53,038 nucleotides of DNA from positions 1 to 53,038 of the IMG/VR virus record IMGVR_UViG_3300046474_000337; one strand, given 5' to 3'. The notes beneath the pieces are model-generated. The model ran no database searches. It was not told the DNA's origin and saw only the letters and a list, made by a program, of their open reading frames with translations. How positions within the stretch are numbered: the stretch's first letter is position 1; each line of letters starts with the position of its first letter. Positions 1 to 53,038 of the stretch are shown one piece after another. A program made the position numbers and the translations under genes. The stretch comes from a virus.

Positions 1-186
1 CTCGACGGCATCCGCGCGCAGGAACTCGCCTTCAACATGGCGATCATCGACGCCTGGCAGAACGCCGTCACCGGAGTGCCCGCCCCTTTGGAGCAGCCCT
101 CGACCGATGGCGAGCAGTCCATGGAGGCATCGATTCCCATGGAAACACTGCAACTGCCCCAGGAGAGTACGGCCGTGCCCGCCTGA
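1..186 (+). CDS. Tail assembly chaperone, short form (C-terminal part, cut by window start)
   Basis: Open from base 1 in frame 1 to TGA at 184-186, giving the last 61 residues of a protein that starts before the window. It lies directly before the tape measure gene, where siphoviruses encode the tail assembly chaperones (the G of the lambda G/GT pair). These proteins bind the tape measure protein during tail assembly and are not part of the virion. The assignment rests on position plus the frameshift signal at 84-90. The residues themselves (a helical piece and a Ser/Thr/Pro-rich end) are not diagnostic. Confidence 0.72.
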   Translation, partial: LDGIRAQELAFNMAIIDAWQNAVTGVPAPLEQPSTDGEQSMEASIPMETLQLPQESTAVPA

Positions 187-317
187 TCCTCAGCCTCCTG
201 GAGAGGTTCCCCGGCTACACCCTGACCACCCTGCTGGAGGAAGACCCCGAGCTCCTGCGGCTTCTAGAGATCGAACGACGCGGCACACCAGAGGAGGTGG
301 ACGGCGGTGGGGAATGA
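1..317 (+). CDS. Tail assembly chaperone, long form made by -1 frameshift (C-terminal part)
   Basis: Frame 3 is open from the window edge to TGA at 315-317 and has no start of its own near the tape measure gene. A ribosome slipping back one base at 84-90 would re-read g90 and continue in this frame. The added tail contains the stretch LILSLLERFPGYTLTTLL and then an acidic helix, which resembles the T-domain of known G-T fusions. It overlaps the tape measure gene by 11 bases. The frame and signal are seen directly; use of the shift is inferred from family behaviour. Confidence 0.68.
   Translation, partial: RRHPRAGTRLQHGDHRRLAERRHRSARPFGAALDRWRAVHGGIDSHGNTATAPGEYGRARLILSLLERFPGYTLTTLLEEDPELLRLLEIERRGTPEEVDGGGE
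84..90 (+). promoter_or_regulatory. -1 ribosomal slippery heptamer CCCTTTG
   Basis: In the zero frame the bases read C CCT TTG, a full X XXY YYZ match. Pro and Leu tRNAs can re-pair one base back on CCC and TTT. It sits about 100 bases before the zero-frame stop and links the two chaperone frames, as in lambda G/GT. Confidence 0.72.
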
Positions 318-3300
318 CATCGAGATCAGAGTCAGGGTCGCGAACAACACCGCGACCGGGATCACCGCCGTCAACCGCTCCCTCAACAACCTCCGCGACG
401 AGGCCCGCGACGCTGGCCGCAGCCTCGACGGCCTCGCCGTCCGCGCCGCCGCAACCGCGGTCGCCCTCCGCAGCCTGAAGGACGCTGCACAGGACGCCTC
501 CCGCGCACTCCGCTCCCTGAACACGGCCGCCCGTAACACCGACGGCCGCCTCGACACCCTGTCCACCCGCAGCCGCACGCTGCGCTCAGACACCGACGAC
601 CTCGACGGCAGCATGCGCCGCCTCACCACCACCATGGGCGGCGTACGCGGCAGCACCGGAACCCTCCGCACCTCGTTCGGGAACGCCGGCAACGGCATGC
701 AGCAGCTGAAGGCGGCGGCGATCACCCTTGCGCCGGCGTTGATTCCGGTGGCGGCGTCGCTGGTGCCGATCGCTGCGCAGGCTGGCGCGGCCGGTATTGC
801 GGTGGGTGTGTTCGGTGCGGCGATGCTCGGTCAGTTGTCGGCGGTGAAGAACGCGGCGGACGCGCAGACGAAGTACACCGACGCGGTCAAGAAGCACGGG
901 CCGGCGTCCCAGCAGGCGGCGCAGGCCGAGACGCTGTTCCTGGATCAGGTGCGGCAGATGGACCCAGCGACGCGCCGTACGGCCGCCGCGCTGGGGGTAC
1001 TGAAGGACCAGTACAAGGCCTGGTCAAAGTCGCTGGCCGGGGACACGATGCCGGTGGCCACGAAGGGGCTTGCGATCTTCGGCGCGTTGATGCCGAAGCT
1101 GACGCCGGTGGTGAAGGGCGCGGCGGGTGAGCTGAATCGCTTCATGACGATCCTCGGCGGGGGCGTCAACAGTTCCGGGTTCTCCAAGTTCATGGACTCC
1201 TTTGCGCGGTTCTCGACGGGCGCCCTGTCGAAGGCCAACGACGGGCTCGTCCGCTTCATGCGGACGATGTCGGGTGGCGCAGGGTCGGCGCAGTTCACGA
1301 AGTTCATGGAGTACGCGCAAAGGGTCGGCCCGGCGGTCGGTGAGACCCTGCTGAACCTGTCGAAGGGCCTCGTTCACTTGGTGGCGGCGGCGTCGGAGAC
1401 CGGTGTGAGCATGCTGACGCTGGTCAACGCGTTCGCGAAGCTCGTCAATGCGATCCCGACTGAGGTGCTGAGCACGCTGCTTCAGTTCGTGGTGGTGCTG
1501 AAGGCGGTGAAGCTCGCGGCTGCGGGGATGGCCGCGATGGGCGGGCTGTCTGCGTTCGCGACGAGTCTTGGGGCGATGCGGACGGCGGCGGCCGGTGCGA
1601 CGGGCCCGCTCGCGTCGCTGGGTGCGGCGTTCGGTGCGCTGTCGCGGACGGCGAAGGTGGCGCTCGTCGGTGCGGGGATCGGCATCCTCGTCATCGCCCT
1701 GTCGCGGCTGTCCACCATCGGGAAGTCCGCGCCCCCGGACATCGACCGTATGACGACGGCGCTGGGCAAGCTCGGCACCACGGGCAAGGTGACGGGCGAG
1801 GCCGCGCGGGTCTTCGGTACTGACTTCGGGAAGCTGGGTGACTCGCTTCGGACGTTGTCGCGCCCGTCGAACTTGGACAAGTTCCAGCAGGGGCTTACGA
1901 GCCTGATCGGCATGGACTCGACGCCGGTGAAGGACGCGAAGGAAGCGTTCGACGGTCTCGACAAGGGGCTGACCAGCCTGGTGAAGGGCGGGAAGGCCGA
2001 GCTCGCGGCGGCAGCCCTTGAGACGTCGATCAAGAACCTGAAGAAGCAGGGTTTCACCTCGAAGGAAGTGACGTCCCAGCTCGACGATTACAAGGCGGCG
2101 CTCGCGGATCAGGCGCTGGAGCAGCAGTTGGCGGCGCAGGCGATGGGCCTGTTTGGTGATCAGGCGCTCGCGGTGCAAGGCAAGTTGGACGCACAGAAGC
2201 AGTCTGCTGATGGGCTGCGGCAGTCCATCGAGGCGCTCAACGATGCCAACCGGTCGGCGCTCGGCGGGATGATCGGTTTCGAGGCGAGCATCGACGCCGC
2301 ATCGAAGGCGGCGAAGGAGAACGCGAACAGCCTCGACATGGTCAACGGGCACTTGGACGTGAACAGCCCGAAGGCTCAGGCCGCAGCGACCGCGCTGAAC
2401 GACCTGGCGTCGAAGACGAAGGACGCCGCGCTCAGCGCGCGGGAGAGCGGCGAGAGCTGGGAGTACGTCAACGGGATCTATGAGCGGGGCCGTAGCCAGC
2501 TGATCAAGTCGGCTGAGGCGATGGGCCTGACCGAGACCCAGGCCAGGCAGCTTGCCGACCAGATCATGAAGGTCCCGGACAAGACGGCCAAGGTGAAGGG
2601 CAACATCGAGGACCTGGAAGCCAAGATCAAGGCTGCCAAGAGCAAGCTGTCCAAGGTTCCCGACTCCCGTAAGGCGAAGGTGCGGGGAGAGATCTCCGAC
2701 CTGGAAGCGAAGCTCGCGCAGGCTCGCCGCGACCTCGCAGCGATCGACGGGCAGACCGCCACCGTGCGCATCATGACGCAGTACTTCACGGCGAAGTCTC
2801 CGTCTCAGTTGGCGGCCGCGCACGGCCGGGCGTCCGGTGGGCTCGCGCCCGGGTACGCGGACGGCGGCCAGGTGGTCCAGACGCATCCGAACGGCGGTCT
2901 GATCACCGGCCCCGGGTCGGGCACGTCGGACTCGGTCCTTGAGATGTCCCCGAACGGGGGCGCGTACCGGACGTCGAACCGCGAGTACATCGTGCAAGAG
3001 TCGTCGGTCCGTAAGTACGGGGTGGGTTTCCTCGACGCGCTGAACGCGGGCCGGCTGAAGCTCGCCGGGTTCGCGAAGGGCGGTCTGACGAAGGCCGAGA
3101 AGCAGGCCCGGCACGACGCTGTCGGGCAGCTCACGATCTCCCACTTCGGGCGCGTGGCCGGGTACCAGAACGATGAGTTCCGTAGCGCGCTGGGCAAGGC
3201 GGACAGTGTGGGTTCGCTGGTCAACGCGTTGAACCAGTGGCGCGGCGTCATCAAGGCGGCGACGCACGGGGCGACGGAGTCCCGCCTGCTGAAGCAGCTG

Positions 3301-4197
3301 GAGGCGGCGGGGAAGGGGCTGTTGAAGTACGAGAAGCAGCTCAACTCTGTGAACAAGTCGTTGGAGAAGGCGAAGGAGAAGCTCGACGGGCTGAAGCAGG
3401 CGGCCGCACAGATGGCGGACAGCGTGAAGTCGGGTGTGCTGTCGTCGGCGAACATCACGAAGGGCGCGCAGGGCGACGCCCCGGTCACAGTGAAGTCGAT
3501 CATGTCGGGGCTGACGTCGTCGCGGGACAAGGCCTCGTCGTTCTCGAAGGCGCTCGCGGACCTGAAGAAGAAGGGCGTCTCCAAGGACCTCATCGGCCAG
3601 ATCGCGGAGGCCGGGATCGAGGGCGGCGGGCTGGAGACGGCGGGCGCCCTGCTCGGGGCGAGCAAGAGCGAGATCGCGTCGATGAACAAGCTCCAGTCGC
3701 AGATCAACTCCAGTGCGAAGGCGGCGGGGAAGACCGCGGCGGACGCGATGTACGGGGCGGGCATCAAGGCGGCTGAGGGGCTCGTGGCGGGTTTGCAGAA
3801 GAAGCAGGACGCGATCGAGAAGGCCATGATGAAGATCGCCAAGAGCATGGAGAAGGCGATCAAGAAGGCGCTCGGCATCAAGAGCCCGAGCCGGGTCATG
3901 CTCGACGTCGGTCACCAGACCGCCGAAGGATTCGCCCTCGGCATCCAGCGCAACAAGTCCGTGCAGCCCGCATGGGCGTCCATGCTCAACGTCCCCCGCA
4001 CCAGCGCCCCCAGGGCCGCACGAAGCGCAGCAACGACCGCCAGCAGCACAGCAGGCGGCGGATGGGACGGGCGACCCATCGTCATCCCCATCGACATCGG
4101 CGGCAGCCACCTCGGGACCGTCCTCGTCGACGTCACCCGCAAGGAAGTCCGCGTCCGCGGCGGGAACGTACAGGCCGTCCTCGGACAGGGGAGTTAA
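307..4197 (+). CDS. Tape measure protein
   Basis: A 1,296-residue protein that sets tail length and is thought to help DNA passage across the envelope at infection. The start is GTG at 307, preceded by GAGGAGGTG at 291-299. The N-terminal 110 residues are charged and probably coiled coil. Residues about 137-180 are a long Ala/Val-rich hydrophobic segment, with further hydrophobic stretches near 370-470. Ala/Lys-rich coiled-coil segments occur near 750-810 and 1000-1200, one with a KxKGNIEDLEAKI-type repeat. Length, composition and position after the chaperones all fit the family. No lysozyme or peptidase motif is visible inside it. It ends two bases before the next gene. Confidence 0.93.
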   Translation: MGNDIEIRVRVANNTATGITAVNRSLNNLRDEARDAGRSLDGLAVRAAATAVALRSLKDAAQDASRALRSLNTAARNTDGRLDTLSTRSRTLRSDTDDLDGSMRRLTTTMGGVRGSTGTLRTSFGNAGNGMQQLKAAAITLAPALIPVAASLVPIAAQAGAAGIAVGVFGAAMLGQLSAVKNAADAQTKYTDAVKKHGPASQQAAQAETLFLDQVRQMDPATRRTAAALGVLKDQYKAWSKSLAGDTMPVATKGLAIFGALMPKLTPVVKGAAGELNRFMTILGGGVNSSGFSKFMDSFARFSTGALSKANDGLVRFMRTMSGGAGSAQFTKFMEYAQRVGPAVGETLLNLSKGLVHLVAAASETGVSMLTLVNAFAKLVNAIPTEVLSTLLQFVVVLKAVKLAAAGMAAMGGLSAFATSLGAMRTAAAGATGPLASLGAAFGALSRTAKVALVGAGIGILVIALSRLSTIGKSAPPDIDRMTTALGKLGTTGKVTGEAARVFGTDFGKLGDSLRTLSRPSNLDKFQQGLTSLIGMDSTPVKDAKEAFDGLDKGLTSLVKGGKAELAAAALETSIKNLKKQGFTSKEVTSQLDDYKAALADQALEQQLAAQAMGLFGDQALAVQGKLDAQKQSADGLRQSIEALNDANRSALGGMIGFEASIDAASKAAKENANSLDMVNGHLDVNSPKAQAAATALNDLASKTKDAALSARESGESWEYVNGIYERGRSQLIKSAEAMGLTETQARQLADQIMKVPDKTAKVKGNIEDLEAKIKAAKSKLSKVPDSRKAKVRGEISDLEAKLAQARRDLAAIDGQTATVRIMTQYFTAKSPSQLAAAHGRASGGLAPGYADGGQVVQTHPNGGLITGPGSGTSDSVLEMSPNGGAYRTSNREYIVQESSVRKYGVGFLDALNAGRLKLAGFAKGGLTKAEKQARHDAVGQLTISHFGRVAGYQNDEFRSALGKADSVGSLVNALNQWRGVIKAATHGATESRLLKQLEAAGKGLLKYEKQLNSVNKSLEKAKEKLDGLKQAAAQMADSVKSGVLSSANITKGAQGDAPVTVKSIMSGLTSSRDKASSFSKALADLKKKGVSKDLIGQIAEAGIEGGGLETAGALLGASKSEIASMNKLQSQINSSAKAAGKTAADAMYGAGIKAAEGLVAGLQKKQDAIEKAMMKIAKSMEKAIKKALGIKSPSRVMLDVGHQTAEGFALGIQRNKSVQPAWASMLNVPRTSAPRAARSAATTASSTAGGGWDGRPIVIPIDIGGSHLGTVLVDVTRKEVRVRGGNVQAVLGQGS

Positions 4198-4199
4198 CG

Positions 4200-7100
4200 A
4201 TGGCGTTCCCGCAGACCCCGCTCCCCATCAAGGTCGAACTCCAGGTCGGCTCCACATGGACTGACGTGACGACCGACGTCCGCGCGGACCAACAGATCCG
4301 CATCATCCGCGGCCGATCCGACGAGGGACAGACTGTCGACACCACCCGGTGCGCGTTCACCCTCGACAACAACTCCGGGAAGTACTCGCCACGGAACGCC
4401 AGCGGCCCGTACTACGGGCAGATCGGCCGCAACACCCCATGCAGGGTGAGCGTCCTGACGGGCACCCCGTACCTCGACCTGACCGGCAGCAACAGCGACT
4501 ATGCCGAGACTGCCGACGTGGCCGCGCTGGACATCACGGGCGACCTCGACGTCAGGTTGGACGCGTCGTTCGCGAACTGGCTGCCGCCCATTCTGAGTCT
4601 TACCTCTGGGTCCGTTGAGATGATCGGCAAGTTCTCCGGGACAGGCCAAAAGAGCTGGTGGCTAGGGTCGCGGAACGGGCTGCTGTACTTCGAGTGGTCC
4701 GCGGACGGCACGAACTCCCTGTCGGCGTCGTCGACGCTGCCGCCGGTGATACCGGGATCGGGCCGTCTGGCGGTACGGGTGACGCTGGACGTCGACAACG
4801 GTGCGTCGGGGAACACGGTCCGCTTCTACACGGCCGCCAACCTGGATGCGCCGTGGACGCAGCTCGGCGCCGCAGTCACGCAGGCCGGCACAACAAGCGT
4901 GTTCAGTTCGACGTCACCGGTTCGGATCGGGAACGCGACCGGTTTCACGTTCGCGCAGCCGTTCGGCCGGGTGCATTCGGCCGAGATCCGCAACGGACTG
5001 TGGGGCACGGTCGTCGCACAGCCCTACTTCAGCGCGCAGTCGGTGGGCGTGACGTCGTTCTCGGATTCGCCGGGCCGCACATGGACGATGAACGGGGCGT
5101 CGTCGATCACGAACAGGCAGACCCGGTTCGTCGGCGAGGTCTCGACATGGGCTCCCCGCTGGGAGACACGGTTCGACGTCGTCACCCAGATCGAAGCATC
5201 CGGCATCCTCAGGCGGCTCACACAGGGCGCCTCCCCGGTGCGCAGCGCCATGTCCCGGGAGCTGACGAACCCGTCGCGTACGGGGATCGTCGGGTACTGG
5301 CCGATGGAGGACGAAGCCGGGGCCACATCGTTCGCTTCGGCGCTGAACGGACAGGCGGCGATGCCTGTCCCGTCGTCGGGCGTGACGCTGGCGGCGTTCT
5401 CCGACTGGGTGTCGTCCGCACCACTGCCGACCTACAGCTTCGGGACGACGAAGGTGCGGCTCGCCCCGTACACGGCGACGAACTTTATCTTCGCCCGCTT
5501 CTTTGTCCAGGTCCCTGCGGGCGGTGTGAGCGGCACAGACCGCCTGTTCGGCTTTACGACGACAGGGACCGCCCGTACGTGGGCGCTGACCATCAACACC
5601 GTTGGTGCTCTCTCCTTGCAGGCGTACGACGCCGACGGTACGCAACTATTCACCAGCGCTTTCGGGCTTTTCGCCATCAACGGCCTGCCCCGGCACATCG
5701 GGATCGAGCTGACACAGAACGGCGCCAACATCGACTGGGCGCTGCTCGTCTACGAGATCGACAAGACGACCCTGATCAACGCTGTGTCCACCGCTCTGGC
5801 CGGCACCCTCAACAGCTACACGGCAGGCGCCGCCACCGAGGTGCGGGTCGGGCAGGACGGTCTCCTCAACGGCACGGCCGTCGGTCACGTAGTCATGGCG
5901 AGCAGCAGTACCTCCTACCTGTCCACACAGGGCGCAATGATCGGCTGGCGGGAGGAAACCACCAACGGCCGCATCCAGCGCCTCGGAAACGAGGAGGGAT
6001 TCCCCGCGTACGGCGTGTCCGTCTCCGATCAGGAGATGGGCCCACAGGGGCGGTCCACGCTCGTCGACCTGCTGCGCGAGGCTGAAGCCGCCGACGAAGG
6101 CATCCTGTGCGAGGGCCGCTCATATCTGGGCCTCAGGTTCCGTGACCACGTCAGCCTGTACAACCAGACGGCGGCGCTCACCCTCAACTACACAGGATCG
6201 GACGGGCTCGTCACCCCGCTGGAGCCGACCGACGACGACCAGCAGGTACGCAACGACATAACGGTCGCCCGCACCGACGGCTCGTCCTCCCGCGTCACCC
6301 TCGACACCGGCACCCTGTCCACCCTGTCCCCGCCCAACGGCGTGGGCCGGTACACGGACAGCGTCACCCTCAACCTTGCCGACGACACACAGACACTGGA
6401 CCACGCCGGTTGGCGGCTCCATACCGGAACGTGGGACGAGACCCGCTACCCGGTCGTGCGGGTGGTGCTGTCGAAAGCGCCGGCCTCGTTGGAGACGGCG
6501 GCCGCGGTGGACATCGGAGACCGGATCCAGATCACTAACCCCCCGGCGTGGCTGCCACTCGACACGATCGACCTGATGGTGCAGGGGTACTCCGAGACGC
6601 TGGATCAGTTCAACTGGAGCTTGGACTTCAACTGCACCCCCTGCGGACCGTGGGATGTGACGTGGGCGGGTGATGCGTCGACTGCCTCCAGCCCCCGCGA
6701 GTTCCGGTTCACCGACCCGGACGGCAGCGCGCTCGCCGAGGATCTGACGACGACCGAGACGGACATCGACGTCTTGACCACCAGCGGCCAGGTCTGGACG
6801 CCGAACGTCTCCGACACGCCGTTCGACTGGCGGGTGTCGGGCGAGGTCATGACCGTCACCGCGCCAGGTGGCCTGCTCAACACCAACCCGTTCTTCAACG
6901 CGGATATATCGGGATGGACAGGCTCGAACTGCACCATCACCCGATCCACGACCTACGTGCATCCGCATTCGCGCGCGCAGGCGTCGCTCAGGGTCGTCCC
7001 GGACGGCGTCAGCTCCACGCATTCCCCGGTCTGCACCATCACGGACGTCGGCACCATCACCCCGGGCGCCAACTACGTCGCATCGATGTGGGTGTTCTCC

Positions 7101-8063
7101 GTCAACGGATGGACGGACTTCCGCCCGACGGTCGACTGGAAGGACTCGACGGGCGCCTCGATCAGCACGTCGTCCGGTACGGCGCAGGTGGTGTCGGCCA
7201 GTGTGTGGACGTACCTCACGGCGACCTACACGGCACCGGCCGGAGCGTCCCGGGCGGTGGTGCGGGCCAGGCTGGGCGGCACAGCCAGCACGAGCGACAT
7301 TTGGTACGCGTGGGGTATTCGCATCACGCGCAGCACGTCGAGTTGGTTGTACGACGCGTTCGGCCGCACTGTGTCGAGCAGTTGGGGCACCAGCGATTCC
7401 GGAATGACGTGGGCCACCGTGGGCGGGGGCAGCGCCAGCGACTACAGCGTCAACGGGGCTGCTGCGGTGCAGGTGTTGTCCACGCTGGACACCAGCCGCC
7501 GCACCTCCGTCACAGCCATCCACCCGGACGCCGACATCTACTGCGACATCACCACCAGTGCGCTCGCCACGGGCGACAGCCTGTACGGCGCGGTGACAGC
7601 GCGGATGCTCGACGCGTCCAACATGTACATGTGCAGGGCCGAGTTCACGACCAGCAACACGATCGTCGTAACAGTCCGGAAGATGATCGCTGACGTACAG
7701 ACACAGCTCGGCGCCACGTACACGCTGCCCTTCACCCACGTCGCGGGCAGCTTCATCCGCGTCCGCTTCCAAGTCCGGGGCACCGCCCTGCGAGCGAAGG
7801 CATGGCGGGTCGGTGACCAGGAGCCCGGGGCCTGGCACATCGACACCACCGACAGCGCCATCACCGCAGCGAACCAGATCGGCACCCGCTCCATCAGGTC
7901 GACCGGCAACACCAACGCCGCCACCGTGGCCATCCAGTACGACAACGTCGAGGTCATCAACCCACAGACGTACACCGTCACCCGCAGCGCCAACCGCGTC
8001 GTCAAAGCCCAGACCAGCGGCGCCGCAGTGGCGCTCGCCTATCCCGCCTACACGGCCCTGTAG
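4200..8063 (+). CDS. Large modular minor tail protein (tail tip / host recognition)
   Basis: A 1,287-residue protein starting with ATG at 4200, two bases after the tape measure stop; the same frame is open upstream but only as read-through of the tape measure gene. Residues 1-110 resemble the distal-tail or minor-tail entry of actinophages (for example VELQVGSTWTDVTTDV). Residues about 120-290 and 360-600 look like concanavalin/LamG-type jelly-roll domains. Around residue 895 a block beginning NTNPFFNADISGWTG looks like a CBM4/9-type carbohydrate-binding module, and another jelly-roll follows from about 1050. This domain order suggests cell-surface glycan binding during adsorption. The role is inferred from domain style and position; no enzymatic motif was recognised. 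Confidence 0.8.
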   Translation: MAFPQTPLPIKVELQVGSTWTDVTTDVRADQQIRIIRGRSDEGQTVDTTRCAFTLDNNSGKYSPRNASGPYYGQIGRNTPCRVSVLTGTPYLDLTGSNSDYAETADVAALDITGDLDVRLDASFANWLPPILSLTSGSVEMIGKFSGTGQKSWWLGSRNGLLYFEWSADGTNSLSASSTLPPVIPGSGRLAVRVTLDVDNGASGNTVRFYTAANLDAPWTQLGAAVTQAGTTSVFSSTSPVRIGNATGFTFAQPFGRVHSAEIRNGLWGTVVAQPYFSAQSVGVTSFSDSPGRTWTMNGASSITNRQTRFVGEVSTWAPRWETRFDVVTQIEASGILRRLTQGASPVRSAMSRELTNPSRTGIVGYWPMEDEAGATSFASALNGQAAMPVPSSGVTLAAFSDWVSSAPLPTYSFGTTKVRLAPYTATNFIFARFFVQVPAGGVSGTDRLFGFTTTGTARTWALTINTVGALSLQAYDADGTQLFTSAFGLFAINGLPRHIGIELTQNGANIDWALLVYEIDKTTLINAVSTALAGTLNSYTAGAATEVRVGQDGLLNGTAVGHVVMASSSTSYLSTQGAMIGWREETTNGRIQRLGNEEGFPAYGVSVSDQEMGPQGRSTLVDLLREAEAADEGILCEGRSYLGLRFRDHVSLYNQTAALTLNYTGSDGLVTPLEPTDDDQQVRNDITVARTDGSSSRVTLDTGTLSTLSPPNGVGRYTDSVTLNLADDTQTLDHAGWRLHTGTWDETRYPVVRVVLSKAPASLETAAAVDIGDRIQITNPPAWLPLDTIDLMVQGYSETLDQFNWSLDFNCTPCGPWDVTWAGDASTASSPREFRFTDPDGSALAEDLTTTETDIDVLTTSGQVWTPNVSDTPFDWRVSGEVMTVTAPGGLLNTNPFFNADISGWTGSNCTITRSTTYVHPHSRAQASLRVVPDGVSSTHSPVCTITDVGTITPGANYVASMWVFSVNGWTDFRPTVDWKDSTGASISTSSGTAQVVSASVWTYLTATYTAPAGASRAVVRARLGGTASTSDIWYAWGIRITRSTSSWLYDAFGRTVSSSWGTSDSGMTWATVGGGSASDYSVNGAAAVQVLSTLDTSRRTSVTAIHPDADIYCDITTSALATGDSLYGAVTARMLDASNMYMCRAEFTTSNTIVVTVRKMIADVQTQLGATYTLPFTHVAGSFIRVRFQVRGTALRAKAWRVGDQEPGAWHIDTTDSAITAANQIGTRSIRSTGNTNAATVAIQYDNVEVINPQTYTVTRSANRVVKAQTSGAAVALAYPAYTAL

Positions 8064-8072
8064 GAGGCCCGC

Positions 8073-8594
8073 ATGTCCAGATACCCAGTGATCTACGCGG
8101 GCCAGCGCATCACCGGCACGCTCCTCACCTCAACGATGCCGGACATCATGTTCAAGACCACCAACGAGGACCGGGCGTCGACGACGACCCTCGCCAATGA
8201 CACTGACCTCGTCGCAACGTTGGAAGCCAACGCGACGTATCAGGTCCAGTTCTATCTGCACTTCGCGGCGCTCGACGCCGCCCGCTTCAAGACCGCGTGG
8301 GCCACCCCGAGCGGTGCCAGCGGCAGCCGCTCCGCAGTCGGCCCCGACCAAGCGGCCATCCTCTCCAGCACTTCCTCGGGAGGCCAGGGCCGGTGGGGTG
8401 TGCACGCCTTCACCACGGCCTGTACGTACGGCACCCGCGACTCGGCGACGGCCCAGTGCTTCGGACTTGAGGAGGGCGTCGTCACCACCACGAGCGCGGG
8501 CACCCTCGCCATCCAGTGGGCGCAGGCCACCAGCAACGCGACAGCTACCCGGCTCGCTTCGGGGTCCTACCTCATCGTTCGACGACTGGCCTAG
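8073..8594 (+). CDS. Small tail-tip or fibre-type protein, unknown function
   Basis: 173 residues, ATG at 8073 with AGGAGG at 8062-8067. The sequence is rich in Thr, Ala and Ser, with a beta-strand-like pattern (FYLHFAAL, a Gly/Ser-rich turn, then TLAIQWAQATSNAT) as in trimeric or virion-surface beta proteins. No signal peptide or membrane segment. It lies between the large minor tail protein and the lysis genes and probably belongs to the tail tip. Such proteins are common in Streptomyces phages, but I cannot give a tested function. Confidence 0.7.
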   Translation: MSRYPVIYAGQRITGTLLTSTMPDIMFKTTNEDRASTTTLANDTDLVATLEANATYQVQFYLHFAALDAARFKTAWATPSGASGSRSAVGPDQAAILSSTSSGGQGRWGVHAFTTACTYGTRDSATAQCFGLEEGVVTTTSAGTLAIQWAQATSNATATRLASGSYLIVRRLA

Positions 8595-8604
8595 GAGACG
8601 ACTG

Positions 8605-8820
8605 ATGACCGAGATGCCGTACCCCTACTACAAGCTCCAGTCGGATGGGCCGTCGGAGACGGGGTTCACGCTGAAGTTCCAGATCGAGGAAGGCGCTGGC
8701 GGCCCGCTCGACGGCAAGACCACCGACGGCGTCCTCGACAGCCTCAAGCAGCTCCTCACTGGCGACGGCACAACAGTGTCGCTGATCCACTACGAGGTCA
8801 CCACCACCAACAACCTGTGA
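8605..8820 (+). CDS. Small conserved-type phage protein, unknown
   Basis: 71 residues, ATG at 8605 with AGGAGA at 8593-8598, ending 11 bases before the next start. It begins [16 protein letters not shown] and contains an acidic, Gly-rich central part followed by a short helix ([11 protein letters not shown]). It is soluble and has no cysteines. Co-transcription with tail and lysis genes suggests a structural or lysis accessory role; nothing more can be read from the sequence. Confidence 0.68.
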
Positions 8821-8831
8821 GAGGGGGCCTC

Positions 8832-9668
8832 ATGGCCACCACGATTCCCCAGCAGCACCGGCCAGGAATGCACCTGGGCCGCCACATCGAGCACGACCCG
8901 CGCTCCCTCGCCTACGCGCACGGCGTGCTGCCCAAGTCGGCCATCAAGAGCGTCGAATGGACGCGCCGCATCCCCGTCCTCGATCAGGGGCAACTCGGCT
9001 CATGCACCGGCAACGCGGGCACTGGCGTCCTCGGCACCGACAGCGCCGGGCGTACCGCGTCCACCACGGTCACCATCACAGCCACCGCCGCGGCTGCCTC
9101 GCACGGCCTGTTCACGGCCGGGACATACGACCTGGACGAGGCGTTCGCGGTCAAGCTGTACTCGCTCGCGACGATCCTCGACGGCGTCACGGGCTCCTAC
9201 CCGCCCACCGACACCGGCAGCACGGGCATCGGTGTGGCGAAGGCGCTGAAGGCCCTCGGGCTCGCCTCCAGCTACACGCACGCCTTCTCGATCGCCGCCC
9301 TCAACTCGGCGTTGCAGACCGGGCCGGTGATGATCGGCATACCGTGGCTGGCCAGCATGTTCGACACCAAGAGCGACGGCCGGATCGTCGTCACCAAGAC
9401 GTCCCAGCTCGACGGCGGACACGAGCTGGAACTGTCCCGCTTCGACGCGAGTACGGGCGAGTACTGGGTGCCGAACTCGTGGTCGGACAGCTGGGGCGTG
9501 GACGGTTGGGCGTACTTCACCACCGCGGACCTGACCTGGCTGCTGTCCCAGCAGGGCGACGTGACGGTGCCCCAGCTGACGACCGCCCCCGCGCCGGCGC
9601 CGTCCGCGCCGAGTGGCGCCCAAGTCGCGGCTGCGGTCCGCAGCGCCCTGAGCGGGCTGGGAGTCTGA
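8832..9668 (+). CDS. Papain-like (C1-type) cysteine peptidase
   Basis: 278 residues, ATG at 8832 preceded by GAGAGGGGG; a GTG at 8817 is in frame but has no ribosome binding site. The papain triad is visible. [11 protein letters not shown] holds the nucleophile C58 with an oxyanion Gln a few residues before it, GGHE gives H197, and PNSWSDSWG gives N215 with the usual following Ser-Trp and Trp-Gly. A Pro/Ala-rich tail follows residue 245. There is no signal peptide. The gene lies between tail-tip genes and the endolysin, so it may act on cell-surface protein or peptide cross-links at entry or lysis. The fold call is strong; the substrate is unknown. Confidence 0.8.
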
Positions 9669-9670
9669 CC

Positions 9671-10642
9671 GTGACCACTTGCCGCGGCATCGACGTATCC
9701 GCCTACCAGGGGACTCAGGACTGGTCGGCGCGGAAGGCCGAGGGCGTCGTGTTCGCCTTCGCCAAAGCGTCCGAAGGCCAGCACACCCACGACACCCGGT
9801 TCGCCACCCACATCACCGGCATCAAGAAGGCCGGACTCGTGCCGGGCGCCTACCACTTCAGCCACCCCAACCAGGACGTGGCACTGGAGGCTGCGAACTA
9901 CATCTCCGCGGTGAAGCCGTATGCCGGGACCGGTTTTCTGCACTGGCTGGACCTGGAGCGGCTGAGCGACGGCAGCAACTACGCCGGCCGATCGGCCACC
10001 CAGATCCGGGCGTGGGCGGCGACGTGGATGACGCTCGTCCAGGAGGCTTTCCCGGGCCAGCGCGTCGGCATCTATACGAGTGCCGATGACATCGCCGCGG
10101 GCCGGGTGCCGTCGGGTGTGACGCTCTGGTATCCGGCCTACCCGGGCACAGCCGTGGACACCTACGCGGAGGCAGAAGGGCATGCACGCCCTGCACCGTC
10201 GGGCCGGTCGCCGCTGGTCTGGCAGTTCACGTCGGCACCCGCATCCGGTCCCCGTATGGACCTGAACATCTGCTACCTGAGCGAGGCCAGCCTGCGCGCG
10301 TGGGCGGCCGGAACCGAGGAGGACCCCATGGCGGGGATCACCAAGCAGGACATCTACGACGCGGTATGGAAGACCGACCAGGTTGCCGCCCCGGCGGACG
10401 CCCCGGACGTCAAGACGAACCAGACCTGGCAGCCGCAGTCCTTCCTCAAGGACCTCGACGCGCGGGTGCGGGCGATCCAGGCGCAGGAGGCCGGGCAGAC
10501 TGCGGCGATCACCACGCTGGCCAAGCTCGTGGGTTCCGGCGTGGACACGGACACGGTGGTCGCCGCCGTGCAGCAGGCCATCAAGGAAGAAGTCATCAAG
10601 GTCAGCATCGACGTCACTGGCGCCGAGACGAAGGGAGCCTGA
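9671..10642 (+). CDS. GH25 lysozyme (endolysin)
   Basis: 323 residues starting with GTG at 9671. Residues 1-210 match the GH25 muramidase fold: an opening RGIDVSAYQG with D8, then HWLDLERLS with the catalytic pair D94 and E96, and a final RMDLNICY strand with the conserved Asp. Such enzymes cut the beta-1,4 bond between N-acetylmuramic acid and N-acetylglucosamine. Residues about 225-323 are a linker plus an Ala/Asp-rich helical tail with no recognised wall-binding repeats. No signal peptide is present, so release depends on a holin. Three small membrane proteins follow immediately, giving a standard lysis cassette. Confidence 0.92.
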   Translation: MTTCRGIDVSAYQGTQDWSARKAEGVVFAFAKASEGQHTHDTRFATHITGIKKAGLVPGAYHFSHPNQDVALEAANYISAVKPYAGTGFLHWLDLERLSDGSNYAGRSATQIRAWAATWMTLVQEAFPGQRVGIYTSADDIAAGRVPSGVTLWYPAYPGTAVDTYAEAEGHARPAPSGRSPLVWQFTSAPASGPRMDLNICYLSEASLRAWAAGTEEDPMAGITKQDIYDAVWKTDQVAAPADAPDVKTNQTWQPQSFLKDLDARVRAIQAQEAGQTAAITTLAKLVGSGVDTDTVVAAVQQAIKEEVIKVSIDVTGAETKGA

Positions 10643-10644
10643 CC

Positions 10645-10953
10645 ATGGCCAACTCGCTATTCCCCTCGGTGCTGCGCACCGTCGTACCGCTCCTCGCCGG
10701 ATGGGTCATCACGGTGACCGGAGCGCTCGGTGTGCAAGCCGACTCGACGGCCGTGGCCTGTGGCGTCACCGTCGTCGTGACCGGCGGATACTACCTGCTG
10801 TTCCGGCTGCTGGAGCACGCGTCGACGCTGCTCGGCTGGTCGACGCTGCGAGTGGCGGCGGGGCTTCTGCTGGGCTGGGCGCGGCCTCCGGAGTACAGCC
10901 AGCAGGGCGGCACTGTGCTGGGGCTGCCTGACGGGGTGGGGGCGAGAGAGTGA
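10645..10953 (+). CDS. Probable holin (two membrane segments)
   Basis: 102 residues, ATG at 10645, two bases after the endolysin stop and with AAGGGAG upstream. Two hydrophobic stretches, residues about 10-30 and 34-53, are separated by a short turn; a third weakly hydrophobic helix lies near 66-77, followed by a polar tail. Size, topology and place after the endolysin fit a holin that opens the membrane for endolysin release. Its stop overlaps the next start (GTGA). No family name can be assigned. Confidence 0.75.
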   Translation: MANSLFPSVLRTVVPLLAGWVITVTGALGVQADSTAVACGVTVVVTGGYYLLFRLLEHASTLLGWSTLRVAAGLLLGWARPPEYSQQGGTVLGLPDGVGARE

Positions 10954-11204
10954 CGCCCCCGGAGTCGACGACCGTCGCACTCGAACTCGCCGAGCTCCGA
11001 CGAACGATGGAGGTCGGGTTCACCGGGCAGAGCGGCCAGCTCGCGCTCCTCGTCCAGCGCGGCGACCAGACGGACAAGAAGGTCGACGAGCACGAGAAGC
11101 GCCTCGATGCGCTGGAGAACAGCCGGTGGCCGCTGCCGTCGATCGCTGCGGTCGTGGCGGTCGGCTCGCTCGGTATCACGCTGTGGCAGGCGTCAGGCCG
11201 ATGA
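10950..11204 (+). CDS. Lysis accessory protein, coiled coil plus one C-terminal membrane segment
   Basis: 84 residues, GTG at 10950 overlapping the holin stop by four bases. Residues about 10-60 form an amphipathic, heptad-like helix (ELAELRRTMEVGF and DKKVDEHEKRLDALE). Residues about 62-80 are hydrophobic. This layout resembles XhlA-type holin partners and actinophage lysis accessory proteins. It overlaps the following membrane protein gene by four bases, so all three are probably translated together. The specific role is inferred. Confidence 0.68.
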   Translation: MTPPESTTVALELAELRRTMEVGFTGQSGQLALLVQRGDQTDKKVDEHEKRLDALENSRWPLPSIAAVVAVGSLGITLWQASGR

Positions 11205-11416
11205 ACACGGCGTGGAGCGTCCTCCTCGCGGCGGCGGGCGGCGCGGTCGGTACCGGGCTGGCACTGGAAGTCCGGGCGCTGTGGTCGCGGCGCCCTGGTG
11301 ACACGTTGTCTGAGTTCATCCGCCCTTGGTCGAGGGAGCACCGCGGCTTGTTCCTCGCGATCTGTGGCCTGCTGGTCGCGGCTGGGGTGTGGCTGCCTGG
11401 CCACATCCTGGGCTGA
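11201..11416 (+). CDS. Small membrane protein, possible second holin
   Basis: 71 residues, ATG at 11201 overlapping the previous stop (ATGA). Hydrophobic segments lie at residues about 5-22 and 49-67, joined by a basic cytoplasm-like loop (LWSRRPGDTLSEFIRPWSREHR). It is the last gene of the lysis cassette and is followed within 10 bases by a strong hairpin. It could be a holin, an antiholin or a membrane adaptor; the sequence does not decide. Confidence 0.68.
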   Translation: MNTAWSVLLAAAGGAVGTGLALEVRALWSRRPGDTLSEFIRPWSREHRGLFLAICGLLVAAGVWLPGHILG

Positions 11417-11425
11417 GAGCGACGT

Positions 11426-11458
11426 GGCCCCCTCCCATCGTGCGGGTAGGAGGGGGCC
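11426..11458 (+). terminator. Hairpin terminator after the lysis cassette
   Basis: GGCCCCCTCC (11426-11435) pairs perfectly with GGAGGGGGCC (11449-11458) around a 13-base loop. It lies between the rightward lysis genes and the 3-prime end of a leftward gene, so it probably serves both strands. Confidence 0.75.
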
Positions 11459-11462
11459 TTCG

Positions 11463-11648
11463 TCATGCCGCCCTGGCGACGTCGGCCTCGGCTCGTACGG
11501 CGGCCGCCCACTCCACCACCAGCGTCTCGTACTCCCGCCGCTGCTCGACGTTCAACCGCCCGCCGGCGCGCTCCCAGAGCGCGCGGATCTCCTCGTTCAA
11601 CTGGGCAGCAGACCGCGCGGAACCAGGGATCGCGGGGGTGGGGGGCAT
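11463..11648 (-). CDS. Small leftward hypothetical protein
   Basis: 61 residues. I chose ATG at 11648 because the protein-like part begins there, although the frame stays open further upstream. The sequence is almost entirely helical and charged (AAQLNEEIRALWER, then LNVEQRREYETLVVEWAAA), with no cysteines or membrane segment. It reads toward the lysis hairpin and is divergent from the DUF6879 gene. I recall similar short proteins in Streptomyces genomes and phages but know of no function for them. Confidence 0.62.
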   Translation of the reverse strand: MPPTPAIPGSARSAAQLNEEIRALWERAGGRLNVEQRREYETLVVEWAAAVRAEADVARAA

Positions 11649-11686
11649 GGGGACAATTCTACGGGCGAGCACTGACACCGGTCGAC

Positions 11687-11735
11687 TTGCGCGCAACCAG
11701 ACAGACACCGTCTTACGCAGCAATCTGCCGCAATC
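11687..11735. promoter_or_regulatory. Repeated GCAATC motif and TTGCGCGCAA palindrome before the DUF6879 gene
   Basis: TTGCGCGCAA at 11687-11696 is a perfect palindrome. GCAATC follows at 11720-11725 and 11730-11735. The same hexamer recurs three times before the gene at 13472. The shared motif is a plausible operator for the XRE regulator encoded between the two sites. Confidence 0.4.
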
Positions 11736-11798
11736 ACGGGGCGCCAACGTGCCATCCCGCGCATGCTGGACCTCCAACCAGCGCAGACGGAGGGCAAC

Positions 11799-12539
11799 AT
11801 GGCACTCAGGTTCCTTGGCACGACCAGCGAAGAGGGCGACTGCCCCACCCTGTACGACATCGACGGCACCGGCGAGATCCTCGTACAAGGCGACCGCGAA
11901 ACCGACCCGGAGCACCTCGCAGAGCTACGCGACGTCAAAGAGTCCGAGACCTTCGTCCGCGTCCCCCGAGACCTGCTCACCCGCTACGCCCCCAGGAGTG
12001 AAGCCCCCGAACTCCAACCGTTCACCTCGATCTCCCACCTGTTCCGCGAGTTCAAGCACACCGCCTGGCGCCTGGAGACTCGCCGCGGCTACGCCTCCGA
12101 CCGCAACAGCCCCAAGTGGGCCCGCTTCCTGGCGGGCGAGGACATCGCGCACGATCCCGCCAACGCCTGGCGCGAGAACGTCCACGCCCAAACCGCAAAG
12201 GGCAAGAGGTTCGAGCGAGTGCGCCTCGTCGACGAACCGGCCACACCGGGGCAGGAGTTCCTCCTCGCGAGCGCGCCCGGAAACGTCGCCGCGGGCGAAG
12301 ACATCCGCAACCTCACCCGCGCACAGGCGCACGAACTACGGCTGCCGGACTACGACTTCTGGCTCTTCGACTCCAAGACCGTGGCCCGCTTCGCGTTCGA
12401 CGACGAGGACACCACCCTCGGCGTGTACGTCACGGAGGACCCCGCCGAAGTCCTCGCCGCCTGCCAGGCCCGCGATGCAGCCTGGCACCACGCTGTACCT
12501 ACAGCAGAGTTCGCCGAACGGGTACGTTCCACCATGTGA
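11799..12539 (+). CDS. DUF6879 protein with fused N-terminal small-partner domain
   Basis: 246 residues; the start chosen is ATG at 11799 behind GGAGGG. Residues about 75-240 look like the actinobacterial DUF6879 domain (FTSISHLFREFKHTAWRLE, a WARFLAGE motif and a DYDFWLFDS motif). Residues 1-65 (MALRFLGTTSEEGDCPTLYD, then an ILVQG strand) resemble a small protein that in many Streptomyces clusters is encoded as a separate gene. Here the two appear fused. The stop overlaps the following XRE-DUF5753 gene (ATGTGA), so the pair is translationally coupled. DUF6879 proteins are usually found with such regulators in whiJ-like clusters; their biochemical role is unknown. Confidence 0.8.
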   Translation: MALRFLGTTSEEGDCPTLYDIDGTGEILVQGDRETDPEHLAELRDVKESETFVRVPRDLLTRYAPRSEAPELQPFTSISHLFREFKHTAWRLETRRGYASDRNSPKWARFLAGEDIAHDPANAWRENVHAQTAKGKRFERVRLVDEPATPGQEFLLASAPGNVAAGEDIRNLTRAQAHELRLPDYDFWLFDSKTVARFAFDDEDTTLGVYVTEDPAEVLAACQARDAAWHHAVPTAEFAERVRSTM

Positions 12540-13384
12540 CCACTGACTTCCAGACAGCCCGGGAAGCCCTCGGCGCGCGGCTACGCGAGCTGCGCACCGA
12601 GACCGGCATGGAGGGCAAAGACCTCGCGGCCAAGCTGGGCTGGCAGCCGTCGAAGGTGTCCCGCCTCCAGAACGGGAAGCAGACCCCGACCGCGGCCGAC
12701 CTCACCGCGTGGGCACAGGGCATCGGCCGGCCCGAGGCCGAAGCCGAGTTGCAGGGGCTGCGTGCCGGGCTGGACATAAAGCAGCGTCACCGGTCCTGGC
12801 GGCGGCAGCTGGCCGGCGGCTACCGCAGCCGCCAGGACATCGCGGTCCGGCAGACCCAGGACACGGACCTGATCCGCGGCCTGGAGGTGTCCCGGATTCC
12901 CGGGCTGTTCCAGACTCCGGAATACGCCCGCGCCATCTTCGACGCCAGCGCCGAGTTCCGGGGCATCCTGCCGACCACGGAGGCCGCCGTCGAGGCACGG
13001 ATGCGCCGCCAAGAGGCGCTGTATGAGCCGGGCAAGTCGTTCCGGTTCCTCGTGTGCGAGGCCGCCCTGTACCACCGCTCTTGCCCGGTGGACGTGATGG
13101 CCGAGCAGCTGGACCGGCTGTACAACCTCGTGGGCCAGCGCCGCATCGAGCTCGGCATCCTCCCCTTCGGCGCGCAGTTGCGCCGTACCGCCCCGCACGC
13201 GTTCTGGATCTACGACCGGCGGCTGGTCATCGTTGAGACGATCAGCGAGGAGCTGTGGCTCACGGGCGAGGAGGACATCCAGCTGTACGAGCGGGCGTGG
13301 GACTGGCTTGCCGAGGCCGCCGAATATGGGGCGCCAGCGCGTCGGCTGATCGGGCGGGCGCGGGCGTCGTTGGATCTCGTGTAG
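12536..13384 (+). CDS. XRE-family regulator with DUF5753 domain (whiJ-like)
   Basis: 282 residues, GTG at 12536 overlapping the DUF6879 stop by four bases. Residues about 8-65 form a helix-turn-helix of the Cro/C1 class (LGARLRELRTETGM, then AAKLGWQPSKVSRLQNGKQT). Residues about 95-275 match DUF5753, with the typical IPGLFQTPEYARA and QRRIELGILPFG motifs. In Streptomyces such regulators work with small neighbours of the DUF397 or DUF6879 type in developmental or silencing control. On a phage it may be cargo that changes host regulation, or an accessory immunity regulator. Family call is firm, target genes unknown. Confidence 0.88.
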   Translation: MTTDFQTAREALGARLRELRTETGMEGKDLAAKLGWQPSKVSRLQNGKQTPTAADLTAWAQGIGRPEAEAELQGLRAGLDIKQRHRSWRRQLAGGYRSRQDIAVRQTQDTDLIRGLEVSRIPGLFQTPEYARAIFDASAEFRGILPTTEAAVEARMRRQEALYEPGKSFRFLVCEAALYHRSCPVDVMAEQLDRLYNLVGQRRIELGILPFGAQLRRTAPHAFWIYDRRLVIVETISEELWLTGEEDIQLYERAWDWLAEAAEYGAPARRLIGRARASLDLV

Positions 13385-13431
13385 GCAATCGACTGCAAGC
13401 CGGGGACCGGCGTGCGCAATCGCGCGCAATC
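13385..13431. promoter_or_regulatory. Three further GCAATC motifs before the next gene
   Basis: GCAATC lies at 13385-13390, 13416-13421 and 13426-13431, the last two inside a GCGCAAT repeat spaced 10 bases apart (one helical turn). They match the motif upstream of 11799 and sit 40-85 bases before the ATG at 13472. Confidence 0.4.
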
Positions 13432-13471
13432 GGCGCACACGCGTGCAACTGGACTGCCTACGGTCCTGGTC

Positions 13472-13936
13472 ATGGCCGCAAAACCCGCCCGCCCACTGGC
13501 ACAGGCAGGACAGGACTGGCTCCTGTCCTGCACCGCCAGCCCCGCCACTGTGCAGCGCGCATGGGCCGCGGAAGAACTCGCCGCACTCACCACAGGCGAG
13601 CACTGGCGGGTGGCTGAAGCGCCACTCCTGCCAACCGTGGACGCACTGAAACGCATCGGCTCCAACAGGCTCGGCCCGGTCCTCGCCGACGTGACCGTGC
13701 AGCTGGCGTGGTGGCTCCTGCCGACCAGTCTCGGCGACGAGCTGGACGACGTACGGCAACTAACCGTCCGGCCGCGCGGCTGGGTCCTCAAGTGCCCACC
13801 GGTCCTGTATTCGCTGGACGGCCGCCTGTGGCTGGAGCGTCCGGACGGCTCCGGCCGGCTGACCGATCCCATCCTGCTCGGCGCCGCGTTCGGTCCGGGC
13901 GGCGGCCCTCGACTTCCTGCGGAGGCTTTCGGATGA
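13472..13936 (+). CDS. Conserved Streptomyces-type hypothetical protein next to the XRE regulator
   Basis: 154 residues. ATG at 13472 is preferred because the protein-like sequence begins there; an in-frame codon at 13412 would place the GCAATC motifs inside the gene. There is no clear ribosome binding site, so leaderless translation is possible. Recognisable blocks are QDWLLSC near the start, GPVLADVTVQLAWWLLP in the middle and CPPVLYSLDGRLWLERPDG near the end. This resembles short proteins found beside XRE-DUF5753 genes in Streptomyces that are sometimes labelled as primase/polymerase fragments. I see no catalytic residues and assign no enzyme function. Its stop overlaps the next start. Confidence 0.7.
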   Translation: MAAKPARPLAQAGQDWLLSCTASPATVQRAWAAEELAALTTGEHWRVAEAPLLPTVDALKRIGSNRLGPVLADVTVQLAWWLLPTSLGDELDDVRQLTVRPRGWVLKCPPVLYSLDGRLWLERPDGSGRLTDPILLGAAFGPGGGPRLPAEAFG

Positions 13937-14136
13937 CCCAGCAGCAGACGACTCCAGAGAGGCCCATCACGCTGCCTGATCCGACGCGGCCGCCACGACC
14001 GGCGCCGGACTGTGACGTGTGTGCGGCTCTGGAGCGGCAGCGCGTCAGTGCCGAGCGGGCTAAGGACGTGCGGCGCGCGACGACTTGCGAGATCGAGATC
14101 CGCGGCCACGGCTCTGGTCACGGTGGTACGGCATGA
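13933..14136 (+). CDS. Small Cys-containing protein, unknown
   Basis: 67 residues, ATG at 13933 overlapping the previous stop (ATGA). It has a Pro-rich N-terminus and a CDVCAALERQRVSAER segment with a CxxC pair, followed by a helix and a His/Gly-rich end. It is co-translated with its neighbours, as in Streptomyces clusters with the same gene order. Possible small metal-binding adaptor; function unknown. Confidence 0.62.
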   Translation: MTQQQTTPERPITLPDPTRPPRPAPDCDVCAALERQRVSAERAKDVRRATTCEIEIRGHGSGHGGTA

Positions 14137-14342
14137 GCAGCCGGTTCAAGTTCGTCGACGCGGGCAGCACCTTCGGCCAGATGCAGCGCGTCGCCGCCAG
14201 CGGCCAGTACAACCGGATTCAGACGGCGTACCGGGCGTACATCGACCACGGCAGCAGGTGCCCGACGTGCGCGGTGGACAGTGCGCTGTGCTCGACGGCC
14301 GAGGCGTTATGGGAGACGTACCAAGCCGCGAACTCCTCGTGA
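14133..14342 (+). CDS. Small CxxC protein, unknown
   Basis: 69 residues, ATG at 14133 overlapping the previous stop by four bases. The N-terminus is helical (FGQMQRVAASGQYNRIQTAY), then comes a CPTCAVDSALC motif with three cysteines and a C-terminal helix. It ends the DUF6879/XRE operon and is followed by a strong hairpin about 50 bases on. No function recognised. Confidence 0.65.
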   Translation: MSSRFKFVDAGSTFGQMQRVAASGQYNRIQTAYRAYIDHGSRCPTCAVDSALCSTAEALWETYQAANSS

Positions 14343-14395
14343 GATAAGCGGATCTGAAGCTCTCGCTGTCGGCCCCGTGGTCGTCCGCGAGAAGG

Positions 14396-14425
14396 GCGGC
14401 CGCCCCACGCCGACGGGGCGGCCGC
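14396..14425 (+). terminator. Hairpin terminator
   Basis: GCGGCCGCCCC (14396-14406) pairs perfectly with GGGGCGGCCGC (14415-14425) around an 8-base loop. It ends the rightward regulatory-cargo operon and may also serve the leftward XRE gene. Confidence 0.75.
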
Positions 14426-14510
14426 TCAAAGGCCCCCACTGTTGCTCCCTGGTCTGGTCAGCAGCAGCGGGGGGGCGGCTGCCCGGTTGCGAGCCTGCGG
14501 CAGCCGCCCG

Positions 14511-14744
14511 TCATCTGACGAGGTCGGCGAGCGGGGTGTCGAGGGCATCGGCGATGCGGATCAGGTGATCGACGCTCGTCGCGTGGGTGCCCTGCTCGAT
14601 CCTATTGATCGTTTTGCGGTCGAGGCCGGTGAGCTCGCCGAGCTGCTCTTGTGTGAGTTTGCGCTCGGTGCGGGCGGCGCGGATGTGGTCTCCGATGGCC
14701 TGTCGGCGGGCGAGTACCCGGGCGGGCAGGGGATCGGTTGGCAC
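14511..14744 (-). CDS. Small XRE-family transcriptional repressor
   Basis: 77 residues, GTG start at 14744. Almost the whole protein is a Cro/C1 helix-turn-helix (RTERKLTQEQLGELTGL, then DRKTINRIEQGTHATSVDHL), as in single-domain repressors of the SinR or Cro size. A perfect palindrome at 14779-14794 lies 35-50 bases upstream inside its probable promoter, which suggests autoregulation. It is transcribed leftward, next to attP. It could act in lysogeny control or be a separate cargo regulator; the gene at 17304-17666 is the stronger candidate for the main immunity repressor. Confidence 0.82.
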   Translation of the reverse strand: MPTDPLPARVLARRQAIGDHIRAARTERKLTQEQLGELTGLDRKTINRIEQGTHATSVDHLIRIADALDTPLADLVR

Positions 14745-14778
14745 GCATCAACGCTGGTGGCGGGCGTGATCATTGTCT

Positions 14779-14794
14779 GTACCATCGTTGGTAC
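14779..14794. promoter_or_regulatory. Palindromic operator upstream of the leftward XRE gene
   Basis: GTACCA (14779-14784) and TGGTAC (14789-14794) form a perfect inverted repeat with a 4-base spacer. On the minus strand it falls between a TTGCAA element and an AGACAAT element, where a -35 and -10 would lie. Confidence 0.62.
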
Positions 14795-14984
14795 ATTTGC
14801 AAGGTCACGTTCCAGCCGGACCGCAAGAGACCCCCGAATAAAACATCCGTCCGGGTGATCCCAGTTAGGCCCCGTTGTCGGGCCGTGATCGCGTAAGCAT
14901 GCTGAGGGCCGGTGCTTCGGGCACATGCCACCCCCAGCGAGGACGCCCGCGCCCCGGCATGTCCGGACGCGGGCAGGGTGGGTG

Positions 14985-15065
14985 ATGCGCCCGATGTACC
15001 TGTGTCCGTCGGATTGCGTCATCTGCCGCTCTGACTCGGTCAGAGCAAGCCGCCCCACCCCGTAA
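14985..15065 (+). CDS. Possible 26-residue Cys-rich peptide gene
   Basis: ATG at 14985 with AGGGTGGG before it, TAA at 15063-15065. The product contains MYLCPSDCVICRSD, with three cysteines in a short span, and its stop codon lies in the loop of the hairpin at 15050-15078. It could be a microprotein or a leader peptide whose translation affects the hairpin. Chance is not excluded at this length. Confidence 0.33.
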   Translation: MRPMYLCPSDCVICRSDSVRASRPTP

Positions 15066-15078
15066 TGGGGTGGGGCGG
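15050..15078 (+). terminator. Strong hairpin terminator
   Basis: CCGCCCCACCCC (15050-15061) pairs perfectly with GGGGTGGGGCGG (15067-15078) around GTAAT; TCTACGTTTGT follows. A 12-bp perfect stem, usable in both directions. Confidence 0.78.
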
Positions 15079-15098
15079 TCTACGTTTGTCTCAGACGA

Positions 15099-15123
15099 CC
15101 CCCGCCGAGCCAGTCGGCGGGGG
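15099..15123 (+). terminator. Second hairpin of a tandem terminator
   Basis: CCCCCGCCGA (15099-15108) pairs with TCGGCGGGGG (15114-15123) around GCCAG. Together with the hairpin 21 bases to the left it would insulate attP from passing transcription. Confidence 0.7.
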
Positions 15124-15294
15124 CCGCCGCCCGCGGGCCGGGCCTCCCCGCCCGAACACCGCAGGCCACGAACGAGCCTGTGTCTGGCGCGCGAGGGGAG
15201 CCGCGCCGTCCTCGTCCCGCTGCGCACTATAGATGGCCTGTACCCGCACTTCATTGCCCCATACGGATGATCGATACCAATGATCGCGCGGGGA

Positions 15295-15315
15295 TGTGGA
15301 CTCCATGTGGACTCC
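15295..15315 (+). repeat. Integrase arm-type repeats, left of attP core
   Basis: TGTGGACTCC occurs at 15295-15304 and 15306-15315, an 11-base period. The same pair occurs at 15543-15563 on the other side of the tRNA-like core. This is the layout expected for arm sites bound by the N-terminal domain of a lambda-type integrase. Confidence 0.72.
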
Positions 15316-15324
15316 GACCACAGG

Positions 15325-15358
15325 AGCGGCCCCCCAGGGGATTCCCTGGAGGGCCGCT
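15325..15358 (-). terminator. Hairpin between arm repeats and att core
   Basis: Inverted repeat with arms AGCGGCCC and GGGCCGCT continuing inward as CCAGGG and CCCTGG, with one mismatch and a GATT loop. It could end leftward integrase transcription after it crosses the core. Confidence 0.5.
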
Positions 15359-15374
15359 GACCTGCTACTTATCC

Positions 15375-15421
15375 TGGTGGGCGCGGACGGTTTCGAACCG
15401 CCGACATCCGCCTTGTAAGGG
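15375..15421 (-). other. attP core: 3-prime half of a tRNA-Val(UAC) gene
   Basis: The minus strand reads from the anticodon loop CTTACAA (anticodon UAC at 15417-15415) through stem GGCGG, variable loop, T-arm GGCGG-TTCGAAA-CCGTC, acceptor strand CGCGCCC and ACCA. The T-stem pairs properly. The sequence closely matches the 3-prime half of bacterial tRNA-Val(UAC). The 5-prime half is absent, as phage sequence replaces it beyond the anticodon stem, so this is not a functional tRNA. It is the crossover region that would rebuild the host tRNA gene on integration. The exact end of host identity near 15421 cannot be fixed here. Confidence 0.82.
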
Positions 15422-15452
15422 CTTCGTTCGAACACGACAGCGTTTCCGAGTC

Positions 15453-15535
15453 TCGCCGAGACCCACCGAGCCGTGATCGTCCTCCCTCGGCAACCAAGAT
15501 CCGGAATTCACCGAGAGTCGCCGAGACCCCCCGAG
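15453..15535 (+). repeat. Pair of 18-base direct repeats in attP
   Basis: TCGCCGAGACCCACCGAG (15453-15470) and TCGCCGAGACCCCCCGAG (15518-15535) match at 17 of 18 bases and lie 65 bases apart, about six helical turns. They sit between the core and the right arm repeats and may bind a directionality factor or a host bending protein. Confidence 0.55.
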
Positions 15536-15542
15536 GGGGGTG

Positions 15543-15563
15543 TGTGGACTCCATGTGGACTCC
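15543..15563 (+). repeat. Integrase arm-type repeats, right of attP core
   Basis: TGTGGACTCC at 15543-15552 and 15554-15563, the same doublet and spacing as at 15295-15315. An inverted GTGGACTCC also lies at 15598-15590 inside the end of the integrase gene. Confidence 0.72.
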
Positions 15564-15575
15564 CTCCCTAATGGA

Positions 15576-16862
15576 TCACTCAACAGCACGGAGTCCACTT
15601 CCCTGCTCCCCCGTGAGCGCAGCACGCACGCTCTCCCGCGCACCCTCACTCTCGTGCGTGTAGATCCACGTCACCTTGCCGCCACGCTTCTGCCCGAGGA
15701 ACGCCTGCGTGTCCCGCTCCGACACACCCTGGAGATGGAGGCGACTGGTCACATCGTGCCGGTACTCGTACGGCCGCGGCCACCACTCCGGACGCCCCGT
15801 CTCCGGGTTCTCCACCATCCGCGCCACGCCCGCCTGAATGCAGGCCCGCCGCCACGGCCGGCGGATGTTGTTGATGTTCAGCGCGGCGCCGCGCGGCCCA
15901 CGGAAAATGAGCTCCCCCTTGTGCAGGTCGTAGCCATCCCCGACCTTCGAACGGGTCGCCTTCGGCTTCCACCTGGCGATCATCCACTGCACGGCCTCCC
16001 ACGCCGTCGGCGTGAGCGGCACCGCCCGGAACCCAGCCTCGGTCTTCGGCATCGCCTGCCGCCGAAGCCGCCCGTTGTCACTGACGAGGATCTCCTTGAC
16101 GTACAGGAGCCGCTCTTCCTCGTTGAGACAGCTCAGGCGCGCGCCCGCAACCTCACCCGGGCGCATGGCCGTCTCATAGGCGAAGTCCCGGAAGATCCGC
16201 TGGTAGTACTCGGGGAGTGCCGCATGGATCAGCCTGTACTGTGCAGCCGTCGGCGGCTTCAGGTCATCCGGGTGCTTCACCGGCTTCGTCGCCGTCATCG
16301 TGAGGTGCGTGGCCGGGTTGGACGTGATGCGCTCCCCATCCTTGATGGCCGCGTCGAGGAGTGCGACGAGCAGCTCCTTCACCTTCTTCTGCGTCTCCCA
16401 CCCCTTCACCTCGCGGGTGAGCCACTTCTGAAGGGCCATGTACTCCAAATCGATCAGCCGATACTCGCCCCACATGGGTTCGATGTGCGTGCGCCACAGA
16501 CCGAGCTTCCGGTTCCTGGTGGTGGTGGTGACCTTCTCCTGCTCAACCTCCCAGAAATCGGCCCACCACTTGCCGAGCCGGATCTTGCCCCGCTCAGGGT
16601 CGCGGTACGTACGCTCACGCACTGCCGTACGGGTCTTGTCGAGGAACGCCTCCGCGGCCGCCTTCCCCCCGTCCTTGATGGGGAAGTTCTTCGCCTTCTG
16701 CTGCCCGGTCGGGTCCCGGTAGCGGGCCTGCCACGAGCCGACGCAGTCCCGCCGAGGCCGGCGCTCGCCGTACTCATCGGGCGGGTACTCCTCCAGGCAT
16801 CGTGCGCAGCCGCAGCTTTTACTGGGGATCTGCCGCGGGTTGTTGGCTGCTCTACGCGCCAA
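15576..16862 (-). CDS. int: Tyrosine-family phage integrase
   Basis: 428 residues, leftward, with TTG start at 16862 behind GAGAGGTGA. It joins phage attP to the host tRNA-Val gene. Residues 15-25 form a CGCARC cluster that may bind zinc or DNA. Residues about 95-190 resemble a SAM-like core-binding domain, and 205-415 the catalytic domain. Visible catalytic residues are R234 (AMRPGEV), K273, R368 (YEYRHD) and the nucleophile Y401 (TWIYTHE). The His of HxxR is Tyr365 and the His of LGH is Gln391, substitutions that occur in some integrases. The attP core and arm repeats lie just after its 3-prime end. It overlaps the gene upstream by 11 bases. Confidence 0.92.
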   Translation of the reverse strand: MARRAANNPRQIPSKSCGCARCLEEYPPDEYGERRPRRDCVGSWQARYRDPTGQQKAKNFPIKDGGKAAAEAFLDKTRTAVRERTYRDPERGKIRLGKWWADFWEVEQEKVTTTTRNRKLGLWRTHIEPMWGEYRLIDLEYMALQKWLTREVKGWETQKKVKELLVALLDAAIKDGERITSNPATHLTMTATKPVKHPDDLKPPTAAQYRLIHAALPEYYQRIFRDFAYETAMRPGEVAGARLSCLNEEERLLYVKEILVSDNGRLRRQAMPKTEAGFRAVPLTPTAWEAVQWMIARWKPKATRSKVGDGYDLHKGELIFRGPRGAALNINNIRRPWRRACIQAGVARMVENPETGRPEWWPRPYEYRHDVTSRLHLQGVSERDTQAFLGQKRGGKVTWIYTHESEGARESVRAALTGEQGSGLRAVE

Positions 16863-17100
16863 GGTTGATCACCTCTCCGCTCCGTCGCTGCTGAGGTACA
16901 TGCGCGAGGAGCCGGATGGGATCCCCGCACCAGCAGCGTGCACCGAACTCACCCTGCGGGATGGACAGTTCGGCAAGAACGGCACGAACGGCACGAAGAG
17001 CGAACCCACCCAACAGATCGTTAGGAATGGTGATCACCTGCCGGGATGCGTCCCACGGCGCAAGTGAGTAGAGAGGTGCGTACTGAACACGGATACACAT
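16852..17100 (-). CDS. Small protein translationally coupled to integrase
   Basis: 82 residues, ATG at 17100 with GGGGGGA eight bases before it. It overlaps the integrase start by 11 bases, so the two are co-translated. It contains a WDASRQVITIPND block, a helix (LRAVRAVLAELSI) and a GARCWCG CxC motif. I recall similar short proteins upstream of integrases in Streptomyces elements. It might be a recombination directionality or integrase accessory factor, but it lacks the winged-helix look of an excisionase. Role is open. Confidence 0.7.
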   Translation of the reverse strand: MCIRVQYAPLYSLAPWDASRQVITIPNDLLGGFALRAVRAVLAELSIPQGEFGARCWCGDPIRLLAHVPQQRRSGEVINLGA

Positions 17101-17303
17101 AGCGGTCCCCCCGAGTACACGAGTGACGAGGTGTGACCAGAGGGGGAGGACTCGGCCGTGCGCTCGAAGGTACCCCCTGTTGGTGGAATATGCGACCACT
17201 CTGTGCAGGATTTGTGCGCATAGAATTACAGGGAGTGATTAGGTCCGTTTAGCGGAGACCCACCGAACCAAGCAAAGGTTGCACGCGATTTTTTGACGAG
17301 CCG
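17101..17303. promoter_or_regulatory. AT-richer control region between repressor and integrase operons
   Basis: About 200 bases with a locally lower GC content, including GATTTTTTGACGAG near 17288 and GATTTGTGCGCATAGAATTACAGG near 17210. It must carry the leftward promoter for the integrase pair, unless this pair is read through from the repressor. GAGACCCACCGA near 17255 echoes the attP repeats at 15453 and 15518. Confidence 0.4.
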
Positions 17304-17666
17304 TCAGGCCGACTGATTACTGTCCCGCAGCGCCCGCATCTCGATCTCCTTCATCCGCTGCTGCTCCTCGGTGAGCTCGCGGAAGAGTGCAAGCAGGCGC
17401 TCGGCAGTATCGGGACTGACCGGGCCTGGAGCCTTGCGGCCGGCGGCCGCGAAGAGGCGCTCTTCAGGGAACTTCGGGAACGCGGCGGCGAGGGTTCGGA
17501 TGGCGTCGGCGCGGGGGGTGCGCTTGCGGTGGACCCAGGTATTGACGGTGGCCGGAGAGACGCCAATGCGGCGCGCGACCTCGCTGTCGTTGACCTGATA
17601 TTCCTTCTTCAGGGCAGCAAGCGCCTGCGCGAAGTCCTCGGCGTGGGGGTGCTCGGGGTTCTCCAC
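17304..17666 (-). CDS. HTH repressor, probable immunity repressor
   Basis: 120 residues, leftward; GTG at 17666 is preferred because AGGCGGGC lies 11 bases upstream, though a TTG at 17702 is in frame. Residues about 10-62 are a Cro/C1-type helix-turn-helix (VNDSEVARRIGVSPATVNTW, then HRKRTPRADAIRTLA). The rest is a charged helical tail (LLALFRELTEEQQRMKEIEM) suited to dimerisation. It has no LexA-like peptidase domain. It lies next to a 31-base palindrome and opposite rightward early genes with small HTH proteins. This is the standard arrangement of a lysogeny switch, so it is my best candidate for the immunity repressor. Confidence 0.78.
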   Translation of the reverse strand: MENPEHPHAEDFAQALAALKKEYQVNDSEVARRIGVSPATVNTWVHRKRTPRADAIRTLAAAFPKFPEERLFAAAGRKAPGPVSPDTAERLLALFRELTEEQQRMKEIEMRALRDSNQSA

Positions 17667-17685
17667 GCGCCAAGAGTGCCCGCCT

Positions 17686-17716
17686 GCTTCTACTTTTCGC
17701 AAGTGAAAGTAGAAGC
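17686..17716. promoter_or_regulatory. Long palindromic operator upstream of the repressor
   Basis: GCTTCTACTTT (17686-17696) and AAAGTAGAAGC (17706-17716) are perfect 11-base arms around a 9-base spacer. The half-site GTAGAA recurs at 17785, 17871 and 18213 in the same orientation. Confidence 0.75.
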
Positions 17717-17847
17717 ATGGCGCAAAACATGGCGGCGCGCGACCTCCCCGTCACGCGCCGTTGCGCACGGCATATGCTGCCAGCGTAGAACAGGCGTTCG
17801 ATAAGCGTAGGACCCACGACACAACTCGGCAAGTCTCGGCGAAACCG

Positions 17848-17877
17848 TTGACACGGCTCCAACAGCAACTGTAGAAA
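17848..17877 (+). promoter_or_regulatory. Rightward early promoter overlapped by a GTAGAA half-site
   Basis: TTGACA (17848-17853) and TAGAAA (17872-17877) are separated by 18 bases; the -10 overlaps GTAGAA at 17871-17876. It lies 57 bases before the first rightward early gene, so repressor binding would block early transcription. Confidence 0.6.
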
Positions 17878-17933
17878 TGTCGTAACGCCTCAACCGGAGG
17901 CGCCTCACACCTCACAACCGGCTCGGGGTCCAC

Positions 17934-18248
17934 ATGCCGAAACTCAGCCGCAAGGCCGAAGGCAAGCCACTCAGAGAAGCCATGGCGCGAGCCGGACTCT
18001 CCGGTCCAGAACTCGCCGAGGCGACAAAGGAAGTGGACCCGGCAGGCAAGGGCATCAGCCCGGCCACCGTCGGACGCCTCGCCGGCCGCGGCAAAACGGC
18101 TCGCGACAAGTGCGAGTTGGACACCGCCTGGTTCGTCGCCGAGGCACTGCATCGGAGGACGAACGCCCCCCTCCAGGACCTCTTTGCCATGCCGTCACGT
18201 TCAACTACGACAGTAGAAAGGTCAAGACCCAATGCCGAAGAAGACTGA
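17934..18248 (+). CDS. Small HTH protein, first gene of the early operon (Cro-like position)
   Basis: 104 residues, ATG at 17934 with GGGG upstream. Residues about 15-75 have a helix-turn-helix pattern (MARAGLSGPELAEATKEVD, then ISPATVGRLAGRG and a following helix). The C-terminus is basic and Ser/Thr-rich. As the first gene rightward from the repressor and early promoter it holds the position of Cro or an antirepressor. It overlaps the next gene by 17 bases. DNA binding is likely; the exact role is inferred from place. Confidence 0.68.
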   Translation: MPKLSRKAEGKPLREAMARAGLSGPELAEATKEVDPAGKGISPATVGRLAGRGKTARDKCELDTAWFVAEALHRRTNAPLQDLFAMPSRSTTTVERSRPNAEED

Positions 18249-18468
18249 CCGCGTCTCCCCCCTCCCGGCCGGTCTCGTCCCTCTGCTCACTCAGAAGCAG
18301 GTCGAGACGTACTACGGGGTCTCCGACTGGCAGGTCCTCCAGTGGATCAAGAAGGGGATGCCCGTCGAGCCGTACGCCGGCCGTGGGCGCCGCTTCAACC
18401 TCGCGAAGTGCGAGGAGTGGCACGCGGAGAACGCGGAGCCGGACTCACTGCTCGTCGCGACCGCCTGA
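18232..18468 (+). CDS. Small MerR/excisionase-type HTH protein
   Basis: 78 residues, ATG at 18232 overlapping the previous gene by 17 bases. Residues about 18-60 look like a winged helix of the excisionase/MerR class: LTQKQVETYYGVSDWQVLQW, then KKGMPVEPYAGRGRRFNLAK, with the typical basic wing and a WH..N end. It is the best candidate in the window for the recombination directionality factor (Xis). It could also be an early regulator. Confidence 0.7.
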   Translation: MPKKTDRVSPLPAGLVPLLTQKQVETYYGVSDWQVLQWIKKGMPVEPYAGRGRRFNLAKCEEWHAENAEPDSLLVATA

Positions 18469-18484
18469 TCCCCCAAAGAAAAGC

Positions 18485-18517
18485 GGGGCCGCCCGGACGG
18501 CCAGGTCCAGGGGCCCC
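18485..18517 (+). terminator. GC-rich hairpin after the first early genes
   Basis: GGGGCC (18485-18490) pairs with GGCCCC (18512-18517), with further internal pairing around CCCGGACGG. A modest stem, perhaps an attenuator before the next early operon. Confidence 0.4.
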
Positions 18518-18555
18518 AACGGATCACCTCATGAACACCAGAAACGAGGATCACC

Positions 18556-18870
18556 GTGAACCACAACCCTATCCCGCAGCTCGCGCCCGCTATGGCGCTC
18601 GTCGAGCTGCTCCGCGAACACCCCGAACTCCCGCCCGTCGGCTGGACGATCGCTGACACCGGCACCCTGTGCGGGACGCTCGTCCTGGATGCCGACGGCA
18701 GGCCGGTTGTGGCCGCGTACGCCGAGGCCATTGGTGGCGAGGTTCGTACTACGGACTTCAACCGCAACGGCGACCACCGCATGAGCGACAGCGTCCGCGC
18801 CGTGTGGCGTGACGTGACGGTCGATGTGTGGGTGTCGTACCCGGCGCTGGTTGCGCAGGTGGCGGCGTGA
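18556..18870 (+). CDS. Early hypothetical protein
   Basis: 104 residues, GTG at 18556 with GAGGATCACC upstream. It starts with a helix (PAMALVELLREHPELPP) and continues as alternating beta strands (GTLVLDADGRPVVAAYAEA, VTVDVWVSYPALV). It looks like a small alpha/beta fold with no membrane segment or cysteine cluster. Its stop overlaps the next start (GTGA). No function recognised. Confidence 0.68.
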   Translation: MNHNPIPQLAPAMALVELLREHPELPPVGWTIADTGTLCGTLVLDADGRPVVAAYAEAIGGEVRTTDFNRNGDHRMSDSVRAVWRDVTVDVWVSYPALVAQVAA

Positions 18871-19451
18871 ACACACGTCTCGTGAACTCTGCGGCGGGTG
18901 TGATCCTCGCGGCGTTGACGCAGAACCGGACGTCTGCGGGTATCGCGCTGGCGTTGGAGTCGGCGCAGCTGCTGATGACGCCGGAGACGGCCGCGGAGTT
19001 GGAGCGGTTGCGGGCTCGGGTCGCCGAGCTGGAGGCCGCGGCCTACGGGGAGCAGCACGAAGGGATTCGGCTCCTCAGCCCGGTGGAGCAGATCCGGCAC
19101 CTGCACGGCTGTGTGGCCGCGCAGATGGGCCGGGCGGACACGCTGGACCGGCTGTGCCGCGAGAAGCGGGCCCGCGTCGCCGAGCTGGAGTCGGAGCGGC
19201 ATTCGACGAACGCCGCGCTCGCGGATGTGACTGTCGCGCAGCGGGCCGCAGAGACGGCCGCGGGTGTGCGGGGTGACGAGCCCGCTGAGGAGCCGATCCG
19301 GTACGCGCTGACGGAGAAGGCTGCGGAGTCGGCGGACAAGCTGACCGCGCTGTTCACTCCGACGCAGGCCCTCCGCGAGGACCCGCACGACGGGCCGTTG
19401 CACCACACGTACCGCGTGCCCCGGGACCTGCCCGAGACGGGCGGCGTGTGA
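18867..19451 (+). CDS. Early coiled-coil protein, unknown
   Basis: 194 residues, GTG at 18867 overlapping the previous stop. It is mainly helical: ALALESAQLLMTPETAAELE and RLRARVAELEAAA near residues 25-60 form a heptad-like coiled coil, and a second coiled segment (CREKRARVAELESERHSTN) follows near 95-115. Short coiled-coil proteins of this kind are frequent in early operons of Streptomyces phages and plasmids. Role unknown; perhaps a scaffold or host-interaction protein. Confidence 0.66.
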   Translation: MNTRLVNSAAGVILAALTQNRTSAGIALALESAQLLMTPETAAELERLRARVAELEAAAYGEQHEGIRLLSPVEQIRHLHGCVAAQMGRADTLDRLCREKRARVAELESERHSTNAALADVTVAQRAAETAAGVRGDEPAEEPIRYALTEKAAESADKLTALFTPTQALREDPHDGPLHHTYRVPRDLPETGGV

Positions 19452-19708
19452 TGGCCGACCAGACCTCGACGGCTGACGTCGTCGCCGCGGTGCTCCTCGC
19501 GATCGCGTTGTTCGGTTCCTCGTTGGTCCCGTTCTTCCTGTTCGTCAACGTCGAGCACCTGACGCCGCGTGTTCTGCGTGACCCGGAAGCCCGGGAGCGC
19601 GCTGCGCTGACCGTGCTGAACGCCCGTGATTGGGCCCGTCTCGCCGCTGTCGATGCCCTGCTGGGGCTCGTGCTTCTCCTCAACTCCCCGAAGGGAGCAA
19701 CCCGATGA
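19451..19708 (+). CDS. Small early membrane protein
   Basis: 85 residues, ATG at 19451 overlapping the previous stop; an in-frame GTG directly before it is an alternative start. Hydrophobic segments lie at residues about 10-33 (VVAAVLLAIALFGSSLVPFF) and about 63-78 (LAAVDALLGLVLLL), with a charged region between. Two-pass topology is likely. It may alter the host membrane early in infection, but nothing specific can be read. Confidence 0.66.
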   Translation: MADQTSTADVVAAVLLAIALFGSSLVPFFLFVNVEHLTPRVLRDPEARERAALTVLNARDWARLAAVDALLGLVLLLNSPKGATR

Positions 19709-19947
19709 GGTACCGCGCCGTACTGATTCAAACCGCCTCGTGCGTCGCCGAGTTCGAGGCACCCGAGGACGCGACCCCGGAACAACTCCAAGCCGCCGCG
19801 CTGTCGGCCGAGACCCCGACGCTCTGCCACCAGTGCGCGTCGTCGGACCGGAACCAGTCGCTGAACATCGACGGCGAGTGGGAGCTCATGGTCGACGACA
19901 GCACCGGCAAGCCCGAGATCCACGTCGACGAGGACGGTGCCCGATGA
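19705..19947 (+). CDS. Early hypothetical protein with CxxC
   Basis: 80 residues, ATG at 19705 overlapping the previous stop, with GGGAG upstream. It has an N-terminal beta strand, an acidic helix (PEDATPEQLQAAAL), a CHQCASSDRNQSLN segment with one CxxC, and a final strand. It overlaps the next gene by four bases. Unknown role. Confidence 0.66.
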   Translation: MRYRAVLIQTASCVAEFEAPEDATPEQLQAAALSAETPTLCHQCASSDRNQSLNIDGEWELMVDDSTGKPEIHVDEDGAR

Positions 19948-20321
19948 ACCGCATCCGCCTGTACCTGCACCGCCTGTTCCGCCGCCCCTCGATCACCGGC
20001 CCGTACCGCCTGTACGTCCGCCGCACCCCGGCCGGGGCAATGCTCGACGTCGAGCACTACCTCACCGCCACGCTCACCACGATCGCCGACAACCCGGATC
20101 TCCTCGACCTCCTCATGGAGATCGCCGAGGACCGGGGCGAGGCCCGGCAGCACGACGGGTGGGAGCCCGAGGCGCTGCTCGTCGAGAAGCTGACGACCGC
20201 ACTGGGCTATGAACTGCCTCTGCACGGTCGGGCTGTGACGGCGCTTGCTGACCGGCTGCGGGCTGCCGCCCCGGCGCCGTCGGTAGCGATCCCGGCGCAG
20301 CGTGTTGGCGGTGCCGCATGA
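19944..20321 (+). CDS. Early hypothetical protein, basic N-terminus
   Basis: 125 residues, ATG at 19944 overlapping the previous stop. The N-terminus is strongly basic and aromatic (MNRIRLYLHRLFRRPSITGP), and helical stretches follow (LTTIADNPDLLDLLMEIAED and LLVEKLTTALGYELP). The C-terminus is Ala/Pro-rich. No membrane segment or catalytic motif. Its stop overlaps the next start. Unknown. Confidence 0.64.
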   Translation: MNRIRLYLHRLFRRPSITGPYRLYVRRTPAGAMLDVEHYLTATLTTIADNPDLLDLLMEIAEDRGEARQHDGWEPEALLVEKLTTALGYELPLHGRAVTALADRLRAAAPAPSVAIPAQRVGGAA

Positions 20322-20530
20322 GCATCCCCGCGAAGCCCCGCCCGATTCCCGAGCTCGGCGTGCCGCTGACCCAGTTGCAGGCGGACATGAAGGAGCTCGT
20401 CGCCCGGCAGCAGGCGGACGCACTGAGGGGCCCTGGCCTGGACGTGTGGATGCAGATGGCGTGCGACTGCCCGGAGGCCTGCTCGTGCGACTCGGACTAC
20501 CCGGGTTGGACGCCAGGAGGCACCGCATGA
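20318..20530 (+). CDS. Small protein with Cys cluster near the C-terminus
   Basis: 70 residues, ATG at 20318 overlapping the previous stop. A helix (TQLQADMKELVARQQADAL) is followed by MACDCPEACSCDSDYPG, which has four cysteines in ten residues and could bind zinc or iron. Overlaps the next gene by four bases. Function unknown. Confidence 0.64.
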   Translation: MSIPAKPRPIPELGVPLTQLQADMKELVARQQADALRGPGLDVWMQMACDCPEACSCDSDYPGWTPGGTA

Positions 20531-21033
20531 GCGCCCGTATGGAACTGCACGTTGCCCTGTCCCTGCGGCTGGACGCGATTGAGGCACACCGGCTGGCGAA
20601 CGCCTACCGCGCCGAGGTCCTGCGCAACGAGGCCAGCAACCTCCGCCGGGTGGAACGCGAAGAGGTTCCCGAAGGGGCGCTCGGCACGAAGACCGGTCTA
20701 CTCAAGGCCGCCCTCATCCTCGACGAGCGGGCCGACTTGATCGGGGAGAAGGCCACCGCTTCGGCGGCGACGGCCACCCCCGCCGAACCGACCGGCCGCG
20801 TCGCCCAACTCCTCGAAGCCATCCGCACCCACCGCGGCGAGTGGACGACCAAGCGGGTCCAAGACCTCTACCGCCTCTCCCCGCTCGCCCCACCGAACGC
20901 GCCCGACGGCCGACTCCGTCACGTCGCCCGCGGCGACCTCCGCGACCTCTGTGCCTGGGGCCACCTGGTCCTGCACGAGGAGTCCGGGCGCCGCTTCTAC
21001 ACCCTCAAGTTCCGGAAGGACGCCACCTCGTGA
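20527..21033 (+). CDS. Early protein with winged-helix-like C-terminal half
   Basis: 168 residues, ATG at 20527 overlapping the previous stop. Residues 1-75 are helical and charged. Residues about 95-165 (RVAQLLEAIRTHRGEWTTKR, RLRHVARGDLRDLCAWGHLV, then a strand pair ending RRFYTLKF) have the helix-helix-helix-wing pattern of a winged helix. It lies immediately before the recombination exonuclease, with overlap. DNA binding is plausible; a specific role is not visible. Confidence 0.66.
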   Translation: MSARMELHVALSLRLDAIEAHRLANAYRAEVLRNEASNLRRVEREEVPEGALGTKTGLLKAALILDERADLIGEKATASAATATPAEPTGRVAQLLEAIRTHRGEWTTKRVQDLYRLSPLAPPNAPDGRLRHVARGDLRDLCAWGHLVLHEESGRRFYTLKFRKDATS

Positions 21034-22070
21034 GCACCACCGCGCAGGCCGGGGCCACCACCGCCCCGGCCGCCGGCCGGAAGGTCACACCGACCGGTCG
21101 GCTCATCCTCCCCGCCGACGCCGACCGCGCCGACTGGCTCGCGGCCCGCCGCTCCGGCATCGGCTCCTCCGACGTCCCCGCGATCCTCGGCCTCGTCGAC
21201 TACACCCCGCCGCTGAAGGTCTACTACGACAAGCTCGGCCGCGACGTCGACGACGCAGGCGAGGCCGCCTACTGGGGCACCGTCAACGAGGCCAACGTCG
21301 CCGACCGCTGGGCCATGCAGAACCGCAGCGTGATCCGCCGCGTCGGGCTCGTCGCCCACCAGGACCACCCCCACCGGATGACCACCCTCGACCGGCGCGT
21401 CACCGAATGCCCGCTCGACTCCGACGAGCAGGCCCCGTGCGCACTGGAGATCAAAACCCGGTCCGCGTTCAAGTCCGCGCAATGGCACACCGGAGCGCCC
21501 GACGACGTCACCGCCCAGGTGCTGTGGCAGATCATCGTCAACGGCTACGAGCACATGCACTACGCCGTCCTCATCGGCGGCAACGACTACCACCAAGGCA
21601 CCATCCGCGCCGACCAGTACACGGACGTGATGGCCGACATCACCACCGCGGTCGACTACTTCTGGACCGAGCACGTACAGGCCGAGGTGCCGCCCGCGCC
21701 GACCGGTGACGGCGACGCTCTGACCCGGCTGTTCCGCCGCCTCCACCCGACGCGCTCCGGTGCGGTGGATATCGACCGGCATGACGACGCCCTCGACGCG
21801 CTCCTCGACTACGGCACCCACCAGCGCGCCGAGTCCGCCGCGAAGAAGGCGAAGGCCGCAGCGAAGGCCCGCATGATCGCCGCCCTCGACGACGCACAGT
21901 CCGCACTGATCGGCGGGGAGCGCGCCTACTCGCTGGAGCCCAGCAACGCCGCGCCGCGCGTCGACTTCGAGCAGCTCGCCGAGCGCTGGCCCGACGCCTA
22001 CGAGGCCTGTGTGAAGGCCAACCCGACCGAACGCATCGACATCGCCAAGCCGTACAAGGGGGGCATCTGA
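21030..22070 (+). CDS. YqaJ-type viral recombinase / lambda-Exo-like nuclease
   Basis: 346 residues, GTG at 21030 overlapping the previous stop. The family degrades one strand from double-stranded ends to give single strands for an annealing protein. Visible blocks are RRSGIGSSDVPAILGL (residues about 41-56), AYWGTVNEANVADRW with a likely metal-binding Glu, and ALEIKTRSAFKSAQW with the ExK motif of the PD-(D/E)xK nuclease core. QVLWQIIVNGYEHMHYAVL is a typical YqaJ helix. A coiled, Ala/Lys-rich helix follows. The ERF annealing gene starts two bases downstream, completing a Red-like pair. Confidence 0.86.
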   Translation: MSTTAQAGATTAPAAGRKVTPTGRLILPADADRADWLAARRSGIGSSDVPAILGLVDYTPPLKVYYDKLGRDVDDAGEAAYWGTVNEANVADRWAMQNRSVIRRVGLVAHQDHPHRMTTLDRRVTECPLDSDEQAPCALEIKTRSAFKSAQWHTGAPDDVTAQVLWQIIVNGYEHMHYAVLIGGNDYHQGTIRADQYTDVMADITTAVDYFWTEHVQAEVPPAPTGDGDALTRLFRRLHPTRSGAVDIDRHDDALDALLDYGTHQRAESAAKKAKAAAKARMIAALDDAQSALIGGERAYSLEPSNAAPRVDFEQLAERWPDAYEACVKANPTERIDIAKPYKGGI

Positions 22071-22071
22071 C

Positions 22072-22863
22072 ATGGGACTGCGAGAGAACGCAGCCGCGGC
22101 CGCGGGCCGCACTCTGACCGCCGATGAGCACGACCGCCCGAACGAGGAGCTGCCGCCCGGCGAGGAGTTCAGCCCGGCGCCGGACCCGATGGCCGGTTAC
22201 GAGCCGGGCGACGGCGACCCGGAGATGGTCCCGGTCCACATCGCGTGGCTCCGCGTCCGCAAGGAAGTCCGCGCCATCTCCAAGTCGGAGCAGTACAACG
22301 GCGGCGGCACCCGCTTCAACTTCCGCGGCATCGACACCGTGGTTAACACCTTCGGCCCCGTCACGCTGAAGCACGGCATCAACATCTTCCCCGTCGACAT
22401 CGAGGCAGAGCACCGGGACACCACCACGTCCAAGGGCAACAAGATGCGCGAGTGCACCGTGACCGTCTCGTGGATGGTCATGGGCCCGAAGGGCGACACC
22501 CTGCCCGTCCTGCTGAAGACGCGGGGCGAGGCCCTCGACTCGGCGGACAAGGGCACCGCGAAAGCGCAGTCCGTAGCACTACGGGTGCTGCTCCTGACAG
22601 GCGGCCTGACGCCCACGCACGACAAGGACCCGGACACCGTGCACGTCGAGCGGGGCGAGAACCCGATCCGTCCGGCGGCCACCTACCTCGATGAGATCTG
22701 CAACCCGAACACCAGCGCCGGCCGTCTGCGGCAGATCCACCACGAGCTCGGCAGCACCCGCCAGTTGGGGGCGCTGGTCACGAACGAGGTGGGCGACGAA
22801 GAGCAGATCGGCGCCATGGTCGTCCGCATCGGCAAGGAGCGCGCCGCGGGGGGTAACCAGTGA
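22072..22863 (+). CDS. ERF-family single-strand annealing protein
   Basis: 263 residues, ATG at 22072, two bases after the nuclease stop. The ERF core is visible at residues about 75-180: TRFNFRGIDTVVNTFGPV, then VTVSWMVMGPKGDTLPV and GEALDSADKGTAKAQSVALR, a strong family signature. The N-terminal 50 residues are acidic and Pro-rich. It would coat and anneal the single strands made by the YqaJ-type nuclease, for recombination or genome circularisation. Its stop overlaps the next start. Confidence 0.88.
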   Translation: MGLRENAAAAAGRTLTADEHDRPNEELPPGEEFSPAPDPMAGYEPGDGDPEMVPVHIAWLRVRKEVRAISKSEQYNGGGTRFNFRGIDTVVNTFGPVTLKHGINIFPVDIEAEHRDTTTSKGNKMRECTVTVSWMVMGPKGDTLPVLLKTRGEALDSADKGTAKAQSVALRVLLLTGGLTPTHDKDPDTVHVERGENPIRPAATYLDEICNPNTSAGRLRQIHHELGSTRQLGALVTNEVGDEEQIGAMVVRIGKERAAGGNQ

Positions 22864-23678
22864 CCCCCTGGCACCTCCAGCGTATGGCGGCGTTTGACTT
22901 CGAGTCGTCCGACAAGGACCCGGAGACCGCCCGCATCGTGTCCTGCGCCCTCATCCTCGTCGGCGGCGGACTCGACACCGACACCCGCACCTGGCTGATC
23001 AACCCCGGCATCGCACAGGAGCCCGGCGCGATCGCCGTCCACGGCCTGACCGACGAGCACCTCGCCGAACACGGCACCCCGGCCGAGCAGGGCGTCGCGG
23101 AGATCGCGAAGGCGGTCGCCGAGGTAGTCGCCGGCGGGGTCCCGTTGGTCGGCCACAACATCGGCGGCTACGACCTCAACCTCCTCGACAGGGAAAGCCA
23201 TCGTCACCTCGGGGACAGCCTCGAAGGGGTCTGCCGCGAGCCGCTGGCCCGGGTCATCGACACGATGATCCTCGACAAGCAGGTCGCACCGTTCCGCCGC
23301 CGCGTCTCCGAGACGCAGGGCCCGTACCAGATGCGGACCACCGCGGAGACGTACGGGCTGGGCTGGGATGAGGCCGCGGCACACGGCGCGGAGTACGACG
23401 CGCTGATGTCGGCGCGGGCCGCGTACTGCATGGGCGCCATCGCACACCGGCCGCGGGCTGAACGCCCCGTGTGGGTGCACCAGATGCGCACGCAGCGCTT
23501 CGACTCCCTCGCCGGATTGTCCGTCGAGGACCTGCACCAGCGGCAGAAGCAGTGGGCGTGGGAGAACGCGGTCAGCTTCCAGCAGTGGTTGCGGACGAAG
23601 GCCCCTGAGGGGAAGCGGGACCCGAACGCGGTGATCGACGGCTCATGGCCGCTGCGCCCGGTCGGGGGTGAGGCGTGA
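22860..23678 (+). CDS. DnaQ-like 3-prime to 5-prime exonuclease (DEDDh)
   Basis: 272 residues, GTG at 22860 overlapping the ERF stop. All acidic motifs are visible: D13 and E15 in FDFESSDKD, D105 in GHNIGGYDLNLLD, and H175 with D180 in HGAEYD. This is the DEDDh order of proofreading-type exonucleases. There is no polymerase domain; residues 190-272 are a Trp/Gln-rich tail (HQRQKQWAWENAV). It likely trims DNA ends during replication or recombination. The domain call is firm, the substrate inferred. Confidence 0.86.
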   Translation: MTPWHLQRMAAFDFESSDKDPETARIVSCALILVGGGLDTDTRTWLINPGIAQEPGAIAVHGLTDEHLAEHGTPAEQGVAEIAKAVAEVVAGGVPLVGHNIGGYDLNLLDRESHRHLGDSLEGVCREPLARVIDTMILDKQVAPFRRRVSETQGPYQMRTTAETYGLGWDEAAAHGAEYDALMSARAAYCMGAIAHRPRAERPVWVHQMRTQRFDSLAGLSVEDLHQRQKQWAWENAVSFQQWLRTKAPEGKRDPNAVIDGSWPLRPVGGEA

Positions 23679-24016
23679 TGTTCGTTGCCCGCCCGAGATA
23701 TGCCGCCCTCCGCGCTCGCTATCAGGAGGTCGTCGAAGAACGCGACGACGCCGTGAAGCTCGCCGCGGAACGCCTGTCCACCGTCACCCGGCAGGCCGAG
23801 ACGATCACCCGCCTCCGCGACAAGACCCCGGACGCCCCGGTGCAGCAGCCCCGCCCGCTGCCCGGCGACGTGGAGGTGCGCCGTCAGCTGCGCCTCTCAC
23901 AGAAGGCGCGGGCCGCGCTCGAAGAGCAGCTCCTCACCGTGCAGCGGTCGAACGAAGTGCAGGCCCGGCAACTGCGTGAGCACGCCGAGGCAGCGCGGGA
24001 GGTGACCGAGTCGTGA
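23678..24016 (+). CDS. Early coiled-coil protein
   Basis: 112 residues, ATG at 23678 sharing a base with the previous stop; a GTG just upstream is in frame. It is helical throughout with a high content of Arg, Glu and Gln (ALRARYQEVVEERDDAVK, LRLSQKARAALEEQLLTVQ). A two-segment coiled coil separated by a Pro-rich hinge is likely. It overlaps the next gene by four bases. No function recognised. Confidence 0.66.
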   Translation: MFVARPRYAALRARYQEVVEERDDAVKLAAERLSTVTRQAETITRLRDKTPDAPVQQPRPLPGDVEVRRQLRLSQKARAALEEQLLTVQRSNEVQARQLREHAEAAREVTES

Positions 24017-24258
24017 AGCTCACCTCGCGCTACTTCGGCCGGACCACCGGCCGCCACCGCCTGACGTCCGTGCCGCTCGACGACCTGATCGGCAAGCCGT
24101 CCCCGTACACGACGCCGCCCGTGCAGGGCGTCCTCACGCAGGCGTGGAAGCCGTGCTCCGGGCCGTGCGGGCAGGAGATGCCGTCCGTCGTACACGTCGA
24201 TGGCTCGCACACCTGCGGCCACTGCTTGACCACCACGACCGCTGAGGGGGACCAGTGA
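24013..24258 (+). CDS. Small zinc-ribbon-like protein
   Basis: 81 residues, GTG at 24013. The second half has CSGPCGQEMPS and CGHC pairs about 20 residues apart, a four-Cys arrangement typical of a zinc ribbon. The N-terminus is basic. It is co-translated with the resolvase gene that follows (GTGA overlap), which suggests a nucleic-acid role, but this is inference. Confidence 0.68.
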   Translation: MKLTSRYFGRTTGRHRLTSVPLDDLIGKPSPYTTPPVQGVLTQAWKPCSGPCGQEMPSVVHVDGSHTCGHCLTTTTAEGDQ

Positions 24259-24902
24259 CCACCGCACCCACCCTCTTCGACAACACCACCCCGGCCGCCC
24301 CCGCGGCGGCCGGACCCCGGCTGACGGCCGACGCATGGCCCACCGTCTACGGCCTCGACCTCTCCCTCACCTCCACCGGCATCAGCAACGGCCTCACCGC
24401 CGAAGCCCTCATCCCCAAGAACCTCGACGGCCACGCCCGCCTCGAATTCCACCGCCGCAGCGTCCACGAACGCATCCCCGACGAAACCAGCCTCGTCGTC
24501 ATGGAAGGCCCCGCCATGTCGCTGGGCTACCGGCCCGGCGTCGAAGAGATGACCTACCTCCGCGGCCTCGTCAAGCACGACCTGTGGCGCCGCCGCATCC
24601 CGCTCGCGGTCTGCTACCCGCAGCACCGCATCATCTACGCCACCGGCGCGGCCAACCCCGCCAAGGACTACCCGGCCAACAAGCGGAAGACCGTCGCGAA
24701 AGGCATGGTCCGCGACGCGGTGGTCGAACGGTACAGCGTGCCCTGCGAAGGGCGTGGGAGCTACGACCAGGCCGACAGCGTGATCCTCGCGGCCATCGGT
24801 CTGCACTGGCTGGGCTACCCGCTCGCCGTCGTCCCTGACACCCACCGCCGCGCGCTCGATGCGGTGGCGTGGCCCGAGAACGTTCCGGCGGTGGCCCGAT
24901 GA
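24255..24902 (+). CDS. RuvC-like Holliday junction resolvase (RNase H fold)
   Basis: 215 residues, GTG at 24255. The RNase H-fold acidic residues are visible: D35 in YGLDLSLTSTG, E84 in LVVMEGPAMS, and D171 with D174 in SYDQADSVILA. Spacing and flanking residues match phage RuvC-like nucleases. It would cut branched recombination or replication intermediates before packaging. Its place next to the recombination genes supports this. The first 28 residues are Thr/Ala/Pro-rich and probably disordered. Confidence 0.84.
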   Translation: MTTAPTLFDNTTPAAPAAAGPRLTADAWPTVYGLDLSLTSTGISNGLTAEALIPKNLDGHARLEFHRRSVHERIPDETSLVVMEGPAMSLGYRPGVEEMTYLRGLVKHDLWRRRIPLAVCYPQHRIIYATGAANPAKDYPANKRKTVAKGMVRDAVVERYSVPCEGRGSYDQADSVILAAIGLHWLGYPLAVVPDTHRRALDAVAWPENVPAVAR

Positions 24903-25333
24903 AGATCCGCGCCGACATCGCCGACATGCTCCGAGCGGGCATGACCATCACTCAGACCGCAGCCCGCGCCCACGTCTCACACAAGACGGTTTCCGCCGCC
25001 AGGAACATCCTGGACATCCCCAAGTGCAGGCCGGGCACCAAGCCTCAGCTCTCTCTTGAACGGGCCTTCGCCGATCGCACCCGCGCCACTGCTGGCGGCC
25101 ACATGGAATGGGCCGGCCAGTACGACGGGCCGTGCCCGGTCTTCCGCTTCAACGGGCGGCGCTACACCGCATACCGGGCCGCGTTCGTCGTCGGGCACGG
25201 CCGTGAGCCCGTCGGATTCGTGAAGACGGGCTGCGAGCGGGAGGGGTGCGTGGCGCCCGCCCATGTCGAGGACCGGCCGATGCGGGAGAAGAACCGGAAG
25301 GCGTACGCGGCGATCTTCGGGGGTGCGTCGTGA
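24899..25333 (+). CDS. HTH plus degenerate HNH-like zinc domain protein
   Basis: 144 residues, ATG at 24899 overlapping the resolvase stop. Residues 5-40 form a helix-turn-helix (MLRAGMTITQTAARAHVSHK, with a following recognition helix). Residues about 52-130 hold a domain shared with the next gene: an AF-x-RT segment, FRFNGRRYTAYRAAFVVGH, a GREP motif and CEREGCVAPAHV. The last block resembles the HNH_3 core, with C112, C117 and H122 as metal ligands. The usual first catalytic His before the Cys pair is missing (KTG precedes C112), so nuclease activity is doubtful. It is likely a DNA-binding protein. Confidence 0.66.
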   Translation: MKIRADIADMLRAGMTITQTAARAHVSHKTVSAARNILDIPKCRPGTKPQLSLERAFADRTRATAGGHMEWAGQYDGPCPVFRFNGRRYTAYRAAFVVGHGREPVGFVKTGCEREGCVAPAHVEDRPMREKNRKAYAAIFGGAS

Positions 25334-26010
25334 AGCTGGCCGACGCCTTCCCCGACACCGTCGAACCCACCGGACAGTGGGTCAAGGAGGGCGCCTGCAT
25401 CGACGAACCAGACGCAATGTTCCCGGACAACAACGAGGCCGGGATCGCGTACGCCAAGCAGTTCTGCGCCCGATGCCCCGTGCGGTCGGAATGCCTGACG
25501 GATGCCATCCGTACCGACGACAACGAGCACGGCATCCGCGGCGGCATGAAACCCAGCGAACGCCGCGAACTCGCCAAGACAGTCGGCCGCCCCGGCACCG
25601 CAGGCACCCAACTCCCCAAGCCACCACAGCCCAAGGAAGCCCCGCCGAAGACCCTGGCCGAGGCCTTCGCCCGCCGCACCGTGCGCACCGACGACGGGCA
25701 TCTCACCTGGTATGGCGGCGTGCAGCTGAAGTTCCAGGGAGCCAAGTACACGGCCCTACAAGCCGCGTTCATCATCGGCCACGCCCGCGAACCCGAAGGG
25801 CCAGTACGCCGCACCTGCGGCAGGGACTGCTTCCGCGCCGACCACCTCACTGACGGACGTATCCGCGACTCCGAGGCCACGTGCGGCACCCGTGCCGGAT
25901 ACCAGCGACACAAGAAGCACGGCGACGTTGCGTGCGCTCCGTGCCGACAGGCGAACACGGACGCGGACAACCGGCTGCGCCGCACCGGCACCACCAAGGC
26001 CGCCGCATGA
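25330..26010 (+). CDS. WhiB-family iron-sulfur regulator fused to an HNH-like domain
   Basis: 226 residues, GTG at 25330 overlapping the previous stop. Residues 15-82 are a WhiB domain: C23, C46, C49 and C55 in the C-x22-C-xx-C-x5-C arrangement that binds a 4Fe-4S cluster, and a GIRGG turn (residues 68-72) in place of G-V/I-W-G-G. Residues about 107-180 repeat the HNH-like domain of the preceding gene (C163, C167, H172; again no first catalytic His). A third segment has C185, C202 and C205 around GYQRHKKHG. WhiB proteins bind the housekeeping sigma factor and change host transcription; phage WhiBs are known in mycobacteriophages. The fusion is unusual in my reading. Confidence 0.84.
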   Translation: MKLADAFPDTVEPTGQWVKEGACIDEPDAMFPDNNEAGIAYAKQFCARCPVRSECLTDAIRTDDNEHGIRGGMKPSERRELAKTVGRPGTAGTQLPKPPQPKEAPPKTLAEAFARRTVRTDDGHLTWYGGVQLKFQGAKYTALQAAFIIGHAREPEGPVRRTCGRDCFRADHLTDGRIRDSEATCGTRAGYQRHKKHGDVACAPCRQANTDADNRLRRTGTTKAAA

Positions 26011-26306
26011 GCAGCCGCGAGCCGCAGCCCTGCGACACCCCAACCGGCCAGCACACCGGCCGCAGCCGCCTCTACCCGTGTGGCTGGCGCTGTAGCGCCC
26101 ACGCGCCGTGGGCGCTCGCCGGACAACCCGAACCCCAACCCGGCCCCGGCATGCCCGCCGGCGCCTGGACCACGCCAAGCCCGATCAACGACAGCCGCGT
26201 CCACGACAACCGGGCCGTCGCCTCCGGGAAACGCCGCTCCACACCCGAGACGTACCGCGCCGCACAAGCCGCGGTGAACCACCGAAAGGAACAACACCCC
26301 GCATGA
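26007..26306 (+). CDS. Pro/Ala-rich hypothetical protein
   Basis: 99 residues, ATG at 26007 overlapping the WhiB gene stop. The N-terminal half has four cysteines and several Trp/Pro motifs (CDTPTGQH, YPCGWRCSAHAPWALAG). The C-terminal half is basic and helical. Similar short proteins are common in Streptomyces genomes and are often mislabelled. No function recognised; co-translation with the WhiB and DUF2303 genes is the only context. Confidence 0.6.
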   Translation: MSSREPQPCDTPTGQHTGRSRLYPCGWRCSAHAPWALAGQPEPQPGPGMPAGAWTTPSPINDSRVHDNRAVASGKRRSTPETYRAAQAAVNHRKEQHPA

Positions 26307-26677
26307 CCACCCACACCGACCCCACCACCGGCGAGATCACCGAGAAGGCGCCCGTCGCCGCATTCCTCGCCAGCCACCTCAACGGCCGCACCGAGGAGGA
26401 GCTGTCCGCCGAGTTCCACACCCTGCTGGAGGCGGTCCGCGCCCACGGCAAGAAGGGGGCGATGACGATCACGATCGTCGTCGAGCCCCCGGCGAACGGC
26501 GTCGACTCAGCGCCCCTGCCGATCGGTGTCGAGTCCGCGGTGAAGGCCCCCAAGCCCACCCCGGTGAAGTCCCTCTACTTCCTCGACGACGACGGCCTGC
26601 CCGTCCGCGAGGACCCGCGGCAGCTCTCCATCGAGTTCCGCTCCGCACCCGCCACCAACACCTTCAAGGACGCCTGA
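26303..26677 (+). CDS. Early hypothetical protein upstream of DUF2303 gene
   Basis: 124 residues, ATG at 26303 overlapping the previous stop. Residues about 18-50 are helical (AAFLASHLNGRTEEELSAEF), followed by a strand (GAMTITIVVEPP), a Pro-rich linker and an acidic C-terminal part. Small partners of this kind precede DUF2303 genes in other phages, so the two may work together. Function unknown. Confidence 0.68.
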   Translation: MTTHTDPTTGEITEKAPVAAFLASHLNGRTEEELSAEFHTLLEAVRAHGKKGAMTITIVVEPPANGVDSAPLPIGVESAVKAPKPTPVKSLYFLDDDGLPVREDPRQLSIEFRSAPATNTFKDA

Positions 26678-26680
26678 CCC

Positions 26681-27511
26681 ATGGCCTACACCGAACTCAG
26701 CAGCACCAACGGCGAAGCACAGACCATCGTCGACACCGCTACCCGCGCCGCCGCGCCGGCCGAGCTGGAGCCCGGCAAGTACTACGCGTTCCACACCGCC
26801 ACCGGCATCCGCGAAGTCGACCTCACCGGCGAGCAGTACAAGGACGCCCCCACCCGCAAGCGCGGCACCACCACCACCCGCGACGCCGCCAGCTTCCTCA
26901 CCTACTTCGCCAAGCACAGCGACGACAACACCGAGGTGTACGCCGACAGCGAGCGCCTCACCGTCACCGCCGTCCTCGACGCCCACAGCCGCGACATCGC
27001 CCGCTGGGGCGACCACCGCGTCAGCCTCGCCCTGCGCACCACCGAGGCGTGGCAGCAGTGGAAAGCCAACGACGGAGTCCTCCTCAAGCAAGAGGCGTTC
27101 GCCGAGTTCCTCGAGGAGCACGTCCCCGAACTCCTGGACCCGGTCGCCGCGGACATGATGGAGATCGCCCAATCCATCCAGGCCGTCACCAAAGCCGAGT
27201 TCCAGTCGGCGACCCGCCTGTCCAGCGGGCAGCGGAAGCTCCAGTACGTCGAGACGACGACCACGAAGGCCGGGCAGCGGGGCGAACTCACCGTCCCCGA
27301 GGTGTTCACGATCGGGCTGGTCCCGTTCGAGGGCAGCGTGGGCTACAAGGTCACGGCGCGCTTCCGGTACAGGATCGGCCGCGACGGCGTCCTGACGATG
27401 GGCTACAAGCTCGACCGGCCCGGCGACGTCCTGCGTACCGCGTTCGCGGACGTGGTCAAGGCGATCGGTGAGCAGATCACCGTTCCGGTCTTGAACGGGA
27501 CGTCGGCCTGA
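26681..27511 (+). CDS. DUF2303 (YfdQ-like) phage protein
   Basis: 276 residues, ATG at 26681. The sequence shows DUF2303 features: an N-terminal segment with TTTRDAASFLTYFAKHSDD, a WGDHRVSLALRTTEAWQQW block near residue 110, and a C-terminal beta domain (FTIGLVPFEGSVGYKVTARF). The family is widespread in temperate phages near replication or recombination genes but has no established biochemical role. It lies between the recombination set and the helicase, which fits that pattern. Its stop overlaps the next start. Confidence 0.82.
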   Translation: MAYTELSSTNGEAQTIVDTATRAAAPAELEPGKYYAFHTATGIREVDLTGEQYKDAPTRKRGTTTTRDAASFLTYFAKHSDDNTEVYADSERLTVTAVLDAHSRDIARWGDHRVSLALRTTEAWQQWKANDGVLLKQEAFAEFLEEHVPELLDPVAADMMEIAQSIQAVTKAEFQSATRLSSGQRKLQYVETTTTKAGQRGELTVPEVFTIGLVPFEGSVGYKVTARFRYRIGRDGVLTMGYKLDRPGDVLRTAFADVVKAIGEQITVPVLNGTSA

Positions 27512-27810
27512 TGGCAGCCCGGCCGCGGGGCGGCGACCCCAAGCGCTGCCCCGCGTGCCGGACCCCCGTCATCAAGCAGCTCGTCGGCGAGCGCGCGGCA
27601 CTCAACGTCATCGCCGACCTCACCCCGCTCACCCCCGAGCAGCAGACCGAACTCCGTGAGCCCAACCGCCTCATCTGGTGCCTGCGCACCAACCAGTTCG
27701 GCCACCGGCGACTCCTCTGGCTCGACCCCTGGCACCCACCCGACTGCCCCCGCGGCGACCACGTCGCCGACCACCGATGCCCGCCCGCCGAACCCACCAC
27801 CTTGTTCTAA
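27511..27810 (+). CDS. Small CxxC protein before the helicase
   Basis: 99 residues, ATG at 27511 overlapping the DUF2303 stop. It has CPACRTPVIKQ near residue 13, a predicted helix, WCLRTNQFGHRRLLWLDPWH in the middle, and CPRG with a further Cys/His pair at the end. These could form one or two zinc sites. Similar small proteins sit just before phage helicases, suggesting a replication accessory role, which is inference. Confidence 0.66.
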   Translation: MAARPRGGDPKRCPACRTPVIKQLVGERAALNVIADLTPLTPEQQTELREPNRLIWCLRTNQFGHRRLLWLDPWHPPDCPRGDHVADHRCPPAEPTTLF

Positions 27811-27823
27811 GAGGAGCCCGCCC

Positions 27824-29626
27824 GTGGACAACGTCCGCCACATGCCGCGCGACCAGGCGGACCAGGACGGCCTCACACGCACCAGCCCCCACGACGCCGA
27901 GGCCGAAAACTGGGTCGCCGGCGTCATCATGCACAGCCGCACCGCCTACCTCGAATCCGCCGAGGTCATCGACCGCGACGACATCTACCAGCCCGCCATA
28001 CGCCTCATCTGGGACGTCGTCGGCGGCATGGTCGCCGAAGACAAGGCCCTCCACCCGGTCACCGTCCGCGGCGAGATCGAGAAGCTGAAGCGGCTCCGCG
28101 AGGTCGACGAAGGGCGCCTCCTCGAACGCCTCGGCGCCCAGACCATCTCCGCCACCATGGCGCAGGCCTTCGCCGTACAGATCGCCGACAAGGCCCGCGT
28201 CCGCCGCCACGACGAACACGCCAACCGCATCAAGGTCGAGATCGCCCGCGGCGCGACCGGCGAGGAACTCGACAAGCTCGACGACGACCACCGCCAGTAC
28301 GAAGCCCGGCGTGCCGCCACCGGCCACGGCCCCTCACACCTCACCACCGCGTTCATCGACTGGAACCCGTTCTTCGCCACCGACTTCGGCCAAGTCCAGC
28401 TCCTGCCCGGCCGACTCCTCGCCCCCGGCCAGCAGATCACCATCGTCGGTGAGGGCAAGGCCGGTAAGTCGCTGGTCGTCCAAGAGTGGCTGTGGCGCAT
28501 GGCCACCGGCCAAAGCTTCCTCGGTGACCGCCCACAGGCCCCGATCCCCCTGCTGTACGTCGACGCGGAGAACGGCCACCAGGACATTCAGGAACGCTTC
28601 CTGTCCTACGGGGCAGGCCCCGGCCGCATGGGCCTGATGACCTACGCATCCTTCCCGCCCATCCGCCCCCTCGACACTGCGGGTGGCGGCGCCGACCTGA
28701 TGGCCATGGTCAAGGAGTCCGAGGCCCAACTCGTCTGCCTCGACACCGTGTCCCGGTTCATCTCCGGCCCCGAGAACGACGCCGACACCTGGCTGTCCCT
28801 GTACCGGCACACGCTGCTGCCGCTGAAGCGCGCGGGCATCGCGTCGGTGCGCCTCGACCACATGGGCAAGGACGGCGAGCGCGGCGCCCGCGGCTCGTCG
28901 GCGAAGACCCAGGACGTCGACCACGTGTGGGAGCTCAGGGCGCAGGGCGGCGGCACGCTCGTGCTGAAGCGGACCCACACGCGCACCGGAATCGGCCCGG
29001 ACGCCTTCGTCGTCATGCGCCAGTCGCAGAAGGACGGCGACCGCTACCGGCCCGGCTGCACCCGCCACGTCCTCATGGAATACGACCGCATGGAGCAGGC
29101 CGCCGAGGGCTCGGTGGAGTGGCTGATCCAGAAGATCGACGACCTCGGCCTACCGAACGACGCAGGCAACCCGCGCACGATCAAGGCCCTCGCGGCGGCC
29201 GAGATCAGGGCAGGCAAAGACAAGATCGCCGACGCGGTCCGGATGCGGAAAAACCGTGACAACTCGGGTTCCCGGGAAACCTTCCCGGAGACCTTCCCGG
29301 AAGGGGTTCCCGGGGAACGTTCCCCGGAAACTTCAAAGGGATCGCAAAAACCCCAGGTCAACCATTCCCCGGAAACCCCGCGGGAACCTGCGGAAACCCC
29401 CCCTTCCCCCCCTTCCCCCCCTCTACGAGAGGGGAAGGGGGAGGGAAGGCCCGCCGCAGGTGCCACAGACGAACCCCTCTGCACCGTCTGCACCAAGCCT
29501 CTCCACGGCTACCGCAAGGACCGCGGATACGAGACATGCCTCGGCTGCGACCCCAAGACCGGCAGCCACCCCGACAGGCCCAACCACCCCCAGGCAGACG
29601 ACGACCACCACCACGGCGCCGCCTGA
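27824..29626 (+). CDS. Replicative helicase: DnaB N-terminal domain plus RecA-type ATPase
   Basis: 600 residues, GTG at 27824 with GAGGAG at 27811; the frame is open further upstream but only as a shadow of the previous gene. Residues about 22-120 resemble the DnaB N-terminal domain (SPHDAEAENWVAGVIM, an EVIDRDDIYQPAIRLIW block). Residues about 175-450 are a RepA/DnaB-type ATPase with Walker A GEGKAGKS (209-216), Walker B LLYVDAENG (D247) and LVCLDTVSRF. Residues about 480-545 are a Pro/Glu/Thr-rich linker encoded by a cluster of repeats (29269-29395). The last 50 residues carry a zinc-ribbon CxxC...CxxC and a His-rich end. It probably unwinds phage DNA; no separate initiator or primase was recognised. 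Confidence 0.82.
   Translation: MDNVRHMPRDQADQDGLTRTSPHDAEAENWVAGVIMHSRTAYLESAEVIDRDDIYQPAIRLIWDVVGGMVAEDKALHPVTVRGEIEKLKRLREVDEGRLLERLGAQTISATMAQAFAVQIADKARVRRHDEHANRIKVEIARGATGEELDKLDDDHRQYEARRAATGHGPSHLTTAFIDWNPFFATDFGQVQLLPGRLLAPGQQITIVGEGKAGKSLVVQEWLWRMATGQSFLGDRPQAPIPLLYVDAENGHQDIQERFLSYGAGPGRMGLMTYASFPPIRPLDTAGGGADLMAMVKESEAQLVCLDTVSRFISGPENDADTWLSLYRHTLLPLKRAGIASVRLDHMGKDGERGARGSSAKTQDVDHVWELRAQGGGTLVLKRTHTRTGIGPDAFVVMRQSQKDGDRYRPGCTRHVLMEYDRMEQAAEGSVEWLIQKIDDLGLPNDAGNPRTIKALAAAEIRAGKDKIADAVRMRKNRDNSGSRETFPETFPEGVPGERSPETSKGSQKPQVNHSPETPREPAETPPSPPSPPLREGKGEGRPAAGATDEPLCTVCTKPLHGYRKDRGYETCLGCDPKTGSHPDRPNHPQADDDHHHGAA
29269..29395. repeat. Cluster of TTCCC-GGAA near-palindromes inside the helicase gene (possible origin)
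   Basis: Near-palindromic copies lie at 29269-29278 (TTCCCGGGAA), 29282-29290, 29294-29302, 29307-29317, 29320-29329 and 29365-29374 (TTCCCCGGAA), with half-sites at 29381 and 29391. A relatively A-rich stretch (ACTTCAAAGGGATCGCAAAAA) separates the fifth and sixth. Lambda-type phages place their origin as iterons inside the initiator gene, so this is a candidate origin. Confidence 0.5.
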
Positions 29627-29670
29627 CCGCACCCGCCCACCACCCCACCCACACGAACGGACACACCACC

Positions 29671-30108
29671 GTGACCACCCGACAGATCGCCCTCGACACC
29701 CAACCCCGCCGCATCCAACGCCGCCGCACCAAAGGCTGGCGCGCACCCGCAGACGCCGTGTACGTCGGCCGCGGCAGCCGATGGGGCAACCCCTGCACGC
29801 AGGTCCGCTACCCAGCTCTCGACGGCACCGAATGGGAGCAGGAGGGACGCCTCGGCAAGACGTCCGGCCAACAGCACGCCTTCATCCACCCCGACAAGAC
29901 CGTCACGTGGCACCTCGTCCAGGACGCCACCCCCGAACAGGCAGTCGAGCTGTACCGGCGCTGGCTGGCTCAGCGCCCGGAGCTTGCTGTGGCCGCGCGT
30001 GAGCAGCTGGCGGGCCGAGACCTCATGTGCTGGTGCCCGCTCGGCCAGCCCTGCCACGCCGACGCGCTCCTCGAACTCGCCAACGCACCGAGCCCCGCGT
30101 CTTGCTGA
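29671..30108 (+). CDS. DUF4326 protein
   Basis: 145 residues, GTG at 29671. DUF4326 hallmarks are clear: VYVGRGSRWGNPC near residues 31-43, then YRRWLAQRPEL and LAGRDLMCWCPLGQPCHADAL near the end, with a CxC and His. The family occurs in many phages and plasmids and is thought to be small nucleotide- or nucleic-acid-related, without proven activity. A basic N-terminus (RRIQRRRTKGWR) is present. It is followed by a 90-base gap with repeats and a new operon. Confidence 0.82.
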   Translation: MTTRQIALDTQPRRIQRRRTKGWRAPADAVYVGRGSRWGNPCTQVRYPALDGTEWEQEGRLGKTSGQQHAFIHPDKTVTWHLVQDATPEQAVELYRRWLAQRPELAVAAREQLAGRDLMCWCPLGQPCHADALLELANAPSPASC

Positions 30109-30143
30109 CGTTCCCGTCACCAACGAAACCCCACGCCAAAACC

Positions 30144-30191
30144 ACTGACCAGCCAGTCAGCAACCACCACCCGTACTGAACAACCAGTCAG
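30144..30191. repeat. Two 17-base repeats, each an inverted repeat, before the next operon
   Basis: ACTGACCAGCCAGTCAG (30144-30160) and ACTGAACAACCAGTCAG (30175-30191) match at 15 of 17 bases with a 31-base period. Each has CTGA/TCAG arms. They end 10 bases before the ATG at 30201 and probably bind a regulator in the promoter or leader. Confidence 0.6.
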
Positions 30192-30200
30192 GAGCACACC

Positions 30201-30641
30201 ATGACCGACCAGCCCGCACCCCTCACACCCGAGATCGTTTCCGCGATCCTCCGCGACCCCGAAAGCCCGTACTACCCCACGCAGATCACCGTGTTCTGCG
30301 ACCACTGCGGCACCAAGCACACCGGTGACTACATGGTCCGCGAGGACATGAGCAGCGACGAACGCCTCGCCGTCGCCCGGAAGCACCTCGTCGACACCGA
30401 GGGCTGGGAGCACACGACGGACGGGGACGACTTCTGCCCGGAGCACGCGGGCAGCCCCGACGAGGAGCAGCCGGCCGCCGTCGAGTCCGAGGCGTGCGGC
30501 AAGTGCAAGCAGCCGTTCGATTCCACGGACGCCAGCTTCGACGGGCACGCCCGCTACCACCTCACCCCGTACTGCCGCGGCTGCGTCGACCGCTGCCACG
30601 ACAACGAGATCGCCGACCACCGGTGCGTCATCTGCGAGTGA
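30201..30641 (+). CDS. Zinc-binding early protein, unknown
   Basis: 146 residues, ATG at 30201 behind AGGAGC. It has two Cys-rich parts. ITVFCDHCGTKH near residue 32 pairs with a later FCPEH. A second treble-clef-like part, ACGKCKQPFDSTDASFDGHA, is followed by CRGC, CHD and CVIC near the end. Several zinc sites are likely. It follows a repeat-containing leader and is closed by a perfect hairpin, so it may be a single-gene unit. Function unknown. Confidence 0.7.
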   Translation: MTDQPAPLTPEIVSAILRDPESPYYPTQITVFCDHCGTKHTGDYMVREDMSSDERLAVARKHLVDTEGWEHTTDGDDFCPEHAGSPDEEQPAAVESEACGKCKQPFDSTDASFDGHARYHLTPYCRGCVDRCHDNEIADHRCVICE

Positions 30642-30652
30642 CCACAGCAGGA

Positions 30653-30685
30653 CCGGCCGCCCGCGTTGGAGCCGCGGGCGGCCGG
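30653..30685 (+). terminator. Hairpin terminator
   Basis: CCGGCCGCCCGCG (30653-30665) pairs perfectly with CGCGGGCGGCCGG (30673-30685) around TTGGAGC. It lies 12 bases after the zinc protein gene. Confidence 0.75.
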
Positions 30686-30721
30686 CCCTCCCATCCTCTC
30701 GCACGATCAAGGAGCAGCAGC

Positions 30722-31378
30722 ATGACCGACCCCCGCATCGCCGTCCTGTCCGCCCTGTCCTCGCCCGACTGGCATCCCGTCCCTGAGGCGCACGGCATGC
30801 CGTGGGATGAGGCTGAGGAGTTGCTCGCGGCCTACGACGCCTCCCGGGCCGCCGCGCCTGCCGCTGTGCCGTCTGCGCCCGCCGACCGGGCCGCCGTCCT
30901 TACCGACGCCGAGCGGCAGTTCCTTACCTTCGCCCTCGACCAGGCCGCCGACGAGATGTCCTTCGGGGACGGGTTCACCGATGAGGACCGGGCCGCGCTC
31001 GACCGACTGCGCCGCATGGCCGACGAGGCGCAGCAGCCCACCCCGGACGTCGTCGCCGTCATCGTGGCTGCGCTCCAGGAACGGGCCGGGGAACTGTCCG
31101 AGCTCGCCGAGGAGCAGATGCGGCCGAGCCTGGAAGAGCGGGCGCAGGAATGGCATGAGGCCGCCGGCGTCGCGCGCCGCGCGGCCAAGGCAGCCGTTTC
31201 CGCGCCCGTACAGGAGGCGCCCGCACCGTTCACGCCACCCGCCCACTACCGGCGTGACGACGGCGTGGACTGCTGCGTCCACACCATCCCCGTCGGGCCC
31301 GACTCCTGCCCGGCCTGCCGCGAACTCGCAGACGACGAACCCACCGCCGTCGGGGCGCAGCAGCCGAAGGAGGCCTGA
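30722..31378 (+). CDS. Helical hypothetical protein with C-terminal Cys motif
   Basis: 218 residues, ATG at 30722 with AAGGAGCAGC upstream; the open frame extends upstream only as a shadow. It is mostly helical and acidic, with DAERQFLTFALDQAADEMSF and AAGVARRAAKAAVSA segments, and ends with VDCCVHTIPVGPDSCPAC, a compact Cys/His cluster. I recall similar layouts in Streptomyces phage early regions. No known function. Confidence 0.66.
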   Translation: MTDPRIAVLSALSSPDWHPVPEAHGMPWDEAEELLAAYDASRAAAPAAVPSAPADRAAVLTDAERQFLTFALDQAADEMSFGDGFTDEDRAALDRLRRMADEAQQPTPDVVAVIVAALQERAGELSELAEEQMRPSLEERAQEWHEAAGVARRAAKAAVSAPVQEAPAPFTPPAHYRRDDGVDCCVHTIPVGPDSCPACRELADDEPTAVGAQQPKEA

Positions 31379-31380
31379 CC

Positions 31381-31599
31381 ATGGCCACCGAGACCTTCGG
31401 CCACCAGCCCGTCTGGATCAACGACGGCTACTGCGGCGGCTGCGAACGCTGCGGCGACACCGAGGAGCGCGAGGTGTGCGTCCGCTGCCTGCGCATGATC
31501 CCTATGGACTCCGGTCCGTGGCGGCGGGACTCCGTGGACTGGCCGTGCACGTCGGCGGTCGTCCTCGGCCTTGTGCCGCGAGAGGAGCCGACCTCGTGA
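31381..31599 (+). CDS. Small zinc-finger-like protein
   Basis: 72 residues, ATG at 31381, two bases after the previous stop and with AAGGAGG upstream. GYCGGCERCGDTEEREVCVRC packs five cysteines with CxxC pairs, a likely zinc site, followed by a Trp-containing tail. It overlaps the next gene by four bases. Function unknown. Confidence 0.67.
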   Translation: MATETFGHQPVWINDGYCGGCERCGDTEEREVCVRCLRMIPMDSGPWRRDSVDWPCTSAVVLGLVPREEPTS

Positions 31600-31871
31600 T
31601 CGCTGAGGCCATCGACACCCTGTTCATCGTCTGCCACGCCCTCCTCCTCTGGATCGCCGCGGGCGCGTTCGTCGCCACCGCCGCCCTGTTCACGCTCGTA
31701 CTCAGCGGAGCGTGGGCCTGGCGTGCCGTCAGGAAGCGCCACGCGCCCGACTCCCGGCCGCAGCCCGTCCCGTGCGGCTCCCGCGACGCCAACGCACCCC
31801 AACGAGCCTCACAGAGGCGCACACCGCCCTCATGGGCACGACAGCCCCACGACTACGAGGACGCCGCATGA
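31596..31871 (+). CDS. Small membrane protein with basic cytoplasmic tail
   Basis: 91 residues, GTG at 31596 overlapping the previous stop. Residues about 8-44 are hydrophobic (TLFIVCHALLLWIAAGAF, VATAALFTLVLSGAWAW), long enough for one or two membrane passes. A basic Pro/Arg/Gln-rich tail follows. The tail overlaps the start of the next small membrane protein gene. Role unknown. Confidence 0.62.
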   Translation: MIAEAIDTLFIVCHALLLWIAAGAFVATAALFTLVLSGAWAWRAVRKRHAPDSRPQPVPCGSRDANAPQRASQRRTPPSWARQPHDYEDAA

Positions 31872-31975
31872 ACCTCGCCCGCATCCTCGGCGCCGCCTGC
31901 CCGCTGATCTTCCTCATCGCCGCCGTCGTCCTCGCCGTCCTCATCCGCCGCGAACGCAACCGAAAGGCCCGCTGA
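31868..31975 (+). CDS. 35-residue single-pass membrane peptide
   Basis: ATG at 31868 overlaps the previous stop by four bases, and TGA at 31973-31975 is one base before the next start. The product is one hydrophobic helix (ILGAACPLIFLIAAVVLAVL) followed by a basic end (RRERNRKAR). Tight coupling to both neighbours supports it as a real gene. Confidence 0.6.
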   Translation: MNLARILGAACPLIFLIAAVVLAVLIRRERNRKAR

Positions 31976-31976
31976 C

Positions 31977-32417
31977 ATGGGATGGTCCAGCGCTAACGAG
32001 ATCTTCAACCCCGTCGCCCGCTCCCTCATCGACGCCGGAGCCGACGACACCACCAAGCGGAAAGTCCTCGGCGACCTCATCGACCGCCTCCAAGACGGCG
32101 ACTGGGACACCGAAGACGAAAGCCTCGAAGACTTCCTCGACGACCCCGCCATCGTCCAGGCCTTCGCAGACCACAACGTCCACCTCTCCGACCGACGTTG
32201 CTGCCGCGCCGAACACGCCAAAGACCCTGCCGCGTTCCTCCTCGCCATGCGGCACGGGGACGTCGAGGAAGCCGAGATGGCGCGCGCCATCGACGCCTAC
32301 GCCCACCACCTCGCCGAACGGATCAGGTCCACGCGGGAGGAAACGCGGGGTGCGGTGCAGGCCACGAAGGTCATGGACTTCGCCGCGGACTTGATCGACC
32401 CGGAGGTGCAGCGATGA
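31977..32417 (+). CDS. Acidic helical protein, unknown
   Basis: 146 residues, ATG at 31977. Acidic helices dominate (KVLGDLIDRLQDGDWDTEDE, then LEDFLDDPAIVQAF). One CC pair occurs near residue 75, and a long C-terminal helix follows. The N-terminal half resembles small cytosolic proteins encoded near Streptomyces phage replication genes, with no assigned function. It overlaps the next gene by four bases. Confidence 0.67.
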   Translation: MGWSSANEIFNPVARSLIDAGADDTTKRKVLGDLIDRLQDGDWDTEDESLEDFLDDPAIVQAFADHNVHLSDRRCCRAEHAKDPAAFLLAMRHGDVEEAEMARAIDAYAHHLAERIRSTREETRGAVQATKVMDFAADLIDPEVQR

Positions 32418-32482
32418 CCCACCGCGACCCCGAACCCGACGACGACGACAACGGCCCCTGGTGCACCAAGGAGCAGCGATGA
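32414..32482 (+). CDS. 22-residue acidic peptide
   Basis: ATG at 32414 overlaps the previous stop (ATGA), and its own stop overlaps the next ATG at 32479. The product is MTHRDPEPDDDDNGPWCTKE plus two residues. Real translation is suggested only by the double overlap; it may serve to couple its neighbours. Confidence 0.45.
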   Translation: MTHRDPEPDDDDNGPWCTKEQR

Positions 32483-32679
32483 CGTTCCGCTACACCGACC
32501 CCGACGGCGACCGCCACATCACCGTCAGCCCCGACAACCACAAGGGCACACCCGTCGTCACGCTCACCGTCGAAGACTGCTGCGACCACGTCATCGTCCG
32601 CATCCCCGCCGACCGCGTCGAGGAACTCATCGCAGGCATCCGCGACACCGCACGCCAAGCAGCAGGAGGCCAGACGTGA
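32479..32679 (+). CDS. Small beta-rich hypothetical protein
   Basis: 66 residues, ATG at 32479 behind AAGGAGCAG; an upstream in-frame start at 32461 is less likely. It has alternating strands (FRYTDPDGDRHITVSPD, VVTLTVED), a CC pair and a C-terminal helix (VEELIAGIRDTARQAA). It overlaps the next gene by four bases. Unknown. Confidence 0.65.
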   Translation: MTFRYTDPDGDRHITVSPDNHKGTPVVTLTVEDCCDHVIVRIPADRVEELIAGIRDTARQAAGGQT

Positions 32680-32876
32680 TCGCCGCGCTCGTCGCCACCT
32701 TCACCCTCGCCGCCGGCTGGACCATCGGCTACCGCACCCGCCCCCACACCCCACCCGCACCCGGCTGCCCCTGCGCCGACGAGGCCGCGATCGCCGCCGA
32801 TTCCGCGTTCATGACGGAGCAGCGTGCCCACTTCGACGCGATCGTCGCCGGGCTCGACATGGGCGACGCCGCATGA
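32676..32876 (+). CDS. Small membrane-anchored protein
   Basis: 66 residues, GTG at 32676 overlapping the previous stop. Residues 2-17 are hydrophobic (IAALVATFTLAAGWTIGY) and could be a signal anchor. A Pro-rich piece, a CPC motif and an acidic helix follow. Its stop overlaps the next gene (ATGA). Unknown. Confidence 0.6.
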   Translation: MIAALVATFTLAAGWTIGYRTRPHTPPAPGCPCADEAAIAADSAFMTEQRAHFDAIVAGLDMGDAA

Positions 32877-33067
32877 CCGGCCCCACGTCCAGCCCGCGCG
32901 GTGAACGCGCGGGCACCCCCGGCAGCAACTGGGAGACCGCCCTCATCACCGCCGAGGTGGTCGTCGGCCTGGACGACGGCGAGTCCCCCTTCGGCTGGCG
33001 CGAGCCCGAGCCCCCGAACCGCGAGACCAGGCGCGCCATGCAGCGCGCAGCACGGAGGAAGACGTGA
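32873..33067 (+). CDS. Small soluble hypothetical protein
   Basis: 64 residues, ATG at 32873 overlapping the previous stop. It has a Ser/Gly/Pro-rich N-terminus, a central strand (NWETALITAEVVVGLDDGES) and a basic C-terminal helix (RETRRAMQRAARRKT). Overlaps the next gene by four bases. Unknown. Confidence 0.6.
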   Translation: MTGPTSSPRGERAGTPGSNWETALITAEVVVGLDDGESPFGWREPEPPNRETRRAMQRAARRKT

Positions 33068-34101
33068 CCGAACAACCCAAGACCTTCCCCAGCATCCACG
33101 GCCGTTGCCCCGCATGCCGAGGCGAAAGCCTGTTCATCGGGACGGGCGGCTGGGTCACCTGCTCCCGCCTCGAATGCCCCAACCCGAGCGCGGCCGACGA
33201 ACTGCTGCACGGCACCCACGAGGTAGCCATCCTCACCGCCCGTGTCCTCGTAGCCGAGACCGAGTTGGAACGCCTTGGTGCAGGCGAAGAACCCGGCGGG
33301 GACCCGCTCATCGAGCCCACCCCCGGTCAATGGATCTGGCAGTGGAACCGCGCCACCCTGGAGCAGCGGCTCAACGTCGTCACCGCACTTCAGCGGGACA
33401 GCGCGCGGGGCCGAGATTGCTTCTTCATGGACCACAAAAAGCGCCTCGGCGAGCAGCGTCACGCGTGGGTGGCGCTCGCCCGAGTCCGTGACGTGATCGC
33501 CGACATGGAGAACATCACCGGGGCGCGGCACTGGGCACGGATCCTGCGCACGGCGGTCGACGGCGAGCCCGTGTCGTCCGGCCCGGCAGCGACCCAAGCG
33601 ACCGAACCCGTCGACACCGAACTGACCGCCGACGAAGCCCGCGACCTGGCCGACGAACTCAGCATCGACCTCTACCGGGCGCAGGACGCCCTCGCCTTCG
33701 TCGGCGAGTGCTGCGACATCGCCGACCGGGAACAGCAGCCCATCACGACCGGCGACGTCCGCGAGTGGCTGAAGGGCGCACGATGCGGGCGGCAACTCGC
33801 AGCCGACGCCACGGCGCACCGCTACTGCATCCTCTGCGGCACCCGATTCCAACCCGGCCACACCTGCGACCCCGCCGGCCTACGCCGGGTGTACGGCAGC
33901 CTCGTCGACCGCGCCGAGCGCAGCCACGAGCGGGCCGAGCTGCTCACCGCCACCCTCCGCGAAGTCCTCAACGCGTTCACCACAGCCCGGCGAGATGACG
34001 GCGTGATCGCTGGCCACCTCCTCGAAGGCGCCATCCACCCCGACGACATGAACCGCTGGCACGCAGTCCTCAACCCGACCAAGGAGCAGCCCCATGTATG
34101 A
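33064..34101 (+). CDS. Large early zinc-binding protein, unknown (DUF6085-like)
   Basis: 345 residues, GTG at 33064 overlapping the previous stop. An N-terminal zinc-ribbon pattern, GRCPACRGESLFIGTGGWVT plus C-SRLEC, is followed by helical parts (RVRDVIADMENITGARHWAR). Around residue 255 comes a second Cys cluster (YCILCGTRF, HTC), then a helical tail. The N-terminal part is similar to what I recall of actinophage DUF6085 proteins, but I cannot confirm this. It overlaps the SNase gene by eight bases. No catalytic motif is visible. Confidence 0.7.
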   Translation: MTEQPKTFPSIHGRCPACRGESLFIGTGGWVTCSRLECPNPSAADELLHGTHEVAILTARVLVAETELERLGAGEEPGGDPLIEPTPGQWIWQWNRATLEQRLNVVTALQRDSARGRDCFFMDHKKRLGEQRHAWVALARVRDVIADMENITGARHWARILRTAVDGEPVSSGPAATQATEPVDTELTADEARDLADELSIDLYRAQDALAFVGECCDIADREQQPITTGDVREWLKGARCGRQLAADATAHRYCILCGTRFQPGHTCDPAGLRRVYGSLVDRAERSHERAELLTATLREVLNAFTTARRDDGVIAGHLLEGAIHPDDMNRWHAVLNPTKEQPHV

Positions 34102-34462
34102 GTACGCCGCCCGCCTCACCCGCATCGTCGACGCCGACACCTGGATACTCGACATCGACCTCGGCATGCACGTCTGGCAGCACGGTGTCCGCATCCGCGC
34201 CGCCGGCCTCAACGCACCCGAACTCTCCACCCCCGAAGGGCAGCAGGCGCGCGAATGGGTTGGCGCCTGGTTTGCGAAGCACGCCCCCGACTGCATCATG
34301 ACGGTGCGCACGCAGAAGGACCGGGCCGACAACTACGGCCGCCTACTGGGCACGATCTCCACGCCGGACGGGGCGTGCCTCAACACCGACATGCTCGCCG
34401 AGGGGATAGCCGTGCCGTGGCCGCGCCCGGCCACAGACGTGAAGGAGATGTCCGGTGCCTGA
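34094..34462 (+). CDS. Staphylococcal-nuclease-like (SNase) protein
   Basis: 122 residues, ATG at 34094 with AAGGAGCAG upstream, inside the end of the previous gene. SNase features are in order: RIVDADTWILDID with the metal-binding Asp, VRIRAAGLNAPELSTPEG with the catalytic Arg and Glu, and RADNYGRLLGT with the second Arg. No signal peptide is present, so it acts in the cytoplasm, unlike secreted nucleases. It could degrade host nucleic acid or process phage DNA; the biological substrate is not visible. Confidence 0.85.
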   Translation: MYEYAARLTRIVDADTWILDIDLGMHVWQHGVRIRAAGLNAPELSTPEGQQAREWVGAWFAKHAPDCIMTVRTQKDRADNYGRLLGTISTPDGACLNTDMLAEGIAVPWPRPATDVKEMSGA

Positions 34463-35003
34463 CCTGCACGGCTGGATCACTCAACAGATCAACGCCGTCG
34501 AGGAGACTGCCCGGCGCGCGCTCGACGAGTTCGTGTACTTCGACGTCGCCGACGAGCACGTGGCCGAGCACTACCAGCAGGCCGGGTCCCCGGCCGCCGT
34601 GCTGCGCCGGTGCGCCGCCGACCGGAAGATCCTCGCCATCCACACGCCCGCCGGCGGAACCTGGGACCCGTACGCCTGCGACGGCTGCGGCATCGACAGC
34701 GAGTACGGCCACGAAGTCCGGCACACCAACGACTGCGAGACGCTCCAGGCCCTGGCCGAGGGGTACGGGCTCACAGTGGAGCAGCGGGCGGAGTTGGACC
34801 GGCCCGAGCCTGAACGCCCGGCACCGTCTGGCCCCTCTCTCCTCCCCGATGGGCTCGCCGAAGCCATGTACGGGAACCTGATCGCCACGTTCATCGGCAC
34901 CCGCCCGCTGGCGCCGTCGCCGAAGGACAAGGCGATCAAGATCCTGGAGCCGGAGCTGAAGAAGACCAGCGGGTACGTGCCCATCGCAGAGGAGCAGCCG
35001 TGA
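34455..35003 (+). CDS. DUF6221-like protein
   Basis: 182 residues; the start is GTG at 34455, overlapping the SNase gene by eight bases. The block AGSPAAVLRRCAADRKILAI matches the repeated HDPARVLR-x-xAKR pattern of actinobacterial DUF6221 proteins, followed by YACDGCGIDSE (CxxC) and a C-terminal acidic half. A divergent relative is encoded at 35912-36310. The family is common in Streptomyces phages and has no known function. Overlaps the next gene by four bases. Confidence 0.7.
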   Translation: MPDLHGWITQQINAVEETARRALDEFVYFDVADEHVAEHYQQAGSPAAVLRRCAADRKILAIHTPAGGTWDPYACDGCGIDSEYGHEVRHTNDCETLQALAEGYGLTVEQRAELDRPEPERPAPSGPSLLPDGLAEAMYGNLIATFIGTRPLAPSPKDKAIKILEPELKKTSGYVPIAEEQP

Positions 35004-35290
35004 CCGACCGCCCCCTCGCACCAGGCGACATCATCCACGGCCACGCCCACGGAGCGTTCGGCCGCGACCACTACGACTGCGTCCGCATCGAAGCAGTCGG
35101 CCCCGACTGGATCGTCGCCCGTACCCCGCGTGAACCCTACGAGCGGGAGCCGAGCCCATCGTTCGCGTCCGGCCGCCGGGAACTGGAACTGTGCATCCAG
35201 GCCCGGGACCGGCGGTGCGAGCACGAGAGTGGACTGTGCCCGTTCGCGGGCGAGGAGACGCCGCTGACGACGTGGCAGCACCCGGCTTGA
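35000..35290 (+). CDS. Small hypothetical protein, last gene of the early run
   Basis: 96 residues, GTG at 35000 overlapping the previous stop. A beta-rich N-terminal half (PGDIIHGHAHGAFGRD, RIEAVGPDWIVARTP) is followed by a RELELCIQARDRRCEHESG segment with three spaced cysteines. It is closed by a perfect hairpin 20 bases downstream. Unknown function. Confidence 0.66.
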   Translation: MTDRPLAPGDIIHGHAHGAFGRDHYDCVRIEAVGPDWIVARTPREPYEREPSPSFASGRRELELCIQARDRRCEHESGLCPFAGEETPLTTWQHPA

Positions 35291-35311
35291 CGCCCGTGCC
35301 ATCTTGAACGC

Positions 35312-35341
35312 GCGCCCGCCTCACCATCCCGAGGCGGGCGC
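35312..35341 (+). terminator. Bidirectional hairpin terminator
   Basis: GCGCCCGCCTC (35312-35322) pairs perfectly with GAGGCGGGCGC (35331-35341) around ACCATCCC. It separates the converging rightward early run and a leftward gene. Confidence 0.75.
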
Positions 35342-35348
35342 CCACGCG

Positions 35349-35564
35349 TCACGGCGCCGTCCACACCTCGGGCCCGCCGCCATGCCACTCGATCAGGTCC
35401 GAGTTCGCCACATCCACCTCATCCCACCCCTCCAACCCGGCACGCTCAAGGAAGACGGTCAGGTCATGCAGCGAGTACGCGGTGCCGAGGATCTCCGCGT
35501 CCACACGCACCCGCCGGCCGCCTGTCGGGGACGGCGGGTACACGATCACTCGCTGCTCGGCCAT
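35349..35564 (-). CDS. Small leftward hypothetical protein
   Basis: 71 residues; ATG at 35564 is preferred over an in-frame upstream start because a GGAG lies just before it. The product begins MAEQRVIVYPPSPTGGRRVR and continues with a strand-helix pattern (SLHDLTVFLERAGLEGWDEV), ending WHGGGPEVW. This compact alpha/beta small protein type is recurrent in Streptomyces phages and islands. No known function. Confidence 0.68.
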   Translation of the reverse strand: MAEQRVIVYPPSPTGGRRVRVDAEILGTAYSLHDLTVFLERAGLEGWDEVDVANSDLIEWHGGGPEVWTAP

Positions 35565-35627
35565 GGCTCCAGCCTCGCGCGGGCTGGGCGGTGGCGCATG
35601 TCGGCGTAGCCTGACCGCGGACACACA

Positions 35628-35655
35628 GAAGCCCGGCCGTTCTCGGCCGGGCTTC
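35628..35655 (-). terminator. Hairpin terminator of the leftward regulator group
   Basis: GAAGCCCGGCCG (35628-35639) pairs perfectly with CGGCCGGGCTTC (35644-35655) around TTCT. It lies 12 bases beyond the 3-prime end of the leftward gene at 35667. Confidence 0.78.
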
Positions 35656-35666
35656 GTCGCGTGCGG

Positions 35667-35924
35667 CTACTCGCTTGCTGCCAGCCGCTCCCGGTACGCA
35701 GCCTCACCCTGCATCCGGTACCTGCTCACAGTCTGCTGCGACAGGTCGAGGTCCTCGGCAACCTCACTGGTGGTCAGCCCCTGCTCGACCGCAATGTATA
35801 CGCGGATCTTGAATGCGGTCTCTGCCGTGCGGGCTGCCTCGTACGACAGGCGTAGGTCTTCCCCGAGGAGCACGCGCACGTGCGGCGGCCAATCGACCCG
35901 CTTCCGCCCGGTCACGGCCGCCAC
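35667..35924 (-). CDS. Small HTH (sigma-region-4-like) protein
   Basis: 85 residues, GTG at 35924. The N-terminus is basic (GRKRVDWPPHVRVLL), followed by a long helix and a helix-turn-helix, EQGLTTSEVAEDLDLSQQTV with SRYRMQGEAA, of the sigma-region-4 or transposase-HTH type. It overlaps the gene upstream by 13 bases. Likely DNA-binding regulator, the last gene of a three-gene leftward operon whose first gene also carries an HTH. Confidence 0.68.
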   Translation of the reverse strand: MAAVTGRKRVDWPPHVRVLLGEDLRLSYEAARTAETAFKIRVYIAVEQGLTTSEVAEDLDLSQQTVSRYRMQGEAAYRERLAASE

Positions 35925-36310
35925 TCCTCGCGGTAGCCGGGCCGGTCCGCGTAGGGCAGGGCGAGGAGCTTGACGGCTCCGTGTAGCGCGAGGAGCGCGC
36001 CAGCGGACGCGAGGTCGTCAGGGTGAGCGCGTCGGTTCTCCATCGCACGCTCGTACCGTTCGACGAGCTGCCGCTTCGCTTCGATCTCCCGCAGCACCCG
36101 AGCCGGATCATGCGCAGCGATGAACGCGCCGCGCTCCGACTCCATGAAGTCCTGCGACCCGACTGCCACGAGGTCGCCCTCTCGGCGAGTGATGACGGCG
36201 TGCCCGTCGTAATGCCAGTCGGGGCCGTCTTCCTCAGCCGCAGCCGTTGCGCGCGCCGCGTCGATGTCGAGTTGGTCGCGCAGCCACTGCACAAAATCCA
36301 CGCCGCTCAC
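35912..36310 (-). CDS. DUF6221-like protein
   Basis: 132 residues, GTG at 36310 overlapping the previous leftward stop by four bases. It opens DFVQWLRDQLDIDAARA and has the family block HDPARVLREIEAKRQLVERY near residue 70, with helical ends. This matches the DUF6221 pattern more clearly than the gene at 34455. Function unknown; it sits between two HTH genes and may act with them. Confidence 0.75.
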   Translation of the reverse strand: MSGVDFVQWLRDQLDIDAARATAAAEEDGPDWHYDGHAVITRREGDLVAVGSQDFMESERGAFIAAHDPARVLREIEAKRQLVERYERAMENRRAHPDDLASAGALLALHGAVKLLALPYADRPGYREEWRP

Positions 36311-36573
36311 TCCTCCGGCTCCGGTTCCAGCTCCTCGGCGAGGATCTGCCGGACGCGCCCGAAGCTGATGCTCAACTCCTTGGCGATCTGGCGGTAGGTC
36401 ATCCCGCCGTCGCTCATTTCCTGCACAGCCTCTTTCCGCCGCCGTCTCCACTCCAGACGAGCCGCGTCCATGGCTGCGTCCAGCCGCCGCGCCCGCTCTG
36501 CGGGAGCCACATCTACGGCTACACCGGCGATGGCTTCGCGCACGCGCCGCACCTCCTCCGCCCGGTCGTCCAT
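36307..36573 (-). CDS. HTH regulator, first gene of the leftward operon
   Basis: 88 residues, ATG at 36573 with GGAGAGG upstream. A helical N-terminal half with coiled-coil look (AERARRLDAAMDAARLEWRR) leads to DGGMTYRQIAKELSISFGRV and RQILAEELE, a helix-turn-helix of the sigma-region-4 class. It is transcribed away from the tandem palindrome at 36622-36657, which lies 49 bases upstream and is a plausible binding site for it. Confidence 0.72.
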   Translation of the reverse strand: MDDRAEEVRRVREAIAGVAVDVAPAERARRLDAAMDAARLEWRRRRKEAVQEMSDGGMTYRQIAKELSISFGRVRQILAEELEPEPEE

Positions 36574-36621
36574 GTCCGTTCCTCTCCGGGGTTCGGGAGG
36601 CGGATCCTTACGTGCCGTCTT

Positions 36622-36657
36622 GTGTAGGAAGCCTACACGCGTGTAGCTTGACTACAC
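36622..36657. promoter_or_regulatory. Tandem 17-base palindromic operators between divergent operons
   Basis: GTGTAGGAAGCCTACAC (36622-36638) and GTGTAGCTTGACTACAC (36641-36657) share arms GTGTAG/CTACAC and repeat every 19 bases. They lie between the leftward HTH operon and the rightward GT2/membrane operon. On the minus strand TTGTGT and TAGGCT have promoter-like spacing. Confidence 0.75.
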
Positions 36658-36694
36658 AACGGTACGGAGGTCCGCCTCCACCGTGATCAACAAA

Positions 36695-36734
36695 GCCCCC
36701 GGTCCGGAGCTGGAACTCCACATGGACCGGGGGC
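36695..36734 (+). terminator. Leader hairpin / attenuator before the rightward operon
   Basis: GCCCCCGGTCC (36695-36705) pairs perfectly with GGACCGGGGGC (36724-36734); GGAG and CTCC form an inner helper stem. As it lies between the operator and the first gene at 36765, it may attenuate the operon. Confidence 0.6.
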
Positions 36735-36764
36735 ACCCACCTTCAACTCCACGAAGAGGCAGGC

Positions 36765-36935
36765 ATGCCCGAGCGTACCGATCAGCCCCCTGAGCAGCAC
36801 AGCCCCCGCACGTGTACCGCGTGCAGCGGCGACGGCGGACGCACCATCAACACCAGCCACGACGGCGTCACCGTCGAGACCTGGCAGTACTGCAACGGCT
36901 GCTCCGGGACCGGGACCGCCGGGGGTGGCGTCTGA
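36765..36935 (+). CDS. Small DnaJ-type zinc-finger protein
   Basis: 56 residues, ATG at 36765 with GAGGCAGG upstream. It carries CTACSGDGGRT and CNGCSGTGT, two CxxCxGxG repeats like those of the DnaJ zinc domain, about 25 residues apart. Such mini zinc proteins occur in Streptomyces plasmid and phage operons. Its stop shares a base with the next ATG. It is the first gene of the membrane/GT2 operon; its partner is unknown. Confidence 0.7.
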   Translation: MPERTDQPPEQHSPRTCTACSGDGGRTINTSHDGVTVETWQYCNGCSGTGTAGGGV

Positions 36936-37132
36936 TGCCGGACACCTTCGGCGGCGAATGGCACCGCCCCCGCGACAGCAAGCACCGGGATCGCCAGCGC
37001 GGCCACTCGCAGCGCCAGCTCCAGGACCGCGCCTCGTACGACAACGAGCCGCAGACCGGATGCGGCGCCCTGTTCCTGCTGCTCCTCACCGTCCTCGCCG
37101 CCGCGGCGGCGCTCCTCGGCCTGGCGCTCTGA
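36935..37132 (+). CDS. Small tail-anchored membrane protein
   Basis: 65 residues, ATG at 36935 sharing its A with the previous TGA. Residues 1-42 are highly polar and basic (WHRPRDSKHRDRQRGHSQRQ); residues 45-64 are hydrophobic (ALFLLLLTVLAAAAALLGLA). That is a C-terminal anchor with a cytoplasmic basic domain. A perfect hairpin follows, yet the next membrane gene starts 72 bases on in the same direction. Confidence 0.66.
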   Translation: MPDTFGGEWHRPRDSKHRDRQRGHSQRQLQDRASYDNEPQTGCGALFLLLLTVLAAAAALLGLAL

Positions 37133-37145
37133 CCCACCACAGACC

Positions 37146-37178
37146 GGCCGGGCCCCGACTCCCCTGCGGGGCCCGGCC
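37146..37178 (+). terminator. Hairpin within the operon
   Basis: GGCCGGGCCCCG (37146-37157) pairs perfectly with CGGGGCCCGGCC (37167-37178) around ACTCCCCTG. It may set expression of the two small genes apart from the GT2 gene downstream. Confidence 0.7.
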
Positions 37179-37204
37179 CCTTCAACCCGAACAGGAAGAC
37201 CCAC

Positions 37205-37375
37205 GTGTCTGACAACGCACAGCTCGCCAGAACCGGAACCGCCGGCGCCCTCGTCATCGGCACCACCGTCATCACCGGATGGTGGCTGATCGGCGTAGCC
37301 GTCGGCATAGTCGCCATCGGCGCACTCTGCATCCGCTTCGGCTTCCGCCGCGGCAGGACAGCAGGCGAGCAGTGA
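37205..37375 (+). CDS. Small two-pass-type membrane protein upstream of GT2
   Basis: 56 residues, GTG at 37205 with AGGAAG upstream. After a short polar start, residues about 12-46 are hydrophobic (GALVIGTTVITGWWLIG, VAVGIVAIGALCI), then a basic end (RFGFRRGRTAGEQ). Its stop overlaps the glycosyltransferase start (GTGA), so the two are translationally coupled and may associate in the membrane. No family recognised. Confidence 0.68.
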   Translation: MSDNAQLARTGTAGALVIGTTVITGWWLIGVAVGIVAIGALCIRFGFRRGRTAGEQ

Positions 37376-38838
37376 CCAGAACCCCGAGCGCCCACCTGCA
37401 CCGCTCCACCACGATCCTCACCGGTGCCGTCGTACTGCTGGCCGCGGCGGTGTGGGCCGCGCACCACGGCGTCCAGGCCGCGCACTACGGGCAGCAGACG
37501 GGCAGTCGTCTCGCCGCGGTGTGGGCCACCACGTTCCTGCTGCTCCTCACGCAGACGTTGATGTACCACTGCGAGCGGACCCGACGGCCGTCGGCGCGGG
37601 CGCGGCGCCAACTCGACGCGCTGCACGTCGCCGTGTTGATCCCCGTGTACAACGAAGACGACGGCTATCTGCGGCTCGGCCTGGAGTCGATGCTCGCGCA
37701 GACCCGCCGCCCGAACTCCGTGCACGTCGTCGATGACGGGTCGACGTCCGGGGATTACGCGCAGGTGCGCGCCTGGTGGGAGCGGGCCGCGGCCGAGGCC
37801 GGGATCACGACGACGTGGCAGCGGACCGTCAACGGCGGGAAGCGGCATGCGCAGGGCGCGGCCGTACGCGTCAGCTCGGACGCGGAGGTGTACATCACCG
37901 TCGACTCCGACTCGTGCCTCGCACCGAACGCCGTCGAGGAGATCCTCCTCCCGTTCACCCGGCCGCGGGTGCAGTCCGTGGCCGGCGTCGTCCTCGCCAC
38001 CAACCACCGGGCCAACCTCCTCACCCGCGTCACGGACCTGTGGTTCGTCACCGGCCAACTGACCGACCGGTCCGCGCTGTCCGCGATGGGCTCGGTACTC
38101 GTCAACTCGGGCCCGCTCGCCGCGTACCGGGCCGAGGTGATCCGCGACAACCTCGACTCCTACCTGAACGAGACGTTCATGGGCCGCCCGGTGATGTTCT
38201 CCGACGACAGCCTGCTGACCCTGTACGCGCTGCTCCGTGGCCGCACGGTCCAGCAGCCGAGCGCCGTGGTGTTCACCGCGCTGCCCGAGCGGCCTCGTCA
38301 CTTCCTCGCTATGTATTGCCGCTGGATGCGCGGCTCGACGATCCGCTCCCTGTGGCGCATGCGCTACCTGCCGGTGACCGGGTGGGCGTACTGGGCTCAC
38401 CTGCTGCGCTGGTTCCAAGTCGCCCTGTCCACCGCGGTCCTGGGCTGGCTCCTGATCGTCGAACCGCTCCGGTACGGCGACATCCCGCCCGCGAGCTTCT
38501 TGATAGTGCCGTTCCTCATCGGATGGGCCCAAGCCCTCCGCTACCTCGGCGTCATCCGCTCCGACGAACGCATCCGCTCCCGCGCCGTCACCTGGCTGCT
38601 CATGCCGCTCGCCGTCGTCGGCTCGTGGACCGTGCTCCGGGTGATGCGCTGGTACGGCATGGCCACCTGCGCCCGCACCGGCTGGGGCACCCGCCAGAAC
38701 GGCGCGGAAGTCACCCTCGACACCGCGCCCGCGCCGGCCGCCGTGCTGGCGGACGACGACACGGTGCGCATCCCCCTCGTGAAGCTCCGCGACCTGGAGT
38801 CCGAGACCACGTTGCAGATCGCGTTCACCGCCCGCTGA
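37372..38838 (+). CDS. Membrane-embedded GT2 glycosyltransferase (hyaluronan/cellulose-synthase-like)
   Basis: 488 residues, GTG at 37372. Two N-terminal membrane helices (about 10-31 and 41-60) precede a GT-A domain: ALHVAVLIPVYNEDD, then VVDDGS (D121/D122), TVDSDSC (D178, D180: the metal-binding DxD), and FSDDS (D278/D279, the base region). The acceptor motif QxxRW reads MYCRW (314-318), with Met for Gln. Three more membrane helices follow (about 345-440) and a soluble tail. This is the topology of processive synthases such as HasA, NodC or CesA. It may make or modify a surface glycan, perhaps blocking other phages or aiding spread. Product and acceptor are unknown, and the enzyme is unusual on a phage. 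Confidence 0.82.
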   Translation: MTRTPSAHLHRSTTILTGAVVLLAAAVWAAHHGVQAAHYGQQTGSRLAAVWATTFLLLLTQTLMYHCERTRRPSARARRQLDALHVAVLIPVYNEDDGYLRLGLESMLAQTRRPNSVHVVDDGSTSGDYAQVRAWWERAAAEAGITTTWQRTVNGGKRHAQGAAVRVSSDAEVYITVDSDSCLAPNAVEEILLPFTRPRVQSVAGVVLATNHRANLLTRVTDLWFVTGQLTDRSALSAMGSVLVNSGPLAAYRAEVIRDNLDSYLNETFMGRPVMFSDDSLLTLYALLRGRTVQQPSAVVFTALPERPRHFLAMYCRWMRGSTIRSLWRMRYLPVTGWAYWAHLLRWFQVALSTAVLGWLLIVEPLRYGDIPPASFLIVPFLIGWAQALRYLGVIRSDERIRSRAVTWLLMPLAVVGSWTVLRVMRWYGMATCARTGWGTRQNGAEVTLDTAPAPAAVLADDDTVRIPLVKLRDLESETTLQIAFTAR

Positions 38839-38845
38839 CCGCCGA

Positions 38846-38868
38846 CCCCGAGCCCACCCCCCTCGGGG
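38846..38868 (+). terminator. Small hairpin after the GT2 gene
   Basis: CCCCGAG (38846-38852) pairs with CTCGGGG (38862-38868) around a 9-base loop. A 7-bp stem, weak; perhaps partial termination or mRNA stabilisation. Confidence 0.45.
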
Positions 38869-38902
38869 ACGGCCCCCTCCTCCTTGCCACCTGGAGCCCC
38901 TC

Positions 38903-39379
38903 ATGACCACGCCGCCCGCCGCACTCGAACAGCGCCGCGCAACCGTGCGCCAACTGCACGCGGCAGGCCACTCCAACCGCGCCATCGCCCGCCAGCTCGG
39001 CATCAGCAAGGACGCCGTGGCGCGCGACCTGCGAGCCACCGAGCCACCCGTCGCCGAGCCGGGTGAGCCGCAGGCCGCGCCGGACGCGCCACCCGCCGTG
39101 ACGGCCGTGCACGCCATCAGCGAGCCAGGCCGAGCCACGCCCGCGCCACCCATGCCGACCAGCGGCAACCCAGTGAAGCCGTGGCTCGTCCACGACTTGA
39201 ACCCGCGACTCATCCAGGACCTCAACCTCCTCGTCGACCCGCGCACCGGCCGCCTGCCCGCGCCACTGGAGCGCGCCGTCACCATTGCCGCCGCGGCCCG
39301 GCGCGCCGCCTGGCGCGGCAGCGAGTCGAGCCGGGCGCGCGACGACCGCGCCACCGCGAGCCAGGGCGGCGCGCGATGA
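38903..39379 (+). CDS. HTH protein with Pro/Ala-rich linker
   Basis: 158 residues, ATG at 38903 behind GGAG. Residues about 8-45 form a homeodomain-like/HTH_23 motif (RATVRQLHAAGHSNRAIARQ, then LGISKDAVARDLRA). Residues 48-100 are a Pro/Ala/Glu linker. Residues about 110-150 are helical with a conserved-looking VHDLNPRLIQDLNLLVDPRT block. Comparable HTH proteins sit beside spread genes on Streptomyces plasmids and elements. Likely operon regulator or DNA-binding partner of the membrane proteins; overlaps the next gene by four bases. Confidence 0.68.
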   Translation: MTTPPAALEQRRATVRQLHAAGHSNRAIARQLGISKDAVARDLRATEPPVAEPGEPQAAPDAPPAVTAVHAISEPGRATPAPPMPTSGNPVKPWLVHDLNPRLIQDLNLLVDPRTGRLPAPLERAVTIAAAARRAAWRGSESSRARDDRATASQGGAR

Positions 39380-39966
39380 GCGGCTCGAAGCCGGGCGCCG
39401 ACGAGCTCCGGATGCGCGGCATCCTCCGCAAGCGGGGCGTCGGGTATGACGCCGGACCCCCTGCTGCCCCACCGGCATTGCCTGCCGGGTACGAGCCCGC
39501 GCCGGCCGCCGACGACTGGTGGAACGACCTCTACGACGAGGACGACCCCGGGCCCGTCGACGAGGAGGAACCGGCGGCGAAGGGCAGCGCGCCGTCCGGG
39601 CCCGGCTGGTGGCAGACGCAGCCCGACTACTACCCGCGCCCCCACATGCCCGCTGTCCTCACCCGCACCCGCGACCGCGCCGACGCCGCCCTGAGCCCCA
39701 AGTCACGCGCCGCCCTCTACAACGCCAGCGCGGCCGGCGCCGGTTGGATGCTCGGCCTCTACCAGCAGTTCGCCCACGCCATCGCGGACTGCGGCACGCA
39801 CAGCATCAGCGGCGCCCTCGTCCTCGGCCTCGGGTCGTGCCTGCTGATCGCCCACGTGTGGGACAGGCGGACCCGCCACTGGTGGCCCGGCATCGCATGG
39901 GTTGCCCGTATCCCGCTTGCCACCGCCCTTACTGCGCTCGCCCTGTGGGCGCCCGCGTCCGCCTGA
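39376..39966 (+). CDS. Spread-type membrane protein (two or three helices), unknown
   Basis: 196 residues, ATG at 39376 overlapping the previous stop. The first 105 residues are soluble and acidic/Pro-rich, with an RMRGILRKRGVGYDAG start. Hydrophobic segments follow at about residues 118-134, 143-160 and 172-193, with a basic loop (WDRRTRHWWP) between the last two. The architecture (long cytoplasmic N-terminus, C-terminal membrane part) resembles spread proteins of Streptomyces conjugative plasmids. The resemblance is architectural only; I cannot name a family. Confidence 0.66.
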   Translation: MSGSKPGADELRMRGILRKRGVGYDAGPPAAPPALPAGYEPAPAADDWWNDLYDEDDPGPVDEEEPAAKGSAPSGPGWWQTQPDYYPRPHMPAVLTRTRDRADAALSPKSRAALYNASAAGAGWMLGLYQQFAHAIADCGTHSISGALVLGLGSCLLIAHVWDRRTRHWWPGIAWVARIPLATALTALALWAPASA

Positions 39967-39982
39967 CCAGGAGACCTACAGC

Positions 39983-40495
39983 ATGTTCACGAACATCGTT
40001 GCCGCCGCCCCGGCTATCAGCGTTGAGGGCGGCCGCATCCTCGGCTCGGTCGGTGCCGGGGGTATCGCGACCGCGCTCACGGTGATCCTCGTCGCGGGGA
40101 TCCGTGAGCCCAAGGGTGGTGGAGGAGGGGGCGCGCCCGGCGCGGGCGGGGGTGGGAAGAAGGGCCGCATCCGGAAGCGGCTGACGTCGGATCAGGCGCA
40201 GTGGACGGGTGTCGCCGCGGGCACGTTCTACATGACCGCGGGGTCCATCTGGACTGTGGGGAAGAACCTGTCCGACGCGTTCGCCACCGTGTTCACCGGT
40301 GGTGGGTTCGGCACGGCCGGACTCGGCGCGGTCGCGCTGCTCCTCGCCTCGATCATGTACTTCCGGGAGCTGGCCCCCGGGAAAGCCGCGGTCACCGGCA
40401 TCGTTGCGGCCGGGGTGTGGGCGCAGGCGGGCGGCGTCTGGGGCCTGCCTCAGGCCCTGATTCTGACCGGTGTGCACGCGGTGGGCGCCCTCTAA
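39983..40495 (+). CDS. SpdB-like polytopic membrane protein
   Basis: 170 residues, ATG at 39983 with CAGGAGA upstream. Hydrophobic segments lie at about residues 20-42, 72-95, 105-126 and 135-165. Between the first two is a Gly/Lys/Arg-rich cytoplasmic loop (KGGGGGGAPGAGGGGKKGRI). This pattern of glycine-rich basic loop and several short helices is like plasmid SpdB proteins and some type-IV pilin-like or pore proteins of actinobacterial elements. Its stop overlaps the next ATG (TAATG). Function inferred from resemblance only. Confidence 0.62.
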   Translation: MFTNIVAAAPAISVEGGRILGSVGAGGIATALTVILVAGIREPKGGGGGGAPGAGGGGKKGRIRKRLTSDQAQWTGVAAGTFYMTAGSIWTVGKNLSDAFATVFTGGGFGTAGLGAVALLLASIMYFRELAPGKAAVTGIVAAGVWAQAGGVWGLPQALILTGVHAVGAL

Positions 40496-41169
40496 TGGAG
40501 ATCATTAAGGACGCAGGGGAGCAGCCCACCCCCCGCCTGCACCGCAGGCTCGCCGCCGAAGTCCGCCCCATCCTCGCCGTCCGCGGCGCCGGAACTACGC
40601 TCCTCGCAGGGTCCCGCATCCTGGCGCGCCGCGGCTGGACGCTGCTCGCCGAGCACGTCGACGGGTGGGAGCGGTATGCGGCGCTCGCGTTCGGCGGGTA
40701 CGTCGTCGTGTACGCCTGCGGCCACGCCCCGCACATGGCCCGGTTCGTCGTCCCCGCGGCCGTCGTCGCGTGGTGTGCCGCCGCATGGTGGGTGACCCCG
40801 CCCGCGCCGGCCGTCGAGGAGCCCGAGGCCGCACCCACCGCGGAGGCCCCGCAAGCCTTCACACAGTGGCTCCTCGACACGATCGGAGACCGGCCCGGCA
40901 TCCACCTCCGCGAGCTGTACCCCGCAATGCGCCGGCTGCCCGGCTGCGAGAGGCACGACGACGCCCAACTCCGGGCCGCACTCCAGACCTTCGGTATCCC
41001 CGTCCACCGCAGCCTCCGTATCGGCGTCGTCGCGGGCCGCTCGGGGGTCCGCCGCGGCGATCTGGAAGCCCTCCCCTCGCCCGACAGGGAGGACCCCACG
41101 GAGACCTATGGAGACGCAGGTCAGAGCGCCGATTCTCCACCGCTCTCCACGAGCGGAGAGGGGCACTGA
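40495..41169 (+). CDS. Membrane protein with C-terminal winged-helix-like domain
   Basis: 224 residues, ATG at 40495 coupled to the previous gene. Two membrane helices lie at about residues 61-78 and 82-100. After a Pro/Glu-rich linker, residues about 120-195 (TQWLLDTIGDRPGIHLRELY, then DDAQLRAALQTFGIPVHRSL) look like a winged helix, ending in a basic strand and an acidic tail. A membrane anchor plus such a domain is also seen in Streptomyces plasmid transfer/spread proteins. It could bind DNA at the membrane. Role unproven. Confidence 0.66.
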   Translation: MEIIKDAGEQPTPRLHRRLAAEVRPILAVRGAGTTLLAGSRILARRGWTLLAEHVDGWERYAALAFGGYVVVYACGHAPHMARFVVPAAVVAWCAAAWWVTPPAPAVEEPEAAPTAEAPQAFTQWLLDTIGDRPGIHLRELYPAMRRLPGCERHDDAQLRAALQTFGIPVHRSLRIGVVAGRSGVRRGDLEALPSPDREDPTETYGDAGQSADSPPLSTSGEGH

Positions 41170-41170
41170 C

Positions 41171-41422
41171 ATGCCGTACGAGTACCGGTGCCGCGTGTGC
41201 CGCGCGGCCAGCCCACCCGACACCAGACGCGCCGCCGAGGCGTACCGGCAGGAGCACCGCGACATCGAGCACGGCGGTCTCGTCCCGCGGGGTGAGGCGA
41301 TCGTGCGTGTGCCAGGGAGCACCCCGGATCCCGACGCCCGGTACGTGAACACGGGCGGGCTCCTCGGTGGTCTGGCTCTGCTTGCGGTCGCCGAGTTGGT
41401 GGCGCGGGTGCTGGGCCGGTGA
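41171..41422 (+). CDS. Zinc-motif protein with C-terminal membrane helix
   Basis: 83 residues; ATG at 41171, one base after the previous stop. It opens PYEYRCRVCRAASPP (CxxC), then an EHRDIEHGG segment whose His residues may complete a zinc site, and ends with a hydrophobic helix (GGLLGGLALLAVAELVARVL). Small proteins starting P-x-Y-E-Y-R-C are typical next to spread genes in Streptomyces integrative elements as I recall them. It is likely the last membrane member of the operon. Confidence 0.66.
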   Translation: MPYEYRCRVCRAASPPDTRRAAEAYRQEHRDIEHGGLVPRGEAIVRVPGSTPDPDARYVNTGGLLGGLALLAVAELVARVLGR

Positions 41423-41495
41423 CCGGTTGCCCGGACCGCCTGTACGCGCGGGCGGTGCGGGGAGCCGGGACAGGCCCGCTCCGCGAGAGGACCCC

Positions 41496-41645
41496 ATGGA
41501 CTTCATCCGCTACCGCGTCGAGGACGACGGCGAGTTCCTCGACGAGTTCGGCACCAACTCGCCGGACTTCGCGAAGGAGCGGATCGACCGGATCCGCAAG
41601 TACCGCCCGAACCTCACGGTCACCGAGACACCGGACAACGGCTGA
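41496..41645 (+). CDS. Small acidic soluble protein
   Basis: 49 residues, ATG at 41496 with GAGAGG upstream. It reads as a charged helix (DEFGTNSPDFAKERIDRIRK) between two short strands. A competing frame from GTG at 41419 has better coupling to the previous stop but turns into a Ser/Thr/Arg-rich shadow, so this frame is preferred. Unknown function. Confidence 0.6.
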   Translation: MDFIRYRVEDDGEFLDEFGTNSPDFAKERIDRIRKYRPNLTVTETPDNG

Positions 41646-41767
41646 AACGGCCTGAGTTGACGCGCCCTGTCACACTGGCGGCAGGTCGTCAGTGCCAGGC
41701 CCGTCACGCCTCACCCCCCGGTGCGTGGCGGGCCGTCCCACACCAGCACAGCGATAGGACACAGCTC

Positions 41768-41920
41768 ATGAAGGACCGCACGCCGCACGTACGTCGCGTG
41801 CACACGCCGCTCGCCGACATCGACCCGCAGGGCGCCGTCACCGTGCGCGCCACGGGCCGCGTGAAGGACATTCCCGGGCGCCGGCCGGTGAAGCCGATCA
41901 CGTTCGACTCGGCGCTGTAG
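41768..41920 (+). CDS. Small basic protein, unknown
   Basis: 50 residues, ATG at 41768. It is rich in Arg, Val and Pro (KDRTPHVRRVHTPLADIDP, then GRVKDIPGRRPVKPITFD), without helices long enough for a membrane or coiled coil. It follows a 120-base gap that contains TTGACG at 41656 as a possible -35 element, and a hairpin follows at 41935. It could bind nucleic acid; no motif is diagnostic. Confidence 0.55.
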   Translation: MKDRTPHVRRVHTPLADIDPQGAVTVRATGRVKDIPGRRPVKPITFDSAL

Positions 41921-41934
41921 CCCCACGCGCGAGG

Positions 41935-41957
41935 CCCCGTCGGCGAGTTCGGCGGGG
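41935..41957 (+). terminator. Hairpin terminator
   Basis: CCCCGTCG (41935-41942) pairs with CGGCGGGG (41950-41957), with one G-U pair and a 7-base loop, followed by TCTTCGTC. It lies 15 bases after the small basic gene. Confidence 0.6.
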
Positions 41958-42053
41958 TCTTCGTCATGTCACAACAAGGACACACCGTCTCCACACGGGG
42001 TGCAGCAGGGCGCATCATGCCCTCCAGCACACCGAGAGTCCTGGGGGGACGCG

Positions 42054-42311
42054 ATGGCGAGTTACAGCGACGTGCAAAAGGCCGTGCGCGTGGAGAAGGC
42101 GCGGATCTGGTTCGCGTGGATCTGCGGCAACATCATCATGGCGATGATCGCGAACGGGACGAAGAACATCCACATCGTCAGCGTGGTCACGCAGGTGCTG
42201 CTGGTGGTGGTATTCGTCGCGCTCACCGTCGCCCTGTTCCGGATGACGGGCGCGCTCAACCGGAAGGCGCAGGCGTCGCGGCGTGAGGTGCTCGGCGACG
42301 ACTACCAGTGA
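42054..42311 (+). CDS. Two-helix membrane protein
   Basis: 85 residues, ATG at 42054 with GGGGGGAC upstream. Hydrophobic segments lie at residues about 19-34 (IWFAWICGNIIMAMI) and 42-63 (HIVSVVTQVLLVVVFVALTV). Both ends are charged and likely cytoplasmic. A single-gene unit between two hairpins. It could be a small superinfection or envelope-acting protein, but there is no direct evidence. Confidence 0.65.
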   Translation: MASYSDVQKAVRVEKARIWFAWICGNIIMAMIANGTKNIHIVSVVTQVLLVVVFVALTVALFRMTGALNRKAQASRREVLGDDYQ

Positions 42312-42322
42312 CGTGGTGAGTC

Positions 42323-42345
42323 CCCGCTCCGGGTGTCCGGGCGGG
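42323..42345 (+). terminator. Bidirectional hairpin between converging genes
   Basis: CCCGC and CCGG arms (42323-42332) pair with CCGG and GCGGG (42337-42345) around GTGT with one bulged T. It separates the rightward membrane gene from the leftward operon. Confidence 0.6.
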
Positions 42346-42351
42346 CCTTCG

Positions 42352-42528
42352 TCATGCGGTGGGCTCGCGGTCCGGGCGGATGCCGAGCAGTCGCGGCGGG
42401 ATGTGGTAGGCGCGGTAGATCGCCGCGCGGAGCTGGTCGGCCGGGGAGGCGTGGGGGTGGCGCTCATAGGTGTGCCGGTCGAGTTGATGCAGGGCGCGCT
42501 TCCGGCTCGGGTACGGGCGGTGGCTCAT
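42352..42528 (-). CDS. Small basic helical protein, end of leftward operon
   Basis: 58 residues, ATG at 42528 overlapping the stop of the next upstream leftward gene. Highly basic with many His, Arg and Tyr (RPYPSRKRALHQLDRHTYER, then LRAAIYRAYHIPPRLLGI). Probably nucleic-acid binding given its charge; no motif recognised. It is followed by the hairpin at 42323-42345. Confidence 0.6.
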   Translation of the reverse strand: MSHRPYPSRKRALHQLDRHTYERHPHASPADQLRAAIYRAYHIPPRLLGIRPDREPTA

Positions 42529-42851
42529 CCGGTCGGCCCCTCGCGGGGTCGCATGCCGGCCCGGATTCGGAGCATCGCGTCCTGATGCTCGTTGATCTTC
42601 TGGAAGGTGTCGAGCATCTGATCCGTAACCTCCCGCTCGCACCGGTCGCAGGTCCATCGGGTGCGGGTGTTGAGCCACAGCCAGGGCTTGCCCGTGTCGT
42701 TGCCGCACCGGTCACAGGGCGGGGCATCAGGCCGCGCGGGCGTGGGCTGCTGGACGGGCTTGGCCGCGAGGTGCCGGATGAGGAGGAAGGCGATCGCGAG
42801 GCCGATGAACGGGCCTGACGCGCCCACGGCGATCATCGCCCCGGTGCTCAT
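42525..42851 (-). CDS. Membrane-anchored zinc-ribbon protein
   Basis: 108 residues, ATG at 42851. An N-terminal membrane helix (about residues 5-27, MIAVGASGPFIGLAIAFLLI) is followed by a Pro-rich linker and CDRCGNDTGKPW with a later CDRC, a four-cysteine zinc ribbon. A charged helical tail with HQDAMLRIRAGMRP follows. It overlaps genes on both sides by four bases within the leftward operon. Function unknown. Confidence 0.65.
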   Translation of the reverse strand: MSTGAMIAVGASGPFIGLAIAFLLIRHLAAKPVQQPTPARPDAPPCDRCGNDTGKPWLWLNTRTRWTCDRCEREVTDQMLDTFQKINEHQDAMLRIRAGMRPREGPTG

Positions 42852-43027
42852 GTGGTCGGCTCCTCGCCCGGACGCACCGGCTCGGGCGGGTAGTCCACGC
42901 AGTCCTCGGTGTGCCGGATCGCGACGGCGGTCCCGTCCAGGCGGCCGACGATGACGCGGACGTCCTGGGTCTTCGGGGTGGCGTGGCAGTGGGGGCAGTC
43001 GATTTCGCCGCGGGGCTTCTCGCTCAT
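42848..43027 (-). CDS. Small zinc-motif protein
   Basis: 59 residues, ATG at 43027 overlapping the upstream stop by four bases. It starts MSEKPRGEIDCPHCHATPKT, with CPHCH, then beta strands (DVRVIVGRLDGTAVAIR) and a HTEDC motif that could complete a zinc site. It is short but fully coupled to its neighbours. Unknown role. Confidence 0.62.
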   Translation of the reverse strand: MSEKPRGEIDCPHCHATPKTQDVRVIVGRLDGTAVAIRHTEDCVDYPPEPVRPGEEPTT

Positions 43028-43338
43028 GCGTTCTTCTCCTCGCCGCCCACCGGGCGCTCTCGAAGTGCTGCCACCTCAGCCCGCAGGCCCTGGATCGTCC
43101 GTACGAACTGCTCGGTCGTGTGGGTGCCGAGGTGTTCGCGTAGCGCCTGCTCGACGTGCTCGAAGTCCTGGCGTACGGCCTCGCCTGCCATGTGCTGGAT
43201 CGCTTCGGCGGCGCTCTCGAAGGTGGCGTTCGGGTTGATCCAGACGGTGCCGGGGATTGGCGCGCGGTCGTAGTGCCAGCCGCATTCGAGGGGGCAGAGG
43301 TAGCGGGTGGTGCCTGAGGGTGGTGCCGCACTGCTCAT
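43024..43338 (-). CDS. Leftward hypothetical protein with N-terminal Cys motif
   Basis: 104 residues, ATG at 43338 overlapping the upstream stop. It has RYLCPLECGWHYDRAPIPG with a Cys pair and His near the N-terminus, then long helices (AAEAIQHMAGEAVRQDFEHV and TIQGLRAEVAALRERP) of coiled-coil type. Comparable small proteins occur in Streptomyces phage early regions. Function unknown. Confidence 0.66.
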   Translation of the reverse strand: MSSAAPPSGTTRYLCPLECGWHYDRAPIPGTVWINPNATFESAAEAIQHMAGEAVRQDFEHVEQALREHLGTHTTEQFVRTIQGLRAEVAALRERPVGGEEKNA

Positions 43339-43586
43339 GCGGTTGCCCCCTTCTTCGGCCGGCCGCCCTTGCGTGCTCGGCGCTCGGTCAGCTCCCGCTC
43401 GGCTGCGGCGAGTTCGGCGAGCTCCTGCTCGTTGCCGTGCTTCTCGATGAAGTCGCGGACGTGGTCGACGAGGTCGGCGCTCCGGTCAACGCCTTCGCGT
43501 GCGGCGGCTGTTCCGTAGGCGTCCCACATGCGGCGGGGGATGCGGAAGCGGGTGGCGAAGGTGTGGTCTGCGGTGGGCTCTGCCAT
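43335..43586 (-). CDS. Ribbon-helix-helix-type protein, first gene of leftward operon
   Basis: 83 residues; the start is ATG at 43586, and upstream codons in the same frame belong to the promoter region. The order strand (HTFATRFRIP), helix (RRMWDAYGTAAAREG), turn (VDRS), helix (ADLVDHVRDFIEKHG) matches ribbon-helix-helix repressors of the Arc/CopG class. A Glu/Ala-rich helix and a basic GGRPKKG end follow. It is divergent from the WYL-domain gene, with the palindrome at 43630-43661 between them, and may regulate both. Confidence 0.68.
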   Translation of the reverse strand: MAEPTADHTFATRFRIPRRMWDAYGTAAAREGVDRSADLVDHVRDFIEKHGNEQELAELAAAERELTERRARKGGRPKKGATA

Positions 43587-43624
43587 GCCCTTATGTTCCC
43601 ACACGGATTTCTCAGCGCAACCCC

Positions 43625-43661
43625 TTGTGTGGGTACACGGTTCGGCGATACTGTGTACCCA
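43625..43661 (+). promoter_or_regulatory. Palindromic operator overlapping the rightward promoter of the WYL gene
   Basis: TGGGTACAC (43630-43638) and GTGTACCCA (43653-43661) are perfect 9-base arms with a 14-base spacer. TTGTGT (43625-43630) and ATACTG (43648-43653), 17 bases apart, make a plausible promoter covered by both arms. Confidence 0.68.
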
Positions 43662-43686
43662 CAAGGAAACGAACGAGGGGGACCCG

Positions 43687-44076
43687 ATGAGGCACACGGC
43701 GAACGAGACCACCACCCAGACCCTCACCCGCCTCATCAAGGCCCTCGACAAGCGCCACCCCGTCACCATCACCTACACCAAGGCCGACGGCACCGAGACC
43801 ATCCGCACTGTCGAGCTGTACGACATCGTCGTCAGCGCCGCCGGCGACATCCTCCTGAAGGGCATGGACCGCGACAGCCAGGAAGCGCGCTCCTTCCGGC
43901 TGGACCGCCTCGTCTCCTACACGACCCACAGGACCGAGTACACCGTCGAGCGCCCCGCCGCCGACGAGCCCAAGGCGCGCCCCGCCCACGGCCTCGCTTC
44001 GGTCACCGTGCTCTACCCCGTCGACTGCCCCATCACCACCCGCGTCCAGCTCCTCGCCGACGCCCTCGCCGCTTGA
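43687..44076 (+). CDS. WYL-domain-like protein
   Basis: 129 residues, ATG at 43687 with GAGGGGGAC upstream. Residues about 22-88 resemble a WYL domain: RHPVTITYTKADGTETIRTV, then an ELYDIVVSAAGDILLKGMD strand-turn part and RSFRLDRLVSYTTH, the last matching the conserved F-R-x-D-R-I/L end. No HTH is present. WYL domains bind ligands or nucleic acid in regulators and in CRISPR and other defence loci. Its promoter is palindromic and shared with an RHH gene. Role not visible beyond probable ligand-responsive regulation. Confidence 0.74.
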   Translation: MRHTANETTTQTLTRLIKALDKRHPVTITYTKADGTETIRTVELYDIVVSAAGDILLKGMDRDSQEARSFRLDRLVSYTTHRTEYTVERPAADEPKARPAHGLASVTVLYPVDCPITTRVQLLADALAA

Positions 44077-44111
44077 CCCGCCCGAACGCCACCTCCGAGA
44101 ACGGAGCGCAG

Positions 44112-44591
44112 ATGAACACCACCGCCCACACCGCCGAGACCCTCGCCGCCCGGATCCTCAACACCCTCACCGACCGCCTCGACGAGAGCGCCACCCTCAC
44201 CCACCCGATCGGCGGCCACCAAATCCCCCAGTGCATGACCCAGGGATGGCTCGACACCACCCTGTGGGGGTCCGCCAGCGCCCTCGACCGCATCCCCAAC
44301 AGCAAGCTCCGCGCCGAGGCGTGGACCACCGCCCGCGACATGCTGCCCCCGGTTGACGGGACGGTCGCGGAGTACGCCAACCAGCTGCGCGCCCTCGCCG
44401 CCCGCCTCCTGAACCCGAAGGGGCCCGACATGGCCACCCAGAACGACAAGATCCGCGTCACTCTTTCCACCGACGACCTTCGCGAGCTGCTCTGGGAACT
44501 CCAGCTCCGCGGTATGCCGGGCCCGACCACGGGCGACGAGGCGGCCCGCGCCATCGCCGCCCTTCAGGAGGCGTTCGACAAGCGCCGCTGA
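44112..44591 (+). CDS. Hypothetical protein between WYL gene and terminase
   Basis: 159 residues, ATG at 44112 with GAACGGAGC upstream. Helical N-terminal half (TLAARILNTLTDRLDESATL), an HQIPQCMTQGWLDTTLWG block, then AEYANQLRALAARLL. Residues about 100-159 begin a second small unit (DKIRVTLSTDDLRELLWELQ) that could also be initiated at an internal ATG at 44430. No known domain. Last early-type gene cluster before the late genes. Confidence 0.66.
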   Translation: MNTTAHTAETLAARILNTLTDRLDESATLTHPIGGHQIPQCMTQGWLDTTLWGSASALDRIPNSKLRAEAWTTARDMLPPVDGTVAEYANQLRALAARLLNPKGPDMATQNDKIRVTLSTDDLRELLWELQLRGMPGPTTGDEAARAIAALQEAFDKRR

Positions 44592-44633
44592 CCTCACACG
44601 CCGAAGCCCCGACCCTCACTGAGGAGAACCCCC

Positions 44634-44897
44634 GTGGACAAGCTGAACCCCGACGCCCTCGCCGAGTGGGGCGACGAAGACGGCGCACCCGACCAAGACG
44701 TACGCCCCAACGTGCAGCGCGACGTCACACCCGAGATGATCGCGGCCTACGTGATCGAGGAGGGCGAGCTCCCACGCGAGAGCGCCGACCCGTTCGGCGA
44801 GTACCTGCACCAGGCGTGGAACGACTACGTAGAGAACGAGGAGCTCACGCAACGGGCCCTGATCTCCGGGGCGCTGGAGTACTGGCGGGGCCAGTAG
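44634..44897 (+). CDS. Small acidic protein before the late operon
   Basis: 87 residues, GTG at 44634 with GAGGAGAAC upstream. It is very acidic and helical (EMIAAYVIEEGELPRESADP, then EYLHQAWNDYVENEELTQRA). No cysteines or membrane segment. It is followed by a terminator, so it ends the early transcription unit. Acidic small proteins of this kind can mimic DNA or bind host enzymes, but there is no evidence for that here. Confidence 0.66.
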   Translation: MDKLNPDALAEWGDEDGAPDQDVRPNVQRDVTPEMIAAYVIEEGELPRESADPFGEYLHQAWNDYVENEELTQRALISGALEYWRGQ

Positions 44898-44913
44898 ACC
44901 CGCGCACGCCGAA

Positions 44914-44949
44914 GGCCCGCCCCCTGGACGCCCAGTCAGGGAGCGGGCC
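44914..44949 (+). terminator. Terminator separating early and late genes
   Basis: GGCCCGC (44914-44920) pairs with GCGGGCC (44943-44949), and CCCTG with CAGGG inside, with single mismatched bases. Stem of about 12 pairs. Confidence 0.68.
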
Positions 44950-45036
44950 CTCTCGCGTGCGCACGCTGCCACCCAGTTGCACACCCTCGTTACCATCAAA
45001 CCACGACAACCGGTAACAGGAACACGGAGGCGGGCA
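44950..45036. promoter_or_regulatory. Short gap before terminase: probable late promoter and possible packaging region
   Basis: Contains an inverted repeat GTTACC (44989-44994) and GGTAAC (45012-45017), and TTGCAC at 44977 as a possible -35 element. Phage cos or pac sites often lie next to the small terminase gene, so the cleavage site may be here or inside that gene. The sequence alone does not show it. Confidence 0.4.
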
Positions 45037-45525
45037 ATGGCCAACCCCAACCAAGACGCCCGCAGCGGCGGCAAATACGTCCGCACCCCCGAAACCGCTG
45101 AACGCGACGCACGCGCAGCCGCCCTCCGCGCCGAAGGCCTTACCCTGCAACAGATCGCCGACGAACTCGGCTTCGCCGCCAGGTCGTCCGCCAGGGCCGC
45201 AATCCGCCGGGCCCTCCGCGAGATCGTCCGCGGCCCTGCCGAGCAGCTCATTGCCATGGAAGCTGAGCGCCTCGACACCCTGTACGAGGAAGCCCTCGAA
45301 GTCCTCCAGCGCAACCACGCCACCGTGTCCCACGGCAAGGTCATCAAGGACGACGACGGGAACCTGCTCCTCGACGACGGGCCGAAACTCGCCGCGATCG
45401 ACCGGCTCGTGAAGGTCCGCGAGTCCTACCGCAAGCTCCTCGGCCTGGATGCTGAACAGAAGGTCAACGTCAGCGGCAGCGTCCGGTACGAGGTCGTCGG
45501 CGTCGACGACGCGGACCTCACGTGA
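45037..45525 (+). CDS. terS: Terminase small subunit
   Basis: 162 residues, ATG at 45037 with GGAGGCGGGC upstream. The N-terminal half holds a helix-turn-helix (RAEGLTLQQIADELGFAARS, then AAIRRALREI) for DNA recognition. A helical middle (EQLIAMEAERLDTLYEEALE) suits ring assembly, and KLAAIDRLVKVRESYRKLLG follows, a typical end of this subunit type. It lies two genes before the large terminase. It would bind the packaging site and load the large subunit. Family call from layout and motifs. Confidence 0.82.
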   Translation: MANPNQDARSGGKYVRTPETAERDARAAALRAEGLTLQQIADELGFAARSSARAAIRRALREIVRGPAEQLIAMEAERLDTLYEEALEVLQRNHATVSHGKVIKDDDGNLLLDDGPKLAAIDRLVKVRESYRKLLGLDAEQKVNVSGSVRYEVVGVDDADLT

Positions 45526-45689
45526 TCAGGCCCGAGCCGTCCCCCCAGGACATCGCCACATGGCTCCGTGACCCGTGCAACCGGGACGCCGTCGCGGGCG
45601 TTCTGCGCCGTGAGGCCCGCTGCGGCGCGCCGTGGCTGCGGGAGTTCATCGAGCGCGAGAACCGCGCCCGTCGCCAGGGCTTCGCATGA
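45522..45689 (+). CDS. Small protein between the terminase subunits
   Basis: 55 residues, GTG at 45522 overlapping the small terminase stop, and its own stop overlaps the large terminase ATG. Content: PSPQDIATWLRDPCNRDAVA, then RREARCGAPWLREFIEREN, a basic helical end. The double overlap supports a real gene. It could be a packaging accessory factor; unknown. Confidence 0.65.
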   Translation: MIRPEPSPQDIATWLRDPCNRDAVAGVLRREARCGAPWLREFIERENRARRQGFA

Positions 45690-47029
45690 CGACCGCGCTC
45701 GACCAGGACGCCATCGTCCGGTACGAGCCGCGCGGCGCCGCCCGCGAGCTCTTCAAGACCCGGGACTCCGAGGTCGTCCTCGCGGGCCCGGCCGGCACCG
45801 GCAAGTCGCTCGCGGCGCTGTTCCGCGTCCACCTGGCCGCGCTCCACAACCCCGGCATCCGCTGCCTCATCGCCCGCAAGACCGGTGTGTCGCTCACGTC
45901 TACGACTCTGGTGACATACGAGAAGAAGGTCGCTGCGGACGCGCTCACGCGAGGCATCGTGACGTGGTTCGGTGGCTCGGCCCGTGAGGCAGCCTGCTAC
46001 CGGTACTCGAACGGGTCCGTGATCGTGGTCGGTGGCCTCGACAAGCCGGAAAAGATCATGTCGTCGGAGTACGACCTCGTGTTCGTCGACGAGGCCACCG
46101 AACTCACCAAGACGGACTGGGAGTCCATCTCCACCCGCCTCCGCAACGGCGTCCTCTCCTGGCAACAGCAGATCGCCGCCTGCAACCCGTCCCATCCCAC
46201 GCACTGGCTGAAGCAGCGCACCGACGACGGCACCGCCCGCATGCTCGTCTCCCGCCACAAGGACAACCCGGCCTATGTGAACGCCGACGCGACGCTGACG
46301 CCGAAGGGCGTGGACTACTTCGCCAAGCTCGACAGGCTCACGGGCGTACGACGGCTGCGGCTGCGTGACGGGAAGTGGGCGGCCGCGGAGGGACAGATCT
46401 ACGAGGCGTGGGACGACGCGATCCACCTCGTCGACTCCGTCAAGCCAACGGCCGCATGGACGCGTTGGGCCGCGGTCGACTTCGGATACACGAACCCGTT
46501 CGTCTATCAGGACTGGTGGGAAGACCCCGACGGCCGCCTGTACCTGGCGCACGAGATCTACTACACGCGGCGTCTCGTCGAGGACCACGCCAAGAACATC
46601 AAGAGCCTGCTGTTCTACCCGTCCGGCCAGCCCCGCAGCCAGCTCCCGCGCGCGATCTATGCCGACCATGACGCGGAGGACCGGGCCACCCTGGAACGCC
46701 ACTTGGGTCTGTCGACGAAGCCCGCAGCGAAGACCGTCAGTGACGGCATTCAGGCGGTGCAGGCCCGGCTCCGGGTGCAGGAGGACGGCAGGCCGCGCCT
46801 GTTCATCGCGCGGGGCGCACTGGTGGAGCGGGACCCGGAGTTGGAGGCGGCGTCGCTGCCGGCGTGCGGTGCGGAGGAGATTGCGGGCTATGTGTGGGCG
46901 GTGAAGCCGGGTAACAGCGGTGGTCTCAAGGAGGCGCCGGTGAAGGAGAACGACCACTCGATGGATGCGCTGCGGTACATGGTTGCGGCTCGGGATTTGG
47001 TGGGCGGTCCGCGGGTGCGCTGGCTGTGA
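45686..47029 (+). CDS. terL: Terminase large subunit
   Basis: 447 residues, ATG at 45686 overlapping the previous stop. The ATPase has Walker A GPAGTGKS (residues 34-41), Walker B LVFVDEATE (D135, E136) and a CNPSHP coupling motif. The nuclease domain has D265 (AVDFGYTNPF), D327/D329 (YADHDAED) and D427 (ENDHSMDALRY), the RNase H-type metal site. Motifs fit the Terminase_3 (PBSX-like) group. It pumps DNA into the prohead and cuts the concatemer. Followed closely by a small membrane gene and the portal. Confidence 0.94.
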   Translation: MTTALDQDAIVRYEPRGAARELFKTRDSEVVLAGPAGTGKSLAALFRVHLAALHNPGIRCLIARKTGVSLTSTTLVTYEKKVAADALTRGIVTWFGGSAREAACYRYSNGSVIVVGGLDKPEKIMSSEYDLVFVDEATELTKTDWESISTRLRNGVLSWQQQIAACNPSHPTHWLKQRTDDGTARMLVSRHKDNPAYVNADATLTPKGVDYFAKLDRLTGVRRLRLRDGKWAAAEGQIYEAWDDAIHLVDSVKPTAAWTRWAAVDFGYTNPFVYQDWWEDPDGRLYLAHEIYYTRRLVEDHAKNIKSLLFYPSGQPRSQLPRAIYADHDAEDRATLERHLGLSTKPAAKTVSDGIQAVQARLRVQEDGRPRLFIARGALVERDPELEAASLPACGAEEIAGYVWAVKPGNSGGLKEAPVKENDHSMDALRYMVAARDLVGGPRVRWL

Positions 47030-47046
47030 TTTCTGGAGGATTTGCG

Positions 47047-47226
47047 GTGATGTGGTCCAAGCTCGCCATTCGGCTAAAGAATTTGCGGTCAGCTGGCTTG
47101 TTGACAGGAGGATTTACACTGATCTCGACTGGGCTCGGAATGCGTTACGGCCTATGGATCGGCCTGCTCATCGCCGGACTCTGCGCGATCGCCTACGAGT
47201 GGCACCTCAGCAGGCCACCCACGTAA
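47047..47226 (+). CDS. Small membrane protein inserted between terminase and portal
   Basis: 59 residues; GTG at 47047 is six bases after GGAGGA, and the next codon is an ATG that could also be used. It has a basic start (WSKLAIRLKNLRSAGL) and a hydrophobic stretch from about residue 20 to 48 (GGFTLISTGLGM, then YGLWIGLLIAGLCAIA). Base composition here is lower in GC than in neighbours, and GGAGGATTT occurs twice (47035, 47107). It looks like a later addition to the packaging operon. Function unknown. Confidence 0.6.
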   Translation: MMWSKLAIRLKNLRSAGLLTGGFTLISTGLGMRYGLWIGLLIAGLCAIAYEWHLSRPPT

Positions 47227-47244
47227 CCCGAGGGGAGGGACCCG

Positions 47245-48750
47245 GTGGGAAGAAGCTTCCTCGGCTCCCTCGCCAACGCGGCGACCTCCCTCCGCACCGC
47301 ATCCGCGACGCCGCCCGTCCCCTTCACGAGCCGCGGCCAGTCGTACGGCATGTTCGGCGCACGCCGTGACGCCGAAGGCCAGATGCGCGCCATGTCCGCA
47401 GTGGGAACGCTCTTCGCGATCGTCGACCGCACCTCCAACGCGACCGCGCTGGTGGACTGGAAGCTGTACCGCAAGGCCAAGTCGGGCCGCGACGAGGACC
47501 GCGTCGAAGTCACCAGCCACGCCGCGTTGGACCTGTGGAACCGGCCGAACGCGTTCATGCCGCGGCAGGAGTTCGTCGAGTCGTCCACGCAGCACTACGA
47601 CTTGACCGGCGAGTCCTGGTGGGTGATCTCCCGGCACGCCGCGTCGTCGCTGCCGCTGGAACTGTGGCCCGTCCGCCCCGACCGCATGACCCCCGTCCCG
47701 TCGCGCGAGCAGTTCCTCGCCGGGTACATCTACACGTCACCGGACGGCGAGCAGATCCCCCTCGATCTCGATCAGGTCATTCAGCTGCGCCGGCCGAACC
47801 CCCTGGACCCGTACCGCGGGCTGTCGCCGGTGCTGTCGATCCTCCCCGACCTCGACACCTCCCGGTATGCGGCCGAGTGGTCGCGTGCGTTCTTCATCAA
47901 CAGCGCGCAGCCCGGCGGCATCCTCCAGTTCGATCAGCGGTTGTCGGACCAGGAGTTCGACGAGCTTCGCGACCGGTGGGCCGAGCAGCACAAGGGCGTC
48001 GCGAACGCCCACAGGGTCGCGATCCTGGAGCAGGGCAAGTGGGTTGACCGCACTGTGTCGCAGCGCGACATGCAGTTCGTTGAGCTGCGGGGCGCGACCG
48101 CGGACCGCATCCGTGAGGCGTACGGCATCTCCAAGACCGCGATCGGTGACTTCGAAGACATCAACCGGGCGTCCGCGCTCGCGGCGAAGGCGTGGTTCGC
48201 GGAGCAGCAGACCATTCCGCGCCTGGAGCGGATCAAGGCCGCGCTCAACTTCGAGCTCCTGCCCATGTACGGGCGGACCGCGGACAGCCTGGAGTTCGAC
48301 TACGAGAACCCGGTGCCAGTCGACGCGGAGACCGAGGCGACGCAGCTCACGGCGCGCGCCAACGCGGCAAAGGCGCTGGCTGACGCAGGGCTGTGGGACG
48401 CGGACGACATCCTCTCCGCGGTCGGCCTCCCGGAGATGCGGCGGACCGTGGCGCCCGCGCTTCCTGCGGCGGGGCCCGCGGCGTCGTGGGATGAGGCGGT
48501 CGCCGGGCTGATCGGCGGCGGTGGCGGCGACGGCATCGAGGCCGCGATGCGGTGGGAGGCCGTCGCGGTCATCGATGACGACACCTGCCAGCCGTGCGCG
48601 GACAACGACGGTCAGCTCTACCGCAACCGTGCGGCAGCGTACGCGGACTACCCCGGCGGTCAGGGCTACAAGGACTGCGTCGGCGCCGAGTTCGGCAACA
48701 AGTGCCGCTGCAAGGTGATCAAGCGGCGCAAGACGGGAGACGACGAATGA
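47245..48750 (+). CDS. Portal protein (HK97 family)
   Basis: 501 residues, GTG at 47245 with GGGGAGGGA upstream. Portal hallmarks are VDWKLYRKA, HAALDLWNRPNAFMPRQEFV, DLTGESWWVISR and IQLRRPNPLDPYRGLSPV in the first half, with IREAYGISKTAIGDFEDINR and FNFELLPMYG-type helices later. The C-terminal 60 residues carry DDDTCQPCADNDGQ and DCVGAEFGNKCRCK, a Cys-rich tail like that of MuF-type or portal-fused minor head proteins. It forms the dodecameric DNA gate at one capsid vertex. Followed by the protease with overlap. Confidence 0.92.
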   Translation: MGRSFLGSLANAATSLRTASATPPVPFTSRGQSYGMFGARRDAEGQMRAMSAVGTLFAIVDRTSNATALVDWKLYRKAKSGRDEDRVEVTSHAALDLWNRPNAFMPRQEFVESSTQHYDLTGESWWVISRHAASSLPLELWPVRPDRMTPVPSREQFLAGYIYTSPDGEQIPLDLDQVIQLRRPNPLDPYRGLSPVLSILPDLDTSRYAAEWSRAFFINSAQPGGILQFDQRLSDQEFDELRDRWAEQHKGVANAHRVAILEQGKWVDRTVSQRDMQFVELRGATADRIREAYGISKTAIGDFEDINRASALAAKAWFAEQQTIPRLERIKAALNFELLPMYGRTADSLEFDYENPVPVDAETEATQLTARANAAKALADAGLWDADDILSAVGLPEMRRTVAPALPAAGPAASWDEAVAGLIGGGGGDGIEAAMRWEAVAVIDDDTCQPCADNDGQLYRNRAAAYADYPGGQGYKDCVGAEFGNKCRCKVIKRRKTGDDE

Positions 48751-49838
48751 GCCGGATGCAGGGCCTCACGCTTCCCGCCAAGGCCAGCGCATTCACCGCG
48801 CGTCAGCGGGAGCAGGCTGACAAGCTGCGCGCGCAGCACGGCATCGAGGCGCAGTCCTGGTACCGCATCACCAACGCGGCCGACTCGGACGAGGCCGAGG
48901 TGATGCTGTACGACGAGGTGGGCGGCTGGTACGGCGCGACCGCGGATCAGTTCATCGCGGACCTGCGTGGGGTGACTGCGCCGAACCTGCGGGTGCGGGT
49001 CAACAGCCCTGGTGGCAGCGTCTTTGAGGGCATTGCTATCGCCAACGCGCTGCGCTCCCACCCGGCGAACGTCGTCGTGCAGGTCGACGGGATCGCCGCC
49101 TCCATCGCCTCCGTCATCGCGATGGCCGGGGACCGCGTCGAGATGGCCCCGAACACCATGCTCATGATCCACGAAGCCAGCGGCCTGTGCATGGGCAACG
49201 CCGCGGACATGGCCGAGATGGAAGAGCTCCTCGACCTCATCAGCGACAACATCGCGGACGCGTACGCCTCCCGCGCGGGCGGCACCCGCGAGCAGTGGCG
49301 CGAGGCCATGCGCGCAGAGACTTGGTACCTGCCCGACGACGCCGTCAAGGCCGGCCTGGCGGACGAGGCGACGCAGACCCCGAAGCGCGGGGAGCCGGTG
49401 ACCGAGCCGGGCGAGGACGAGCCTGCCCCGGAGATGCAGAAGGCATTCGATCTCACCGCGTACGGCTACACCGGGCCCACGCAGACGTCCGAGCCCTCGG
49501 CGAGCGAGCCGACGCTCACCATCAACATCGGTGCGGCTGTCGACGAGGACCTCATCGCTCGGCTGCGTGCCGCGGTGCAGCCGCCGGCCGCAGACCCAGA
49601 GCCTGTGGCCGTTGCCGACCCGGAGCCTGTGGACGAGCCAGAAGTCCCGGCCGAGCCCGAGCCTGTTGCCACAGCCGAGCCCACCGAACCCGCGGAGACC
49701 GGCACCCAGCCGGACAACGCAGACGACGACTGGACGGCCATGGTCGCCAGCCTCATCCCCGACGACGGCGACACATGGTCGGCGCTCGTCTCCAACCTGA
49801 TCGAGCCCGACACGTCGTCCAGCGCGGCGACGGCCTGA
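48747..49838 (+). CDS. ClpP-type prohead protease with C-terminal scaffold-like tail
   Basis: 363 residues, ATG at 48747 overlapping the portal stop. Residues about 35-215 are a ClpP/S14 serine protease: VRVNSPGGSVFEG, then VDGIAASIASVIAMAG with nucleophile S119, and MLMIHEAS with H142. The acid residue lies in the following helix. Residues 220-363 are acidic and rich in Pro, Glu and Thr (EPVDEPEVPAEPEPVA-type repeats), suitable as a scaffold that is removed on maturation. The capsid gene follows 11 bases later and no separate scaffold gene is visible, supporting a fused protease-scaffold. Confidence 0.9.
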   Translation: MSRMQGLTLPAKASAFTARQREQADKLRAQHGIEAQSWYRITNAADSDEAEVMLYDEVGGWYGATADQFIADLRGVTAPNLRVRVNSPGGSVFEGIAIANALRSHPANVVVQVDGIAASIASVIAMAGDRVEMAPNTMLMIHEASGLCMGNAADMAEMEELLDLISDNIADAYASRAGGTREQWREAMRAETWYLPDDAVKAGLADEATQTPKRGEPVTEPGEDEPAPEMQKAFDLTAYGYTGPTQTSEPSASEPTLTINIGAAVDEDLIARLRAAVQPPAADPEPVAVADPEPVDEPEVPAEPEPVATAEPTEPAETGTQPDNADDDWTAMVASLIPDDGDTWSALVSNLIEPDTSSSAATA

Positions 49839-49849
49839 AGGAGGCAACT

Positions 49850-51205
49850 GTGGCACCCACGATGACCATCCCGCGCAACGCCGACGAACTGGCGGAGATG
49901 CTCGCCGACGGCTCCAAGCTGAAGGAGGTCATGGCCTCGCGAGAGTCCCTGACCGAGTTCATCACCGCCTACGGCAACGCCCTTCAGGGCGAGGGCACCG
50001 ACCTGAACCGGCTGGTGGCCGAGGAGACTCAGCGGGTGTTCGCGCAGATGATGCGCGAGAACGGCATGTCCGACGCGAAGGACGGGATCAAGCGTCTCGA
50101 CCTCGACCCGCAGGCCAAGCGCGGCGGCGGGATGCTCACCTCCCACCGACAGGGCACCGCCCACAACGCCTCGGCCCCGGGCGCGGCGGTCGACAAGCAC
50201 TTCGAGAACTCGATCGACTACGTCCGCAACATCTGGCACAAGAACCCGTCCCCTGATGGGGACAAGCTCGGTGCGCTCCGCAACGCGGCCTCCTCGGTTT
50301 CGCCGGCGGACGGCGGTTTCCTCGTCCCCGAGACGCTCCGCTCGCAGCTTCTCCAGCTCGCACTGGAGCAGGCCGTCGTCCGGCCGCTCGCCACCGTGGT
50401 CCCGATGGAGTCGGCCCGGGTCCCGTTCCCGATGATCGACACCACCACGAACGCAGGCTCCGTGTTCGGCGGGATGGTCGCCTACTGGGGTGAGGAAGGC
50501 GCAGCGCTCCAGGACTCCAACCCCAAGTTCGGCAGGGTCGAGCTCGACGCGAAGAAACTGACTGGTCTGTCAGCAGTACCGAACGAGCTGCTCCAGGACT
50601 CCATCACCTCGTTCTCCGCGCTCATCGAGACGCTGTGGCCGAAGGCCCTCGCGTTCGAGGAGGACAACAAGTTCCAGACGGGGTCTGGCACGGGCGAGCC
50701 CCTCGGCTTCCGTGGCGCCGGCAACTCGGCCGCGGTCACGGTGACCCGCACCACCGGCAGCAAGATTCAGTACGTGGACGTCATCGCCATGTACGCCCGC
50801 ATGCTGCCCTCGTCGCTGTCCAACGCAGTGTGGATGTGCTCCCCGGACGCGCTACCGCAGCTGCTCCAGCTGTCCCTCACCGTCGGCACCGGCGGCAACA
50901 GCGTGTTCGTCGTCAACGCCGCCGCCGGAATGCCGATGAGCATCTTCGGCCGCCCGCTGATCATCACCGAGAAGGGCGGCGTCCTCGGCTCCCGCGGCGA
51001 CCTCGCGTTCGTCGACCTGTCGTACTACCTGGTGGGCGACCGCCAGATCATGACCGCCGACTCCAGCACGGACTACGCGTTCGGCAACGACAAGACGACG
51101 TTCAGGATCATCCAGCGCGTCGACGGCCGCCCGTGGATCCAGTCCGCGATCACCCCCGCCAACGGCTCGACCGCCACGCTCTCCCCGTTCGTCGAGCTGC
51201 TCTAA
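49850..51205 (+). CDS. Major capsid protein (HK97 fold)
   Basis: 451 residues, GTG at 49850 with AAGGAGG upstream. Residues 1-130 are a helical, charged region of delta-domain type. The mature-like part starts near SVSPADGGFLVPETLRSQLL and continues with VPMESARVPFPMID, LSAVPNELLQDS, a GTGEPLGF loop and WMCSPDALPQLLQLS, all typical of HK97-type capsids of actinophages. The upstream S14 protease would cut between the delta domain and the mature part, probably before residue 145. It is the main shell protein. Confidence 0.94.
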   Translation: MAPTMTIPRNADELAEMLADGSKLKEVMASRESLTEFITAYGNALQGEGTDLNRLVAEETQRVFAQMMRENGMSDAKDGIKRLDLDPQAKRGGGMLTSHRQGTAHNASAPGAAVDKHFENSIDYVRNIWHKNPSPDGDKLGALRNAASSVSPADGGFLVPETLRSQLLQLALEQAVVRPLATVVPMESARVPFPMIDTTTNAGSVFGGMVAYWGEEGAALQDSNPKFGRVELDAKKLTGLSAVPNELLQDSITSFSALIETLWPKALAFEEDNKFQTGSGTGEPLGFRGAGNSAAVTVTRTTGSKIQYVDVIAMYARMLPSSLSNAVWMCSPDALPQLLQLSLTVGTGGNSVFVVNAAAGMPMSIFGRPLIITEKGGVLGSRGDLAFVDLSYYLVGDRQIMTADSSTDYAFGNDKTTFRIIQRVDGRPWIQSAITPANGSTATLSPFVELL

Positions 51206-51214
51206 CCCACCCCG

Positions 51215-51243
51215 GCCGCCGTCGGCATTCACACCCCGGCGGC
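51215..51243 (+). terminator. Weak hairpin after the capsid gene
   Basis: GCCGCCG (51215-51221) pairs with CGGCGGC (51237-51243) around a 15-base loop. Partial termination here would give high capsid and lower downstream expression. Confidence 0.45.
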
Positions 51244-51302
51244 GGCTTCCACCAACCCGGCAGTGTCGCCCCGGCGCGGCCCCCAGACGGAAGGAACACC
51301 CG

Positions 51303-51743
51303 ATGTCTCAGAAGGCACTCGGCAGGCTCATCAACACCACCCCCGCTGCGGACGGCGTGTGGATCGCGCTGAAGGGCGCGGCCGCTGGCGTCACGTTCTC
51401 GTGCTACCTCACCGGCGCGGTCGGCGACACGTACACACTTCAGGAGGCGAAGGACTCCGCGGGCACCGGTGCACAGAACCTCGCGGTCATCACCGAGCGC
51501 TACACCTGCACCGGCAACGGCACGGACGCGTGGACCCGGACGCCGCAGGCTGCGGCCGCGACCGTCGTGACCACGGCCACTGCCGCGCAGAACGCGATGG
51601 TGTGCGAGGTCGAAGGCACGAGCCTCTCCGACACCTACAAGTACGTGAAGCTCACATCGACCGGCGCGGGCACGGTCACCGCGATCACCCGTGACCTGGG
51701 AGCGCAGCGCGCCCCGCAGAACCTGCCCGCCACGGGGGCCTGA
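51303..51743 (+). CDS. Probable head decoration or accessory structural protein
   Basis: 146 residues, ATG at 51303 with GGAAGGAAC upstream. It is beta-rich and Thr/Ala/Gly-rich (VTFSCYLTGAVGDTYTLQEA, ITERYTCTGNGTDAWTRTP, then a KYVKLTSTGAGTVTAITRDL end), has few charged residues and ends in a short Pro-containing tail. Its place right after the capsid gene and its composition fit a decoration protein. No known family was recognised. Confidence 0.7.
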   Translation: MSQKALGRLINTTPAADGVWIALKGAAAGVTFSCYLTGAVGDTYTLQEAKDSAGTGAQNLAVITERYTCTGNGTDAWTRTPQAAAATVVTTATAAQNAMVCEVEGTSLSDTYKYVKLTSTGAGTVTAITRDLGAQRAPQNLPATGA

Positions 51744-51744
51744 C

Positions 51745-52122
51745 ATGGCCGTGTGGCAGTGCGCGGAATGCACCGCCGACTACTCGGTGGGCGCTCCCCA
51801 GTGCCCGCAGTGTGGGTCGGTGGTGCGGATCGACGAGAGGCCCCGGCCGAAGGAGGAGGGCAACGACATGCCGAAGATCACCGTGCACGGCGGCCCCAGC
51901 AACGCGGCCGCCAGCGAGGGGAGTGAGGACGTATCAGCTGGTACGAGCTCATCGACATCCTCCGCGAAGGAGCCGAGCTCGCCCGAGCCGAGCGAGACGC
52001 CGGCCCCATCGCCTGCCCCCACGACGGGGAGCCGCTCTCGCAAGGGCCGGACGGGGAGCCGTTCTGCAAGTGGGACGGCTGGCGGCCCGGCGGCCGATAC
52101 GTCGGCTGCTGACGACGCCTGA
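51745..52122 (+). CDS. Zinc-ribbon head-region protein; C-terminal half overlaps another coding frame
   Basis: 125 residues, ATG at 51745, one base after the previous stop. The N-terminus is a zinc ribbon (WQCAECTADYSVGAPQCPQC), then MPKITVHGGPSNAA, a block I recall from Streptomyces phage head operons. From about residue 60 the sequence is Ser/Thr/Pro/Arg low complexity. That part overlaps a frame with a much more protein-like product (51933-52112), so it may be dispensable or dual-coded. The gene lies between the decoration protein and the first connector. Confidence 0.66.
   Translation: MAVWQCAECTADYSVGAPQCPQCGSVVRIDERPRPKEEGNDMPKITVHGGPSNAAASEGSEDVSAGTSSSTSSAKEPSSPEPSETPAPSPAPTTGSRSRKGRTGSRSASGTAGGPAADTSAADDA
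51933..52112 (+). CDS. Overlapping frame encoding a conserved-type 59-residue zinc protein, no standard start
   Basis: Frame 3 is open from just after TGA 51924-51926 to TGA 52110-52112. The product reads SWYELIDILREGAELARAER, then IACPHDGEPLSQGPDGEPFC and a KWDGWRP end. This is a helix followed by a zinc-ribbon-like knuckle, as I recall from small proteins in the head operons of Streptomyces phages. No ATG, GTG or TTG lies in frame after the stop; ATC at 51933 stands where a start would be, with GAGGGGAG about 15 bases upstream. It could use a rare ATC start or a -1 shift from the enclosing gene, or be a decayed gene. Confidence 0.5.
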   Translation: MSWYELIDILREGAELARAERDAGPIACPHDGEPLSQGPDGEPFCKWDGWRPGGRYVGC

Positions 52123-52164
52123 CCCCCTGTACGCCCCGACGAGACCGAGAGGAGGTGACGAGAG

Positions 52165-53038
52165 ATGGTCGTGTACGCGACCCGCGAGGACGTGATGCGC
52201 GCCCTCGACTCCAAGCTGACGGCCCGCAACAGCACGCAAATCGACCGCGCGCTGGAGTCCGCGAGCCGCGACATCGACTTCCTGTGCCACCGGACGTTCG
52301 CCCCGGAGACCGACACCCGGTACTTCGACTGGCCACCCCGGCAGGGCATGACGCCGTGGATCTTGCGGCTCGACGACAGCGAGATCATCTCCGTCACCAC
52401 CCTCTCCTCCGGCGGCACTACCATCGCCGCCTCCAGCTTCCTCCTGGAGCCCAACCGCAGCGGACCCCCGTACAGCCGGGTTGAGATCAACCTCAGCGCG
52501 AACGCCTCCCTCGGCGGCGGCAACACCTACCAGCGCGACGTCACCATCACCGGCCTGTTCGGGTACCGCAACGACGAGACCACCGCTGGCACGCTCACGG
52601 CGGCCGTCAGTACGACAACTGCGACGAGCCTGTCGGTCAACGCTGCGGCGTCCGCGCTGCTGGGTGTTGGCAGCGTGCTCCGTATCGACTCCGAACGCCT
52701 ACTCGTCACCGCCCGCGCCATGGCCACCACCAGCCAGACCCTCGGCGGCAGCGGCCTCACCGCTCAGGCCAACTCAGTGACGGTCGCGGTCACGGACGGC
52801 ACCGCCTACGCGATCGACGAGATCATCCTCATCGACAGCGAGCGGCTCCTGGTGGTCGACATCGCAGGCAACAACCTCACCGTGAAGCGGGCACGGGACG
52901 GCTCCGTCCTCGCCGCGCACACGGCCGGCGCGACCATCTACGCCCCGCGCACTCTCACCGTCATCCGCGGCGCACTCGGCACGACTGCGGCCACTCACGC
53001 CAACAGCACCGCCGTCCAGCGCTGGGATCCGCCGGGCC
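52165..53038 (+). CDS. Head-tail connector (adaptor) protein, cut by window end
   Basis: ATG at 52165 with GAGGAGGTGACG upstream; open for 291 codons to the window edge. Residues 1-75 match the adaptor (gp6/gp15-like) style: TREDVMRALDSKLTARNSTQ, then LESASRDIDFLCHRTF and a YFDWP motif. A beta-rich part with repeats follows, VLRIDSERLLVTARAM and IILIDSERLLVVDIAGNN, two copies of an IDSERLLV strand-turn unit about 60 residues apart. It would form the ring that joins portal and tail. The extended repeat part is larger than in minimal adaptors. Confidence 0.78.
   Translation, partial: MVVYATREDVMRALDSKLTARNSTQIDRALESASRDIDFLCHRTFAPETDTRYFDWPPRQGMTPWILRLDDSEIISVTTLSSGGTTIAASSFLLEPNRSGPPYSRVEINLSANASLGGGNTYQRDVTITGLFGYRNDETTAGTLTAAVSTTTATSLSVNAAASALLGVGSVLRIDSERLLVTARAMATTSQTLGGSGLTAQANSVTVAVTDGTAYAIDEIILIDSERLLVVDIAGNNLTVKRARDGSVLAAHTAGATIYAPRTLTVIRGALGTTAATHANSTAVQRWDPPG

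Follow-up and report, generated by a model that had tools for sequence, protein, structure and literature searches.

A cluster of short repeats lies within the reading frame of a helicase gene in the phage genome analysed here, raising the question of what the repeats are for and which protein reads them. The sequence comparisons described below suggest that the replication start site of a Streptomyces phage very probably lies within the gene that encodes the phage's own replicative helicase. We consider it likely that the segment from 29269 to 29447 is an origin within a gene of the DnaB family, that it would be bound by a three-helix domain of the same helicase, and that the helicase would load itself at an adjoining element. 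Descriptions of Streptomyces temperate phage origins that fit this arrangement were not found in the literature searched, and such origins appear to be little described.

Genome context and the helicase gene

The window (the entire 53,038-base stretch of DNA) is a complete virus record. Tail genes lie at the left end, with tape measure at 307 and endolysin at 8957, and head genes at the right end, with terminase at 45632, portal at 47245 and capsid at 49187, which makes a permuted record probable. An early module in the centre encodes a RecE-like exonuclease (20841), ERF (22072), a further exonuclease (22860), and RuvC-like (24255), WhiB (25246) and DUF2303 (26681) proteins, followed by the helicase and a DUF4326 protein (29536), such that the helicase gene is set among phage replication and recombination genes. 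Elsewhere in the window are a phage gene for a family 2 glycosyltransferase (37279-38835) and tandem pairs of ATGTGGACTCC at 15294-15315 and 15543-15563, with a spacing of 249 bases. All four exact copies of TGTGGACTCC in the window fall within these pairs, which are possibly operator sites.

The GTG at 27824 was chosen as the helicase start because the start codon and ribosome binding site are common to its relatives. The gene product has a DnaB N-terminal domain and an AAA_25 motor (Pfam), its PHROG assignment is DnaB-like replicative helicase, and DnaB hexamers are the best fold matches of its model; with its N-terminal domain and RecA-fold motor it is a DnaB-family replicative helicase. 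The nearest isolated phage by helicase is Streptomyces phage mu1/6 (gp21, DNA helicase; 46% identity). Beyond the motor, AlphaFold predicts three helices (residues 431-440, 449-458 and 465-480). Searches of Pfam and of PDB sequences with this three-helix domain gave no significant match, and neither did a fold search with the isolated domain, where only weak homeodomain-like arrangements at Z 3-4 appeared. The repeats fall within the stretch encoding residues 480-548, which is predicted to be disordered (pLDDT about 25-40), and lie between the three-helix domain and a segment with four cysteines (Table 1).

Table 1. Features of the helicase gene and its repeat array, in window coordinates.
Feature	Coordinates	Strand	Basis or remark
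DnaB-like helicase gene, proposed initiator helicase	27824..29626	+	GTG start, 600 aa
Three-helix domain (residues 431-480), proposed iteron-reading domain	29114..29263	+	AlphaFold helices, identity tracking, tree concordance
Left iteron array, five TTCCC/GGAA near-palindromes (29269, 29282, 29294, 29307, 29320)	29269..29329	.	Three codon phases
A-rich spacer and shared element AAAAACCCCAGGTCAACC, candidate opening or host-factor site	29346..29363	+	Once in window; kept across iteron classes
Sixth palindrome TTCCCCGGAA	29365..29374	.	Immediately 3' of shared element, likewise in most relatives
Two inverted half-sites, GGGAA 29382 and GGAA 29392	29382..29395	-	Sequence
Terminal half-sites and hairpin: TTCCC 29404, 29413; GGGAA 29432, 29443	29404..29447	.	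Stem 29408-29420 / 29429-29441
Cys4 (zinc-ribbon-like) C-terminal segment past the proposed origin; C553 C556 C572 C575	29480..29548	+	Most relatives

Organization of the repeat array

A preliminary description made from the sequence had noted six near-palindromes and two half-sites within 127 bases, an A-rich stretch inside the cluster, and a polypyrimidine/polypurine mirror block beyond it. All of these are present. The palindromes fit the pattern TTCC-(1-3)-GG[AG][AG] and, with the two half-sites, span 29269-29395; the polypyrimidine/polypurine block is an inverted repeat whose 13-bp arms carry one mismatch and enclose a loop of 8, and its pyrimidine strand is also mirror-symmetric (29408-29441). 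The + strand of this region folds as single-stranded DNA at -19.3 kcal/mol (z -2.2), and the - strand is unexceptional (z -0.9). A search of Rfam gave only sub-threshold chance matches to miRNA hairpins.

As is expected of an iteron origin, several short repeats are packed compactly and above chance. TTCCSNGGAA occurs three times in the window, each occurrence being counted on both strands, always inside the array; 0.5 matches are expected, and six matches were reached in none of 100 shuffles. The best 180-200-bp segment contains 11-13 TTCCC/GGGAA motifs, vs at most three elsewhere in the 53-kb record.

Selection on the DNA

Because the repeats lie in coding sequence, they could in principle merely reflect a low-complexity, proline-rich linker and repeat slippage, with no function for the DNA. 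The linker is indeed predicted to be disordered, and it tolerates change, but synonymous recoding cannot reach the observed counts. In 2000 recodings, with the protein fixed and codons drawn by the genes' own usage, the 216-base tail carried 2.5 +/- 0.7 TTCCC/GGGAA half-sites (maximum 6), vs 13 observed. The 20 tails of TTCCC-type relatives included in this test contain 8-16 half-sites where means of 0.5-4.5 are expected, and every one exceeds its null maximum. A motif-free version of the test, using the largest 6-mer count, places all 42 loci above nearly all of their recodings, and the 3' hairpin also beats synonymous recodings in most loci, although not all.

The same DNA is also read in different frames. 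The six palindromes lie in codon phases 2, 0, 0, 1, 2 and 2, and the codon phase of the shared element is 0 in 22 relatives and 2 in a further 18, whereas in a second helicase family (see below) it is 1. In one relative, L215, the open reading frame ends inside the array, and the array, element and hairpin run on as non-coding DNA past the stop codon. The recoding excess, the variety of reading frames and the non-coding continuation in L215 together show that the DNA is what is kept, as the preliminary description had proposed, and we regard an origin of the repeats in linker slippage as very improbable.

Relatives and iteron classes

About 50 relatives of the helicase, drawn from viral contigs and from Streptomyces or Kitasatospora genomes, carry a corresponding array at this position, built from other iterons. 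They share a common layout, with iterons followed by the element, a palindrome, inverted half-sites and a hairpin, and the 3' inverted repeat is present in all iteron classes, its arms class-specific but matched. The iteron types are TTCCCC, CGTTCCC, CGTTTCC/CGGAAC, CTCCCCC, CCTGCCC and CCTGTCC. CCTGCCC is the iteron of mu1/6, where its 10 copies in 200 bp form the top 7-mer cluster of the 38-kb genome. Absence of the repeats from close relatives would have counted against the earlier suggestion of an origin inside the helicase gene; every close relative with a full-length tail keeps them, and distant relatives keep the same architecture with other iterons. The suggestion was not refuted by this comparison and is on the whole supported.

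In the second helicase family the core is about 30% identical, and the iterons are the same whenever the three-helix domain is the same: CTCCCCC is common to L067/L074 and L075-L083, and CCTGTCC to L068 and L117. The array lies downstream of the gene or across its stop codon only in L215, L216, L226 and L229. As negative controls, the RepA/primpol helicase genes of Rhodococcus, Nocardia, Gordonia, Mycobacterium and Caulobacter phages lack the array and element, as does the DnaB-like helicase of cluster L. In a further relative (L062) the helicase frame breaks just past the three-helix domain, and no array is present.

Covariation of iterons with the three-helix domain

Two features that the preliminary description missed are the CAGGTCA element and the coupling of the iterons to one domain of the helicase. 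Across loci, iteron similarity rises with three-helix-domain identity, at r 0.81 and, as a partial correlation given the core, at 0.71 (0 of 2000 permutations), with the caveats that related sequences are not independent and that the domain adjoins the array, such that co-inheritance by recombination can yield part of the correlation. With the domain accounted for, the correlation with the helicase core is 0.20, and the Cys4 segment, which lies beyond the array, is weakly associated (partial r 0.22). A block scan along the helicase gives r 0.33-0.62 for residues 20-439, 0.87 for residues 440-469 and 0.68 for residues 470-499. The peak at 440-469 does not come from mere distance, because residues 470-499 are nearest to the array and give the lower value. 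The positions that contribute most (449, 450, 452, 456 and 465) are near the starts of helices 2 and 3.

The trees agree with the correlations. When iteron classes are defined by clustering of the DNA alone, five class changes are needed on the tree of the three-helix domain, which is the minimum, vs 17 on the tree of the core. Individual pairs illustrate this: the cores of the window and L039 are 92% identical, and those of L074 and mu1/6 79% identical, and in both pairs the domains and the iterons differ.

An alternative is that the array is an origin, but that another phage or host protein binds the iterons and recruits the helicase, as lambda O does for DnaB. Lambdoid phages offer a precedent for a separate iteron binder (PMC7466680), and several genes adjoining the helicase gene have no known function. 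However, six neighboring genes (RuvC-like, WhiB, phrog_204, DUF2303, phrog_16156 and DUF4326) have partial correlations with the iterons of -0.05 to 0.12, where the helicase domain, over the same loci, has 0.45-0.75, and a host binder cannot explain why there are six or more iteron types, several of which occur inside a single host genus. A separate binder thus seems unlikely. Iteron type follows the three-helix domain, and not the helicase core or the neighboring genes, which indicates that a small domain of the helicase would read the site, and that reader and site appear to be exchanged together between phages.

The shared element

The element AAAACCsCAGGTCArAC is kept in nearly all loci, with L068 and L081 lacking a good copy. 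In the window the local A+T content at the element is about 0.43 over a background of 0.29, a short and weak rise. A blind scan of viral contigs for the element recovered the helicase family together with two unrelated replicons. In one of these (L127) a primpol-D5 helicase is fused to PolA, with ACCCTCCAC iterons within the reading frame; in the other (L097) CTGAAAC iterons are directly downstream of a primpol-D5 gene. The L127 frame (L127:3081-7853) is a single one that comprises the primpol-D5-type helicase, the iteron array with the element, and the family A DNA polymerase. The element matches in viral contigs are otherwise mostly chance, or a marine phage gene coding for the same 16 bases.

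The number of elements in Streptomycetaceae genomes (73, vs 0 for a reversed-pattern control) is inflated by matches that are not origins, at a conserved position upstream of a tRNA and in a terminator hairpin, and for this reason only array-bearing loci were used. Arrays are present in 12 of 30 element loci fetched from these genomes, vs 25 of 330 background windows, and arrays of at least eight copies in 6 of 30 vs 2 of 330. Among them are arrays that follow a DUF3987 helicase (L226) or another DnaB/AAA_25 helicase (L235, and L216 with an array below the 6-copy threshold), and in L237 the array is beside a prim-pol gene. The eight element matches from outside the Streptomycetaceae have no arrays. 

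Several other occurrences were seen. In Streptomyces chromosomes (L240, L241, L243, L245-L247 and L255) the element is at a conserved position just upstream of a tRNA-like sequence, without iterons; L253 and L257, from one genome in a phylum-wide search, are near-identical copies with shared flanks and no iterons. In L152, and possibly similarly in L101, L125, L134 and L149, ACGTG repeats end in the element upstream of an apparent parA-type gene, and the L152 site may be a plasmid-prophage origin or a partition site.

We would guess that the element is a host-factor, opening or priming site. A broader proposal, which we put forward tentatively and would not yet favor, is that Streptomyces phages and integrative elements have this one origin element in common, as the binding site of a common host factor or as a common opening or priming site. 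Each replicon would surround it with iterons of its own, and replication specificity would be set by a helicase domain that can be exchanged.

Is the array an origin?

Clustered palindromes are typical also of operators and centromeres, and the array might be a regulatory or maintenance site (an operator, partition centromere or packaging site) and not an origin. Against this, the motif clusters nowhere else in the window, a scan for promoters and terminators found no such site, the array follows a domain of a helicase and not of a repressor or ParB, and the shared element recurs by other replication helicases; we judge this explanation improbable. No exact DnaA box (TTGTCCACA) was found. The preliminary description had also proposed a GC-skew check. 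On either side of 29.3 kb the skew stays negative and does not change sign, and mu1/6 likewise shows no sign change. The skew thus does not support a bidirectional origin at 29.3 kb, and is compatible with one-way replication or with skew set by transcription.

In the preferred reading, an in-gene origin read by the helicase itself, copies of the helicase would bind the TTCCC iterons through their own three-helix domains (residues about 431-480), gather to the left and right of the A-rich CAGGTCA element, and self-load on the strand opened there. The 3' hairpin, formed by face-to-face half-sites, might close the array or provide a structure for single-strand entry or priming. All of these steps, from physical binding through strand opening at the element to self-loading, are inferred, as are the part played by the hairpin and the start of replication at this site.

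A candidate origin and its probable reader are now testable in mu1/6, a sequenced isolate, and the matched domain-iteron pairs, of which there are at least six, provide a natural series for how a helicase reads DNA. Between unrelated helicase cores a phage origin module would appear to be swapped whole, and the proposed origins of very different initiators have an uncharacterised element next to them. If the proposal for the shared element is true, the origin type would be readable from about five helicase residues.

Comparison with known systems

In the homologous helicase gene of mu1/6 (gp21) the array, the CAGGTCA element and the hairpin occupy the corresponding position, but the three-helix domain is of another type and the iteron is CCTGCCC; its record carries no origin annotation.

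The preliminary description had compared the array with the lambda origin, and the comparison holds for location but not for type of protein. In lambdoid phages the iterons are inside the O gene (PMC7466680), and here too they lie in the gene of the protein presumed to bind them, next to an A-rich stretch, with extra iterons lengthening a tolerant linker. Lambda O, however, is no helicase and depends on P and on the DnaB of the host, whereas this gene itself encodes a DnaB-like helicase and not a non-helicase, O-like initiator.

SaPI Rep would be the closer mechanistic parallel. The self-loading initiator helicases of staphylococcal islands, among them SaPI Rep and SCCmec Cch2, are described as recognising, through a C-terminal domain, iterons that lie just 3' of the gene (PMC7581432). 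The phage protein resembles them as a helicase with a C-terminal candidate DNA-binding domain, short iterons just 3' of that domain, and a single protein as presumed binder and helicase. They differ in that the island proteins belong to the D5/Primase_Cterm or DUF927 type of helicase and have their origin immediately downstream of the gene, whereas the phage has a RecA-fold helicase of the DnaB family (DnaB N-terminal domain and AAA_25), with the array inside the gene, followed by a Cys4 segment, and with the CAGGTCA element. By analogy, the case is best read as joining the Rep/ori logic of SaPIs and a lambda-O-like location within the gene to a helicase of the DnaB family.

Follow-up and report, generated by a model that had tools for sequence, protein, structure and literature searches.

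A predicted hyaluronan-synthase-like polymerase and a putative sorting-signal microprotein form a two-gene cassette in actinobacteria and their viruses

The window analysed here is a stretch of viral DNA of 53,038 nucleotides (IMG/VR record IMGVR_UViG_3300046474_000337, positions 1 to 53,038), in which a completeness check found no terminal repeats. We examined the block at 36622-41920 (Table 1), in which a first-pass annotation made from the letters alone had described a run of rightward genes, an operator at 36622, and a GT2 synthase with D178/D180, D278/D279 and MYCRW; genes, residues and operator were all found as described. The operator comprises two perfect palindromes (36622-36638 and 36641-36657) flanked by a leftward sigma/HTH gene on one side and the rightward genes on the other, and the same tandem pair is present in contig L188 and in phage Kromp, an isolate from S. 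lividans JI 1326. The leftward gene encodes a homolog of Kromp gp74 (68% to gp74 over its C-terminal part) and is a candidate divergent regulator. Genes A and B flank the C-D cassette; gene A lies outside it and is missing from other GT2 loci, and gene B is retained in some phages (L112, L131, L185). Because a hairpin without a U-run splits genes A-B from C-D, transcription from the operator may not run through all of them as one unit. An analogous inverted repeat was seen by eye in contig L204. No PADLOC model of a known anti-phage defence system matched any of the nine proteins.

Table 1. Features of the 36622-41920 block and its leftward neighbor.
Feature	Position	Strand	Remarks
Small HTH / sigma-70 region 4-like protein	36307..36573	-	Pfam PF04545, 8.9e-6
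Tandem operator	36622..36657	.	two GTGTAG-N5-CTACAC copies, spacing 19 bp
Gene A, 56 aa, DnaJ-type zinc-ribbon CxxCxGxG	36765..36935	+	Pfam 1.5e-5, under cut-off
Gene B, 65 aa, one TM	36935..37132	+	flanks cassette
Strong RNA hairpin between gene B and C-D cassette	~37146..37179	+	-33.8 kcal/mol, z -4.25
Gene C, 56-aa microprotein, LAxTG + TM + basic tail	37205..37375	+	
Gene D, GT2, 488 aa	37372..38838	+	GTG start overlaps gene C stop (GTGA)
Gene E, 158-aa HTH protein	38903..39379	+	
Gene F, 196-aa membrane protein, plasmid-shared module	39376..39966	+	36-55% to Streptomyces plasmid genes
Gene G, 170-aa membrane protein, plasmid-shared module	39983..40495	+	59-65% to plasmid genes
Gene H, 224-aa membrane protein, plasmid-shared module	40495..41169	+	homologs in L014 and Kromp gp85
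Gene I, 83-aa zinc-finger + TM protein, plasmid-shared module	41171..41422	+	49-52% to plasmid genes
Two small ORFs	after gene I, up to 41920		

Gene D matched Pfam Glycos_transf_2 (1.5e-14), and the best solved-structure match of its profile was the Chlorella virus hyaluronan synthase (HAS), CvHAS (6.5e-25, residues 52-450, including WGTR). Its AlphaFold model (pLDDT 80.5, pTM 0.82) has two long N-terminal and three long C-terminal helices, in agreement with the two plus three membrane helices first read from the sequence. When this model was searched with Foldseek, PDB matches 1-13 were all HAS (13/13, down to 1e-19), which together with the profile match fits the HAS fold, with its GT2 core, flanking transmembrane helices and interface helices. 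Gene D and CvHAS (class 1 HAS; PDB 7SP6-7SPA, 8SNC-8SNE, 9YQ2-9YQ5) are both virus-encoded and share the fold, the membrane layout and the DxD, GKR, RW and WGTR motifs, and the C-terminal WGTR is invariant in the GT2 family alignment. However, gene D is only ~17-18% identical to CvHAS, belongs to phages and actinobacteria, has a microprotein partner, and carries SDD instead of GDD (S for G) and MYCRW instead of QxxRW (M for Q). This last substitution, to which the first-pass annotation had drawn attention, is present in the window clade, but distant family members keep Q and the change from Q to M lies inside a QxxRW family, so that it does not mark a separate enzyme class. Median dN/dS was 0.33; internal stops occurred in 16/140 GT2 frames, a count that we set aside because many of them probably came from tblastn overrunning the natural stop. 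The profile and Foldseek matches thus bear out the suggestion of a processive-type synthase in a phage, and we predict that gene D encodes a hyaluronan-synthase-like processive polymerase.

The residues of CvHAS for UDP-GlcA are K177, R341 and R348, plus the DxD motif (PMC12987647). They align with K157, R317, R325 and D178/D180 of gene D, all of which are invariant in alignment A2, and the sugars used by gene D would, by homology, most likely be UDP-GlcNAc with UDP-GlcA. Because gene D also resembles NodC, its polymer could instead be chitin-like. The NodC chitooligosaccharide synthase (TIGR04242) has the same GT2 core and is the best curated NCBIfam match of gene D (1.1e-35), which is ~30% identical to plasmid NodCs, but the score of 123 bits is far under the equivalog cut-off of 550 bits. 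We know of no microprotein partner for NodC. By raw counts, the commonest GT2 neighbor was the UDP-glucose/GDP-mannose dehydrogenase family (~20 cellular/plasmid and 4 viral loci), though matches under ~35% identity could represent nucleotide-sugar dehydrogenases of other kinds. These neighbors occur at different positions and in different sequence groups, and family membership was confirmed by Pfam at L004 and L038; none was noticed beside the cassette in the window phage. A UDP-glucose dehydrogenase companion is a further likeness between CvHAS and these relatives of gene D, and chloroviruses, with a functioning pair of HAS and UDP-glucose dehydrogenase, set a precedent among viruses (PMC5408694).

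The first-pass annotation had overlooked gene C as a putative sorting signal (LAxTG, transmembrane helix and basic tail). We applied published sorting-signal criteria (PMC13251363) to gene C, which consists of SDNAQ, LARTG, a transmembrane helix and RFGFRRGRTAGEQ, with the basic C-terminal tail RFGFRRGR. This is the layout of a class E sortase substrate (LAxTG, hydrophobic segment, basic C-terminal tail), and the charge asymmetry of gene C predicts an N-out topology. Motif residues L7, T10 and G11 are invariant across 14 diverse members (alignment A1), and in 18 phage-clade copies L, A, T and G are fixed with X variable. All Streptomycetaceae copies (35/35) have LAxTG, the motif cut by SrtE1/E2 (PMC5148588). 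Gene C lacks the signal peptide and exported domain expected of a sortase substrate, and because only 4-24 residues precede the motif across the microproteins (6 in gene C), little is left to anchor. From its sequence, gene C appears to be little more than a cell-wall sorting signal of class E (LAxTG). The curated sorting-signal models TIGR01167 and NF058583 did not match gene C, and its relatives matched them weakly. NF058583 (LAXTG_small_WW, NCBIfam), which likewise describes a small LAxTG protein, was the most frequent of these weak matches (6/14, best E 0.02), but we rejected it as the microprotein family because no copy found reached its 65-bit cut-off.

The pairing of the GT2 with the 56-residue protein at 37205, proposed at first pass, extends well beyond the window. 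In a search that restricts position 2 to A or P by design (other letters were listed separately), 95/140 loci (viral 40/55, cellular 55/85) had a strict L[PA]xTG motif with helix and basic tail immediately before the GT2, against strict LAxTG/LPxTG microproteins in 7/3,995 control segments. A GT2 start with a 1-4 nt overlap was available in 73/95 of these loci, a count of availability and not proof because the start nearest a 4-nt overlap was chosen; in Kromp and S. canus, independent annotations show the overlap. A sortase gene lay nearby in one lineage only (L005, L038), and sortase gene linkage was therefore dropped as general support. C-D (37205-38838) appears to be a two-gene cassette common to many actinobacteria and their viruses, of which we found no prior description in the open-licence literature searched. 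That both carry it suggests a means, common to viruses and bacteria, of producing a coat of sugar that may also be fastened to the cell.

The window GT2 clade holds 14 viral and 3 cellular rows (99*). In the close relative L204, a lipoprotein gene occupies the C-D position, and related lipoproteins occur near the same place in four more contigs. The slot holding C-D is variable, and because a lipoprotein gene fills it in a close relative, module 1, which holds C-D, behaves as a surface-acting moron.

We hypothesize, with a confidence just short of even, that C-D is a surface-modification moron that makes, and probably tethers to the wall, a GlcA/GlcNAc-type polymer that excludes competing phages. 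The phage would be a temperate one that infects Streptomyces and carries the cassette as a transferable unit in a variable slot. Gene D would polymerise UDP-sugars, with UDP-GlcA supplied by host enzymes, and push the chain out through its own membrane channel. Gene C, co-translated with gene D, would lie beside it as a single N-out helix with LAxTG at the outer membrane face, where a host class E sortase would cleave the T-G bond and attach the few N-terminal residues to the wall. Gene C would most likely keep the synthase or nascent chain at the wall, as a tether, primer or release step. The lysogen or infected hypha would end up with a changed glycan associated with its wall, and the most plausible benefit to the phage would be less adsorption of its competitors. 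Our observations are the homology and fold of D, a C-D pair that is conserved and linked, the motif with its topology signals, and the variable slot; substrate, sortase cleavage, wall tethering and exclusion are what we infer. Bacterial hyaluronan/chitin-type synthases are usually seen as stand-alone, polymer-shedding enzymes, and sortases as anchorers of proteins. More tentatively, and with distinctly less than an even chance, actinobacteria and phages may share a glycan-display system in which a HAS-type polymerase is co-made with a sorting-signal microprotein, a class E sortase couples extrusion to covalent wall attachment, and phages recoat the lysogen. If so, a synthase-adjacent sortase tag in bacteria, plasmids and phages would link glycan export directly to wall anchoring, and the cassette would give bacteriophages a counterpart to the hyaluronan genes of chloroviruses, and Streptomyces lysogens a candidate mechanism of surface conversion.

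It may be that gene C has no sortase role and instead serves the synthase as a single-helix structural subunit (for stability, channel gating or localisation), with LxxTG as a leftover or helix cap. At least nine homologous microproteins (L044, L049, L060, L087-L089, L091, L094, L138) lack a recognisable motif and keep the helix and basic tail (R-x-F/W-RR), as a subunit would. A partner of this kind is missing from Actinomyces GT2s, and on both counts sortase use is not general. The close coupling of the two genes and the near absence of an N-terminal part in gene C also fit a subunit. However, sortase classes accept A or P at position 2, and nearly all copies have one of these two residues there; Streptomycetaceae copies are exclusively LA, and L, T and G stay invariant in diverse members, which together make a purely structural role somewhat unlikely.

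The same biochemistry as in the moron reading could instead serve lysogen fitness (aggregation, attachment, desiccation), with the cassette as exopolysaccharide cargo and not a weapon in phage competition. The GT2 tree forces at least 13 phage/cell label changes, so exchange between chromosomes, plasmids and phages happened repeatedly, and the cassette was found in only 10/150 Streptomyces genomes, both of which suit cargo. Cargo alone would nevertheless leave the phage-dominated clade and the slot shared with lipoproteins unexplained, and we consider it unlikely.

The first-pass annotation had treated all of the genes as one system, with Spd-like membrane proteins. Module 2 (39376-41422) consists of four genes whose order recurs in >20 phage contigs as well as on Streptomyces plasmids, usually with no GT2 present. 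On Streptomyces plasmids, a divergent GntR regulator is followed by genes that match F, G and I at ~36-65% identity and keep their order. Next to such a divergent GntR gene, F-G-H-I homologs were found on pSTS1 and on the NBC_00144 and S. avidinii plasmids; gene H matches its plasmid counterpart weakly but is syntenic. Gene I also matches phrog_32136 (7.5e-11). The plasmid link was therefore sound, and F-I share a common order with Streptomyces plasmid transfer/spread regions (pSNA1, pSTS1), but genes F-I have no detectable homology to pIJ101 SpdA/SpdB and module 2 is not tied to a GT2. A TraB/FtsK candidate beside module 2 on plasmid L175 was set aside as an 'ATP-binding protein' without a Pfam match. 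Gene E travels with F-I, as E-F-G-H-I also occurs in L180, L181 and L204, where no GT2 was seen. Among the F/G-bearing phage contigs found, a GT2 lay within 10 kb only in the window phage and L014, with a diverged version in Kromp, L103 and L109, and F-I are missing from most GT2-bearing phages and from plasmid and chromosome GT2 copies. Because modules 1 and 2 separate in most relatives, we reject an obligate single operon, and the block is best read as two separable modules. That the GT2 and membrane proteins E-I jointly serve mycelial passage or plasmid-like persistence is very unlikely: F, G, H and I do match plasmid genes in order, and the modules do adjoin in a few phages, but each module mostly occurs without the other and homology to pIJ101 SpdA/SpdB was not detected. 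We give hardly any credence to gene C as a sortase decoy, whose over-produced signals would tie up SrtE and so clear the surface of LAxTG proteins, which may be phage receptors, while the GT2 changes the surface in a second way; gene C has almost nothing beyond the signal, and Streptomyces surface glycoproteins have been inferred to act as phage receptors (PMC5882110), but many bacteria carry the pair on the chromosome, where a decoy would serve no clear purpose, and the coupling of gene C to the GT2 is too tight for an independent role.

Two further known systems resemble C-D in part. The XrtG-associated GT2 (TIGR03111) is likewise linked to a sortase-like transpeptidase, but this is an exosortase rather than sortase E, and gene D matches weakly (7.6e-9) and far under the cut-off. 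GtrB, a lipid-carrier glucosyltransferase, belongs to O-antigen conversion prophage morons (phrog_841); the gene D match is weak (0.016), but both are phage GT2s that would change the host surface.

Judged by its gene calls, the window (an IMG/VR virus record of 53 kb) looks like a temperate Streptomyces siphovirus, and the block of rightward genes (A to I) described in the first-pass annotation was found in it as reported. In Streptomyces phage Kromp, a palindrome pair identical to that of the operator adjoins the homologue of the leftward gene. A peptidase/lysozyme pair similar to that of the lysis region could be read from the sequence of another compared locus, L014 (7-10.5 kb).

Features of the window; names of the tail, lysis, integrase-, terminase- and portal-like genes were read off the sequences rather than taken from a profile search
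Feature	Position	Remark
Tail genes	0.3-8 kb	tape-measure stretch resembles Streptomyces phages
Lysis genes	8.9-11 kb	
Peptidase/lysozyme pair	8868-9668 and 9671-10642	apparent papain-like cysteine peptidase and GH25-type lysozyme
Integrase-like gene	15.6-16.9 kb	
Tandem operator	36622-36657	two perfect GTGTAG-N5-CTACAC palindromes, flanked by a leftward sigma/HTH gene and the rightward block
GC-rich hairpin	37146-37179	very stable, without U-run, immediately 5' of C-D
Gene C	37205-37375	microprotein, 56 aa
Gene D	37372-38838	GT2, 488 aa
Genes F-G-H-I	39376-41422	four-gene membrane/zinc module
Terminase- and portal-like genes	from 45.7 kb	

D scores above the Pfam Glycos_transf_2 threshold and is very probably a hyaluronan synthase-like enzyme. 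The best solved structure for a profile of its family (17 relatives) was the Chlorella virus hyaluronan synthase (CvHAS; 6.5e-25), in an alignment spanning the N-terminal helices through the WGTR motif. When an AlphaFold model of D (pLDDT 80.5, pTM 0.82) was used for a structure search, the first 13 matches were all hyaluronan synthase structures, with moderate TM-scores (0.45-0.66). K157, D178, D180, R317 and R325 are the counterparts of catalytic and UDP-GlcA-contacting positions described for CvHAS (PMC12987647) and are invariant across the family alignment. MYCRW in D is a Q-to-M change shared with the Streptomyces phage clade, the S. canus and NBC_01361 plasmid copies and locus L018; other distant family members retain QxxRW.

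Use of GlcA by D is argued from gene neighbourhood, as a UDP-glucose/GDP-mannose dehydrogenase-family gene is the commonest neighbour of cellular GT2 copies, found at about 20 loci and in 4 viral contigs as well. The neighbour turns up in several sequence groups and positions; seven of these genes share 70% identity or more with the enzyme of plasmid L004, and others, at 25-41%, are less certain. A chitin-like polymer is possible, because the top curated model for D is NodC, with a score far under the NodC cut-off.

The stop codon of C overlaps the GTG start of D. We scanned the 900 nt 5' of each GT2 for a mechanical pattern (L[PA]xTG, hydrophobic stretch, basic tail), which occurred at 95 of 140 loci (40 of 55 viral, 55 of 85 cellular) compared with 7 of 3,995 comparable segments from other parts of the same loci. 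The pairing persists where the GT2s share only ~30% identity. In the alignment of C with its phage and plasmid partners, no variation is seen in the L, T and G of L[A/P]xTG, and a helix with R-x-F/W-R forms the C-terminal end. The charge is -0.4 before the motif and +3.9 in the tail, which places the motif on the outside. LAxTG, the signal cleaved by class E sortases (PMC5148588), was present in all 35 Streptomycetaceae copies (a raw count that ignores kinship), and C is probably cut by such a sortase, at least in its Streptomyces forms. Just 4-24 residues precede the motif, and we consider this co-translated pair, a polysaccharide synthase and a sorting signal having almost nothing to sort, to be new. 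Some homologous partners (Saccharibacteria, Nonomuraea, some metagenomic) retain the helix and tail without the motif, which, as a caution, requires a structural role in the synthase, beside or in place of sortase processing.

Several related arrangements were also observed. The Pseudonocardiales loci L005 (10744-11469) and L038 have a divergently oriented class E sortase gene ~1 kb upstream of the GT2. Actinomyces loci (L006, L046, L050, L052-L056) lack the microprotein and instead carry one gene family directly upstream, whose L006 member has the annotation polysaccharide deacetylase; the arrangement resembles NodB/NodC. A deep-branching viral group (L145-L153; ~30% identity) has LPxTG microproteins upstream in several members and dehydrogenase-family genes in three.

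The GT2 tree requires at least 13 phage/cell changes, and within Streptomyces the family is patchy, occurring in 10 of 150 species genomes. Fourteen of the 17 members of the window's clade are viral, and a viral contig matches one of the three cellular rows exactly. L204, a relative that has E-F-G-H-I at 47-89% identity, carries a lipoprotein gene where the window has C-D, between the small genes and the HTH gene E; kindred lipoproteins lie near this place in L188, L193, L194 and L209. C-D therefore occupies a slot for alternative surface genes. The lipoprotein family (L204:9152-9493 and the same four loci; ~110 aa, ...VVDLSWxQQTEADKxAMC...) is a candidate exclusion lipoprotein.

The chances are about even that C and D together make a wall-associated surface polymer. 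Because phages of Streptomyces need glycoproteins of the host surface to adsorb (phiC31 and Pmt; PMC5882110), altered adsorption is our leading guess for the benefit; phage exclusion is unlikely to be the main one. Chloroviruses give infected algae a hyaluronan coat, whose advantage to the virus is likewise not settled (PMC5408694).

The first-pass annotation had also joined the GT2 to plasmid-spread (Spd)-like membrane proteins as one system. The plasmid kinship holds for F-I, but no link to the experimentally defined Spd proteins of pIJ101 was found. The plasmid match implies no functional tie to the GT2 either. The module occurs in more than 20 IMG/VR phage contigs, most without a GT2, and joint action of F-I with C-D is very improbable. 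Both are present in the window phage and L014, and a diverged set lies next to the GT2 in Kromp, L103 and L109. The module (also L174-L177) is common to Streptomyces plasmids and many actinophages; F-G-H-I occur in that order on plasmids NBC_00144, pSTS1 and of S. avidinii, and F and G also on pSNA1. The plasmid F-G-H-I copies have a divergent GntR gene near and DUF2637 proteins nearby.
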